Of a stretch of 64,000 nucleotides of DNA, positions 1 to 64,000 are shown in pieces. Below the pieces are notes generated by a model, which did no database searches, had not been told where the DNA came from, and saw nothing but the letters and a program-made list of their open reading frames with translations. Positions within the stretch are counted from its first letter, which is position 1; each line of letters opens with the position of its first letter. The stretch spans positions 50,852,774 through 50,916,773 of the forward strand of contig OX104112.1 in NCBI GenBank assembly GCA_944474755.1, given 5' to 3'. This stretch comes from Limnoperna fortunei (Eukaryota > Mollusca > Bivalvia > Mytilida > Modiolidae). The translations under genes and the position numbers were made by a program.

Positions 1-167
1 CGTAAGTAGGTAGGGAAATAATTTATAATTGTATTAAATTTCACAGGTTAACCCTTAACAGAGCAATTACAACTTAAAAAAAAATTATTATTTGGAAATT
101 ATTTAATACAAACAATACAAAGCATCTCAGCTTTATATACGACACTAATTTGTGCATATATTTTCAG

Positions 168-215
168 ATGATCAAAGCACATGCAACTCGGATGTTACCA
201 GCTCAACAATAGAAG
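168..215 (+). CDS. Small acidic linker exon of the BEN-domain gene
   Basis: A 48-nt exon lies between TTTTCAG and GTAAAA. It reads DDQSTCNSDVTSSTIE in phase and leaves one base (G), which joins the AG at 499 to make Glu. The phase match with the next exon is the main support. It is rich in Asp, Ser and Thr, with no recognisable domain. Confidence 0.5.
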
Positions 216-521
216 GTAAAAATATTCCTGCTATATTGCTTATTAAAGATATCAACTATAGCCTGGGAGTACCCTGGATGGGAGTTCACTTTCTCTGGTT
301 AAAAAATGCTAAAATAGGTAGGGTAGGAAAAACAGAACCAAACCATTTTTATTTAGGCCTGAGGCATTGGTCATTAAAGTTTTCAATATAGATACTATAA
401 CGTCTTTTGAAGTTTAAACTGGTTTTGACGTTTTATACTAATAATTTTGAGTGTATAATTTACTGGTTTGACCCTTTCACATTATTATTATAATTCAGAG
501 GATGTCCCGACGACTCCAAAG

Positions 522-1646
522 GAAATGGCAATGGAGATATTAAGAAGTCCTAAATGTACTCAACAGGAAATGGCGAAGGAGATATTAAGAAGTCCTAAAT
601 GTACTCAATAGGAAATGGCGAAGGAGATATTAAGAAGTCCTAAATGTACTCAACAGGAAATGGCAAAGGAGATATTAAGAAGTCCTAAATGTACTCAACA
701 GGAAATGGCGAAGGAGATATTAAGAAGTCCTAAATATACTCAATAGGAAATGGCAAAGGAGATATTAAGAAGTCCTAAATGTACTCAATAGGAAATGGCA
801 AAGTTGATATTAAGAAGTCCTAAATGTACTCAATAGGAAATGGCGAAGGAGATATTAAGATGTCCTAAATGTACTCAACAGGAAATGGCGAAGGAGATAT
901 TAAGAAGTCCTAAATGTACTCAACAGGAAATTGCAAAGGAGATATTTAGAAGTTCTAAATGTACTCAATAGGAAATGGCGAAGGAGATATTAAGAAGTCC
1001 TAAATGTACTCAACAGGAAAAGGCGAAGGAGATATTAAAAAGTCCTAAATGTACTCAATAGGAAATGGCGAAGGAGATATTAAGAAGTCCTAAATGTACT
1101 CAATAGGAAATGACGAAGGAGACATTAAGATGTCCTAAATGTACTCAACAGGAAATGGCGAAGGAGATATTAAGAAGTCCTAAATGTACTCAACAGGAAA
1201 TTGCAAAGGAGATATTAAGAAGTCCTAAATGTACTCAATAGGAAATGGCGAAGGAGATATTAAGAAGTCCTAAATGTACTCAATAGGAAATGGCAAAGGA
1301 GATATTAAGAAGTCCTAAATGTACTCAATTGGAAATGGCGAAGGAGATATTAAGAAGTCCTAAATGTACTCAATAGGAAATGGCGAAGGAGATATTAAGA
1401 AGTCCTAAATGTACTCAACAGGAAATGGCGAAGGAGATATTAAGGAGTCCTAAATGTACTCAACAGGAAATTGCAAAGGAGATATTAAGAAGTTCTGAAT
1501 GTACTCAACAGGAAATGGCGAAGGAGATATTAAGAAGTCCTAAATGTACTCAATAGGAAATTGCAAAGGACATATTAGGAAGTCCTAAATGTACTCAACA
1601 GGAAATTGCAAAGTTGATATTAAGAAGTCCTAAATGTAGTCAATAA
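522..1646 (+). repeat. 25-unit, 45-bp coding minisatellite with alternating Gln and stop codons
   Basis: There are twenty-five head-to-tail units of exactly 45 bp (15 codons), reading EMAKEILRSPKCTQ plus a final codon. No unit changes length, so the frame is kept across 1125 bp. The last codon is CAG in units 1, 3, 4, 8, 9, 11, 14, 15, 20, 21, 22 and 24; TAG in 2, 5, 6, 7, 10, 12, 13, 16, 17, 19 and 23; TTG in 18; TAA in 25. Units differ by a few substitutions (GCG/GCA, ATG/TTG, AGA-AGT/AGA-TGT). The array forms nearly all of exon 499-1651 of the BEN-domain gene. It has no spacers and is not a CRISPR array. Confidence 0.95.
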
Positions 1647-1916
1647 AAGGAGTAAGTTTTCATTAAAATCTATTGAAATCAAAACAGAAAAAAATGATAA
1701 AGCAAGGATTTTAGAAAATTTATATTGGGTCAAAAGTCGCTTTTGAACCATAAATGTGAAATGACCATTTTTAGTTGTTATGCTAAATAATACATGTAGA
1801 GACCATTATTGACCAGGTGAGCGATTCAGGTTTCTTGGAGCCTCTTTTATTCAATGCAAACCATTTAAGAGTAAATTTAATATAAATATATTCTGTCACT
1901 GGACAAAATTTTTGGA

Positions 1917-2142
1917 AAGACTTCAATTTGAACCCCCTATAAAAAATGCATTATTTCTATGGTAAATAAAAGAATTATAAGAATTTGGCTCTGGGTGGCA
2001 GCCACTGGTGAACCCCACAGTGGGCACAGGCATGCATTGCCGATTTGGCAAGTGCAATCTTTGTGAACATGTATCTTGTGATAGTCTAATGCAATGCATT
2101 TTTTATTGGGGGGGGGGGGGGGTTCAATTGGAAGTCTTAACC
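1917..2142. repeat. Inverted repeat with a 15-G tract, inside an intron
   Basis: The left arm near 1917-1953 (AGACTTCAATTTGAACCCCC then TAAAAAATGCATT) is the reverse complement of the right arm near 2096-2142, where the five Cs correspond to a run of 15 Gs at 2108-2122. The loop is about 140 bp. It sits in the intron between the repeat exon and the third exon, and is probably a small fold-back mobile element whose G tract has expanded. Confidence 0.65.
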
Positions 2143-2334
2143 AATTTTTAATCCACCTGAGTTGCAATTCAGAAAAGGTAATATTGGACATGATTCAGCA
2201 TACTGATCAAGAAAAATGTTATGCCATTTAGTGTAAAACTATCCAAAAAGATCAAATACTATTCCGTTTAATACTTCTGATTGCAATTGATGGTGGTAGT
2301 GTACACTTCTTAAACAAAAGTTTTGTTCTTTCAG

Positions 2335-2409
2335 AGATGACTCAAAGAAAAATGAGAAATCTGACATACAGAAGGGAGTTGAAATAGATCTGGCAGTCGG
2401 AGAGGAAGA
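2335..2409 (+). CDS. Charged linker exon of the BEN-domain gene
   Basis: This 75-nt exon follows TTCTTTCAG and ends at GTAAGT. In phase with its neighbours it reads a highly charged stretch beginning EDDSKKNEKSDIQKG and ending GEED. Both splice phases (2 in, 2 out) fit the flanking exons. It carries no domain and probably acts as a flexible linker before the coiled segment of the last exon. Confidence 0.5.
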
Positions 2410-2429
2410 GTAAGTCAAAACAAATATTT

Positions 2430-2510
2430 AGGGCCCCGCATCGAGGATGCAGAAGCCCTATAGTTTTCACTTTGTCCGTCTGTCTGTCCAATTTTTGTGA
2501 CCACTAAAAC
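2430..2510. repeat. Dispersed mollusc-type repeat end with GTCCGTCTGTCTGTCC
   Basis: The start of a repeat with a GC-rich head (GGGCCCCGCATCGAGGATGC) followed by CTTTGTCCGTCTGTCTGTCC. Similar CTGTCTGTC strings recur at about 31650 and 32545 in this window, suggesting scattered members of one broad repeat group. It lies in the last intron of the BEN-domain gene. Confidence 0.4.
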
Positions 2511-2825
2511 TCAAAATAATAAAGGGTACAGATGTAAATCCATCGACTATTTTAGGAAAAACTGTGTCACAGACTGGCCATACTTGGGGTTTCTAAGGCT
2601 AAATGAATTGTATGTTCCTGCTACCAAACCTAAGAAAACTAGGGGAGATATTTGAGCAAATATTTTAATACCATGGGTTACTGGGGAAGCAATCTGTACT
2701 TTGACGGTACTTGTTAAAATTTCAATAAAATGTGTACAACACTGGATATAAAATAGCATGATTTAGCATGCAACATCTTGTTTATCTAATATGAATAATG
2801 AGATTGCATTTACTTATCATTTCAG

Positions 2826-3336
2826 CAGATATGTCACCAGGAAAGAGTATAACCAATTACAAGATTATTGCAAAAGGTTGAGAGAAAAGATTAAAAGATT
2901 AGAACGCAAGATGGAGAAAGTTGAAAATCCGAGAACTGAAGAACAAAGAATTGAGAAGACGCCCAGCAAAATAAATGAGAAGACTCCGAGCAATATAGAA
3001 ATGGAAATAATTCGTGAAGATAAGTCGGACGTCATCTTATATAATGGTTATAGCATGGACAATTTACAAGACTCCATATCTCACTTAGACCGACTTTATG
3101 ATGCAGTTAACTGTCTTCTTTTGAAACTATTCCCAAAAGAATATATTCTGAGCCATAGTGTTTCTGGGAAAAGTGGCAATTCAAAACTTAAACCAAAGTC
3201 ACAGTCTGATCCAAGATTGTATTGTGCAATGCTGTTAGTCATCAAGAACAAATTTAGCAATGCTACTACAAAAGACATCACTGATCGTGTACACTCTGTT
3301 TCAAAAAGTCTTAAACGTGGACTATTAAAGCAATAA
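2826..3336 (+). CDS. Terminal exon: coiled segment plus BEN-type domain
   Basis: This 170-codon open exon ends in TAA. It starts with a basic, Leu/Lys/Glu-rich segment likely to form a coiled coil (LQDYCKRLREKIKRLERKM). After a Thr/Pro/Ser linker comes a domain of about 90 residues with the BEN pattern: hydrophobic CLLLKLFPKEYILSHSV, then DPRLYCAMLLVIKNKF, then a basic end near SKSLKRGLL. BEN domains bind DNA or partner proteins in animal chromatin factors. An AATAAA (3332-3337) overlaps the stop. If the upstream repeat exon is untranslatable, an ATG at 2791 could start a short protein through the intron-exon boundary in the same frame. BEN assignment is by eye. Confidence 0.55.
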
Positions 3337-3460
3337 ATAATTATTGTTCTTAAATTGTCTGTATCTACTTAATGAAACCGTTTTTTAAATGTCATTAAGT
3401 ACTTGAAAAAAGTTGGTTTTTAGAAAATGGATCTTGTGCTGCACAATGTTTTCTTTTAAA

Positions 3461-3745
3461 ATTGTCCATGGTTGACCATGTTTATCAGTGACCGTGGTCA
3501 ATCATGTTTGACCATGGTCTACCATGGCAATTGGCCATGTTTGACCATGGTCTACCATTGTAATTGGCCGTGTTTGGTCATGGTCAAACTGGATCGACCA
3601 TGGCCACTGCTGGATATGGTCAACCATGGTTGACGACCATGGTGCCAATAAACGGAAGGTGGTCAACCATGTTCAGTCATGGATGAACATGGTCACCAGA
3701 CCATGGTTGAACATGGTGGACCATGGACGGTGACCATGATTTTTC
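3461..3745. repeat. Degenerate ACCATGGT palindrome array
   Basis: About 285 bp packed with CCATGG or its one-base variants inside longer partial palindromes such as GACCATGGTC and CAACCATGGTTG. Most hits are spaced by roughly 10-25 bp and read the same on both strands. It lies just 3' of the BEN-domain gene. No ORF or known element explains it; it may be a cruciform-prone satellite fragment. Confidence 0.8.
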
Positions 3746-4405
3746 ACTTGGGTTGTTACCACAAATATTCAATATGGTGCCTATTTTTTTATTTTTTAGA
3801 TGCGGAATTTGTCAGTTGATACTATAGGACAGAGGCATGCTAAAATTGTTCTTTTTAAATTTTATTGTTTGTTGAGGTGTAATTCTATCTTTTTGAGCAA
3901 CAAGAAATATGAAATGATTTAGTAGGAATTTTACAGATATTAAAAGTTTATCAGAGATCTAATATACCCTCTAAAAAAGGGGGGACAAGTGGGGCATGGT
4001 CCCCCAACCTGAAACTTCATATTTTTTTATTTGTGAGATATAAATATAATGTATGTCTTTATTAGTATTCGGTATGTTATACTATAGTGTTAAGAAAGAA
4101 CGTCTAGCTAGGTTCCGTTCCGTTTGAACATATATGACGTCACATATGACGTTAATATGAAACGCGGGTACAATGACGAACATTAGTATACGGAATATTG
4201 TTTTTAGTTGAGTCTTCTTTTGTTTTTATTAATAACCTTCTCGGCAAATCGTAAATTGTATCTGTTGTCAATGCCAGTTATTCCCTTCAAACCGACCACG
4301 TCTTCGTCTTCAGTTCGTTGTATATATTCCTACGCGTCACACACTTATAATAAATTTTATTTTGGGACAAGAATGTTAAATATATTAAAACAATTTTGGA
4401 AGAAT
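3746..4405. other. Intergenic stretch without a supported gene
   Basis: AT-rich sequence. A TGACGTCA palindrome lies at 4135-4142 within a short repeat of TATGACGT. A 69-codon ORF at 4208-4417 runs into the fold-back element and resembles nothing I recognise, so I do not call it a gene. Confidence 0.5.
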
Positions 4406-4617
4406 TATAAGGATTAAACGCTTATTTTCAGTAATTCATCGATGTATGAACGAGGTCGACTCACTCACAAACTTATCATAAACGGCCTTCGGCCGTTTAT
4501 TTGTTTGTGAGTGAGTCGACCTCGTTCATACGGCCTTCGGCCGTTTATTTGTTTGTGAGTGAGTCGACCTCGTTCATACATCGATGAATTACTGAAAAGT
4601 AGCGTTTAATCCTATAA
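4406..4617. mobile_element. Fold-back element FB1 with an internal 48-bp tandem duplication
   Basis: The left arm 4406-4472 is almost perfectly complementary to the right arm 4551-4617; both contain the segment from the TTATAAGGATTAAACGCT end to GAGGTCGACTCACTCACAAAC. Inside, a 48-bp unit (starting with the palindrome CGGCCTTCGGCCG) occurs twice without a mismatch at 4483-4530 and 4531-4578. A related copy lies inverted at 29490-29625. It encodes nothing, so it is best read as a non-autonomous fold-back or MITE-like element. Confidence 0.8.
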
Positions 4618-4638
4618 TAACCAACTCATGTTTTATTA

Positions 4639-4835
4639 TAGTATTAACAAATGGGTGTTTTCATAATGGCCCTGTTATACATGTATGTTCAAGGTCTGCA
4701 ATATTGGCCCTGAGGTGTTTCTGTTTGTAATGGCCCGTGGTACTGCCGAGGGCCATTACAAACTCCGAGGGCCATTATTGCAGACCAAGAACGTATAACA
4801 GGTCCATTATGATAAAACTCATTTCTTAATACTAT
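4639..4835. mobile_element. Fold-back element FB2
   Basis: The left arm 4639-4711 (containing CATAATGGCCCTGTTATAC and GGTCTGCAATATTGGCCCT) pairs with the right arm 4768-4835 (AGGGCCATTATTGCAGACC and GTATAACAGGTCCATTATG). The centre holds a second small hairpin around GTAATGGCCC / GGGCCATTAC. The ends are AT-rich with no coding capacity. It lies 21 bp from FB1, so the two may have inserted close together. Confidence 0.75.
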
Positions 4836-5187
4836 TATTAACCTACTGAAATAAGCCAGGTAACCAAAAACATATTTTCAGACCAAGAAGGGCCTATAAC
4901 AAGTCAGAACCAGTGTGTATTTTAAAAGTCAGATCAAATTTTACAAAATTTTACATCTGCTATGTTTTGTGTTTTTGTTTTCATTATATTTCACAAATCT
5001 GCACAATACATGTATTTTGGATAAGCAGCTTTTTTAATGCTACATGTCCATTGTACTAAATAAAGTAGTATATAAAATTTCATCGGAGATTTGTAATGTA
5101 TATAAGTAATTACAAATTATTCTAGGCAGACCAATGAAAATACAGGCAAACAAAATGTCAATAAAATTACATTGATGGGTATAAACA

Positions 5188-5247
5188 GGGCCATTATGAG
5201 AAAACTGGGAATTATGTCACAATGCCCTGTTTTCTCACAATGGCCCT
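5188..5247. repeat. Short hairpin related to FB2
   Basis: AGGGCCATTATGAGAAAAC at 5188-5206 is the near reverse complement of GTTTTCTCACAATGGCCCT at 5229-5247. The GGGCCATTATG core matches the FB2 arms, so this is probably a small decayed relative of that element. Confidence 0.6.
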
Positions 5248-5265
5248 TTTTGGCATTTCATTAAG

Positions 5266-6806
5266 TATGGACAGAAATACTGATAATTTAGTTAGTTGGT
5301 TAATAATTGTTCATAAAAATCTCAACTTTATTTACTCTAACACAGAGGTATGACTATCGATTTACACTTTCATTAATGACTAATGTTCTGCCTAGTAAGG
5401 TTTGTATATATTTATTAAGGGGGCTAACATTTGAGTAGAGCTTGTCAAATTTGGTGAAGTCAAAATATTTATTTTTATCTAAGGTTGGCCAGATTTTCTT
5501 TTCAGATAGACACTATTCAGAATATTAATCTTTTATAGCTTTTACTCAAATGAGGGTCAGAATATTTATTTCTATACTCTGTCAATTTCTTTTTCAAATT
5601 TTAAACCATGATAAAGATGTGTGGATGAGCTAAGTATGTTTTAATTAAGCTTTGTTACATTTGCTGTTTTTTTTTAAATGCTCAGTTTAATATTTTTTGA
5701 GTTTTGGTTAAAAAATCATCTTTAATAATATTATTATGCAATCAGTAAATGTAGTCAGCATGGTCAGGGACAGTCTATACTTGTCTAAGTACTAGGATAG
5801 ACTCTTCCTAATGTAGTTAACTTTATATTTGTTAATTTTTTTATGATAAAATATGGAGATGACTATAAACAGTTCATGGCGACAGGAACCTATAAATCAT
5901 ATACTAGACCAAGATGGCGAGTTCATTTGAATATTTCAGAGTCAGACTATCTATGCCCATTTATCATACAAGGCTAGCATATTTATTTTCTCGTATAAGG
6001 CAAGATTACTTCAAACCTGATAGGGGTCGGAATATACTTATTTATTTTCAAATCCAGCCCCCCCCCTAAATCAAAGAATGATATGACCGTTACCTAAAGC
6101 GGTGCGTTTCCGTATGTATATATTATGTGTGTGTGTACTTAATGGAAATGTGAACATGTTGAAATATTGCGTGTTTACGCCATCGTCGCGTTTTTCCAAA
6201 TATTTCTTTTTGTATTATCTGCGTTCTTTTAAACATCACCTGTGCGTTTGAAAGACAAGGACAAATTTCGACCATCAGATTTTTAGCAAATAAATTGAAA
6301 GTACATTGATTCCCGAAAACGGTTATATTTTTTTTAAATATGTTATTAATAAGCAAACTGTAACTATTTAGAAAAGTGCTACGCAGTTACTTAAAAAGTA
6401 AAGTCATATGTAAAAAATAGTCAGAAAATCATAATAAAAGTAAGTTTATACAGCTAGCGTAACGGTAAAACATTAAATTAAACAGCAATATTTAATACAT
6501 CTTCCGCGCGTGCTGTTTTCGTAATATTTAAGAAAATAATATTTTATGCTAAAAGATAAATTGTTAAAATTTATGAGATACCAGTAATGTGTAAATCACA
6601 TAATTTTACACCCGCCAAAATAACCTGCTATAGAGTATTAGTTACACAGACGATTCCTGAACATGGCTTTTCTATATTAGGTCTGGTAATGTCTGTATAA
6701 TAATAATTTAACCAAATATCTTAATTATGTTTGAGCCCTATGTTATATATTTTTCGACTTCAGATCAAGAATCCCCACATTAGTTCTGTTCAGGATACCC
6801 TATTTA
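5266..6806. other. Intergenic, nothing recognised
   Basis: AT-rich sequence with short homopolymer runs, a C-tract near 6058 and a short GT run near 6126. No splice-supported exon, domain or repeat structure stood out. Confidence 0.4.
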
Positions 6807-6968
6807 AGAAATAATTCACGGAGGCTGTGGTTTATTATTGTTTTACCACGGGGTGACCATTTATGTCGTATTATTTTATCCTGAGCGACAGCGAGGGATA
6901 AAATAACGACATAAATGGTCATCCTGTGGTAAAACAATGATAAATCACAGCCTCCGTGAATTATTTCT
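6807..6968. mobile_element. Fold-back element FB3 (near-perfect 75-bp arms)
   Basis: Arm 6807-6881 and arm 6896-6968 are reverse complements with few mismatches (AGAAATAATTCACGGAGGCT on the left, AGCCTCCGTGAATTATTTCT on the right) around a 14-bp loop. The transcript would form a very stable hairpin. No coding capacity and no clear target-site duplication seen. Confidence 0.85.
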
Positions 6969-7583
6969 ATTCTAAAAAGACAATTAGAGTACATTTATAA
7001 TATTTTCGTACCTATAGAAAACATCATTTCCGCCATAAACTGGCTGTTCCGTCAATGTAACACACAATATACTGCAACGGATAATTATAGCGCGTGTCGA
7101 TATTTATAAGATTTATACGTCATATGCAATAGCTTTCCGGTGGGAGTTACAGTTTTGTAATTGGAACAGCCATTTAAAACACGCCCTTCTCAGCGCGTGT
7201 TGCTCATAGATAAATCATTTTTTTTACCACAGTTGTGGTCTCAAAGCCTTTAAAGAACGTCATATTAGAATAAGGAACAATCATGTCAAGTTTGGTTAAA
7301 ACCTGTTCAACAGTTTAAAAAGTAAAAACGTGCGAAAAAGTTAAGAGACGATGACAGAAAAGAACAATATAGTGATGACAATTCATTAGCTCATATGGCC
7401 CTTGGGTCCAAGCGATCTATCAAAAACTAAAGCATGATCAATGTATGTTAAGTTTTAGGATTTCATTAGCTAAGGTCTAGATTAGTTGAGGATTTTACAT
7501 TTCATTTCCATGGTTGTGTATTTGTGACATTTTTCCATATACTTTCTTTCAATTAGAATAATATTACCAGTTCTATCACCAAT
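6969..7583. other. Intergenic, nothing recognised
   Basis: AT-rich sequence between FB3 and the last visible exon of the minus-strand gene. Missing C-terminal exons of that gene might lie here, but I could not find matching segments. Confidence 0.35.
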
Positions 7584-7763
7584 TCAAGGTAGAACCATCC
7601 ACAGATTTTCGCAGTGATAGCAACCACCATTGTCACTACGTAGGTATACCTTTTGAATCACCGGCACTTTCTTTCTCAAGGTGTTCAAAAAATGTTCAAA
7701 ACAACATGCTACTTCTATCCAGTCCTGCTTGACTCCATTTATTGTTTGGGCATAAGTCCTGTG
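7584..7763 (-). CDS. Exon of the minus-strand family gene (DNGGCYH segment)
   Basis: After TATATTACAG it reads HRTYAQTINGVKQDWIEV, FEHFLNTLRKKVPVI, VYLRSDNGGCYHCENL and then WMVLP and TGA. The SDNGGCYH motif, with an acidic residue after a beta-strand-like run, is typical of this family; its resemblance to an RNase-H-fold active-site strand is only suggestive. The stop replaces sequence that continues in relatives. Confidence 0.6.
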   Translation of the reverse strand, partial: HRTYAQTINGVKQDWIEVACCFEHFLNTLRKKVPVIQKVYLRSDNGGCYHCENLWMVLP

Positions 7764-8128
7764 CTGTAATATACAAAATTGTTATATTGACAAATTCAAA
7801 AGTGACAGCATTACAAATGAATAATAACAAGACCACCCTCAAGCAAAACATCCCTCGCCAGGCAACAAGTTGAACCTTGTATGTTCAGGAAAATTATGAA
7901 CACCCTATACATATTTGTCACATGCAGCCCAGGGTGGACTGACAGTTCATCTTTGACTCTAAATGTTTAATATAATAAAAACGTTACTAACAGCAATTTA
8001 TAATTACTAGAAAATAAAATTATAAGGAATGTTTCCAATATTCATGATACATGTGAACTGCCTCAAAGCATGTTATGATCGTATGGTCAAATATTGGAAA
8101 CATTCCTTAAAATATATACATATATTAC

Positions 8129-8360
8129 CTTCAATTTTTTGTCTTCATCCATGTATATTGCCACAATAACATGCCAGTTAACCCCTTTCTGGCAAAACCA
8201 GTCAGTCTGTTTTTCCCGAAATGCTAAGGGCAGGAATTTCATAGCCCAGTCCATTATTAAAAGTTCTTCTCCATGTGTTAAGTTGTGTAGAAGGTTCACT
8301 CTTTCCCAATCTTGATTCACAGTTGTTACTACATGACTTTTTCAGTCATAGATTTTCTGC
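8129..8360 (-). CDS. Exon of the minus-strand family gene (DWAMKFLP segment)
   Basis: Open from a possible acceptor at 8361 to donor GTAATA. It reads NQDWERVNLLHNL, then GEELLIMDWAMKFLP, REKQTDWFCQKGVNWHVIVA and DEDKKLK. The DWAMKFLP...REKQTDWF block is the strongest signature of the family. It joins 7763 in phase 0. Confidence 0.65.
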
Positions 8361-8977
8361 CTTGAAGTATTTATGTCATTATTCATCTCATTGTATATGT
8401 CTTCTGGAATATCTAAAATACAATTTAAATTTAAATTGTGAAAATCTATTTTATATAGATATACAGCAAATACGTAATTTTTTACAGCACATTTTCTACT
8501 GTAACATAGATATGACTGAACTAAAAAACGAGTTTTCCAGACCGAAAACTACCATAATATGTATGAGGAAATGCAGAATCCTCTGATATTTAATAGATCA
8601 ATATAAGGAATATTCCACTTAAGAGAGATATAAAGATGTTAAATTTTAAAAACAGGTGTATTAAAATGGCTATTTTAGAAATGATATCGTGGTGGTTTTT
8701 ATCAGTGACACTTAAGTGTAAAATGATAACATTAGGAGCAAAAACTTGTACCGTAACGCCATTTGGTAATGTCCAACTTTAAAGCTCTTGAATATCATTT
8801 TTCAATGTACACTTGTAATGGTAGGTTTAATGTTATTTTGTACAAATACTGTGGGTGTATATCTACAATGAACATATTTACATAGCTGAGATAAGATTGC
8901 CATAATAGCTGTAAGTGTCTGAGGTAAAAGTTCGTATTTATCACAAATCATTTCATGCTGATGTAAACATGGCTCCT

Positions 8978-9421
8978 TCATTGGTCGTCAACATCACTAA
9001 GAGCAAAGTTGATACAAAGGTCTGCACATGTATCCTCTTGTTTAAGGTGCAGTTTGTAATCAGCTTTTAAGTAAATTTTTAAAGCTAAAAGATTGTCCTT
9101 GCATTCTTTGAGTTTTGTAAGTGTATTGTCATCTGTGACATGTCTCTCAAGGTCAGAAATTGTGGACAAAAAAGTCTTAAATGCAGCACTACCATCTGCA
9201 CTAATATTGTCGAGGCCTCTAAGGTGTGTGCGATGTGATGCTGGACAAACACTTAGAATTTGATAGAGTGTTGATCTCGACAATGATGTAAAATCAGTTT
9301 CCTTACCGAAAGACTGGTAGATTGCAACAAGGGTGGAGTGGCCAGTCGTTCTGACAACCTCTGGAATTGTCACATCTTGACCATTATTCAATTTCATGAC
9401 CTTGGTTCCAAAGGAAGATAC
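8978..9421 (-). CDS. Central exon of the minus-strand family gene, ending in an early stop
   Basis: The acceptor TTTTTTCCAG precedes 147 open codons starting VSSFGTKVMKLNNGQDV. It contains IPEVVRT, SRSTLYQILSVCPAS, RGLDNISADGSAAF and KADYKLHL, then ADLCINFALSDVDDQ and TGA. In intact relatives the chain continues past ALSD into a Cys/His-rich region, so the TGA looks like a truncating mutation. It is the longest and best conserved segment of the gene. Confidence 0.65.
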   Translation of the reverse strand, partial: VSSFGTKVMKLNNGQDVTIPEVVRTTGHSTLVAIYQSFGKETDFTSLSRSTLYQILSVCPASHRTHLRGLDNISADGSAAFKTFLSTISDLERHVTDDNTLTKLKECKDNLLALKIYLKADYKLHLKQEDTCADLCINFALSDVDDQ

Positions 9422-9641
9422 CTGGAAAAAAGTATAATAAATTTATAAATGATTTGCAATAAATCAAGTGTTTTATTCTTTTCTAAGCTTTCATACAGAG
9501 CTATTGATTGGATTTTGTTATGTAGCTTTGTGGTGATAAGTTGGACCTTGTTTCCATTTTTCAATACGATTGGCTATCTACGTCCTGTTTCCTGATAATT
9601 CTAAAACCTTTTCATAATAGTTTTTTTTTCTTCTGTTGCAG

Positions 9642-9969
9642 AATGCAAGATGAACAACATGGAGTAGAGGATATTCCTAAGTGAGCAATAATTCTAGTTG
9701 TTATTTGACATATTCACTAGAACCAAACTTATCGTGCAGACACCAAAATAATCAGACAATGATGGCGACACCGACAGCATAATACCATAAGTCCGCAAAC
9801 ATAAAGAAGCCTCAAATAAAATTAACCCACCTTTTTGGCCCTTGACCTTATGGAAATAAACGGACAATATGAAAACATAATTTAAAAGGTTTTATGTTTT
9901 TTTCTTAACAAAAGGGACCTTATCGTCCCTGGTCCTGAGCAGAATAGACCAGAATATCCTAACAAATAA
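9642..9969 (+). CDS. Possible two-exon micro-gene, or 3' end of an unseen gene
   Basis: A strong pyrimidine tract and TTGCAG precede 9642-9680, which reads MQDEQHGVEDIP and ends at GTGAGC. Across a 234-bp gap, 9915-9969 follows AAAAG, completes a Lys codon and reads DLIVPGPEQNRPEYPNK then TAA. Phases match, giving a 30-residue acidic, Pro-rich product or the C-terminus of a longer one. It lies on the opposite strand, inside an intron of the minus-strand family gene. Chance matches of splice sites are common at this AT content, so confidence is low. Confidence 0.25.
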
Positions 9970-10886
9970 CCATGCCTAACTTCATTGAACTTTTTTCAAT
10001 GGATATAAAGAATTTGGAAAAAAATTACAACCACAGACAGTGTACACCAAGTGATGGTAATAGCTCTTCTGACCTATTGTATACATACCTGATGAAAATT
10101 TTGACTAAAAAAGAAATCCAAAGCATGGTCCATTTTCTCCATATCCATTTTCCGACGAACAAACTTGTGAACCTAGACAGTAACATAAGTTATACATAAT
10201 GGTAATTCAAATTGTTAGAAAACACCCTTACATTTTTAAAGAGTTACAACTCACACTCTTTTTATTTTAAAATAAAGGAATAATTGCTTTTTATTAACAT
10301 TTACTAATAATTACATTCCGTTTGTTTTGTATTTACAGCGGCGATTTCGATTGGTTAATAGTACTTCGGTAATGAAGTTTTATTTCTCTATGAAACTTAC
10401 CATCACGTGGGACCTTGACAATGACTTACGCGGAGTAATTTAAAAAGAAATAAACAATGCATTTTGTGCAATCTTATCAATTAACCTGTGCAAACATTGA
10501 TTTTTTTTAACGGGATGTAATTATATACATTGAATGCAATATTTTGTAGTTTTATTGGTGTGTAAAAGCGGGGACCATTGCGCACACTTTCAACATGAAG
10601 CACTACCTCTTCACCCAAGTTGCAACGGATTAAATTAACTATGACTTTAATGTCAAAACAGCGATAAACAGCTTATTGTTTGCTTTTTTCACGTTCATTA
10701 TCAATCTTCCCACAAGTGGCTCGAATGATAATTTCAGTCTCCAAAAGAATACGAACAATAACCAATATGTAAATGAAGTTTGCATTTTGTTGTGTTTGCT
10801 TTTGAAAATCTAGACTTTATAAGTCGCTGAAACGGTGACAACAATTGATGTAAATAAGCATCATAGTCAACATGCATTTCCCTTAC

Positions 10887-11144
10887 CAGAACCATTAATA
10901 GAAGCATGTCTTCTGGCTTCATCAATGGCATGTACACTAAGACCAGGAATTAGACTCTGCAATTCTTTCTTGGTGGCTGTTTTGGTAATTAAAGAAAGTA
11001 ATTGTTTTTTTTGCTGCCTGTCAGAACTTTCCTGGTATAAATTTACAATTACTACTTTCGGGGTTTCCTCATTAGTTGTTGACTTAGTTGTGTCTTGCTC
11101 TTTCAACAGTTTATACAGCTTTTTTCCTTGGCCTGGTGTTATTA
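10887..11144 (-). CDS. Exon of the minus-strand family gene (AIDEARRHA segment)
   Basis: A 258-nt open segment from acceptor TTTTCACAG to donor GTAAGG. It begins ITPGQGKKLYKLLKEQD and ends with LITKTATKKELQSLIPGL, AIDEARRHASINGSG. The 'IPG...DEARRHA...G.G' block is a hallmark of the uncharacterised family and would precede a DNA-binding-like region in intact members. No stop inside. Confidence 0.6.
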
Positions 11145-12152
11145 CTGTGAAAAGAATTCAATTTAAAAAAATAGTATGAAGCTCTACAAAACTTTCCTTT
11201 GTTCATTTTTGTATGTTTGGAGTTATTTAGCAACAAGACAAATTACATGACCTGCATCCCCGTCATTGCATTTTGCCATAACTCCACTTGCAAAATTCAT
11301 AGTAAACATTTTTCAAATTCCTTAAAAAAAGAAGAAGCACATCTTCAATATGTATATTATCACTCTGCAAAGTTTGAAAGCTGCAGCTTTTATACTTTTT
11401 ACCTTTTGAATTACGCAAACTTTGCATTATGAACGAACGGACGGACTGACGAACAAACGGATGGAGTACAGATGTTACTAGACCTGCTTTCACCCCTATG
11501 TTCTATATTTAGTCAGGGCAGCCATGTTTTTTATCAGCCAAAAAGCCAAACATAATTTTAAAAATAGATAGCCTTGATGATTTTGTCCAAGTTTGGATTC
11601 AATTCCCTTAGTAGTTTCAAGAGAAGATTTTTTAAAAAGTTAACACCAACGATGATGACAAGTGCTAACAATAGCTCACTTGGCCGTCAAGGTGACCTAA
11701 TAACCCCAGTTGAATGAAATATTTTGCACAATGATCTCAGCAAGCCAAGCAACTTTCATTCTTATATTGATCATTTATTTTCATTGTCTTTTGTTTTCTT
11801 TATAAAAGTTTCAATAATGAAAATTTTTCCAAAAATTGACTTTTCAATAACTATTACAGGATGTCTAGTTGAAACAAAATTTTGCATAATGACAGATCTA
11901 AGAAAGCTAAGCAACTTCTATTACTACAATGATTTCTTATCTCCTTTCATTTTCACAATAGACTATTTTAGTAATGGTAGCCATGTTTTAGATCGGACCA
12001 CTAAAAATGAGGATCATTTGTAGCTAATATACCACATTCATTCTTGCTAATTCTACGCAAATCCAGTTAGCTGTGTCAGGGGAGAATATTTTTGAAAAAG
12101 TTTACAGACGATGGACAGTAATGATGGACACAAAAAGATGGCTTAAGCTTAC

Positions 12153-12296
12153 ATAGCCAGGAGAGCAAAACGTTTTTTTACCATTCAGAACAGAGTCAAC
12201 TGTGGCACCAGCTTTTCTTTTAAGGTATCTTATGGTTGAAGGTTGCAATTCGTCCAAATCTTTTGCTTTGAACTGTACCCAATCAAAATAATACAT
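12153..12296 (-). CDS. N-terminal exon-like segment of the minus-strand family gene
   Basis: Opens with ATG at 12296 and reads YYFDWVQFKAKDLDEL and YLKRKAGATVDSV before a GTAAGC donor at 12152. The FDW start followed by a charged helix resembles N-terminal parts of the same family. Its phase 0 end does not fit the phase of the next visible segment (11144), so a small exon is missing or the model is wrong. Confidence 0.35.
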
Positions 12297-12299
12297 GGC

Positions 12300-14005
12300 A
12301 ATTATTTAAGATGTTTGCTGCATTGTTGTATTCATACCGTCCGACCAAGGGCATTAAGTTGTCGGTGTAGGACGTAAAAAACTCCCCCAAGCCAATGTTG
12401 TATTCATCAAGGATTTTTCAAACATGTTTGTAAACAATCAGACTTATCAATTAGAGCTTGCACGTGAATGACGAAAAGAAAGAATATCTATATAGGTATT
12501 TCATTCTTGAAAAATCACAGAGTTAACAATAAAAATATTTAAATATAGTAATTGAAAGCTATTTTAGAAGCTGAAGACTACAATTTCAATGGTAAATTAT
12601 ACAAAAATACAAATTTTTCTATATATATCTAGGAGTCATGCGGTTTTTTTAAATTTTCTTGCGATCGTATATATTAGCTCGTAAACAAAGTTAATTAACC
12701 TTTTAAATCTATTTTGTTTTAAATTTCATAAGTACGTACTATGCACTTACTTGTATCAAGTTTTAAGCGATATAATTTTACAATTTTATAGCGTTTGCTA
12801 TTTTATTAATAAATTGATTCGTGGCTTTATATTTGTTATCAAAAAGCGTAAAAAAGAATTTACAAGCTTATCCAATCTTTCTTATAATAAATGTTATGCT
12901 CATTACTTTTCTGACCTTAACGGAGATTTCCCATTGTCAATTTCGCCATGTTTTGCCTCCAAGCAACAGTGGGGAGAAACTTGTTGTTTACAAATTGTCG
13001 GCAGTTTCCGTATCATTTGTCAACCAATCAGATTTGAGTTCCATTTGCCGATTACGCAATTTCGCGCCATATTGATGACATACCTTCTTTCCAAATGATT
13101 GAGGATAAAAATTCTAGGAAAATATGCACATTCTTGCCAGTTTTGACGTAAGTATGTAATTTTAAGTTAATTATTTAATTTTTCCTATTGCAGAACAGTT
13201 GTTAACTGTCTTTAAATATCAACAAATAAAGTAGTTAGTAGTATAATGTTTTAAAATTGGAACTTCTAAGTTAAATATTTTAATTATTTAATTATTTAAT
13301 TAAATATTTTAATTGGAATTGTGTTGTGCTCATAGGAGTGGGGCAACATAACAAAAGGCGAAAAAAGAGGAAAAAATTAAGTACTTAATAATTTCTTGAC
13401 GTAAACTAACAATAACAAATGCACAAACCTGACAGGAATTGTGCGACGAGAAATGTGACAAAACGTCACTTCCATAACATCACACTTATTGGGAAGGTTG
13501 CGTAGCAAACTTTCCCCTTGCTAACGCTCAAATAGATAGAAACTACTACGACCGGCGTGTACAATAACCTTGCGCTCGTAAAATATAGGTCACATTGGAG
13601 GCATCTATTTTGTTCATGAATCAGTGCACTGCATTTATCTTGAACAACATTACTATACACGTCCTTTCGTATTATGACTCATTTACTGCATAACTGATAA
13701 CTAATATATATTACGATTTAAACTAATATTCCATGTTCATCCGCGAGAGACAGACTCGTTACACTTTTTGGTTTTGGTAAGCAAAGCGATATTCGGCATT
13801 CTCGCGATAGCTGTTCACTGACCCGACAAATGTAGTACTGACAGTAGCACCTATTTGACGACGTTATTATGAAGTGATTTAATGATTATTTTGTGCGATC
13901 GTGTGGTCGTCGTTTTCAGACGGTTTTGCATTCTAATACTTTATGTGTTGAATAAATGATAAATCAACACAAACATGGCTGCTTTGTCGATGTAAGAGAT
14001 TTTGC
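12300..14005. other. Intergenic, nothing recognised
   Basis: AT-rich sequence; a short self-complementary AT stretch lies near 13270-13320. ORFs here (for example 12751-13098) lack start context, splice logic or recognisable motifs. Confidence 0.4.
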
Positions 14006-14009
14006 ACAG

Positions 14010-14430
14010 CTGCGCCATCTAAAAAAAAATTTAAGGTTGGGACAATGGCATGTAGAAGTTTCGTAAATAAAATACAAGTAGTTCATTTTCAACTAATACA
14101 AATATATTGAAAACGATATTTTGGTGTTTGTGACACAAGAAAAGTAAATGGATTATTTGACATCGAAAATGCTATTGTATATAGGCTACAGCCAGTCACC
14201 ATGTCGCTACATTATTCCTTAGTAAAAGCTGACACAATTTGTTTCCGGTCCCTTTGATTTATTTTATAATTGGTAATTCATGCTGAACCCTTATTTTTTC
14301 TCGTTACACGAGTCGCAATGGGTCACCATCCATCGTAACAAGCCACGAGGTTGTTTGTTGACATCGCCTAAAAACGTACCAATTTTACCTCACGAAATTG
14401 TCGTTTCAGACGATGTTGCTTTAAATATCT
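14010..14430 (+). repeat. Dispersed repeat family R, copy 1
   Basis: Shares blocks with 47525-48010: GCGCCATCTAAAA / GCGCCACCTATAAAA, then AAAGCTGACACAATTTG-type, then TCGTTACACGAGTCGCAATG and AAGCCACGAGGTTGTTT. Blocks occur in the same order and orientation. A third, weaker copy is at 49605-49720. No coding sequence is evident, so it is a non-autonomous dispersed repeat of unknown class. Confidence 0.6.
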
Positions 14431-15133
14431 AAATAAATTAAAGTCAAAACGATATATTTTTCTTCAATTTATGTGCTCCTTAAAACAAGGGAAGATGTGA
14501 TCAAGTCAGTGCGTTTTGTCAGAAGTTTTTTTAGTGAAAAATAAAACTGCTTAGCGCTGAGCGCTTGTGTTCCTTTTGTAGATCCAAACAGTTGCAAATT
14601 GAAATCAGCAATTATTTTTTAACATTTATTAAGCGTTTTGAAATGCTGTTTTTTAATTTGATAGGGAAATTTTCCAAGCTAAATTTTGATTAGAACGGGT
14701 GTAACTATTGTCTATTTGAAACCCTTCGGGTAATGTCGTTTGCGGTTTTATAGGCTCGACTATCATAGAACGTCCCGAAAGCTGGCGATCTTTAGTAAAC
14801 TTCGCAAGACCCTTGTTGAAAACAAAAAGTGTCCGATTGCGTAGCAAGAGTCAAGTACATGTAAACAATAAGCATAGTATGAAAAATGTACAGTGGAAAT
14901 TTTTTTATTGAATTTTCGTAATAAAAGGTTACAATATCGCAATATTGAATATTAATTTAAAAAATGCAAGCAGAAAAGCACTCCATCTCCATGTGATTGT
15001 GACTTTTAGTATAAGCTATTAACACATTGTTTAAATTTAAAACAAACTAGTTGACATGCATTCTGATTATAAAGATTTATGTTGCCTCATGCAGTCCTAA
15101 AATTTTTTGTTTGTTTTAATCAGGAGGATTATG

Positions 15134-15247
15134 AAAATAGATTTACATGCGCCTTTGAATGATACTGTGTCGATTTTGTTATAGTGTGTGGCACTCGCTA
15201 TAAAAAAATCGACCCAGTATCATTCGAAAGCGGATGTAAATCGATTT
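15134..15247. mobile_element. Fold-back element FB4
   Basis: Arms 15134-15184 and 15198-15247 are reverse complements (AAATAGATTTACATGCGCC / GGATGTAAATCGATTT and CAATGATACTG / CAGTATCATT types) around a 13-bp loop GTGTGGCAC. Non-coding hairpin element of about 114 bp. Confidence 0.8.
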
Positions 15248-15282
15248 GTACAGATCCCTGTGTTTTAATTGTGTTTCATCCC

Positions 15283-15475
15283 ACTTTCAGCAATTTTTCA
15301 ACTATATTTTGGCGTCCTGTTTTTATTGGAGGAGGAAGCCAGATTGTATGAGGTTTTTAATAATTGTGAATTGAAAGCACACCCTGGCAGCAGTAAGATT
15401 CAAACAAGTGCTGACAAGCATTCGATCGATAGTACATGAATACTACCTTAACCACTTGGCAACTGAAGATTTGAA
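15283..15475 (-). mobile_element. SINE-A copy, degenerate
   Basis: On the minus strand it runs from a head with CCAAGTGGTTAAGGTAGT to the conserved tail AAAAATTGCTGAAAGTGGG. It is more diverged than the others: the B-box region is damaged and the middle is shortened. Same family as the element at 58638. Confidence 0.65.
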
Positions 15476-15479
15476 TCTT

Positions 15480-17030
15480 TTAGAAGCTTTTGTCATCACT
15501 TGCATTTATAGGGAGACATTTACATATATGTACGTGTATTTGATTCAAGTTATATGCCAATGTTTTTATGTCTGAAATGGGCAAACAGCAATTTTGTCTT
15601 ATTTATTAATATATTTATACCATTTATGATAAAAACATCTTCAATTGTATCTTTGCACTGAATAGATTTTGATGGACTCTTTGTCACATAGTGCCTTTGT
15701 ACACCTGATATTTATTTTGATTGGAATGATATTTAGGATTTCCCATAGCAAACATGAACTTGACATTCTTTGACGAACGGTATACCTATCTCTTATCCAC
15801 AACTACTTGCACCACTGAGTGGGATTTGATGAAACTTGTGCAGAATCCTTTGTCATATGGTGGAATTGTGCACCTGATATTTTACAGTTTGAGCAAAACG
15901 ATTTTTGGAGTTTCCAACAGCAAAGCCTTGGACATTGCCATTCAAGACATAGGGGAGCTGGGGTTATCAATTTTGAGGATTGCAAAGTTTTTTCTGGTCT
16001 AATTTTATATCTAATATGTTTCTAAATTTACCTGATATATTTTATATTGGTTTGTTTTATTGCATGTCAAACCTGAGGCAGGAATCTCATTTCATACTTG
16101 CAAAGCAACCTTTCCTTCGGTGCAGTCTGCACTTTGATCATAAATATAGCTGAAATACAGCTCGCTAATGTTCAGCAGCCATTGAATTAGTTAAAACCTG
16201 GTGCCAAAATTGTTATCATTTTTCATGATGTTTGTTCAGCTGGCAAGCATATTTAATGTGCATGGATACAAGGTTTTTCCTGGCTCATTTGAGAATTGCC
16301 ATTTCAGTTGAACTGTGAAATTTTATTGACATTTGTTTTAATAAAAATAACTAAACACTTTTATGGAACCTGTGCTTAAGTACCAATTAGAGACACTAAG
16401 AACACATTGCATCATTCTGTGCTAATAACGTTTTTAGACACAAGTCCTTCAGACTAATGACCTTCTAGTTTCATTAGTCCCAACATAAATTTTCTACTCT
16501 GAAAATGTATTTACAACTACCATTATTGATATCATGAGCCACGAAAGCACTGGACCTTTGCTAAACAAATAGTAATCTCTAAGGAACCAGTCTACTCAAG
16601 AACTAGTGAACACTAGAGTTTATGCAGGACTGGTTCCAAAATATAATCTTTAATACGATATTGACTTTGTTCTGGTTTAGTTTTTTCTTGTAAATTTAAC
16701 AGGACAGACAAAAAGAAAACAAAAATGAAAACTACACGGGTCACCACACACTAAAACACGTCGGGAGGTCACTTCCTCCTGGCAACCAAACTTAATTTTT
16801 ACTTAATCTTTCATCTTACTATTTTGAGGTTTTTTCAGCCTATTGGATATTCAATATGGCTTCCACGGCCATAAATGCATTCTGATTGGGTGAAATGTCA
16901 ATAGCAGAAATTTATCTTAGATGGTCCTCTACAACGTCAAGATTTAAAGGCAGATTCTAAAAGCGGCCAATATTGACATGATTGTAACAAAAGCTTTGTT
17001 GGCAAAAACATAAAAAATGCTTTATATAGA
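15480..17030. other. Intergenic, nothing recognised
   Basis: ORFs at 15754-16002 and overlapping frames have no recognisable motif. A fragment near 16085-16175 shares ATATAGCTGAAATAC-GCTCGC with the 3' end of the SINE-B element at 60297. GGAACCAGTC / GACTGGTTCC form a small inverted pair at 16581-16636. Confidence 0.4.
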
Positions 17031-17034
17031 ATGC

Positions 17035-17455
17035 AAATCTTTGGTCAAAAGTGGATAAAATATTCATCTAGTACATTATATACCAAATTGATTGATTTGT
17101 AATGTTGTTTTATTAAAAAAGAGAAAGTTGTCACAAATTGACCGGAATGGAGGATGATTGGAAAAACGTTCTAAACTCCGGTCGAAAGTGGCTAATTTAT
17201 TCCTCTGGTAAATTTAATAGCAAATTCATTGATATATTAATCTATTTTATTTTAAAATGGCAAATTTGTCAAAAACTGACCGTAACGGTGGTTCATTGGA
17301 AAATGAAATACAGTGGATCAACTTTACACTAAATAAAAAAAAATAGAAAATCTCCGGTCAAAAGTGGTTAATAATTTTATACATCATTCATTGGTATATA
17401 ACTCAATATAGTTTACAAAAGAGAAATATGATAAAAGATGACCGCAACCCAGGTT
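17035..17455 (+). repeat. Diverged tandem repeat, about 3 units
   Basis: The block (T/C)CGGTC(A/G)AAAGTGG followed by an AT-rich stretch, TTGATT-like, then GAGAAA and GACCG(G/T/C)AA recurs at about 17037, 17179 and 17353. Unit length drifts between about 140 and 175 bp. Clearly related but old; non-coding. Confidence 0.65.
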
Positions 17456-17459
17456 CGAA

Positions 17460-18385
17460 AGATTTTTTAAACAGGTAATCTTACATTTGAACACAGGTAA
17501 TACATAGTGATGATAACGCGGCAAGACTTTTTGCCTAGTATAATCTAAGTCAATTTTAATTGTAATTCTTGAATATACATTTAGATATTATTTATAATGC
17601 GCCGCTCCTTTTATGATAAACATATTGAATATATCTAGATCGCTGGACATAGAGCAGGCGAATGGGTGCCACAGTGTCACAACAACGGTGTTAGTTCGAA
17701 TCCGCTGAAGGTAAGCAAACAAATTGACAGTATTGATAGCTTTTTATTACAGTGTTAGGATTAATTTGTAGACGTATTTAAATATTTGGTATAAAACATG
17801 CATTTACTTAAGACATCTTCTTACGCCTTAATTGTAAAGAAATAATTGTGATCATCTGATTAGTATTTTTAATCAAGATGAATTGAAATTCAGTCACTCT
17901 CTCTTCTTTGCTGCTTTTAATTATAAGGATATTAACTGGGTTAAAATGGAATCTGGTGTAGGTAATATGCATCCTGCTACTAATTTTCTGATATGCATTC
18001 AAGACAATTTGCTGTTTTCAACATGTGAAAACACAAACTTGTTATAGAGATGGACAAATCAAAAGCTGTTTATATTTGATTTTACTGATGCAGATACATT
18101 GACCATGCACTGTCCACTCAACCATGTTATCATTAACTTAGATTATGTATTTTATTTCAATATTACAGTCAGGAAAATGATTAAAAAATATAAATATTTT
18201 ATAAGGATTGCGTGTCTATTTGTAATGAATTGGATGCAGAGAATTGGGAGACTTTTTTCCGTAGAGGAAATGTGAATTATGTTTAAAAGTGAACTTATGG
18301 ACTATATGAACAGACACATACCAAGAAAGAAACTAGTAATTTTTTCAGTTGCTCTCTTTAGATAGACGTACTAAAACTTCAAAAC
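17460..18385. other. Intergenic, nothing recognised
   Basis: AT-rich. A GTTCGAATCC string at about 17693 resembles a tRNA B-box, but no cloverleaf or A-box can be built around it. Confidence 0.4.
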
Positions 18386-19000
18386 TAAAACAAAACGTAC
18401 AGCATTGAAGAGAAATCATTAAGATCGGTCAGAGCTTTCTTATAGACATTATGCGTCCAAACGAAATAAATTTTATAATATTATTCGCGATTCTAAAAAG
18501 TATTACGAGAAAAAAACTGCCTTAGATGCAGAAAGTTATTCTTTTAATACGTCAGTTCTAAATCATGAACAGGGCAGAGTATAAGTGTCACGTGTCACAG
18601 GTACGGGACTATGCCCTGGAATCATACCTCTGGATACAGTAGGCTTCACAAAGTATTATTGTTTTGTTTTAACAAAAGCGACGTACCAACTGTCTACAGG
18701 GCAGTGCTTAAGCCAATGCTTTATGTCAGATCGGCTTCAATAATTTGTGCGTTTCCTACCACCCTTGCTATAATTCAACAAAAGGAGGAACACAAATACT
18801 CTTAAGGATATGTTTCTTTCTTTGACAGGACAACGCTAACTTTGCCCGAAGCCACTGCTTTAGTGAGCCACGTCTCTTCCAATGTCCTCTTCGTCTTCAG
18901 CAGTTGCAGCTACGCTTAATATCTTATTTAGGTTGTCTTTTTAGAAACTCTTATTCAGAACTACCTCGGCTCCTCACCTTCTTACTTATTTGTTTTCTCT
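18386..19000 (+). mobile_element. LINE relic (endonuclease-RT linker and RT C-terminus)
   Basis: Readable fragments in order: SYRHYASKRNKFYNIIRDSK and KKYYEKK (the linker typical before a non-LTR reverse transcriptase), then NKSDVPTVYRAVLKPMLYV with SASIICAFP (compare the 'Y.a.VRP.LEYAs.VW' block), then a basic CPLRLQQLQLRLISYL stretch. Frames shift between fragments and the RT core is deleted. CR1- or Jockey-like on general resemblance. No intact ORF. Confidence 0.55.
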
Positions 19001-19464
19001 TTTGCTTCCGCGCTGTCTGCTTCAGAACTACGACTCGGTATCTATACAAAGAACTTCCCCATGAACTATAAAGCATCCGTTTATATACTAAATAACTAAA
19101 TAATATTCTCTAAACCAAAATCCAATCATTCGTTTCAAATGGGTTTTACCAAACCCAAATCATTGGTAACAAAAAGTGTAAATTAACTCATTCGGACATC
19201 GTACTTCTCAATTACTGAATAATATTTACTTCCAAAGGTAAACGTATCAATTTCGTTACATAAGTAATCTCTTAATATCAAAGTTCAATTTTTAGTACCA
19301 CAGTGATTACCATAAAAATTCCAGTCAATATGTCCAGTGATGTCAGGAGGTCATTAAATCTTTTGAAAGAGTTAACGATTAGGTTCCAAAGTACTATATT
19401 AAGAAGACATTTATTATAAAAAATATATTTTTTGAAAAACAAAACGAAAATTAACAATTCAAAC
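19001..19464. other. Non-coding stretch before the tandem duplication
   Basis: No recognisable exon. The 105-codon minus-strand ORF at 19278-19595 crosses into the duplicated unit and is absent from the second copy's left side, so it is not a supported gene. Confidence 0.45.
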
Positions 19465-19773
19465 ATGACAAATATTATATAACGCAATAAAACACGTGGA
19501 ATGTGAAAAAATGCTTCGTGAATACATAATGAGAACATCAAAGAATGACTTTCTGTAAAGATAAAAGAAATGCAAACATCAGGAAAAACTAGCAAATTTT
19601 TATATTATGCATAAACCCAAAGAATAAAAAGGGCAATATCCGAGCCATTTCCTTTTGGAATTTGTACACATTACTCTGACATAAAAGTGTCTTTTTTTAT
19701 AAAAGTGTCTTTGCACATTTTTTTGCAACATTCATCATTGCTTAAAAGGGATTTCTTTATTAGTAAGAAAATG

Positions 19774-19911
19774 ATATTATAGGATTATTGCATGAATATT
19801 GGAAAATATTGTCCCAAGCAAGTGTTATATTGCACGAGCTTGCAAGTGCAATATATCATCTTGCGAGGGACAATATTTTACAATATTCATGCAATAACCC
19901 TTTTATTATAT
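19774..19911. mobile_element. Fold-back element FB5 in copy A
   Basis: Arms 19774-19834 and 19847-19911 pair (ATTGCATGAATATTGGAAAA / TATTTTACAATATTCATGCA; GTTATATTGCAC / GTGCAATATATC). The loop is GAGCTTGCAA-like. Shorter ORFs across it are artefacts. Confidence 0.8.
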
Positions 19912-20468
19912 AGTTATAAGTTTTTGTACTTTTTAGTGTTTATTAATTATCTTAAGTTTGCTATTTATTTTAATGTAGATTTACATATAATAAAAACTCA
20001 TTTTTTTTTGGTCAATTTTGTGTTTTTATTTGTTGCTCCTTATTGTTGTAAATATATGGTACATACTCGAACTTCAGCGATAACCTTTCATTCGGCAATG
20101 TAAACAATGGTCCCAAGGCTAAATTACTTTTAAAATATCTTGCATTTATTGCTTTAGCCAAATGACTCCTAAATAATGAAATACAATACGTTTCAGCGAA
20201 ATTAACGTTCGTTAAAGCCACACACTTTCTTCGCCGAAATTCGAGTGTACTACTACTACTAGTAGTAGCTCCTGCTTTGAAACGAGCCACTTGTACACGA
20301 TATTTAAATCCAGTTTTGTACAGTTTTCACTTGATTTGTTCCTTTGTTGGCCTATGAAATTGAATTCACTTCCATTTGTTGAGTTCAAGCGGTTCTGCTA
20401 ATTTAACCCTCGAGAGCAGATCATGTATGTCACTTTCGGCCATGTTTGTTTACCAAACAACAGTAAAA

Positions 20469-20476
20469 TATAAAAG
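20469..20476 (+). promoter_or_regulatory. TATA-like box, copy A
   Basis: TATAAAAG about 630 bp before the copy A signal-peptide ATG. It could serve a promoter with a long or spliced 5' leader. Only the motif and its conservation in copy B support it. Confidence 0.2.
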
Positions 20477-21098
20477 CCGATGTTCGGAACACATCTGTAC
20501 TTTTCCGGGAAATTACATAAAAGGCCGGGATTCAGTGTAAAATATGACAATATACTGCACTTTATTGCTATATGAAATACAAAGGGGAAAAATATTACTA
20601 TATAATAAATATTTTTATTGAACTATTTTATTTACGAAAAGCTTCGACAAGCCGTTTTCCGCCAACTTAAACAATTTTCATAGATGGCGCTGTTTCGGGT
20701 CTATTTATGTATATACACGATGCATCGTTTCTTCTGCTCTTAAACTAGCGCCCTTGACCACAATGCCAAGCTCGCTAAATTAAACATATTCCGTAACTTT
20801 ATGACATTTGTTTGAAGATCGACTATGACAAAGTATAACAAAATGGTTGCTTTGCTTTAAATTTATTGTATTTTAAGGAATGTCATTCATTAAAAACTAA
20901 ACGGAATAAAGTGTGAAACAAAGTGTATTGTCGAATATAAAAATTCATGTTTTAGTTGTACGGAAATGTTTTTTTTCAGAGGAAACAGGATGTTAAAGAC
21001 TTAGTTGTTCATTATAATTAAATAATGTATTTGATGCCAAATTCAAATTCACAGTATTAGTATTAAGAGTTTTGTTATTACTTATTAATCTGCAAGCC

Positions 21099-21147
21099 AT
21101 GGATTTGCAAGTTTTTGTACTTACATTTTGCACGTTTGTTTTAAGAG
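21099..21147 (+). CDS. Alternative signal-peptide exon (copy A) of the Ig receptor
   Basis: ATG at 21099 opens MDLQVFVLTFCTFVLR, a short hydrophobic signal sequence, and the exon ends before GTAATT in phase 1. The 49-nt sequence is the same as in copy B. Spliced directly to 23266 it would give the same protein from an upstream start. Whether it is transcribed is unknown. Confidence 0.45.
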
Positions 21148-21586
21148 GTAATTTTATGTTTTTAAAACTTAGTCAAATGAATGTCCATACTTAAACAAAG
21201 GTAATTATTTTTTTTACATTTTGTATTTATTAATTTATCAAATTAATTTTGTTTTTAAAATTTTGATATGACAAATATTATATAACGCAATAAAACACGT
21301 GGAATGTAAAAAAATGCTTCGTGAATACATAATGAGAACATCAAAGAATGACTTTCTGTAAAGATAAAAGAAATGCAAACTAAAAAGATCATCAGGAAAA
21401 ACTAGCAAATATTTATATTATGCATAAACCCAAAGAATAAAAAGGGCAATATCCGAGCCAATTCCTTTTGGAATTTGTACACATTACTCTGACATAAAAG
21501 TGTCTTTTTTTATAAAAGTGTCTTTGCACATTTTTTTGCAACATTCATCATTGCTTAAAAGAGATTTCTTTATTAGTAAGAAAATG

Positions 21587-21724
21587 ATATTATAGGATTA
21601 TTGCATTAATATTGGAAAATATTGTCCCAAGCAAGTGTTATATTGCACGAGCTTGCAAGTGCAATATATCATCTTGCGAGGGACAATATTTTACAATATT
21701 CATGCAATAACCCTTTTATTATAT
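21587..21724. mobile_element. Fold-back element FB5 in copy B
   Basis: Same element as at 19774, carried along by the tandem duplication (offset 1813). The left arm has one change (GCATTAAT for GCATGAAT). Confidence 0.8.
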
Positions 21725-22281
21725 AGTTATAAGTTTTTGTACTTTTTAGTGATTATTAATTATCTTAAGTTTGCTATTTATTTTAATGCAGATTTACATA
21801 TAATAAAAACTTATTTTTTTTTGGTCAATTTTGTGTTTTTATTTGTTGCTCCTTATTGTTGTAAATATATGGTCCATACTCGAACTTCAGCGATAACCTT
21901 TCATTCGACACTGTAAACAATGGTCCAAAGGCTAAATTACTTTTAAAATATCTTGCATTTATTGCTTTAGCCAAATGACTTCTAAATAATGAAATACAAT
22001 GCGTTTCAGCGAAATTAACGTTCGTTAAAGCCACACACTTTCATCGCCGAAATTCGAGTGTACTACTACTACTAGTAGTAGTTCCTGCTTTGAAACGAGC
22101 CACTTGTACACGATATTTAAATCCAGTTTTGTACAGTTTTCACTTGATTTGTTCCTTTGTTGGCCTATGAAATCGAATTCACTTCCATTTGTTGAGTTCA
22201 AGCGGTTCTGCTAATTTAACCCTTGAGAGCATATCATGTATGTCACTTTCGGCCATGTTTGTTTACCAAACAACAGTAAAA

Positions 22282-22289
22282 TATAAAAG
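22282..22289 (+). promoter_or_regulatory. TATA-like box, copy B
   Basis: TATAAAAG identical to that of copy A, about 630 bp before the copy B ATG. Same caveat: recent duplication means its conservation says little about function. Confidence 0.2.
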
Positions 22290-22912
22290 CCGATGTTCGG
22301 AACACATCTGTACTTTTCCGGGAAACTACATAAAAGGCCGGGATTCAGTGTAAAATATGACAATATACTGCACTTTATTGCTATATGAAATACAAAGGGG
22401 AAAAATATTACTATATAATAAATATTTTTATTGAACTATTTTATTTACGAAAAGCTTCGACAAGCCGTTTTCCGCCAACTTAAACAATTTTCATAGATGG
22501 CGCTGTTTCGGGTCTATTTATGTATATACACGATGCATCGTTTCTTCTGCTCTTAAACTAGCGCCCTTGACCACAATGCCAAGCTCGCTAAATTAAACAT
22601 ATTCCGTAACTTTATGACATTTGTTTGAAGATCGACTATGACAAAGTATAACAAAATGGTTGCTTTGATTTAAATTTAGTGTATTTTAAGGAATGTCATT
22701 CATTAAAAACTAAACGGAATAAAGTGTGAAACAAAGTGTATTGTCGAATATAAAAATTTATGTTTTAGTTGTACGGAAATGTTTTTTTTTCAGAGGAAAC
22801 AGGATGTTAAAGACTTAGTTGTTCATTATAATTAAATAATGTATTTGATGCCAAATTCAAATTCACAGTATTAGTATTAAGAGTTTTGTTATTACTAATT
22901 AATCTGCAAGCC

Positions 22913-22961
22913 ATGGATTTGCAAGTTTTTGTACTTACATTTTGCACGTTTGTTTTAAGAG
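22913..22961 (+). CDS. Exon 1 (copy B): signal peptide
   Basis: 49 nt encoding MDLQVFVLTFCTFVLR and the first base of a Val codon completed at 23266 (GTT). Start chosen because it is the only ATG before a hydrophobic run that splices in frame to the first Ig exon. Confidence 0.65.
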
Positions 22962-25900
22962 GTAATTTTATGTTTTTAAAACTTAGTCAAATGAATGTCC
23001 ATACTTAAACAAAGGTAATTATTTTTTTACATTTTGTATTTATTAATTTATCAAATTAATTTTGTTTTTAAAATTTTGATTTAACGTTTTAATCTGATGA
23101 CACGTGAATTTCACATTTGAAATTTGTTATCTTTTGACTTATGGCATAAAACGCAGTTTAATCAGGAATAGTATGACTGTAATTACATGTAATTACTAAA
23201 TCAGAATAGTTTTCTCATACCATAACACAAATATTTTATATTTCTCACTGTATTTGGTTTTATAGTTTCGACAAAACTGACAACTGGCAACTGGACAATT
23301 TATAGCAACGATTTGATATCAGTGTCAGGAGCAACAATACAATTTTCTTGTCCAGTAAATTGTACAAAACTTTTACCAGTATGGTCTTTACATGGCTATG
23401 TTTTATCCGATGGCTTAAAGATTAATCCAACTGTCATACAAAGAGCCCGACTCAATGTGAAGCAAAATTGTAGCGAACAAACAAACAATCTGGTGATTTT
23501 CAACATAACTAAAAGTGATAAAGGAACATACTGCTGTGAAGAAAGACAAATACGGCATTGTACCGTTTTAGAACTAACTGGTAAATATACTGTCTTTTAT
23601 TATTTTTTCTTAATGTTAATATATATCGTGTAAATATATAGATACTTTATGTGATTAAGCTGTTCAAACAACCACCATTCATTATTTAATGCTGCTCCGC
23701 TGGAACAGATGAAAATTAAAAAACAAAATTCTATTTATTTACAATTTATATTTTTGTAGATTTAATCATTGAAAAAGATGAAAACAGCACAATACATGGC
23801 GTGGAGGGAGAAAACTTCAGTCTTTCTTGCTTTTTTACAAAAGCTATCAGAGGAGTTCATTTAAAAGTGGTCAACAATCATTCAATTGTTGAATCAAGTA
23901 CATCTCATCGATTAAATGTTACCTTGAAGGCGACGAAGGAGCTACATCGTAAACAATTTACGTGTGCAGCTGTATTTGATGATATGGAAATATCACTGGA
24001 GAGAAATATTACACTAAACATTACTTGTAAGCATTACATGTTTGTTGAAAAATCAAGTAGTTTAATTTATATTTTTAAGTGTCTGAAACATTATTTAAAT
24101 TGATTTTCCTATAGTAACATTTTGCTACTATTTCATAATTAGTTTTCAATAATTTAATTTTTTGTATTCATGAAAGACAATAATCGATTAATTATATTTG
24201 CATTATATATTCTTTATAGATAAGCCAAAAATCACGATCAAGGTATTGCCTTTTTCTTATTTGACTGTTGGTGACAATGCAACATTTATTTGTTCATCAG
24301 ACAGTAATCCGAATCCGATTTCTATATTTTGGAAAAAGGATGGACGTGTCGTGTCCATAAAAGACACATTTGTCATGACTAACATTGCAAGAGCTGCCAC
24401 AGGACAGTATCAATGTATTGTTGACAATGGAAAATTTGTAGGAGAAGGCAGCATCCAAATTTTTGTTTCGTGTAAGTTAGTAAGAGAGTGTCTGTTAAAA
24501 TAACTTTAAAAGCGCCACTAACTATTTTTATTGACACTGAGTCTGATTATTGCTAAAAAAAATATTGTTGCAGAGAATGTGTTCGATTCATTTCTGCCAG
24601 TCTTACAGTAGACTAACACCGACCAAGATTTTTAAAAACGCTTCCAATTTTTGAAATACAGTCATGACAGTCACACATAAACATATTATAAAAATTCGTA
24701 TTTGATTTGTGTATTTTGTACATTTTTGATGTATTTTTTCCGTTAAAATTTAAGACACCAGGAAATGAAATCAAAATTAAAAACATTTAGCATATATATA
24801 AATGTTTGTACTTCCTTAATAATGTTGCAAATAAATGTGCAATCAATTTTTACACCATATTTATTAAAAACCGGACAGGATAGTTACAAATTGTGCATTA
24901 TTAAACAACATTCTTTAATATGTACGTATCCTTTCAGAAAATACTTCATTGAAAATTGTGTGTGAAATATATTCATGAATACACAGACATGTCTTGGAAA
25001 TATATTGCCACATTTAATTTATTTCTTACAACGTACAGAATATGAACACAAGTGTTCGTCACTGGTATAAAAATGACCTAATTTCTGGTTTGGTAGAATA
25101 TAAGCATCTTTTGTCGTCTGCTATTGTTTTGGTGCCACGTGAATGTTAAAAACGTGCTCGTACAGATGAATAAGTAATTGAAAAGTAATACATAAATATC
25201 GAGGATTTTAAACTACCAAGAACTACAATATTAAGCGTCATTACGAAATGCTACGAACATGGAAGTGTTGAAAATCGTGCTGGAAAAATATGTGTTTAAG
25301 GACAAATATTAGAATAAGCTTTCGCGGGAATTGAGAAATAATGGGTCTTATGAAAAAAAATAAGTTAGGTTTTTAAATATATATTTGACAATTAAAAGTC
25401 GAAATATAGTTTCAAAAATTGAAAGTGACCATCAACTATGTACGTGCACTGTAGTTTAATGAAAATACAAATTAGTAAATACGAGGTTTCAAATACGACT
25501 AAATCACAAATATTTTAATAAAAAAATATAATCGTTGTGTCTAATACACCATATTTAACAGCTGCTTACAATTACCTAAATCGCAGAAAGTCTCTGTGCC
25601 TTATGATAGATAATGATTATAATGTAATAGAAAAACACAAATAGACAAATACACACATATCTTAAGTAAAAACGAATTTGACGTTTTGACTGATGCAACA
25701 GACTTTGGAAACGACTATTAGACACTGTTTTTTCCTTTGTTTTCATTGTTTTTGTCTTGTTTAATTTTGTTTTATTAAGTTCTTTGTTTCAATAAAAAGA
25801 TATTTGATTTTATTTTTGTACATTAAGTTGTGCAGTTATTATCGACATTCTTTGTCCTGAATACATCAACAATAATGTTTTAATCTCTCCGGCTATCAAA

Positions 25901-27778
25901 ATCCTAAACACATTCTGTTTTATAAGTTTCCAAACAGTGGCTTTATTTGTTCTAGTCTAAGATCATATTTATTTTTAACTTGTTGTTAATGCATCTTTTC
26001 TTTAGTGTGTCATATAAATACATTAAATGTTGTTTAAGATAAGCTTGTAGTCAACATCATCGCTTCACCAGGAAAAAAAGTTACAGAAGGAAACAAGTTA
26101 ACAATGGCATGCACGCACGACAGCAATTTACATGCATCTATAACGTGGATCAGGCATGGTGTATCTGTTTCAACAAATCAGGTCCTGGTGCTACATGAGG
26201 TTTCGATGAACGACAGTGGATTGTATCAATGTATTGTGAACACTACTATTGGCTACGGGGCGGATGCAATAAGCATTTTAGTGTTATGTAATACATGCAT
26301 AATATCTTTTATCTTTTTTTAAAATAACATTTGATTCAATAACTAAGTATCAACAAGAATAGAAATAATTTGTGTTGTGTACATTTACTGATTGTTACGA
26401 TATTTAATAGACACACAGATACCAGTTAAACTAATATTAATAAAAGTTAAGCAATCTTAGAGATATCCACATGTCTAAAACAGGTTAATTTATATTATGA
26501 TACTCTTAATTTAAATAACTGTAACATGACTTTTATGACTTTTGCAGCGCTGAGGTTTTATGATAAATAAATGCTAGATGAAATTGTTTCTTTATTTTGG
26601 TATAGTTGTCCCTTCACTATGACCGGTTTAGTTGGTATGTTGTATTACCTTTTTTAATTATTTTGTAATCATTATTTTGTTTAAGACGATAATAAAGAAG
26701 ATGAGAATGGGGATATTTCAGTCAGTGAAAATGTAAGAAAAGGTAAAATATCGTAAAAGTGAATATCGTACAAATTCTGTTTATTAAAATAGTTGATAAA
26801 AGTTGTGTATTTAATTTAGCACATAAGGTGTATGCTGCGATTGAAGATTAATATGTTTTGAAAAATTAAGTGTTAAAATATCATTTAATATCATTTGCAA
26901 GGCAATTTGCAATATTGAATATATGGTGAAAGGGTTGTTTGAACAACTTGATACATATATTTTTTTCAACTTTCTTATCTGTCAAACTAAAACTGACTTT
27001 CGCTTTAATTATTGAAACATGTTAATTGCTCTAAATATTTTGTCGGTTTATATTTATTAAAGACCCTTACACAACATTTGTGCACATTTATTACAACATT
27101 AAATATTGTTTGCATGACATATTTTTGCATCTTTTATTAAAATGACGTGCATTTAAAAATATAAGGGAAATGAATAAATGTAGCCATACCAAACATTATC
27201 ATTTCAGTATAAGTTTCATTCTTGTTTCAGAAATGGTATATTACATGGTCGCTACATCTGTGATAGTGTTACTTTTATTAATAACTTGGAAAGCATTTAA
27301 GCACTGCAAGTCCAGAGGACTGGCAATAGAGATAACTAATGACATTGGTCGAATGGAAAATACAAATCATGAAACAAATGAAAGTATCCAAATGATCGAT
27401 GAATCAAATATGCAACATGAAGACGACAGATCTTCAAACTACGAAAGAATTAATGAGAACGAAATGCTTCCACTTTCAGGCTTGAGCAATTTAGTTGTTA
27501 TTGAAGGGGACGTAAAAGATGACATATCAGAAAATGGGGACGGAGAAAGCGAAATATACTCAACTTCCTTGTCATCTGACAGTGAACCTATATCAGACAC
27601 TGCAACTGAAAGAAACGGACATGAAGTATTTGAAACAACTAATGACGGAGGTTCATCGGACAATTTCGAACTTACAAGCCCTATGGCAAATGAATGTAGA
27701 AATCCATATATACAGTTGATTAGAAATGAAATGGAGTATTTAAATAGTTATAGCGCACTTCGAAGACTGCATAACTGA
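22913..27778 (+). CDS. Four-Ig transmembrane receptor with ITIM-like and ITAM-like tail
   Basis: Seven exons join without a break: 22913-22961, 23266-23580, 23760-24026, 24220-24471, 26051-26287, 26686-26742 and 27231-27778 (TGA). Every intron is phase 1, the class typical of shuffled Ig exons. The 1725-nt reading frame gives 574 residues: signal peptide 1-16, Ig1 about 17-121, Ig2 122-210, Ig3 211-294, Ig4 295-373, acidic stalk 374-392, membrane helix about 394-412, cytoplasmic tail 413-574. The tail has SNYERI (Tyr463, fits S-x-Y-x-x-I) and YIQL...YSAL (Tyr552 and Tyr566, ten residues between), resembling ITIM and ITAM signalling motifs. It should sit on the cell surface; an immune or adhesion role is inference. 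No close named family member recognised. It has a broken paralogue at 45217-51601. Confidence 0.8.
23266..23580 (+). CDS. Exon 2: first Ig domain, cysteine-rich
   Basis: 105 codons. Core Ig features are SGATIQFSC, a Trp in LLPVWSLHG, and SDKGTYCC (D-x-G-x-Y-x-C). Extra cysteines in CPVNC, the second Cys of YCC, and IRHC could add disulphides. The same cysteines occur in the decayed paralogue. Two or more N-x-T/S glycosylation sites (NWT, NCT, NCS, NIT). Acceptor TTTTATAG, donor GTAAAT. Confidence 0.8.
23760..24026 (+). CDS. Exon 3: second Ig domain (no core Trp)
   Basis: 89 codons, phase 1 both ends. VEGENFSLSC and RKQFTCAAVF supply the paired cysteines of an Ig fold, but the usual Trp of strand C is absent (VHLKVV at that place). 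Short C2-like domain; several N-glycosylation sites (NFS, NVT, NIT). Donor GTAAGC. Confidence 0.7.
24220..24471 (+). CDS. Exon 4: third Ig domain, I-set-like
   Basis: 84 codons. VGDNATFICSSDSNPNP, ISIFWKKDGRVV and ATGQYQCIVDNG give cysteines, Trp and G-x-Y-x-C in the right order. It aligns well with the paralogue exon at 46441-46691 (FWKKDG / TWSKDG; QCIVDNGKFVG / RCFVDNGKFYG). Donor GTAAGT. Confidence 0.8.
25207..25300 (+). mobile_element. Tc1-like transposase N-terminal relic in intron 4
   Basis: Reads FKLPRTTILSVITKCYEHG then SVENRAGK, the helix-turn-helix block of Tc1-like transposases (compare 'R.Tv..Ii.kY...GSVenr.g'). Only about 30 residues survive, flanked by AT-rich intron. Confidence 0.4.
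26051..26287 (+). CDS. Exon 5: fourth Ig domain
   Basis: 79 codons: EGNKLTMACTHDSN, ASITWIRHG and MNDSGLYQCIVN complete a compact Ig domain. It lies after a 1579-bp intron, the longest of the gene, which holds a Tc1 relic. Acceptor CTTGTAG, donor GTAATA. Confidence 0.8.
26686..26742 (+). CDS. Exon 6: acidic membrane-proximal stalk
   Basis: 19 codons, YDNKEDENGDISVSENVRK, phase 1 to 1. The acceptor is TTTAAG with a moderate pyrimidine tract. Because the exon is symmetrical, skipping would shorten the stalk without shifting the frame. Confidence 0.55.
27231..27778 (+). CDS. Exon 7: transmembrane helix and signalling tail
   Basis: After CTTGTTTCAG it reads MVYYMVATSVIVLLLLITW (helix), a basic stop-transfer patch KAFKHCKSR, then an acidic Ser-rich tail. 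Tyrosine motifs: SNYERI, EIYSTS, NPYIQL and SYSAL. YIQL and YSAL are separated by ten residues, within the loose ITAM spacing of 6-12. Ends RRLHN and TGA; AATAAA follows 84 nt later. Confidence 0.8.
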
Positions 27779-27861
27779 TGGCGACGTATAGTACACGTTT
27801 ATCAAATTAAATCGCGAACAAAACTAAGTAACAAAAACATTAAACATTTGCCATTGAGTGC

Positions 27862-27867
27862 AATAAA
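27862..27867 (+). terminator. Polyadenylation signal of the Ig receptor gene
   Basis: AATAAA 84 nt after the stop, in an AT-rich 3' region; further copies lie beyond 27900. The first is the likeliest but this is a common hexamer. Confidence 0.4.
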
Positions 27868-29480
27868 ATTGTTGAGTTAAAAAAGCTCTGAGTTAACAGA
27901 GTTTCTTTTAGAAAAAAGGTTTTGTAAATAAATTTAAATAAAAGGAGAAGAATAGTAAATTTATAGACTTTTACACCAAAAATGTGGCTCTTGCAAATAT
28001 TTTAAGTCCAGTTAATATACAAATGTTGATACAAAACAGACCAAAAAGGAAAAATATTTCGTGCTATTTTGTGCCATAATTTCCTGCTATTTCAGAGATT
28101 AGTGTAGTAAAGTTATTCCCGAACATGTTACGGGTTTGCGCATACAAATGTATTAGTCAACACATGAAACGTTTAGAAATAAATATTAACGGAATTTATG
28201 ACGTCCTTGAAAAATAAACTGATTTTATCAAAATAAAAACAATTCTAATGGCATTTATGTCTACACTGTTTTAACGAATAACAGTACCCAGTATAACATG
28301 TCTTTGCACTCATATTGAATGCATTACTTTCTGGAAAAGCTGGTATTATATGTATTTAATAGAACATTGCGCAGGACTGCTTACAATTGTAACTGTATTT
28401 AGTAAGATATCGAGCTTCTTGTCTGATTATTTCAATAAGTTCGTTTATGTTCTTTGTAATGCCAAATAAATAAATTCTATTTCAACATAACATTGAGTTC
28501 TTCATGACACATGAATATGAATTCTCTGCATTTCGTTTGCTTTACGGCAAATGGAATATATAAGTTGGTTTCTTGTTACATTCTACTGTTACAAGTATTA
28601 AAAATGATCAAAATTATGCAGTATTCAAATTTCAGAAACTGGTTCACTATTCACAAAACATAATACTCAATTTCTACAATACCAGTACAATGTTTAGCAT
28701 TTGAACTTTCACTTTCTTTTTCAACATCCATAGATCTCAGTTCAATATTGGCAGTTCCTAGTTTAACATGTGCATGTATATCTTAATTTATTATTAAATA
28801 TTTTCATATATTATTTAAAATCATGTTTCTTTTTGGTTAAAACAATATCATGTCCTCCATTAATACCAACAATGTTTTACAGAATTCCAAAGCTGACCAA
28901 TAAACATGCTAAATATGATCCCCAATCCACAACACTTCCGACACAATAATTAAGTGCTTCCTAATGGACCATATATTTTGTTCCTAATCTTGACATGTAA
29001 CTTTCTTGAACAAATAATTGTCTACACCTCTATCTATATCTTGCTATTATGGTCATGTTTGTTCACGGGACATTATGTATATATACAGTTGTTGATGTAT
29101 GAAGCAATATCAACAAATTTCACCTAAAATTGTTAGAATTAGCTTTGCGTCGTGTCACTTTTTCCCCATCAGCTCCGTTGATCTTTGCCTGCAATATGCT
29201 CTGCACTATAGATGACTGAACATATCCGCAAGTCTTATTTTATTACATTTATTTTAAATATCAAATTAAACAAAATGCCGGTAGTAGAGTGCATCGTTTC
29301 ACGCTAATTAAATATACGATACTCAACTACGTCTCGGATTATGAATGTACTTCGTTGGATACTCAAGCGTAACACCTTACACTACCGGCAGTATGAAAAA
29401 AACTTCCGGTCAATACATGGTATAGCGAAAAGTCAGCTCTACTTCTTAGTGTTATATTGTTGCAATCAAGTTTTGTCTTG
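27868..29480. other. Intergenic, nothing recognised
   Basis: AT-rich. A short imperfect inverted pair GCCGGTAG / CTACCGGC at about 29277 and 29383 bounds roughly 115 bp and could be a tiny MITE. Confidence 0.35.
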
Positions 29481-29489
29481 AATAAACAA

Positions 29490-29625
29490 GAAGGCCGTTT
29501 ATGATAAGTTTGTGAGTGAGTCGACCTTCGGCCGTATATTTGTTTGTGAGTGAGTCGACCTTGTTCAGACATCGACAAATTACCGAAAATAAGCGTTTAA
29601 TCCTTATAATTCTTCCCAAATTGTT
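29490..29625. mobile_element. Second FB1 copy, partial
   Basis: Contains GTTTGTGAGTGAGTCGACCT, twice, the CGGCCG core (as CTTCGGCCGTATATTTG) and the end GCGTTTAATCCTTATAATTC, matching the reverse complement of FB1's left end and beyond (AGAATTATAAGGATTAAACG). One arm is shortened. Confidence 0.75.
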
Positions 29626-29651
29626 TTTATGTATTTACATTCTTTTCTCAA

Positions 29652-29871
29652 AACGCCACTTTCAGTAATTTTTTTAGATATATCATGGAGTCCAGTTTTT
29701 TATTAGGGGAAGAAGCTGGAGATCCCGGAAAAAAACCAACCTTCGGAATGAAAATTGGCAATCCTTGTCAATTAGGATCGCAGTGAGACTCGAACCGGCA
29801 ACCCCGGTGTTGACAGACTACACGGTCAATAGTAGGCGAATTACCTCAACCACCCGACCGCCAAGGCGCCG
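29652..29871 (-). mobile_element. SINE-A copy
   Basis: Minus strand: head GGCGCCTTGGCGGTCGGGTG, B-box-like GGTTCGAGTCTCACTGCGAT, conserved middle TTGACAAGGATTGCCA, tail TACTGAAAGTGGCGTTTT. Lies 27 bp from the FB1 relic. Confidence 0.75.
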
Positions 29872-29879
29872 GAAGTGTT

Positions 29880-31640
29880 AAGTGTCTACCACAAAGTAAA
29901 CGTAATTTGAAACCCGGAAACTAAAAAATAAATATAGCAGTGGACAACACGGCTGCTGTCGACTGTGATCCAAAGAAAAACACAATACATTTGAAAATTA
30001 CTTCAACATTTAGGACGATAGAGACAATTAAACGCATTGTTAATTTCACACGACAAATCAAACACTATTAATTGAAGTTGTTAAATAGAACAATGTAAAC
30101 ACAGAAAAGAGGATTTGTGTCTACTGCAATGGTAAAGAAATTAGCGGTTGAAAATCATTATTTGTTAAAGTGTACATACTTCTCGGATGAGAGGAAAAAG
30201 TAATCCAAAACGGCTGTTTACAAAGGCCAAGTACATTTAAACTATAAATTTAAAAGAAAAATAAATAATTGTGTGTGTGCTATAGTCATTGTTACCTCTT
30301 CCCGCAATGTACATAGTGTATAAATATAATGCAACCCCCCCCCCACCCCGTTAACTTACTGGGAAACATAGACTCCATAATATAAATAACATTTTACATG
30401 TTCTGTTGCAAACAGTCGTATAAGTCGATTGTAATAATATTAATAACTGTTGGAAGATTAGTCTTTATCTTTGAGATAACAGTGACATCGTTTGCTAATA
30501 TCTGATAATCTACTTCAAATCTCAACCAAATTATTATGGAACTATATTATAGTAAAATGCAGCTTTGTTGTTAAAATTTTTTTTTATTCGATTCGTTCTA
30601 CCCAATTTGGTTAACAAGTTGTCGTTCTAAAAATAAAAATTACAATTTCAATTCGGTATCTTTGATGCATAAATAAAATTTGAGGTGACATAAAGTTATT
30701 AGTATTAATGGACAGTGAACGTGGTTTTTTTTCGTGCTGAAACTGTATCAGAGAAATCATTTAAAATATTTATATATGTATCAAATGCAATTCTGAGATA
30801 AATAAATAATCTCTACAATTTCTTTGTTACAGCTGATGCAATACTAGTAGTTTCAATCAATAAACTCACAGCAAATAAACGTACACGACACATTTAAAAC
30901 AGTGTAATGCTGCTTTAAAAGTAATAATTTAAAGCTAACATCAATTATAGTTTAGTGACTGTTTCAACACCTACACTGAAATAATTAGTTTGTATAGATT
31001 GCACCTTTATAATTTTTACTAAAGCATTTGCACACCGATCAACCGACTTGTATCATTTTGATGAAAAGTAGTATGGCACTCTTAAAAAAATCTAAACACG
31101 TTCGAAACGATGAAGGCGCAAGTACGTTTTCCTAGTTTGGTAGGTTTTAAATTTAATGTTAGGAATAAAATATATTAAAAGGCGATTAAGCATAGATTTG
31201 GGAATTGATATATGCAGTTCTTTAATAATCTCTTATTTTTATTTTTGTCCATCTAATTTTATGAAATAAGCGTAACAATGCAGATGTTAAACATTACAAT
31301 GATAAAATTCTTTATTAATTAATTTTTTTTTGTTCAAACCTACCGTTTTAGTATATAGAATATTCCTTTAGCTTTTACCTACTGTAGTAACAATATTAAT
31401 TTGATTTTAATTGCATAGTCAGAGAAAGTAGGATATGATATAAAGCAGATCAATGATAATATTAAAACAAGAAACAGTATTTGTTTGCTACTATTAAATG
31501 CTAATCGACTGCATTAGGATGCACTTTGTAACGTAATAACCTACTGCGTTAAATAGTACATTTAATTTTCGGGGTTTATATAAAGCATGAATAACAAGAT
31601 ATGCAAATTAATTTTAATCATTGTGCCTCAAATATGAAAT
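29880..31640. other. Intergenic, nothing recognised
   Basis: AT-rich with a C-run at about 30334. No exon-like segment with consistent phase or motif found. Confidence 0.4.
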
Positions 31641-31679
31641 CCGTATGGATATGAGTGTCCGTCCGTCTGTCTGTGTGCC

Positions 31680-32125
31680 TCGGTGGTTTCCAGATGAAAA
31701 CGTGTCAACATATTTTATTCAAACTTTGCTCAGCTGTTAAACACCATAAAATGAAGATCACGTTCGATTTTCAGCACAATCCAATTTGTTGTTTTCGACT
31801 TAGCCCACTTCAAGTTTTTTTTTGGTCAACAGGTAATTAGTTTCTAGATGATAACTTGAAAACGCATACTAAATAGATTTAGTTAAACTTTGCACAGCTA
31901 TAAAAAGCTATACAATGCTATAAAATGAAGATCAAGTTTAATTTTCAGCACAAGTATTTAGTTTTCGACTTAGGCCAATTCAAGTCGTTTTTCTCTCAAC
32001 AATAGGGGGTTTCCAGATGATAACAGATTTTTATTAAACATTGCACAGCTATACTATAAAATGAAGTTCAGCACAATCCCATGTGTAGTTTTTGAGTTGT
32101 GTCAATTTGAAGGCATTTTTATAGG
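31680..32125 (+). repeat. Diverged three-unit tandem repeat
   Basis: Blocks GTTTCCAGATGA(T/A)AAC, TTGC(A/T)CAGCT, ATAAAATGAAG, TTTTCAGCACAA and TTTTCGACTTAG(G/C)CC recur in order at about 31684, 31838 and 32008, period about 155-170 bp. Preceded by GTCCGTCCGTCTGTCTGTGT. Non-coding. Confidence 0.7.
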
Positions 32126-32489
32126 TCTAGGGGCATGTTAAAAATTGTCTTCCGAGATGGACTGTTATCATGCTCAGCTGTTCCTGTAGGCTGATCATTA
32201 TGTAATTCAGTGAAATGTGTTCATGAATAATAAAAACTATGCAACGTGACGGGGTATAATTTAATGTCCCATTAAATAGCATTTTTCTTATTATGTATCT
32301 CAAACGAAGTTGAAAGACATATGGTTTTTGTCTGATATTTAACTTCCTCTTTTTTTCTTCTTCTTTACGACTGATATTGTGAGCTAAATTTCTCTGAAAC
32401 TGCAAATCACATCCTTATAATTTTTGTGATATATTAGATAAGCATATCTAGTGGATTATTCCACTTTTCATTTTTTGGAGTAAACTTTA

Positions 32490-32760
32490 TAGTGGATTTA
32501 TGGTGAAAGAGGTTAAAGAGGATCGACATTTTGTGCTAAGTCTGTCTGTCTGTCCATCCATAACAAATCGTGTCCGGCTATAACTTTTTATCTTCAGGTA
32601 GGCTTTTTGGTATTTGGCATGTGGGTAGATTATAACTTATCGATGTAACGCATTCCATAGATGATGACCTTTAACTTAGATCTTTGACCCCTAAGGTCAC
32701 ATCATTAATTTTTGAGTCACTACTTCTTGTCTGCGATATAACTGTGCTTTCTTTTGATTG
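32490..32760. repeat. Dispersed repeat with TCTGTCTGTCTGTCC head
   Basis: GAGGATCGACATTTTGTGCT, CTGTCTGTCTGTCCATCC and CCGGCTATAACTTTTTAT resemble the widespread mollusc repeat that also begins at 2430. Class unknown. Confidence 0.4.
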
Positions 32761-32882
32761 TTGTTTGCTTGTTTAAATGGTGTTAATGCCACTTTCAGCA
32801 ATGTTTAGCTAGATGCATGTCGTCCAGTTTTTATTAGTGGAGGAAGCTAGATTACCCGGAGAAACCGCGACCTTCGGTGAGA
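32761..32882 (-). mobile_element. SINE-A copy, 5'-truncated
   Basis: Only the 3' third is left: GAAGGTCGCGGTTTCTCCGG through CCTCCACTAATAAAAACTGG to TTGCTGAAAGTGGCATTAAC. 5' truncation fits target-primed reverse transcription. Confidence 0.7.
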
Positions 32883-33514
32883 TATGCTATATTTTGCATG
32901 TAGGTAGATTGATACTAGACTATGTGTCTCTCACAAATCGGTGAAAGCATCGAAGTGGCAATAATAAATTGTGGATGGTAAAAATTAAAAAGACATGGTA
33001 GACATGTTGAGGTCTGGCTGTCCTCCCCACTGTAAGAGCATTAAACCTTTGATTTTTCGCTACTCTACACAGCCATCCCTCATAGGCCACTTACAAGTAG
33101 GCTTAAAGATATGATTTAACGCTTCTTTTTTCAAGAAAAACGGAATGAGACTATATAGATACCTTGCAATTAACCATGACAGAACCTGCTTGGTCATTAA
33201 TGACTCCATCGTCGGAAACCCACGTCCAGTCGTGTTCGCGCTTTGCTACCACATACAGACCATGGACACACGTGTAGATATTGTGTCGTTTTCATGAATA
33301 TTTATTATGTCTTATGATTTGTTGATTGTGCTTCCAGCGATGCGTTTACAACTAATCAAAATAGTTTTATCCAATTAACGTCTTTCATATGGGATAATTA
33401 AATTAAGTCTTTCATATTACTGGATTTGATGTTTTCCGTGACATGACAATGGACAATGAGTAAATCGGCGGATGTCTAATTAGAGACAGACACTACTTAT
33501 TAGAGGCAGTACTC

Positions 33515-33700
33515 GTGCAACAATGGTTTTCATTGAGCTGGGGTTACTCCCTTTCTGTTTTTGTGTTTTTGGTTTTTGTTTTGCATTATATATGTGTGTC
33601 TATATCAGGATTTGTAATTGTCCCTTGGCTTTCGACTCTTGTTGTTCTGTCGGTTTTCTTGTTATTTCTGAAAAATCGTTGTGGACCTTTGACCTTAAGT
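33515..33700 (+). repeat. Dispersed repeat S, copy 1
   Basis: Resembles the reverse complement of 53576-53770: GGGGTTACT / TGGAGTTACT, TTTGTTTTGCAT / CTGTTTGTTGCAA, ATATTTGTGTAACCG / GGATTTGTAATTGTCC and GGCTTTCGACTCTTGTTGTT / TGACTTTCAGCTCTTGTTGT. Both copies keep hydrophobic-looking ORFs by composition; no protein family is recognised. Confidence 0.45.
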
Positions 33701-34054
33701 CCGATAACATTTTTGCATACTGAATGACAAAGGAGTGTTCTGGATTTAAATTTGCCTCTTTGAGGTGGGCGATTGAATTTTTGGGCATGCGGGTAGAACA
33801 TTGGAATTTAACATGTTTGACATTTGTGTGGGGATTTTTGATTTCATACTTTAACCTTGACATATTTCCTTTTATCATTACATATTCCTGTCTGGAATCA
33901 CATAATAACAATCTATCTACTGCAAAAACCAGAAAAATGATCATGCTAATATTTAATTTCTTGAGCAAAAAGCGGGTATAATCTATTACTTTACAGATTA
34001 ATCATTGAAAAACAGTAAGGAAGCCGGGAAACGTTTGACGTATTTTTTAGCCCA

Positions 34055-34290
34055 TGCGCGTCTACTATTGATCACGTGGTCTGTCAAAAATGAGGTTGCG
34101 GGTTCGAGTCTCACTGCGGGCAGTGTGTATTTGACTCCAATCTAAATTGATAAGGATTGCCAGTTTTCCTAGTGAAGGTCTGGGTTCTCTCCGGATACTC
34201 CGACTTCCTCCCTCTATAAAAACTTGACGCCATGATATAGCTGAAAAACTGCTGAAAATGGAGTTAAACATCATTTAAACAAACAAACAA
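34055..34290 (+). mobile_element. SINE-A copy, head truncated
   Basis: Starts inside the tRNA-like head (CTACTATTGATCACGTGGTC), keeps GAGGTTGCGGGTTCGAGTCT and the middle TGATAAGGATTGCCAGTTTT, and ends GAAAAACTGCTGAAAATGGA with (CAAA)n. Confidence 0.75.
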
Positions 34291-37200
34291 TCTATTATTG
34301 AATAGAAGCCGTTAGTGTGCGCTATCAGTACCTTTCGTGCTTTAAAATTTTAGATTATCTCGCTGCCGGAGGAGCTATCTCACCCTGGGGGTATTTAAGG
34401 AATTGCGGCGCGAAATGTCATTCTTTTTGAACGCTGTCACCTGCCTGATAAGATGCTTTTCGCATATTGCACATAGATTTAAAAAAAATGCTTTCATACA
34501 AATAAATTTTCAATTGTACAAAATAATACAAGGATACAACTTTATTGAATATACAAGAATACAAGTTTATTGGCTAATTCTGGGCCCTCGAGGGGCAAAT
34601 ACAGCGCAACATATATGATTAGTACAGTACATAAATAACAAAGATACTAAATGGCATTCAATGGCAAGCAAATAATATTTAAAGCGAATGGGAATTGGGG
34701 CATCATCGCTCTTAATAAATTTAAACGGAACATAGCTTAACATTCCAGTACACAATTTATTTGTAAACGTTTATCGTGTAACAAATAAATGTATTGTTTT
34801 AAATTTACGCCATTTACTCAAATCTTACAAACCACGTGGACACGATAACAATATTTGCATCTTTTTCTTTCATCGTCTGACAATATCAGGTTTAAACATA
34901 GTGAACAATATCTAACGCAGCTGTAGAACTTGAATGATGTACAGTATTTGTTAAACAGCATGAAAGTTGAATATTTTACTACCTAGACTAAATAATAAAC
35001 ATGAGTTTTTCATTCAAAATATAGTGACACAATTTAAGCTTCTTTATATTTGTAAATATATTGACCACTACCATGTCCAGAAGACGAAACAAATAGCCTA
35101 CGCTACCCCACCACATGTACAAGTCTGAAGCTGCAGACCGCCCCTCCCCCACCTCCCGTTATAGAGAAAGAGACATTATACATTAGCTGAAACACCGATG
35201 CCAGTGTCGTTACCAAAACATGCTGAAGTGCGCATGAAATGATATCCCACAGAATGCAACTGAGTTTCATCCCAATAAACCGGCAGGTATAACAATTTTG
35301 AATGTGTGCCCAAAAGCAACCTACATGCATATGTACTCAATCTTTTCAACGTCAAAATGCTCAAAGTAAAAATATTATTATTGTAATTTACTTGTCCCAC
35401 AAATTGAACAGTGCCAAACTTTCATGTATAGCTAAGTGTGAATGTTTCAGAAGTGATGAAAAGTAAAATCACTAACGGGTTTGATTTGGCCAATCTCCTT
35501 GATACAAATCGACCATCGCCTAAAGAAGAAATGATAGATGGTATTTTGACTGCCAAAATAAATAGTAAACCCCATTGAAAAATTCACAGATTCTTTTCTA
35601 GTCTTTTCTAAAATATATATCCTAGTATTAACCCCCCCCCCCGAAAAAAAGTATAAAATATGGGTGCATCAGGCATGTGTGGTCAGGGTTGGAAAAAATA
35701 TGACCAACAGTTCAGGTTAAAAAATGGCATTTGAACCAATCAAATAGTGGCATGAAAACGTACAAATTAGCACCTACAAAACATGAAGGCAATAATTTCT
35801 TTTATAAGGGTTATGAAATAAAAACGTTATATAATGCTCACTACTGGATCACCCCCTAGAAATCAGCTGCAGCTTGTGGGCCTGTCGTGTTACCATCGAA
35901 TACCAAATCAACACTTTTCCACTGCACCCCGAAGGAATTGGTCAAAGCTTTCAGGCATCTAGATCTTTTTAGTATTAGAAAATATAGCAAATTTCACAAT
36001 CAAAATTGAACCATTAATTTAGGATCTTGAGACATATCCGCATAAACAGAACCCCACATCATAAGTGTGCATATTAACATGAAGTAGAATTGATTAAGTT
36101 AAATAAACTAATAGACCTAACTGGTATACCGGGTCAACAGAATTCTTTGCCATTGTATTACCAGTATGCATTGTACTAAAATCTGACCGGATACCTTGGA
36201 GGCATATTACACATTTGTCTTGCCCCAAATCTAGTGGAATAAATGATTATATTGATGTGAATTTTGCTGTGCTATCCTGACAATTTTGAGGTGCTTGGTT
36301 TTAAAATACAAAATTTTAAAGTTCTAAAGAATAAATTCATCAATGTGTCAAAATTAAAAAATGTAAAAGCATGAGACACGTTAAAAGGTAAATGAGTCTG
36401 CATACTTTTTATGTATCAATTTGCCAATCGACTGCTCGATATTCTGTAACTTATTTAATTAGATAAATTCTCTTCATTTTGTAGGAAAAAAATCTGGTTT
36501 CAATATCTTCGATCACTATCTAGAAAATTTAATTCATTCTGGTAAATGTGGATCAAATCGCTCTAAACATTCAAGGGACTGATTTGTGAATTCCATCTAA
36601 AATTTTGGGTTTTCTATTAGCACTAGATACGTCTACAAGGCCAGCCACTGTCCAGAAAATTGTAGCAGGACACCGATGAAATAAAATTCTTCATTAGAAA
36701 GTAGTCAATTTAACTAAATGTTAGTGTTATGTAAACCAAAAACAGAAATAAACCGGGAGAACTGCAGTCTTGAGTTGTGTCTCTAAATTTTGTCTCAACA
36801 GCTAAAAGATGCCTATGGCCTTTAACATGTGCTGTTCTTAAAAATCGTTGTCAAATAATCTTTAAAATGGATTTGCACATCTTGGCCAAAATCATGGCAG
36901 GGCAGCAATTTACTGTTCCATAGTTTATTCATGTGCATACTTTTGAACTTGGGACCTCTTGAGGAACAAAAAGATAAATATTAACAATTTAGGTCTAATG
37001 GAAATTTGAACAGCCAATCCTCAAAACCAAAAAAAATTGTACATCTGATGCGAATTTTTTTCTTACATTTTAACTCATAATATTATATTTTGTGCATATT
37101 TAATGACAAAAGTGATGCCGTTTCTCAACAGCATTGGACCAGATTCAGGCGGTTACTACCAGATGCCAACCCAGAACCAGAACAAATGGCCAAACATTTT

Positions 37201-37925
37201 AAAAATCATATTTACAACATGAGGTTGACAGATTGATATTATGTTCTTTTGCTTTAAATTCACATAACTATCACTTTGCTGGCTTGTCAGCATTTAAAAA
37301 TTAAAAAAAAATAAACAAAACAGAATTGTCATTTTAATACAATTAAATAATACATTTCAGCAATACGTTGTAAATGCAAAAGTGTGAATAATTGCGAAAC
37401 TACTCAGCAATTTATTGTAAAATGGATCACTCGAGGGCATAATAATAGCGAGGTCCAGGCCTGATACTATTAATGAAAATATTTTATTAATAAACATTTT
37501 TTCTAAATTTGCTGGTATATCCTTTATGAGTATGAAATAAGTTGTTTTAAACAGCCTTTGTAGTAGCATTTTTGGGGGCTATTAAGACTTGGCAAAATCA
37601 CACTTGCAAAGGGCAGATATACAAGCCGGACAATTTCATAAAACAATGTAGAAATGGAAGAAATACGGTGAATATTCTGGTGAGGTTTCAAAAACGGACC
37701 AGACTGGTAATGTTGACAAATTTGTCCTGATACGAGCTTGCAGGAATATTTAGAATATAGGCCAAAACTCTCGAGTCCATTATTTTTTCAATTTAATAAG
37801 AGTCCAATTGGTAGATTTAAATTCTCGGCATAGCTGAACAAGTGCTTGACCAATGTCAGTTTGAACTCAAAAGGTTTACATCTCACGTCTTTCTCAAGAG
37901 AGTGGCTAGTATATGGCAAACGAAG
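34291..37925. other. Long intergenic block, nothing recognised
   Basis: AT-rich; C-runs near 35140 and 35632. ORFs up to 75 codons overlap in several frames and show no motif. No splice-consistent exon chain found. Confidence 0.4.
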
Positions 37926-38070
37926 GCCATTCAAATACAGAAACGACTAAGGGTCGTTCATCTCGTACAAGGGATGTATACGTTAATGAAATATTTGTGT
38001 AGATTATTCATTAGTATGGGGTTTAGTATCATTAATTGTTACAAAGAAATTTCCTCACTCCAGAGGTAGA
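37926..38070 (+). repeat. 145-bp direct repeat, copy 1
   Basis: Starts near GGCCATTCAAATA(C/A)AG and contains GAAACGACTAAGGGTCGT, GGGATGTATACGTTAATGAA and GTTACAAAGAAATTTCCTCA. The same blocks occur at 38780-38924 with about 10 percent differences. A SINE begins right at its 3' end. Confidence 0.85.
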
Positions 38071-38072
38071 TG

Positions 38073-38319
38073 CTTGTTTGTTTGATGGTATTTAACGCCA
38101 CTTTCAGCAATTTTTCAGCTATATTATGGCGTCCAGTTTTTATTGGTGGAGGAAGCCGAAGTATCCGGATAAAACACCCGACTTGCGGTAGGAAAACTGG
38201 CAATCCTTGTCAATTTAGATTGGAGTCGGGTACACCCTGCCTGCAGTGAGAATGTAACCCGCAATCTCAGTGTTGACAGACCACGTGATCAATAGTAGAC
38301 GAACTGACAACGGCCTCTT
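38073..38319 (-). mobile_element. SINE-A copy between the two direct repeats
   Basis: Minus strand, head GAGGCCGTTGTCAGTTCGTC (slightly truncated), ATTGCGGGTTACATTCTCAC, middle TTGACAAGGATTGCCAGTTT, tail AAAAATTGCTGAAAGTGGCG and TTAAATACC(ATC)AAACAAAC-like end. Confidence 0.8.
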
Positions 38320-38779
38320 AATTATTTGCGCATTGGGGAAACTATTGACCTTTTTTGCTCTGACCCGGGCACCAAGTTCCGTTGAGTAATGGGAGACCCC
38401 TCAAAACGAGCGAAATCATTTCACTAATATCACATTAAATTTTCGGGGTGTCATGTCAGAAAACTTTTTCGCAAATTTATAAAAACCAAAAGGTATTCAA
38501 GGAAACTCGCAAACACCCATAAAATAGTCCAGAAATGGGCTTTGCACAATCAGCTGAAAAATATCAAATACAATTAACAAACTATATAAATAAATTTGTT
38601 TATCAATTCTGTATGAAATGGCTTTTTAAATGCAGCTCTTATATCTAAATTCCATTGAATAATGAATCCACTGTTAATGCTACAGCTCGGCGCAGCCAAA
38701 TATCAAAATAAGAACTAATTTCCTCTCCCTCAGTCCAATGTCATTTACAGAGCCGTTGTCAACTACCTTAACCACTTGG

Positions 38780-38924
38780 CCATTCAAATAAAGAAACGAC
38801 TAAGGGTCGTCCATCTTGTACACGGGATGTATACGTTAATGAAATACTTTTGTAGGTTATGCATTAGTATGGCATTTAGAATCATTAATTGTTACAAAGA
38901 AATTTCCTCACTGCAGACGTAGAA
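38780..38924 (+). repeat. 145-bp direct repeat, copy 2
   Basis: See copy 1. It is preceded at 38755-38778 by a SINE-A head fragment (CAACTACCTTAACCACTTGGCC, minus strand). The two copies are 854 bp apart, so the pair looks like a segmental duplication later hit by SINE insertion. Confidence 0.85.
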
Positions 38925-40375
38925 AGGGAGGCTCTTATCTTGGATTTGACAATAAGGAAGACGAAATGTGCGGCTAAGCTATAGTGGGTTATATTTTCTT
39001 ATGGTGATTGATACATGTAAGTTGATATTCTAATCCCAAATTCTTGAGGATCCAAACATGATAGTAATCCATTGTGAGTGCAAGTATATTTGTTTTAATA
39101 AAATCACATGCAGCAGAGAAGCTGTCAAGACGAATTTTGTACATTTTCATGGGAAATTTTCCCAAACGCTCTAAAAATAAATGGAGATTTTCTAACAACC
39201 TTCAAGCCGTGAATAGGACCAGGCAGGAAGGCTATTATGGTAGGTACCCAAGTATTAAATTAATGAATGGTACAACAGAGAAATTTGTTTTTCCTAAATC
39301 TCGGCGTACAGTTACATTTTTGATTGTGTATACATAGGTTGGGCACGCCTAAATAGGGTTAAAATGACGCTTCCCCCACTTTCTGACAGAGGTCAAAACC
39401 ATTGAAAACATGCTTATGATCTTGTGGCCATTGCGCGTCACCTCCAACTGGTCGCCACGGTCAAGTGCAAGTTTGATGTTAATTTGTTTATTTACTGGAT
39501 TTAATGATAAATTGTGCAAATGTAAATAATGCATTATGTTAACATCTTTGAAGTAGAAAGTTGCTTCAATGAACATTTTCATGCTAATATTAAAACTCCA
39601 TTTGCAGGTGTTATGTGCCATATATATACTGTATATATGTGTGTGTGCGTACTTTGATGAAAATGCTGTGTGCAGGCATTGTATGACATTACACCTCCAT
39701 GTGCAGGAGTTATTTCCCTTTGAGTTATGTGCCTTAGGTTTGCTTTGCGGGGTCTTCATCGTACAATAATTTGTTGGATTTTTGGGGGGATTTAGTATCT
39801 TAACAGCTCCATGTGCTGGAGTTATTTACTCTCTTTGTTGGGGCTGCATCGTACTAGAGTTTTTGACAGTCCCATTTTGGGGACTATAAAGTAAAACTGT
39901 TTTTTTGTACTTAATAAAAATAAACTTGAAATTATTTGTATTCGTATAATTTAAAAAAAACCAAATATTGTATGCTTTCCGGGCAGGTTGCATGGCCTTG
40001 TTTTGGTTTGTAGTTGGTGGTGTTTTCTCCAATAATTTTGGAAATTTAATGGAAAATTATTGTTCCTTTTATGAAATTATAATTCTGTCACTATGAAGAA
40101 GAACAATTTTTACCAATTGAAAGCACTTCCAACGGAAAGTTTGTGGTCTACCGTCTATTGGTAGTGTATAAAGGGAGCAGGTTTGATGGTTCAGCTAGTC
40201 AAAACATTAAAGTATGCCATGCGATGGTTGGATACTGCTACCCGAAACATCATCTTCGTACGTACGAATTAAGTTTAGAGTGAGGTACAACGGACCGAGA
40301 ATGGGTGTAAGAGTACCATTTCAAGAGTATGGGCCTGATTTCAACAGACCGGTATGACTAAAGCCGTTTAAGAAG
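38925..40375. other. Intergenic, nothing recognised
   Basis: Contains a short TATATA/TGTGTG stretch near 39620. The 136-codon minus ORF (39349-39759) has no recognisable domain or gene context. Confidence 0.4.
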
Positions 40376-40379
40376 TAGA

Positions 40380-40790
40380 CCACGTTTAACCGCAGCGCGT
40401 TAAGACCGGTACTGACGGGTATTCCATCTACGGAATACAACAGTCACAGCAACAACATCTGCAGTCGAAATACCTGGATTGCGAAGAAACCGGATCCAAC
40501 ATAGAATTCAGATGGTGCAACATGTTGATGACCAGGACATTCCAGAACTTTAGAAGGATATAATTTAGTGACAAATCGTGGTTCCTGCTACAAAAACGTG
40601 ATGGTAGGATACGTGTTAACCACCAACGTAATAAACGAATCGCAAAGTAATTTGTCCGGGAAGTGGATAGATTCGGTGGAGGTAGCTTTATGATGTGGGC
40701 GGCGATCGCATATTACAGCATGTCTACGTACCACAGAACTTTACGTCTAAGTGATACAGAGACGACATCCTTTAACCACATTTTCCATGT
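40380..40790 (+). mobile_element. Tc1-like transposase relic, catalytic part
   Basis: Reads RRI-stop-FSDKSWFLLQKRDGRIRV, then, after a stop, REVDRFGGGSFMMWAAIAYY. These correspond to the FSDES and GGGSVMVWG blocks of Tc1 transposases, i.e. the second catalytic Asp region. Several stops and one changed block show it is dead. Confidence 0.75.
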
Positions 40791-40889
40791 ATCGACCACC
40801 AGCAGTACAATATTAGCCTGCACACAGCTCAATTAACACAGACTTTCTTTAGCGGAACAAATTTCAAAACCACCGGCGAATGTGTAATA

Positions 40890-41370
40890 GTGAACAGAGC
40901 TTGAGTCAGATAGCACAACACTTTGGCATTAACTTTAGTATTGTATCCCGGATACTGTAACGTCATCAAGATGATAGAACTATCCAGAAACATCCCAGTT
41001 TAGATCGACATCAAAAAACATCTGAAAAGGAGAATAGAGCATTCGTTCGTGTAGCCAAACGTCAACCATTTGCCACTGCAAGATATCTTCGTGACGATTG
41101 GACTATTGCAACCAGAGTTGCCGTTCAAACAGTTAACAGGCGCCAAAACAATGCAAGGTTGAGAGCTCGTCGTCCCTTGAAACGTCCACTGTTGACACAG
41201 AGACATCGACAAGCTCGTTTAGAGTGGGCACGATATCACCGCCATTGGAATATTTGAAGCTGGAAACGAGTACACAGGATCGACGAAGCAGATTCCTTCT
41301 TTGTCATATTAATGGTCGCATGCGCGTTTGGAGACGATGAGGCACTGCTTACAACCAGAACAACATTATA
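40890..41370 (+). mobile_element. Tc1-like transposase relic, DNA-binding part
   Basis: Starts with a helix-turn-helix SLSQIAQHFGINFSIVSRI, then frames through KENRAFVRVAKRQPFATARY, VAVQTVNRRQNNARLRARRP, LLTQRHRQARLEWARYHRHW and the end HINGRMRVWRR. It stops where the previous relic's conserved part would continue. Stops at several points. Confidence 0.75.
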
Positions 41371-44300
41371 GTTAAAATAAATACACAATTTCAACTACAA
41401 TTAAACGATAATATCGATCATTGTAAATAATGATATTGATAAGTCAACGTAGACATATAAGACAATCAAAAGGGAATAAAAAAAGAAATCGTCACTACGT
41501 CATCTTTTTCAAATAGTCAATCTGTGTAATACAGTGAAATTTGAGAATTAATATATAATTTTAAAAAGATGTGAAAGATGTAACGTAAATGTGTAATGTT
41601 ATGATCTATGATGTTCAAGGAAAATAGTCTACTGAATTCCCTGCAAAAGAGATCTTTTGAGAACACAAACATGGAAAAAAATGAAGTAGTCATCTGTTGA
41701 CAAAGTTGACGCTTCTTCAAGATGCCAGTCGAAACTTCAGACAAATTGTTGGTCATAATGCACACTAGCTAGGTGCAAATGTTGGATATTTTTGCTTACA
41801 AATCCTAGATAGTAGTTGTAGCAGTTCCCTTTACATGTATTGCACTATGTTAGTAAAATGTTTGGAAATGTGTAAGGTTAATTCTTGTTTTTAATTATTA
41901 TTATATTCCGCACTATTACCTTAAAAACTCACAAATGTCAATATTAAATCTATTGTGGAACTGAAATTTTTTGACAGGAAATTTATATCGGTACAAATTA
42001 TCATTATCATTAAAATTTCCTTGAAACATTTGCAAACAATTATTTGCAGATATATTAAAAATATAAAACATTAACTTGTCTACGTCTTCTCCTGAAAGAC
42101 AGTTAATATATAATCATAAATATTATAAGATAGAAACGTTAATGAGCAATGCAAGCATTTTTATTTTTAACTGGCCTGACACTTTTGCTGCAAAAGCATA
42201 CAAGTATTGAGAAAAGTAATCATTTGATAATAAAATCAAAATTATTTGTTAAACTAGTACTTTATGAGGATAAAAGATTTAAATGACTAACTATGAATAT
42301 GATTGGCTCATTTAAAAATAATTTTTGCTTTATGGAATGGTGAATTTGTCGGATATAATTTTATGCATTTTAAAGTGGACGTCATAACTATAATTAATAA
42401 TACAGTTTGTCTAAACTCGGTCTAAATAACAGAAGAAACAATTTATTTAGAACTGTTAACCTAAATTGCAACCAGGCCAGTAATTAATTAAGTCATTATA
42501 AGAGGGAACACCTGAAAATCTGGTTTTCTTACCTTAACACTCACAAGTGGAATGGTTCTAGCTACATTAGCATCGCACGTAAACAGATTATTTGCAAGGT
42601 ACCATTATTTTGCAACATGGATCACACTATTTTTACGTGCGTCTTGTCGTTTTACTTAAACATAATTGCTGGCCTGAATGAAGTGTAATTATCCCAGTTT
42701 GTTAATCAATGTTAAATTAATTACAACACTGAAAAACTATAAAGGGAAACTATCATACTTTTAAAACAGACAAAAACCAAGGTTCTGTCCTCCCGTCCTA
42801 GCATATCCGTAGGGATGTGAAGGATGAGAGTCATCCTTATAATTGAGCTCTTGCTACAGTGGTAAGCTATTAAGGTAACAAATATAAATTTTAACAGTTA
42901 TAAAGATAGACTATCATTTGGACCTAACTGCAGTACTTTCGATCCATCTCATGTATATTTACATTTGGGAATTGGAGGCTTTAAAATATGGTTTCCTCTA
43001 CTAAATCTAATAATGTGTTGTGAATCAATAATACAAATATGTTTTAAATATTTTATATTTCAAATAACATTGACTTGTAGGTATTCAAAACTGAATATGA
43101 AAATAGTTTGACATAGTATGTATAGACTGTTTGTCTCAGACAGTCTAACTAAATTAACATTTTGTTGCTGACAGTCTATTTTTCCAGCACAGTTCAATTG
43201 TTTATTAGGTTGATAGTCCGAATGAGGACAAAACGATTCTGATATTCTCTGTTGAAAGTCCTTTACCTTCTAATCTCTGCACGACACAACACCGGCGACT
43301 AAAATCAACCTTCTGTTGAGTTGATGCCCCTCTTCTGAGTTTGGCATTAATTAAAAATCCCTTTGGCCTGGCAATATAGTAGGGATCCGAATTTTAAAGC
43401 TAAAATCAATGCAGAATGTTAATAGCCTTTCAATTTTGTCTTCTTTTATTTTATTCAATACTCTAAAATAAGACTAATGGGTGGAAAAGAAAAATATACG
43501 GCACAAACCACAAAATTGGGACAAATAGGTAACCCATAAAATGCATCTCTTTGTAGATTTATAATGTCCATTTTGCCGTGTTTGTATGTGCTGTAAACAT
43601 AATAAATATAGTATGATAAAGACCTTTAAATAATAGTTAAAATTTGCATAACAATATTATAACATCTGCAAGCACATAATTCAAAACAATATTGTACAAT
43701 TGTATAAGCATGCTGCAGGACTTTTTAACTCTGAGACTATAGTGCTCAACCATACGAGTTGCACAACATGTCCTCTTGTATGGATAAGGAATGCATTCTC
43801 ATTTCGAGTTCTTTGTCAGGTTATAATACGAAAAAACCTTAATGTATTAAATATTAATAATAAAAATTCGCTATGTAAAAAATTTGACTATTCTTGGAAC
43901 GTTGAACTTCTGTGTAACATACTTTAATCTGAATTGTGTTGTGCTGACAGGAACATAAAACGTTCAATGTAAATTGGAAGTGGATTGATATATGTTTTGA
44001 CATGTACATGTAACATAGAGGTAATCCATACAGTAGAACATTGTATGAGTAATTGAGTAATACGGTATTGTAACGAAAGCATATGTGAATTTTGCGCTTA
44101 GTTATATTTCCTGTGTGTTTTTAAAATCAACAGATCAAAAAATATATTTTTAAGCACGAATATGGTGGCATACTAATTGAAAATGCAAATGCGAATGCTT
44201 TTAAGATCCGAATTTGTTACTTTGTTTCTCCAGGCAGAATGCAAATCAGTCTTTAGTCTGCATAAGTTACCACGGACTAGCGTAATTTAGTTCAAAGGTT

Positions 44301-45216
44301 ACAATTTAAAAATACATTGACTGCGGAAAACATAAGTCTCTCTTCACGTTACAATAACGTTTGACATACAGATTTCTGCATAAATCAAGATGACTGCGAC
44401 CAATTACATATTCACTATCAGTATGTGTAGAAAGTTCCTATTGCATCTGTAACTATACAAATACTACACTTGCTTTTAATCCTTCCAATATTCTGAATCT
44501 TTTACTACAGCGAAACGAAAAAAAAAAGCATTTGCAAACATATCTGGTTAAAATATCATTTAAAATAAACCACACAAAAACTTGTATACAGATATATAAA
44601 GGACTTTTTTTAAAAATATAAATAGCGAAAAGTGATGGCCAAATAAGCGCAAAAAACTGTTGCTCAGATTCTTTTTACCGTAATGTCTAAATAGTCCTTA
44701 TGTTATTATATTAATATGTGCTAAATTTTGAAAAAAAATTGCATCAGGACGGAAAACATGTGTAAATGAGATCAACAATAAACAACCATTGTAGGAGTTT
44801 TCAATTTAAAACAATATTATGAATGAATGAACATTTGGTTTTGATAAGGAAACAGATAAAAACAAAAATATCCTTTAGGCATTGTAATTATCGATTTTCC
44901 ATTTTTCCAACACTGTTACATTTTTGTATTTTCATGCGTTGAACACAGACGCAAAATCGATAGAAAATAGTTTTATATGTGTCTGTGTAAGGGGATTTTG
45001 AATTTTTAATCTTTAAAACGTATTGTTTTGATAGCAATCAAACATGTACCACGAGTACATTTCGAGTTCACTTTTTTACACAAAAGTATTGATATTAATA
45101 TATCTTTACACAAGCTCATTTGAAAAAGAATTGTTTTTAATCTTAGAAGTTCAAACTATGCAAGACGAGGACAAGGAAATGATTACTACAAATAAACTAG
45201 TGAAAAATATTGTATA
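41371..45216. other. Long intergenic block, nothing recognised
   Basis: AT-rich, no supported exon or repeat. ORFs at 41517 and 43700 are short and without motifs. Confidence 0.4.
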
Positions 45217-45590
45217 ATGACATATTTTGGGTTAATTTTAACAATAAATATGTTGGTTAATGAAGGAAAGTCATCCGGTTACTTACAATCAGTGCTTAAT
45301 AAAGAGGAAGTTTTTTCTGTCAGAGGGGCAACAATTTCCTTTTATTGCATGATAAACTGTACTAATATTCCACCAACAAAGACTCGGAAAGGACAATTTT
45401 TAGCTACAGGAAACAAGACAAGTGGATCAAATAAACAAAACACCAGGCTGAATATTACACTTGTGACGACCAAAGATACACTATGAAAATATACAACGTG
45501 ACAAAAGGTGATGAAGACAAATATTGTTGCGATTTTATTTACAACAATGTTCCTGCACAGCATTGCAATAAACATAAACGCTCACCTTTA
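45217..45590 (+). pseudogene. Signal peptide and first Ig domain, frameshifted
   Basis: MTYFGLILTINMLVNEG runs straight into SVRGATISFYCMINC without an intron, matching the intact gene's signal exon plus Ig1 residue by residue up to the first cysteine. After NTRLNITLVTTKD a single-base deletion near 45474 moves the frame; the other frame continues YTMKIYNVTKGDEDKYCCDF and NNVPAQHC. No donor is visible after it. Confidence 0.7.
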
Positions 45591-46440
45591 TTAGGATGTT
45601 TATTTGCTTTAAATATGATTATTACGACTGAAAGTAGTCGGTGGAGATAAGCATCTTATCCAGCACTATAATCGTCGCTGAACGTTTGTTTGACTCTTTC
45701 AAATTAAACATTTAATCTAGGTGTATTGTACAATTCTTTGTATATGCCATATAAACCGATATGAACTAAGTAAACATACATGCTTTATAAACACGCAAAT
45801 GGAAAATAACGTATGTTACAGCAAATAAATGTAAATCAATGATTATATAAAATGTAAAAATTGGCCGTGTGTAATACAAATTGATGTATTATTCACACAG
45901 AATACGATGTTCTTATAACAACTGAATCCAATACTTTATATGTTAAATGTGTAAGAATTTCTGTGTATAATACTTATATTTGCTAATCAGATGATTCTTT
46001 CACAAGAAACGGGAGTACACTGCACAAATTTAAAATTCTTACATCTTGTTACTTGGTGATATTTCACAGTTTTTAAGAGTGTTTTCTATAAATTTTTTAT
46101 AACAGTACAGACGAATGACAACACAATTCATGCTAATTAATAAACAGGATAGTCAAAGCCAATTTATTATGGATATATACTAACATAAAGACTCATTTGC
46201 AGACCTCTAAAGGGTTTGACAGAGGTTGTCTCATATGTAAAGCGGTAATTAACAATAGCGATTTATATTTACGAACAGGTGCTATGATGGACGTTGCTTG
46301 TAAGTTTAAAGAAAACTGTGTTTCAAATTGTCAGTTACACAAAATGATTACAATTTGATGCTCGCTGTATCCCATAATCTTTCATAAATTGTTCTTTTTG
46401 TTACTCAAGCTGTATTACTTAATGTTTGAGTTTTTTTTAG

Positions 46441-46691
46441 ATAAGCTGTCAGTAGAAGTAAAAGTATTGCGAAGTTCAACCATTCCAGAAGGTGAATATT
46501 TATCCATATTCTGCTCCTATGATAGTAATCAACATCAAGTCAACATTACATGGAGTAAAGATGGCTTATTTTTGTGTAGAAACTCTATTGTATACATTAG
46601 AAATGCTTCGAGAACTGATGCCGTTATTTATAGATGTTTTGTCGACAATGGTAAATTTTATGGATCAGCAGAAAAAACCATTACTGTTTGA
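46441..46691 (+). pseudogene. Third Ig domain exon with terminal nonsense codon
   Basis: The acceptor TTTTTTTTAG precedes AT-AAG-CTG, same phase as exon 4 of the intact gene. It reads VEVKVLRSSTIPEGEYLSIF, NITWSKDGLF and IYRCFVDNGKFYGSAEKTI, then GTT-TGA-T|GTAGGT where the intact gene has GTT-TCG-T|GTAAGT. Apart from the TGA it is intact. Confidence 0.75.
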
Positions 46692-46959
46692 TGTAGGTTC
46701 ACGAAATTTTATATCTTTGTCTAGTCTTTAAATTTGTTTCTGTAATACATAATGGTACGAAAATATTTTTTTACACCTTGGATCAAATCTGTTGGAGTTA
46801 ATCTCCAATTGCTACATATATTATTTTTTTAAATGTGTTTAATTGGTCTACTTAAATTATATGTTTAATATCCTTACAACATTGATATGCATAGTTTTAA
46901 TGGTAGATGCCTCTAATGTCTATTATGCAACTACAAAATGGTTTTCATATCTTCAATGC

Positions 46960-47195
46960 ATTAGGGTTTCCAACCTACTACACCTTTTAGTACTGTGGAC
47001 ATAATACTGCAGATGGAGAACATATACGAATTCTTACCAAAAAGTGTAACAGTATGTTAGAATTTAGCAATATACTAATACTAATCCAAAATATGAAATA
47101 ATTGGCAGATATGTATGTAATGTAGAAAATAGTAATGCCGATGTGAAAGGTCGTCAAGTGCAAATTGCGAATACATATGTTTTTATGTGGGGTAA
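46960..47195 (+). pseudogene. Ig domain remnant
   Basis: Its end reads GRYVCNVENSNADVKGRQVQI, the strand F-G of an Ig domain, preceded in another frame by LEFSNILILIQNM. Two frames and a TAA in between show decay. By position it could be the fourth Ig domain. Confidence 0.5.
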
Positions 47196-47524
47196 TATAT
47201 ATAATGTGTTGATATGCGAACGTTCGTTCGCAAATTGTTTCTAGAAATATTTTAATTGTAAATTGGAAAACGACCGCCTAATCTATCAATATTTTATAAT
47301 ACATATAGGCTTAAATTATCGATTAGAATAGTTATCAGATAATTTTATTCGACCGCTAAAAATTATTTTTTTTATCCATACCATCGTATTAACACTACTT
47401 TTTTCCTTCAGTGGTTGTCATAAAGCAACGTTTTTCTGGCCACAGTAGGACAGCAAAGGCCCCGATTTGACATATAAAGGTCAATTTAACACCGTAAAAG
47501 TTACCCGTATGTAAACCAAAAATT

Positions 47525-48010
47525 TCTTAACAGCGCCACCTATAAAAATTCTTAAGGTCAGGAGAAAATGGCGAGGTTAAGTTTTTCTCAAATTAAATCG
47601 TTAAATTAAATGTAACAATGTATACGTAATCTAGGAATCGATCAAGGGTATATTTTGATGCATGACTGTATGTAGTCGACACAGATATAATCAACAGATT
47701 GCGTAAGATCTATGATACAAAATCGTCATTTTTTATGTAAACATGGCGCGGGCCGTTTGTTTACAAATTTATTCAAAAGTAAAAGCAGACACAATTTTAT
47801 TCCCGTCCCTTTTTATGTATTTTTACAACTGTTTTTTCTTTATTAACCAATAGTTTTTCTCGTTATACAAGTCGAAATGTGTCACCATCTTTCGTAAAAA
47901 GCCACGAGGTTGTTTACCAACACGACCAAAACACGTGCGAGTTTTCAAATGTTTACGAACACAAATCATGTTTAATCCACGAAACTGTCGTTTTGAAGAA
48001 GAAATGTTTG
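47525..48010 (+). repeat. Dispersed repeat R, copy 2
   Basis: Same ordered blocks as at 14010-14430, with CGTTATACAAGTCGAAATGT and AAGCCACGAGGTTGTTTACC most alike. It lies between exon remnants of the Ig pseudogene. Confidence 0.6.
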
Positions 48011-49604
48011 TTTAAATTTGACATTAAGCATGACTCGTTAAAAGTCTAGTATATAAAGAATTCCCAAGAATTATTTTGTTCCAAGTCACGGTGCAATTTT
48101 ACAGGAATTGAGGAAAGCTCCATGTGCCTTCGTGTTTGTAGTGAATTTGTACACACAGGGTACGTAAATCGTATAATAGTTTCAAATATGCTGTCTGTTG
48201 ATAATTTAATGTTGATATATGTTTTTGGCATTTAATTAGGTATATTACACGTAGAGTTACACAGCCCCCAACCCTCCCCCCCCCTTTTCACACACACACA
48301 ACCACCCACACTTTTAAGTGGGTGAACCTTTAAGGAATGAAAAATTAATATATTTATAATGTCATAATGTTCATATTGAATTCCAACAATCACACAGTTT
48401 AATGATGCCTATAAAATTCTATAAACAACCATGTCATATAATGTGGCCTCCACAACTTCTAGTTGAATTAAGATTTTTTCGGCTGGCCCATACATGAAGG
48501 TTACTTTTTACAAGCGATGAAGTTAAATAACATACTGCTTGCACCAAAATATCTAGTTACTATTTCCGACATTTATTGTTGTCATTATTTTGCAACCTAT
48601 TGCTGTTTAAAACAAGTGGGGGTCTTTGTTATTTATAACTGAAACTGTTTTACATGTATATAAGCATTTTGACTACCATATTAAGTCAAATATAGCATTA
48701 TGCAGTTTAAAACAAAGAATTTATTTAATTTTAGAATTTGATTGAATTGCTTAAATTTATTTATATGGAGATATTTATATACATGTCGAGTATTTTATAA
48801 ATAGGCTTTGCTATTTTATGTCTGAAAAAGTAAGCTTGGGAGATTAAATCTCGAGCAGTAATTTTTTGGATTGCATTGTGATAGTATAAATCCCATTTTT
48901 TACAAACATTATCGAGTTAGCAATTAGGTACAACATGTATCTAATGATGGTTTCTGTACTTGGTATAGATTTGCTTCATTGAATGTGAAGCTGATATTAA
49001 ATGGCATAACTAACATTTCTTGATATACCAATTAGTAAACTTAAGCATCCTTTCCAAAAAAATTAGTCTTTAAATAAACACTTTTATTAATACAAATTAA
49101 CTGGTATATTTTAATATTATTTTATAGTTTACAAAAATGTGATATTAAAATTTATGGAAACTTATCTCCAGCATGAAGTAAGATGTAAACAACTGGCAGC
49201 TATTAACACAATTTTAAAATCTGTGATCATCCCTTAACAAAAGAAAAAGGGAAATAAAATGTGAATTAAGTTCTGTGTATTAAAGGAACATTTTAAAAAG
49301 AAACTTATAAAATAATATTGTCAATAGATCTATTTTATAGACAGAGATATAGTATTAAATCCTAAAAATGAGTCGTTGGCCCTAGCATGTGAGTTTATAA
49401 AGCAATCTAAATCACAGGCATTTGGGGTCAGTATAATTTGTTTCTAGGGAATAAAATGCTAGTAAATGAGTTTTATAACATGTATTCACTCATTCGATAA
49501 GTTAATATCAGTCTGACATGTCTCATTGCAATATATTGGCCTCAGAAAAATGATAAATTTCTCATTGTAGTATAGACTAATTATGAGAAATTTATGCGAA
49601 ATTT

Positions 49605-49720
49605 CACCGAAAAAGCTGACACAAATTTGTTCCCGGGGGGTCTGAAAGCTGAAAATTGGACCGAAGACGTAATATTAAAATTGATTTAATAATTTATAGG
49701 TCGCGATTTGTCACCATTAC
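49605..49720 (+). repeat. Dispersed repeat R, partial copy 3
   Basis: AAAAAGCTGACACAAATTTG, TTCCCGG and GGTCGCGATTTGTCACCATT match the middle of R; the rest is not recognisable. Confidence 0.45.
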
Positions 49721-50425
49721 TATTTATATTTTTAATTTAGAGTTTTCTTTCCGTCGAGTGCCGAGTTCAGATCAAAACATGCCACTTCAAAGGGCATTTT
49801 AACCTGGTAAATTAAAACTTTACAGAATAAAATTTCCATAAATAACAGGTAATTGTCTTAGGACTAATCTGTATTTTATTTTATTGATGTATGTTACGAC
49901 AGTGCTACGTACGATAACGAAAACGAAGACACTATCACGCTTACAAAAAAAACCGACAAAAAGTTGACCTTTAGTCACGTGACTGAAGTCGTTAAAAATC
50001 AGCCATTACAAGCGTTGTAAATTCGCGCACAATTGAACAAGACAGATACCAATACTTATTGTAAGCGTTGTGTAGGTATGCATTGTCTTGCCAGCTACGC
50101 TTATTGTTAAAACCTACATAGAATGATCAACAGCAAAGTCTGAAAATAAGTATACCAAATCCATCTAAAGGACACTTTTAAATACGAGATATGGGTTTAC
50201 CAGTCATGACATTTTCATGAAATAACCGTTACTTTAAAGTTTAAGTCACCAACGATTAAATTTCATTAGTATAACTTTTATTAGCAGTTTGATTTTTGTT
50301 TTAATAACGATAGCACACTATGTGTTTTTGGAACAAAGGTAATCAGAAAATCAGAAAATTTCTATTATGGCTCACACTTCATACCTTTAGTATTTATGTT
50401 TTTCGATAAACCGCTTTGTTTATAG

Positions 50426-50720
50426 AATAACAAAGAAGTGGATGTATGGACAAAAGTGTAATCCTTACAGTGCAAGTTTACAGCTCAAATGTTTCTGGAT
50501 TTTGTTGGTGGAAAGAAGATATACGGCTTAGAAATACACCACAATATACCATGTCAAAATATGAGAATGTGATGCCAGTTAAAATGTATGATAAATATAT
50601 TATAATTCAATATATATTCAATTGGATTGAAAATAAACCAACTAACGGACAACGATACTCAATATACAGTCACAATTTACAGCGAACTTGGAAACAACAA
50701 ATGCATGTTGAAATTATTTA
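50426..50720 (+). pseudogene. Ig domain remnant, frameshifted
   Basis: After GTTTATAG one frame reads VILTVQVYSSNVSGFCWWKE (cysteine, Trp of strand C), while the end in another frame reads TDNDTQYTVTIYSELGNNKC. Together they outline one Ig-like domain of the I or C2 kind. Not clearly matched to a particular domain of the intact gene. Confidence 0.45.
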
Positions 50721-50899
50721 TGACTGGTATGATTTAGCGGCTTCGTTATTTTAAGTTATTTAATGTTTTGTCGTTTGAGAACCTATAACATTTTAACCTA
50801 ATTAACTTATTTTTCGTTGGTTAAAAAATTAAAATATTTAATTTCTTTGTAATTGAACATTTGTTTAAGAAGTAAATTAATTGCAAAACAAAAACTACG

Positions 50900-51050
50900 A
50901 CAATCTGGGAAGGTTCCCAGTGCTTGACCCACAGAACAGCACAACGCATCACATAGTGGCGGTAAGGGGAGACACTCTCATTGGGGCTGTCATGTCACAA
51001 TACGGAAAACCTGGCCGCGGAACTTAGTGGTGACGTTCAATCAATCAGTC
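50900..51050 (+). mobile_element. SINE-B fragment, 5' part
   Basis: CTGGGAAGGTTCCCAGTGCT, GACCCACAGAACAGCACAAC and CAATACGGAAAACCTGGCCG match the first half of the element at 60297. The 3' tail is absent. Confidence 0.65.
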
Positions 51051-51485
51051 AAAATCATACAATGGACAGTCCTATTATTTGCTACCTGTAAATACATGTA
51101 CAAATTTCCATGTGTAAAATTATAAGTTACAGAAGGTATATAGTTGATAAATAAACTGTCTTCCAAATGACCAGTTTTAAAGTTGTTCGTCACAACATAG
51201 GAAAGATGTAAATTTTTATGATCCGCCTCTTATATTTAGACATAAATAGTAAATAAAAGCAACGTAACACATTTCCGCGAAATGGGCGGTATAATCAGAT
51301 TGCTTTTGGAAAAAATTTCCTAAACAAGCATCTAAAATGTAGGTAACCACAACATGCAAATTTGCGTATTAGAATGCTATTTGTTTTTAAATTCAATTTT
51401 CATTGACAGATCTACATATTCTTTAATCTAACCGACAAAAAACCTACTTTACTTTGAACTTTTATTCCTATTTATCATGTTGTAG

Positions 51486-51601
51486 AGCCATTGTACAAAA
51501 GAGGACTGATCGTATATGTTGTTTCAACATTTATCTGCACTGCTGTAATATTAATGTCTACATTTATTTATTCAAGATGGAGAATGGGATCCAAAAGTTG
51601 A
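51486..51601 (+). pseudogene. Transmembrane exon of the decayed paralogue
   Basis: The acceptor GTTGTAG precedes EPLYKRGLIVYVVSTFIC, TAVILMSTFIYSRWRMGSK and TGA. About 25 hydrophobic residues then basic YSRWR give a clear type I membrane anchor; the cytoplasmic tail is missing. The phase-1 start matches the transmembrane exon of the intact gene. Confidence 0.65.
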
Positions 51602-51905
51602 AAGGACCTCAAACCTTTAAATTATTTATGCTGTTATACAAAACGCAGAAAAAGTTAAAGTCTGTTATTGTTAATCTAATTGAATGTTTTGGTATTATTT
51701 AAATCCAGCTGCAACCTGAATCATGGCTTGCACTTTATCTTTTCCCTAAAACGATTCAAAAGATCAATTGCAAACAAAGACGATGACCAGATCACATAGT
51801 GTAAACCACGTTTATGGATAGGCTTCTTTACATGAACAACTCATCATACACAGTTTAAGAATTTGGAAACTTTCAACTTATTTTTCAAGCTATATCAGCA
51901 AACAA

Positions 51906-52129
51906 GGGGCCACGCTGCCGAGTGGTTAAGTTTGTTCGTTAACTACTGATCGAGACTCAATGTGGGCAGAGTGTACTCGACTTGACAAGGATTGCCAGTT
52001 TTTCTACCAAAGGTTAAAAGGTTATCTGTAGGTACTTTGGCTTCTTGTCTCAATACAAACTGGATGGTATGATATAGCTGGACAGTTGCTGAAAGTGGCG
52101 TTAAACATCATTCAAACAAACAAAAACAA
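51906..52129 (+). mobile_element. SINE-A copy with 15-bp target-site duplication
   Basis: Starts GGGGCCACGCTGCCGAGTGG, has lost part of the head around the B-box, keeps TTGACAAGGATTGCCAGTTT and ends TTGCTGAAAGTGGCGTTAAA with CAAACAAACAAA. TATATCAGCAAACAA before it (51891-51905) and TATATCAACAAACAA after it (52130-52144) differ at one base, a typical target-site duplication. Confidence 0.8.
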
Positions 52130-52144
52130 TATATCAACAAACAA

Positions 52145-53570
52145 CATAGAACTTTGATTACTATGGTTGTATCTGTTGTTGAACAGCTAATGATTTGCAT
52201 TTATTCTACTAATGGCACAAACATTATGATATCAAATTGATAATAGGTAAGGCATGGCTTTTTATACAAAATGTTATTTTCCATTTAATTTATTGTTTTT
52301 TCAGCTTTGTTACAGACGTACATTTAGGAAGTTTCAATAAACAATTGCAACAACGTTCTGTGCAAAGAGTAAACAATAAGTTTGCATGAAACCAATATAA
52401 TAAATTATTTCCTTTCTTAAACTTTTGTAGTCAGGCATCGACGGTCAGACAAGAGTAGTGATTTATTTATCGTCAATGTCTTGTATAGTGATGCCATATT
52501 TTCATATAACTACTTGTTTGTTGGGAAGGTTTAAATTTATTTGCGTTTCAGCCAAATAAAACTTTGTATGATTTTTTTTTTTACAACTGAATTAAATTCA
52601 TGAAAATTATCATGTTGTAGAAAGAGTTAAAATATGAAGCGCACCTATTAGTGTAAGTAATGTCGCTTACTCAAACTCTTTTGATAAATGATATATAGAA
52701 AGTCGCAAATTCTAGGCTCGTATAGTGATAGACTTTTACCAATGTAACTGAATCTGAGGTTAAAGAACTGAGCTAGTTTGCGGTTTTTCTGATATGAATT
52801 GTAACGGTGATTGTAATAAAAGCAGATTAGCTTTCAGTGTCCAATTATAATTTAATGACAAGAAACAGGACCTTTAAAGTACTTAAATGTATAGTTTTAT
52901 TTTGGAGTTATTTTTTGTATATGTAATTGTAATATGTTTTCATATGTATCAATCTAAGTAAACATCCGTTTGAGTCATTTATATACATGTACTTACATTG
53001 AATACAGATTAATAGTTCAGTAAATATCTTCCAATATACATGTATAATGTATCTTGATATTTTACTTGTATGTAGATTTAATTATGACAATATTTTTCAA
53101 CTAATGAGTGTTAATTGTAAACAGTCCTTTAGTAGAATAAATTTGTGCGATAACAAAATTATGTCACTTGCTTTTTCTATGGCATAATTCTCAACAAGTG
53201 TCTGTAATGACATGTAAAAAATTATGACATTTACAAAAAATTGCTGGCTCATTTGTATGGAAATTGCTTTGTTATCATAAAAGATTTAGACACCCGTTGA
53301 GCAAATGATAGTCATGTAAGTACACACATAACACCCTTGAATAGGTCGCCTACCTATTGCTCAGAAAAATGGCTAATCGCATTCGGATGATACATTTTCT
53401 ATATCGATTAACTATCTCGAGAGGAAGCTTCCCATAACAATTAAGCACTGCGTTCGGCCATAGAACGTCTGAAGAGATGTAATCTGCCTAACTGCAACAA
53501 TGCCTGATTGAATCGCTCGAACAATTGCACCAAAATTTTGCTAAGTGCACAGAAAGAGTTTTTTTTTATT
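52145..53570. other. Intergenic, nothing recognised
   Basis: AT-rich, with small palindromic AT patches. No ORF or repeat supported. Confidence 0.4.
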
Positions 53571-53575
53571 ACAGA

Positions 53576-53770
53576 CTAAACATACTGTATCATTGAGGAA
53601 GAAGAAATCACGTATTTCAGAACAATAGCATAGAAACAGACCAAACAACAAGAGCTGAAAGTCAAGGAACGGTTACACAAATATCTGAGAAACACTTGCA
53701 ACAAACAGAAAGCAAAAAAAAAAAATAATAATAAGTAACTCCAACCTAATATAAACCATAGGAACACTCA
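53576..53770 (-). repeat. Dispersed repeat S, copy 2
   Basis: Inverted relative to the copy at 33515; see there. Contains an A-run at 53717 where copy 1 has mixed sequence. Confidence 0.45.
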
Positions 53771-53929
53771 GTTGATTCTAACAAGAAAGCAGTGCCTACC
53801 TCCAATTAGATACTGGTTGAGTCACCATTAGTTATGTCTAGAAAAGCCAAGTCTAGGAAAAGGAAACATATGCCGCAACAAAAATGTTCAGTTTTTGAGA
53901 TATGGACTTTAAATAATGATCATGATGAC

Positions 53930-54240
53930 GGACTTCTAACGGGTTATAACATTAACCAACGTAGGTACAACAAACTCATGTTTGAGTAGCTTGGTAATTA
54001 ACAGCAGCGGCCAGTCTAGAATCATAATACCGATCGTATTATCTATCATAAAGTATAAGTCGTGAATGTACACACCATATGTTTGTTGTTGAGGCTGGTT
54101 TGTAGTTTTCCGGAGTCAATTTCTAGAAGTAGATCTTTATAAAAGGCCTACCTAAGTGGACTTTCTAGGAGCAGCCTCACAAGAAGTCACAAACAGGTTG
54201 GCGACGAGAGGCGTATAATTTATACCCATTGCAAAACCCA
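53930..54240 (-). mobile_element. Reverse-transcriptase relic, possibly Penelope-like
   Basis: Minus strand fragments in order: GFAMGINYTPLVANLFV (compare the 'G.pMGtncAPLlAdLFl' RT block), then KDLLLEIDSGKLQTSLNNKH ('YLDL.LEID..G.L.TklYdK'), then LTKLLKHEFVVPTL ('LL..GF'). The catalytic YxDD block between the first two is deleted. Frames shift. The class is my best match from memory. Confidence 0.55.
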
Positions 54241-54244
54241 AGAT

Positions 54245-57240
54245 ATGTTGAAAAACATGTCATACAAACGCGACAAATATGTAAGAATATGCAGAATTTA
54301 TCTTCAATGTATTATCATATTAGGCGTCATTTATGAAAAAAGTAAGTTTTGCCATTCTAATTACCATGTAATTCATACAGTTTCAATCTACGGATATCGA
54401 AAAATCTACGGTTTGCTGATGGTACATTGGGAAAGAGATCCATACAGATCCATACCTACATATGTCTGTCAGGTTTTTTTCAATTTTCCACATAAATTTA
54501 TGCCATTCCTACAATATAAATGTCACTTTGATTTTTGTAGAACCGTTTCTTGTGAATAAATTAATTGAAGTCTACTGCAATTCCACACCATACTAATCAA
54601 TTCGAGAAAAACTTAGGGCTATTTATTATTAATTTTATTAATTAATTTATTTTTGGTCAAACAAATATCAAACGTCATAATATCAATTTCCTGGTTTAAT
54701 TCAATAATTGTTAGATTCAGATGTTCAACATACAAACATAATATTGTAAGCTGAAATTATTTATTAATTACAGTTTGTTGCTACGGAAATAATACATTGA
54801 CCTCTTTCAGTTTTCAGGAAAAGGAAATATTAACAATGGAATTATTATATATTTTTCATACTTTGATACAGTGTATTATTTTAAATAAATATGTTGTGTT
54901 GTGTTGTTTTTGTATTCTCACATAAAGACATACGATTTATAAAATAAAAAAATCCAATACACATGTAATATGTTAGATCACAGACTGTTTTATTACAAGA
55001 CAATTTTTCTTCTTGGTTAGTTTTCTACGAATAGACTACTAGTAACCGATGCAAAGATGCTAATTGCAATGTCGTGTCGAAAGACAGTTTTACAATTGTA
55101 TACTTATATCAGATGTAATGTATCAACACGATTTCGGCCTTTTTTTGAATCAATATTATGCAACAGAAAACAAATGCATCGTCTTTTATAAAACGTAAAT
55201 CATTTATACGCCAATAAGGATGTTCAAATAATTGAAGTGAAAATTACATACTCCTTATGATCTATACTTTTTGTAACATTTGTCAAAAGGATAGTGAAAA
55301 TTGCCTCTGTTGGATATTTATGCAATTTATTTAGCAATATTATATGAACCGTAAGGACGAATTAATGGTGAGAACAGGAGATCCATGTATCCATAATGTA
55401 TTTATATAATATTGGTCTGATCAAACTTTAATCTTATAAATATTTTATTGATAGTGGTTACCAAATGCACAGATGAGCTAAATTTTCTTACTTCATTTCT
55501 CTGCAACGGTTTGTAAATTTGGCTGCATATCTTGTTTGGCAAACTGTCAAACTTATTTCAATAATTTAAATCTGAAAACAAAACGGCCCGTGGACTTATT
55601 TTTCAGGCCCTGCATACAGCTAATGTACATGAATCCCTGAAAGGATCATTCATATGTGTGATTTAACATTTATTTCGTCATAAGAGGGCAATACTTTGTT
55701 CAGTCGATATAATAGGAATAGATCCATTTACAGAATATAGACTGGCAAGCATCATTGTGACATAGCTTCTTTACGTCTTTTCAAACTTGTGCGAACAGAG
55801 CATCTTCTCTTGGGGAGAATATAAAACTCATTCACATAAAATTCAGAAAAGAAGAAATTGATGCCAGGAAATGGATTAAGACAGAAAGGGAACAAGACAT
55901 GTCTAACTGGGTAGGCACAATAAGGTCTTTGGCACAACGTGGCATTTAGGATAGACATTGCATTAATGATCGACCTTAATTCGTATTTAAAGAGGAGGAT
56001 GCTATGAGATGCTCAATAAAGAGATAGGCGTCATGGATAACTCTCATAATTTCACATACAAACGCACCACATTTGGCTATCAAAAGACATTCGTGACTTT
56101 TTTAATATTCAATCATATAAGACAAAAATTCCTAATATTTACCATAATTGTATTAGATGCCAAAATTACCGAAACATCCTTACTTATCTACATGCTCTAA
56201 CAAAGAGCTGTCCAAACAGCTAAGATATTGTCTGCAGTGAAAAATACTTTAAAACTGTTTATTCGCTAAGCAATATTAATTATATGTGGATTTTTAAAAA
56301 TCTGAAGAACTTTTGGAAACTTTAAAACCAAGACCGAAATATCAAATTGCATATGTTAGAACTTTAGATTTTTCAAAACTCTATATTTGGTAGGATTATT
56401 CGTATATAGATAAAAGTAAACCATTATTGTTCTATGTAGGTTATATATTTGAAGCAATTTACATAAATTTTTAGCAAACAAACGAAAAGAAATGTTCGTT
56501 AAATAGATCGAAATTGTGTAAATATGAAAACAAGCAATCTTCTATGAAACCTGTTAATTACTCATAAAGTTAATTACTCATGATTTTTATTTCAGTTGCA
56601 AATTCTGAATAACTGCCACTATAAGAATCAGTTTAATAAATGCCATCTGTAACTGCATTGCTAATTTAAGCCATGTTGTATGTTATTGTTTTCGTGTGGT
56701 TCTTTTATGTTACTTGATCGGAAATCCAAGAGGAATTAATTTAAGGTCACCTTTGGGAAAAGGGTTCTCCCTGCTGCAACTTTGAGAACCTCACTGATAC
56801 AAATATGGACTACCCTCAAATGCACAAAACAATAAAAATATAAAAATGACAAAATCGACCTCAAATCTTTACTCCTGCATACAAAGTAAGTTGTGGAATG
56901 TTAAATGTAAATAGTGATGTCGCACGTGTCGAAAAAATCTACTTTTTTTATTAATCGAATCCTAAATTTGTTCAACAAATCTTAAAAAACTGTCACTTAT
57001 TTAAATGTACCATTATGTATGGTGTGTCATATATAAACAATACTGTCTTTGTTTACTATGTGCGTTTAAAAATTATGGTATTGTAACGTAACCGCGCAGG
57101 TATGGGTCTCTGAATATATTTGCCTGGATGATACGTGGGACTGGTCCCAAACCCGTTCTTGGTGACAGAACGGTTAGGCAAGTGGCTCTCAGGATGGCTT
57201 ACAAGTCAGTATTTAGAAATACGAGAATAAACTAGAATAT
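54245..57240. other. Long intergenic block, nothing recognised
   Basis: A 104-codon ORF (54245-54559) and a 68-codon minus ORF (55752-55958) show no motif. AT-rich throughout. Confidence 0.4.
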
Positions 57241-57251
57241 TGGTCTCTCGT

Positions 57252-57268
57252 GTGTGTGTGTGTGTGTC
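57252..57268. repeat. GT microsatellite
   Basis: About eight GT dinucleotides between CTCTC and CTCG. Confidence 0.8.
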
Positions 57269-57669
57269 TCGAATCTTGGTAATGAATATCAAAATGAAAG
57301 AGACAAAAGTGACGTTACATAACTTGTATTAAATTCAAATGCATTTCATATATATAACAGTGATAAAATGTATTACTTAACTTTCAACAATTAAAATATT
57401 TTACTTCATCTTAAACCTACAGAGATACATTGCTGACAAATATTAATTTCTAGAAAGAACTAAAATGTAGGGGATTCTTTAAATATTATGGTTACAAGAA
57501 ATTACCAAACGAAACATTTATGACAAACCACAAACGTTAAAAGTGTTTGCAGGAATAAATTAAAAACTACTTAAAACGGAAATGTTTTTAAAATGGTACT
57601 GTTCCTCCATAGTAACAAGAAAACAACAATCCGACCTGGAAACGCTGGCTTCCGGATTAGGTAAAACTA

Positions 57670-57745
57670 TCAAGGTTCTTGCTTTGGTTCTGGTATTATT
57701 GGCTCTGGCTTTAGCTCGGGCTACGGCTCTGGCTATGGTTTTATT
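57670..57745 (+). repeat. Hexamer-like GGCTNT tract with Gly-Ser-Tyr/Phe reading
   Basis: Runs of GG(C/T)TCTGG, GGCTTT, GGCTAC, GGCTAT. One frame reads CFGSGIIGSGFSSGYGSG, another a Leu-Ala run. No start, splice site or continuation, so I treat it as simple sequence. Confidence 0.5.
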
Positions 57746-58637
57746 CTAACAGGGGTAACCAGGGTAGAGAACAACAAACACGGGATTTAACAATTCGTGG
57801 TATTTATACTATTGCGTTACCAAAGTACTAAAAGATCCAAGTTCCAAAATTTTCCTAAATTACCAACTTTACCAATTGCTACTAACTTTTTCCAAAATGA
57901 CGTTCGAAAATGGCATACAGTCTCCTGATACTATTTGCATGACGTAAAGACAAGGATATACTGGTTTTATTCATGAAAAAGAACAATAACTGCCTTTGAT
58001 ATGCAGTTGATATTGGGATTTCTCAACCCTCAAAAATATATATTCACAATACATTTAGAGCAACCTATATCAAAGTCACTAATTGAATAATAATTTTGTA
58101 TACAACTGATTCAGCTCTTACATTTGCTACCTAAAACTTGAATACAAATGTTCTTTTTCATTGGATGTTTCTTTTACAAAATATATATTTTATGACCCCT
58201 AAGCTCTTCATTGTAATCTGTGACTAATTTTATTTCATATTTCAGTGATAACTTCAAGTTCTGCACAGTATCAAACAATTCTTCTGAGCGACCATTATCT
58301 GATGATATCACAGCATAGATTTACTTTCTTGTTTATTTATATTATATTTTAGCATTCATGTCTATGTTTAATTTTATCGATGTAAAATAAATGTAACTAT
58401 TCAAAAGGTGAAAATTAAAATTACAATGTAAAGGATATAAGAATAATTATATAGCAGTAATTGTCAATCAAAATTCACATTTACTGAAAAATGTAATACC
58501 TCGATTAACACATTCACTTATTTCAATGATTATAATAAACGCACTTTACTATAAAAAGCGGTAAATATGTCTAGTCAGAACAAACACATGTTTAAAATAT
58601 CTATTTCATGTAATGTTACAATTTTTAACTTCATATA
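57746..58637. other. Intergenic, nothing recognised
   Basis: AT-rich, no exon or repeat structure seen. Confidence 0.4.
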
Positions 58638-58894
58638 GGGGGCCTCGGTGGCCAAGTGGTTAATGTAGTTGGCCTACTATTGATAACGTGTCTGTCAACA
58701 CTGAGGTTGCGGGTTCAAGTCTCACTGCGGGCAGGGTGTACTCGACTCGAGTCTTAATTGACAAGGATTGCCAGTTTTCCTACCGAAGGTTAGTGGTTCT
58801 CTCCGGGTACTACGGCTTCCTCTCCAATACAAAACTCGACGCCATGATATAGCTGAAAAATTGATTAAAGTGGCGATAAAATTCATTCAAACAC
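58638..58894 (+). mobile_element. Full-length SINE-A (tRNA-headed) with 10-bp target-site duplication
   Basis: The head GGGGGCCTCGGTGGCCAAGTGG holds an A-box (TGGCCAAGTGG) and, 50 bp on, a B-box (GGGTTCAAGTCTC), so RNA polymerase III could start it. The conserved middle TTGACAAGGATTGCCAGTTT and tail AGCTGAAAAATTGATTAAAG follow, ending AAATTCATTCAAACAC. ACTTCATATA occurs exactly on both sides (58628-58637 and 58895-58904). The 3' part resembles the bivalve V-SINE group (RUDI comes to mind, from memory). Reference copy for the other SINE-A entries. Confidence 0.85.
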
Positions 58895-58904
58895 ACTTCA
58901 TATA

Positions 58905-59445
58905 AGAAATAATTTAAATTGTCCTGTACTGTCAAGGAACTGCCTACTTATGAGATGATGTTGGGTTATGTACATGTTTTAAGTATGGATTAGTTTAAGG
59001 ATGAATCATAACACCTTCCGCATAGCCTAATTGTTTTTTTACTTTATTTGTAGTTGGATGCCCGATTTCACTACCCCCCCCCCCAAAAAAAAAAGTTTGG
59101 CAAGTCAGCTTACAGAAACCCTGACTGGAAAGAGTAACACCATAACTGCCACGAACAACAGTGATCACAATTATTGCTGTGCAGTAGAAAAGATAACAAT
59201 CAAGTGACATATAGCAGCACCATCAAAGTGCAAAAGTTCTAAAATTCACATAGAGAAGCTGCAGTCAATGCCACTCTCATTATGAATGTTTGACATGTTA
59301 ACTCTTCATAATGCGATTTCCTACAATAAACAAAGGTTTGATTTAACAGTGATTTACTAAAACGAATGCTAAATCGAGAAACAAATGTCTGATTTTAGCT
59401 CGGGACAAATCAAATTTCGCAAACGACCACTCTGATTGTAACTAA
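58905..59445. other. Intergenic with C-run and A-run
   Basis: A run of 12 Cs followed by 10 As near 59073-59094. Nothing else recognised. Confidence 0.4.
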
Positions 59446-60296
59446 AATTTGTCTATTACTGAAAACAGAATAACCTGACTTTTTGATTGATAAAGTATTT
59501 TCCATGTTTGGTGAACTTGGTTTAAAGGCAAACTCAAAAACAGTGTAGTATCATCTGCTAGTTGTGTTAGTTTGATACTTCGAGTTCTACCATATAATCT
59601 AATTTGGATACCATTAATGTTGTGGTCTTGTCTAGGCTTACAAGCTAGAATCTCAGCTGCTATAAATCAAAGCATATGCCACGTAAAATTTTAAAATGAA
59701 AAGAAATACAACAATTAATATTTGTATACAATGTCTTTATCCATTTAAGCATTGAACTTTGAATACCGATGTTTTAAGTGCTTTATAGATAAAGTTCCAT
59801 TCTATTGAATTAAAGGCATTTTACAAAATCTAAAAATAAGATTGCCCCGTCTAAATTATATCTGTATGTATGGTTTATTATATCTTGTCGTATATTAAAC
59901 CCAATGTATCTATTTTATATCGATTTCGGTTAGTTAAAAATGTTATGTAGCACATGTTTAAGTCTGTGTTCCAAAGAATTTTTGTATTAACATTTAGAAG
60001 AGTAATGGATCTAGAATTATCTAATAAATGAGGGTCCCCCTTTTTATAAATGAGGCAAATTATACCTTTTTGTAAATTGGTTTCTTCCCCTGTTTCACAG
60101 CAGATGTTAAAATTTTTAACCAAAAACGATTTTTATTCCTGCCAAAAAGTTCTGCAGAATTCAACGCTGAATTTATCTAGTCCTGGAGATTTTTTGTAGT
60201 TTCAACTTAAAAACTTCTTCTGTGCATTCACTTTCAGTTACTTTACTTTCTAATATACCACTATAATTTGTATTAAGTATGTTTTCTATTTCTGTG

Positions 60297-60588
60297 CTGG
60301 GACTATACTGGGAGGGTTCCCAGTGCTAGACCCACAGAGCAGCCCAGCGCGTCCTCGGGTGGCGGATAGAGGAGACCTTCTCGTTGGGAGTTGTCAGGTC
60401 ATAATACGGAAAGCCTGACCGCGGACCTTAAGGATAACGTGTTTGGAGACTGCCACGAAATTGCATCCCTGTGAGCCATCCCACTCCCATTTTCCGTTGA
60501 GTTTTTTTTTGTTAACTTGTTCCCGTCCTGAATATAGCTGAAATACTGCTCGCTGGGCGTAAAGCAGACATCCAATCCATCAACCAAT
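60297..60588 (+). mobile_element. SINE-B element nested in the LINE, 11-bp target-site duplication
   Basis: Flanked by CTATTTCTGTG at 60286-60296 and again at 60589-60599. It starts CTGGGACTATACTGGGAGGG, has GACCCACAGAGCAGCCCAGC and AATACGGAAAGCCTGACCGC, and ends ATAGCTGAAATACTGCTCGC-TGGGCGTAAAGCAG with an ATCC/AATC-rich tail. LINE coding resumes on both sides, proving insertion. A 5' half copy is at 50900. No tRNA head is obvious, so its promoter type is unclear. Confidence 0.85.
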
Positions 60589-61105
60589 CTATTTCTGTGT
60601 GATCAATATATTCCTTTATTCCTTCCAAATTTGGATTATTTAAGTATATAACTTTTCATAATAATCTTTTTCAATTTCTGATATTCCCCTTGGTCTTCTG
60701 TTATCTCCCGGTTTTGGTTTCTCGAACCAGGGATGGTTTTCCTCATTTGCCTAGACTGTTACAAAGATAAGAAATATTTTGTATTTTTCTCACCAAATTC
60801 AATATTTAAAGCTCTTCACCATTTGAGGTTTGATATCGCTTCATCTAATCAAACAAGTTTCTTTTCTAGCTATGTTAGAATATTTTGTTTATTTCTGGCT
60901 CTTATTTTACAGAACTAAACTGTTTGTTCCCTTATTTAATTTTTAAATAAATTCCATAAAACTGGAAGATCTCTTTCTTTACTTGAATTTTAAAAATTTT
61001 CTATGAGATTTTAAATACCTTTTCTATAATTTTTATCTTTCAGAATACTGTTATTAATTTTTATAAAGCCTTTTTCATTTGTTTCAGATTTAAGATTTAT
61101 CTTTG

Positions 61106-61108
<3 letters not shown>

Positions 61109-61136
<28 letters not shown>
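61109..61136. repeat. TA microsatellite within the LINE relic
   Basis: About 13 TA repeats interrupting the endonuclease-RT linker region. Confidence 0.85.
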
Positions 61137-61140
<4 letters not shown>

Positions 61141-61789
61141 CTTGGTGGTCTGTATGTTTAATCAATGCAGGTCTAATATCTGCACTTAAGATTTTGGGTT
61201 TTAATAGTTTATCAATTAAAAAAGTAAATTCTGCTGCCTGTTTTGGAATCATTTTTTCTTTTCAAAGTAAACTGAAGTTTGTCATGATTAATTTCCCTCC
61301 ACATATCTAGTAGAGTACATATGTTTTAGTTTATGTTGCTTTTTATTAGCTGTTTTACTTTTTTATCTTTTTTTATTGAAAGTGTCATTCATGTCGCCAC
61401 AAAGAATTAAAAGTCCTTGGCTATTTTTTCTGAAAAAAGTATTTCTTTCTGAGCGCTTGCTTGGTGCATAGATGTTGACAAGTGTATATATGTAGTATTG
61501 TCTATTTAAACATTTAATAAAATAAACCTTCCTTCATTGTCTTGGTACTTATCTATCAGATTATACACTTAAGATTTATCAATGAAGATTGCTACCCTTC
61601 TAGAATTTGAACCACTATATGAACTAAAAATGTCCCCCTCAAAATCATGTTTTAATTTTGACTCATTTACATTGAAATGGGTTTCTAGAGTAAAAGCTAT
61701 TTCACATTTTAAAGTTTTTATCCAATGAAATAGTCTTCACCTTTTTTCTTTTTGAATAAGTCCTTCACAGTTAAGTGAGCATATATGTA

Positions 61790-63085
61790 GAATCCTGGTC
61801 ATATTTGAATAGTATTAAAAGGGTCTTGCTAGTTTTTACACTCAGAATAGGTGCTGGTACTGATACTGATATGTGTATGTAAAAAATAAAACAGTAAACA
61901 AAACCAAAAAAAATTGTCTGTTTTCTAAATTCACAATATACTTTCATACAGTTATTTATTATCAACAATGTCAATGTTAACAGAATTTTAATATTTGCAT
62001 TGACACTAATAATCAACCATGTTAACAAACAATTAATATTTACAATTGTTATATTGAAACAAATTCTAAATATCCCAAATAGATGGTACTGTTTACATAA
62101 AAAAGCATTTTGTGTGTGTTTGCGCATGCACTTGGGGTTTTCCGAATGCATAGCATTTTGTAAAGTAGAAATAAGTGTTTAGTGCATTATGTAAAGCATA
62201 CACTCTGAAAAAGCAGTTCTATTTGAGCATGTTGAGGTAAAATAATTTTAAAAGCTATAAGACACATGTTTATGATTCCATCACGTTTATTGCAATTTAG
62301 CTGATAATTATACTACATCATATATCACATATGCTTGCAAATTAATAGATTGAAAGAAAATAAATTGCATATTTTTACCAAGTTTTTTCAAATAGCTGCT
62401 CCTAAAACTGCCAAAAAAAACGAAAAACAACTTTGCTCCAATTTCCAGTTTTATAAAATTAGCAATTCTTTAATATTCATATTTCCGCCGAAACTCTTTA
62501 CTGCATATAAATATCAATGGATGTCACGAAAAAATACACATATTTTAACATCATAACTTAAATCTATTTCAGAGGTTAAAGACCACAAAATAATTATAAA
62601 ATACACAATTTCAATTTACACATATAATAAACATAGTACAGCACTAGTACGTATATCATGACTTTTGTACTTTTATTTCTTGAGACAAAACACTACGTGT
62701 CTTAAAAAAATCCTAATGATGAAAATTTGCCATTTGTAACGCAGATTGACATTAAGTCGTCCATCTTACTTTTGTTTTTAAAATATGCCAACTTTATCTG
62801 TGCAGTATTCTATCAGTTAACATTATGGATCAAAAAGACGAGAACACATAAAATGGATATCACCATTTCCCACTTGTTGGCAAAGTAGACATGAGCTTAG
62901 ATGAATCGTTATAAGTCTTTTCTTCTACAGCGGAATGATCTTCTTACAATTCTTCTGATTATTAAGGTCTTTTTCACATATAGGTTGAAAGTGATCAGTA
63001 GGAAAAGAACTTCAATTTGAGCCAAAAGTCATAGGTCAAGGTCATACTATAGGAACAAGGTAACTGTTATAAAAATTACTTAGCA
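61790..63085. other. Intergenic, nothing recognised
   Basis: The 126-codon minus ORF at 61771-62151 abuts the LINE's 5' end but reads as low-complexity Ile/Leu-rich sequence with no ORF1 feature; not called. Confidence 0.4.
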
Positions 63086-63094
63086 ACCATATAT

Positions 63095-63312
63095 TTTTAG
63101 AATCAGAATGATTTATTTTACGTAAATATGGTATTTTATAACTGAAAGTGGCATTAATTTTGTCCCTAGCAACGGTCATAAAAGTACTTAACAACCATAT
63201 ATGTGTGGCTCGGGACCACTTGTTTTACTCAAATAACTCATTTTTATGTTTGGAAGCGACATTTTGTGCTTAGCAAGACACAAAATCCCATAGCATCACA
63301 TATATTTTCTGA
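63095..63312 (+). repeat. Direct repeat T, copy 1
   Basis: Ordered blocks shared with 63785-64000: CAGAATGATTTA(T/C)TTTAC, ATATG(G/T)(T/C)ATTT, GTCCCTA, GGGACCAC-like, CTCAAATAAC(T/C)CATTTT, GACATTTT(G/C)TGCTTAGCAA and CCCATAG. Non-coding. Confidence 0.7.
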
Positions 63313-63784
63313 CTTTGGACGGACTGTGGGAAAGACCTTCTTATTTGTCATCAGAACAAATGCAGTTTAATTATTTTTTAAAATTTTTTTCCTTCATAAT
63401 TTGCTAAAACGTGTCGCGATATATCATTTCCGTACTTAGTGCCAATAATCGGATATACTGGCAAATGACTCGATCCATTTGTAACAGAGTTATATGCCCC
63501 AACAACGTAATCCCCTTGTTAGCAGAAGAAACCGCAACACATTCTCAAAATCTGAAGTGTTCAAAATGTCGATGACCCTATGGCTATGATTTTACACGCA
63601 AACATTTTGGTCCAATCGACTTCCTGTTCACGTGTTTTTGACTCAAAAAACGTCGCAACTCATAAAATTTTTATTCTCAAAAATCGTAAGTCCTAGAGAC
63701 TTGGAACCACCACTATTGATCCTTAGTGACATATATTACATTGAAAACTGGCAAGGTCAAACGTTCCCTTTGGTCTTTGTACCA

Positions 63785-64000
63785 TACATATTTCGAAGCA
63801 GAATGATTTACTTTACTGAAATATGTCATTTCATGACCGGAAGTGGGGTTTTGTCCCTAAAAACCGGCAAAAAATCCTTTTATATATTATATATATATTT
63901 TTTATTGGGACAACTTTTTTCTCAAATAACCCATTTTGATGACTGGAAGAGACATTTTCTGCTTAGCAACAGACACAAAAGCCCATAGTATTATATATAT
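63785..64000 (+). repeat. Direct repeat T, copy 2
   Basis: Second copy, about 690 bp downstream of the first, reaching the window edge. The 118-codon ORF at 63632-63988 runs through it and is not supported as a gene. Confidence 0.7.

Follow-up and report, generated by a model that had tools for sequence, protein, structure and literature searches.

The window (the whole 64-kb stretch of DNA analyzed here) contains, on the forward strand, a gene with the predicted anatomy of a type I receptor of the immunoglobulin superfamily (IgSF), its signal peptide and transmembrane helix being called by hydropathy only. The coding sequence comprises seven exons (22913-27778, +) and specifies 574 residues plus a stop codon, with GT-AG intron ends and all six introns in phase 1. 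Splicing of these exons reproduced the seven-exon, 574-residue frame with phase 1 introns claimed in an earlier note on this DNA, and recovered the signal peptide, four Ig domains, transmembrane segment and 162-residue tail of the intact four-Ig membrane receptor that it had described. Exon 1 (22913..22961, +) carries the ATG, in the surroundings GCAAGCCATGG, and the putative signal peptide MDLQVFVLTFCTFVLR, with a hydropathy peak at residues 5-15. Exon 2 (23266..23580, +) encodes Ig domain 1 (D1), a V/I-like domain with six cysteines (Pfam I-set, E 6e-4, below the cut-off), and exon 3 (23760..24026, +) encodes a C2-like D2 without Trp that is weak in Pfam by itself (Ig_3, E 0.18). D3 (exon 4; 24220..24471, +) and D4 (exon 5; 26051..26287, +) matched Ig_3 (E 8.5e-12) and Ig_2 (E 1.3e-10), respectively. 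A short acidic stalk (exon 6; 26686..26742, +) is followed by exon 7 (27231..27778, +), which holds the transmembrane helix, the entire cytoplasmic tail and the stop codon. The transmembrane segment (residues 394-412; 27233..27289, +) has zero charged residues.

When the window protein was compared with Pfam, its Ig domains were matched, and no sushi domain was present among the 12 families obtained at E ≤ 1. The best predicted model of D2 (pLDDT 80.8) had the Ig domains of Siglec-10 and MAG as structural matches; the predicted model of D1 was unusable (pLDDT 32.5). The similarity to Siglecs and CEACAMs is at the Ig level only. The GC content is 36% in the coding sequence versus 26% in the introns, and none of 20000 base shuffles of the tail exon kept its frame open. 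Compared with a paralogue at C2:51.26 Mb (contig C2), D1 to D4 of the window gene gave Nei-Gojobori dN/dS values of 0.29, 0.47, 0.20 and 0.17; on these values, the gene model looks like that of a real gene.

Exon 1 is part of a direct 1.8-kb repeat, of which the upstream copy (19465..21267, +) comprises upstream DNA, exon 1 and the beginning of intron 1, and the downstream copy (21268..23080, +) contains the exon 1 used in the gene model. The duplicated stretch covers exon 1, its donor and ~120 bp of intron 1, and the copies are separated by 24 substitutions and 12 gap columns. The second copy of exon 1 (21099..21147, +) is identical to 22913-22961, has an intact donor and is a candidate alternative first exon; either duplicate could supply the first exon, and an alternative promoter is possible. 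Substitutions number 20 in the 1049 bp distal to exon 1 versus 4 in the 754 bp near it (Fisher p 0.012, with a split point picked post hoc, after the data had been seen). Alternatively, the repeat at 19465-23080 may be due to a haplotype mis-join in the assembly.

Within the window the tail exon was seen in the receptor gene alone, and within 100 kb on either side no paralogue was found at E ≤ 0.05 save for a decayed relic. A decayed IgSF relative is located at 45214..46688 (+), with remnants to 47170; it consists of a D1-like part, frame-shifted near 45460, and a D3-like exon, and has no tail exon. By eye, a stop occupies the expected donor after the D3-like exon and an Ig-like remnant is present near 47090. 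A 107-codon open frame at 50431-50754 is degenerate Ig-like by eye and gave no Pfam match at E ≤ 0.1. Other features of the window are a BEN domain open frame (2767-3336; PF10523, E 5e-6), a Tc3-type transposase fragment (40961-41257; PF01498, E 7.7e-14), a minisatellite at 513-1643 (45-bp unit, 25 copies, 93% matches) with stops in all three forward frames, and a dispersed repeat of ~230 bp (34059-34294, 38067-38305 and 58667-58896; 84-85% identity), to which further copies near 29650 and 51950 are related.

The cytoplasmic tail spans residues 413-574 (162 residues), and we confirmed in it the motifs claimed earlier: SNYERI at Tyr463, and YIQL at Tyr552 followed after x10 by YSAL at Tyr566. 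These tyrosines lie in two boxes. Box 1 (residues 461-473; 27434..27472, +) contains Tyr463 and reads SNYERINENEMLP here and SxYETINExEMLP in the family. Box 2 (residues 548-569; 27695..27760, +) contains Tyr552, Tyr562 and Tyr566 and reads CRNPYIQLIRNEMEYLNSYSAL here and YLHPYxxLxxNEMEYLxSYSx in the family. Shuffling the tail 200000 times produced the ITIM pattern in 21% of cases, an ITAM-like pair (x6-12) in 1.6% and both in 0.9%; under a first-order Markov null of the tail, the corresponding frequencies were 26, 2.5 and 1.6%. Given these frequencies the motifs alone prove little, which agrees with the caveat of the earlier note that such short motifs could be due to chance.

We searched the host genome (1.335 Gb, 285 contigs) with the transmembrane-tail exon, which gave 25 matches at E ≤ 10 corresponding to 23 loci, the window gene included; a second query, consisting of a single distant relative's tail, brought in ten more loci. 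Altogether, the tail exon was found at 32 loci besides the window gene, on contigs C2, C4, C6, C7 and C8, and internal stops are present in 5 of these 32. Matches in the first search were often weak (E up to 9.8) and loci were kept once the boxes could be read in translation; the weak loci reappeared in the second search at E 0.0012 or better. The resulting 33-row alignment (the window gene and the 32 other loci) derives from one genome and includes near-identical copies (e.g., L039, L041 and L044), so that its rows are not 33 independent witnesses, and part of the conservation seen in the boxes reflects ascertainment, because the loci were collected by tail similarity. L031 and L046 were left out of the Tyr463 count, as an in-frame stop separates their box from the segment analyzed (both show YETI at this site), and L047, whose sequence stretch ends early, was left out of the box 2 counts; L061 has a frame shift within box 2, and the placement of its Tyr566 is doubtful. 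A smaller alignment, A1, comprises 20 of the first 23 loci (L031, L046 and L047 left out).

Protein-database searches, which used at most 100 five-residue words each and miss diverged orthologues, yielded no orthologue; the best matches were contactin-6 (E 3e-6), an unnamed protein of 659 aa (E 1e-3) and a frog CEACAM6-like protein (E 8e-3). The tail alone had no match in the protein database at E ≤ 10, and alignment A1 had none in the PDB at E ≤ 1. A Pfam identity for the tail was rejected as chance-like, with a best E of 0.011 among the 20 members of A1 and no family in more than four members.

Tyr463 and Ile466 are present in all 31 scorable rows, with Ser (26), Thr (1), His (3) or Tyr (1) at position -2, and the strict ITIM pattern [S/I/V/L]xYxx[I/V/L] is found in 26 of the 31. 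In box 2, Tyr552 is invariant (32/32) and is followed at +3 by Leu (29), Met (2) or Val (1), Tyr562 is present in 27/31 rows and Leu563 in 31/31; residue 548 is Tyr in 27 of 32 rows and Cys in the window gene. Tyr566 is likewise invariant (32/32), but its +3 residue is Val (10), Leu (8), Pro (7), Ala (3) or Ile (3) in 31 rows. The earlier note had proposed to check the conservation of Tyr463, Tyr552, Tyr566 and the residue at +3 of each; among these same-genome paralogues, the three tyrosines and Ile466 are invariant, and the residue at +3 of Tyr566 varies. Among the 146 tail columns in which 20 or more rows have a letter, only five are invariant in the 33-row alignment, namely Tyr463, Ile466, Tyr552, Leu563 and Tyr566; in alignment A1 (20 rows) there are seven invariant columns, which include these five. 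On average, the majority residue makes up a fraction of 0.78 of a box column (33 columns) versus 0.46 elsewhere (113 columns).

Nei-Gojobori dN/dS of the tail against the C2:51.26 Mb paralogue was 0.09 over the 38 box codons and 0.42 over the other 124, and against the C2:50.69 Mb paralogue 0.10 in the boxes and 0.43 in the remainder; these values are rough, given a dS of 0.67-0.91 to the window gene, and the two comparisons are not independent, because the two C2 tails are close (dS 0.20). The contrast between boxes and remainder sits within one exon and, as such, is less dependent on how the loci were found. Judged from these codons, the boxes are shown to be under strong constraint. The data support the ITIM-like motif as a constrained element, and the conserved unit is better written as SxYETINExEMLP plus HPYxxLxxNEMEYLxSYS.

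The C2:51.26 Mb paralogue contains D1-D4 and the transmembrane-tail exon in the same order (BLAST identity 58, 52, 73, 78 and 54%), with AG at the expected position ahead of each of the five exon starts checked. A KEDEN...RK-like stretch was recognized there by eye as a counterpart of the acidic stalk; an exact-string look with guessed letters gave no match. At C2:50.69 Mb, D2-D4 and the tail are present and D1 is damaged, with a stop, and the tail at C2:50.73 Mb carries a stop; among the four close relatives, no damage was seen in the window gene and in the C2:51.26 Mb paralogue, in which exon 1 was not located. In the C2:50.69 Mb paralogue, D3 and D4 are separated by reverse-transcriptase-like open frames (L051, 2451-3100; non-LTR type by eye). 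In L031, a D4 remnant joins tail box 1 directly, without a transmembrane segment, in a deletion-like arrangement.

For four distant tails we inspected 5-6.5 kb of upstream DNA. An Ig exon, differing in type from those of the window gene, was found in three of these: L054 (Pfam E 9e-8, in one of three frames), L065 (V-set, E 1e-8) and L066 (E 1e-6); in the 6.5 kb upstream of L038, no Ig exon was seen by eye. The tail exon thus seems to have been kept under differing Ig ectodomains, where Ig exons and tails are presumed to belong to common genes. Stops that interrupt the tail match at five loci point to birth-and-death turnover. On the evidence of these copies, the window gene is a member of a multigene IgSF receptor family, and the tyrosines kept across about thirty gene copies suggest that this family of signalling receptors is sizeable. 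Ig_3 exons are also densely clustered in the host genome at C4:42.26-42.30, C12:40.97-41.22, C15:46.65-46.94 and C2:88.27-88.43 Mb (with scores for 150 of 2544 candidates), which suggests further large arrays of Ig genes.

The best explanation for the gene, and one that we consider probable, is that it encodes a type I receptor of an IgSF family that signals via its own tail, with the boxes docking SH2 proteins. The four Ig domains would bind ligand extracellularly, and the signal would pass through the receptor's own tail, as the uncharged transmembrane helix offers a charged adaptor no site. Src-type kinases would most likely phosphorylate Tyr463 and the Tyr552/Tyr562/Tyr566 cluster, and SH2 proteins would then bind the phosphorylated boxes: box 1 would act as a single ITIM-like site, and box 2 as a compact site with several tyrosines, similar to a standard ITAM without being one. 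Here we infer phosphorylation, SH2 partners, an immune role and the sign of the signal; this anatomy also suits a role in adhesion or sorting.

The alternative that survives best, though we regard it as unlikely, is a cell-adhesion or developmental IgSF protein without an immune role, whose tail docks SH2 or PTB adaptors; it has the docking step in common with the best explanation. The closest solved-structure sequences are those of CEA, CD22, contactin-2 and CD166, and Ig domains cannot separate adhesion from an immune role. However, many loci, decayed copies and varied Ig ectodomains would be more typical of recognition receptor families.

It is more doubtful that the tyrosines are mainly AP-2/AP-1 sorting signals of the YxxPhi type, setting surface level and endocytosis as in CD79 and TGN38, a role compatible with signalling through the tail. 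YERI (Tyr463), YIQL (Tyr552) and YSAL (Tyr566) all fit YxxPhi, which is expected by chance for at least three in 7% of cases, and the tyrosines of the CD79 ITAM also serve as AP2 sites, as described in PMC3553015. SNYERI resembles SDYQRL of TGN38, and the pattern [ST]xYxR[LI] has a chance frequency of 0.7%; this TGN38-like reading is undone by Arg465, which is private to the window gene among the 31 rows (Thr 24, Ser 3, Glu 2 and Lys 1 in the rest). Moreover, the residue at +3 of Tyr566 is Pro or Ala in 10/31 rows, and the constraint extends past YxxPhi to Glu468, Met471, Pro473, Met560 and Leu563.

Quite improbable is the dual ITIM/ITAM receptor of the earlier note, in which Tyr552/Tyr566 would recruit a Syk-type tandem-SH2 kinase. 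The window gene matches both patterns, with a spacing (x10) inside the x7-10 range described in PMC3553015, but YxxL/I is present in both ITAM halves in just 11 of 31 rows, the second half being off-pattern in 20/31. In addition, the B-cell-receptor ITAM consensus described there has Asp or Glu at -3 of the first tyrosine (PMC3553015), whereas the residue at -3 of Tyr552 is Arg549, with Glu547 at -5. The ITIM-like part of the dual claim is retained as a constrained element, and the Tyr552/Tyr566 pair is not supported as an ITAM by the family alignment. A chance origin of both matches in an acidic disordered tail, the leading doubt after the ITIM pattern appeared in 21% of shuffles, can be dismissed as highly implausible, as it is contradicted by the invariance of the three tyrosines among the paralogues, by the box dN/dS of 0.09 and by the contrast with Tyr502, which is claimed by no motif and, in a poorly aligned stretch, is private (1/29) as expected of a chance tyrosine.

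Dscam is a much longer Ig/FN3 protein. In Daphnia it has spliced tail exons, whereas the whole tail is one exon here; it is alike in being an invertebrate Ig receptor with a tail that can either contain or lack an ITIM or ITAM, as described in PMC6851185. FCRL2, FCRL3 and FCRL5 share an Ig ectodomain (four domains in FCRL2), an uncharged transmembrane segment and an ITAM-like motif plus one or two ITIMs per tail, according to the description in PMC4950983; they are vertebrate proteins, whereas the present gene is from an invertebrate and the second half of box 2 is non-YxxL/I in 20/31 rows, and they are likened by layout alone. The Botryllus FcoRs appear to be the nearest invertebrate analogue that we met. 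As described in PMC12065747, they form a multigene set (53 loci) of type I proteins of 520-610 aa with V-type and C2-type Ig domains and a long tail in which ITIM, hemITAM or core YxxI/L/V motifs occur. Unlike the window gene, with four Ig domains, and its family, with loci on five contigs, they have a sushi domain and lie in the fuhc locus (compared by description; PMC12065747). ITAM and ITIM motifs are also reported there for candidate allorecognition genes of Hydractinia (PMC12065747).

Among molluscs, PMC11999971 reviews IgSF receptors of oysters that carry tyrosine motifs, and CgIgIT, CgIgIT2 and CgSiglec-1 are similar in being molluscan IgSF immune proteins (PMC11999971). For CgIgIT2, this review gives five Ig domains, a transmembrane segment and an ITAM, although the title of the primary paper cited there describes it as inhibitory (PMC11999971). 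By description, CgIgIT and CgIgIT2 differ from the window gene in domain number, and CgSiglec-1 has two I-set domains (as described in PMC5877582) versus four Ig domains here.

It is possible, if somewhat short of probable, that the family constitutes an invertebrate KIR/FCRL-like system of 33 or more loci, no fewer than five of which are broken, with a private bipartite phosphotyrosine tail under varied Ig ectodomains. In this reading, box 2 would be a docking module of three to four tyrosines, distinct from both the ITIM and the ITAM. An invertebrate family of this size, sharing a tyrosine tail that is sharply constrained and slightly different, would offer a direct test of which parts of the tyrosine-motif code are needed, and its conserved boxes provide defined peptides for fishing out SH2 partners.
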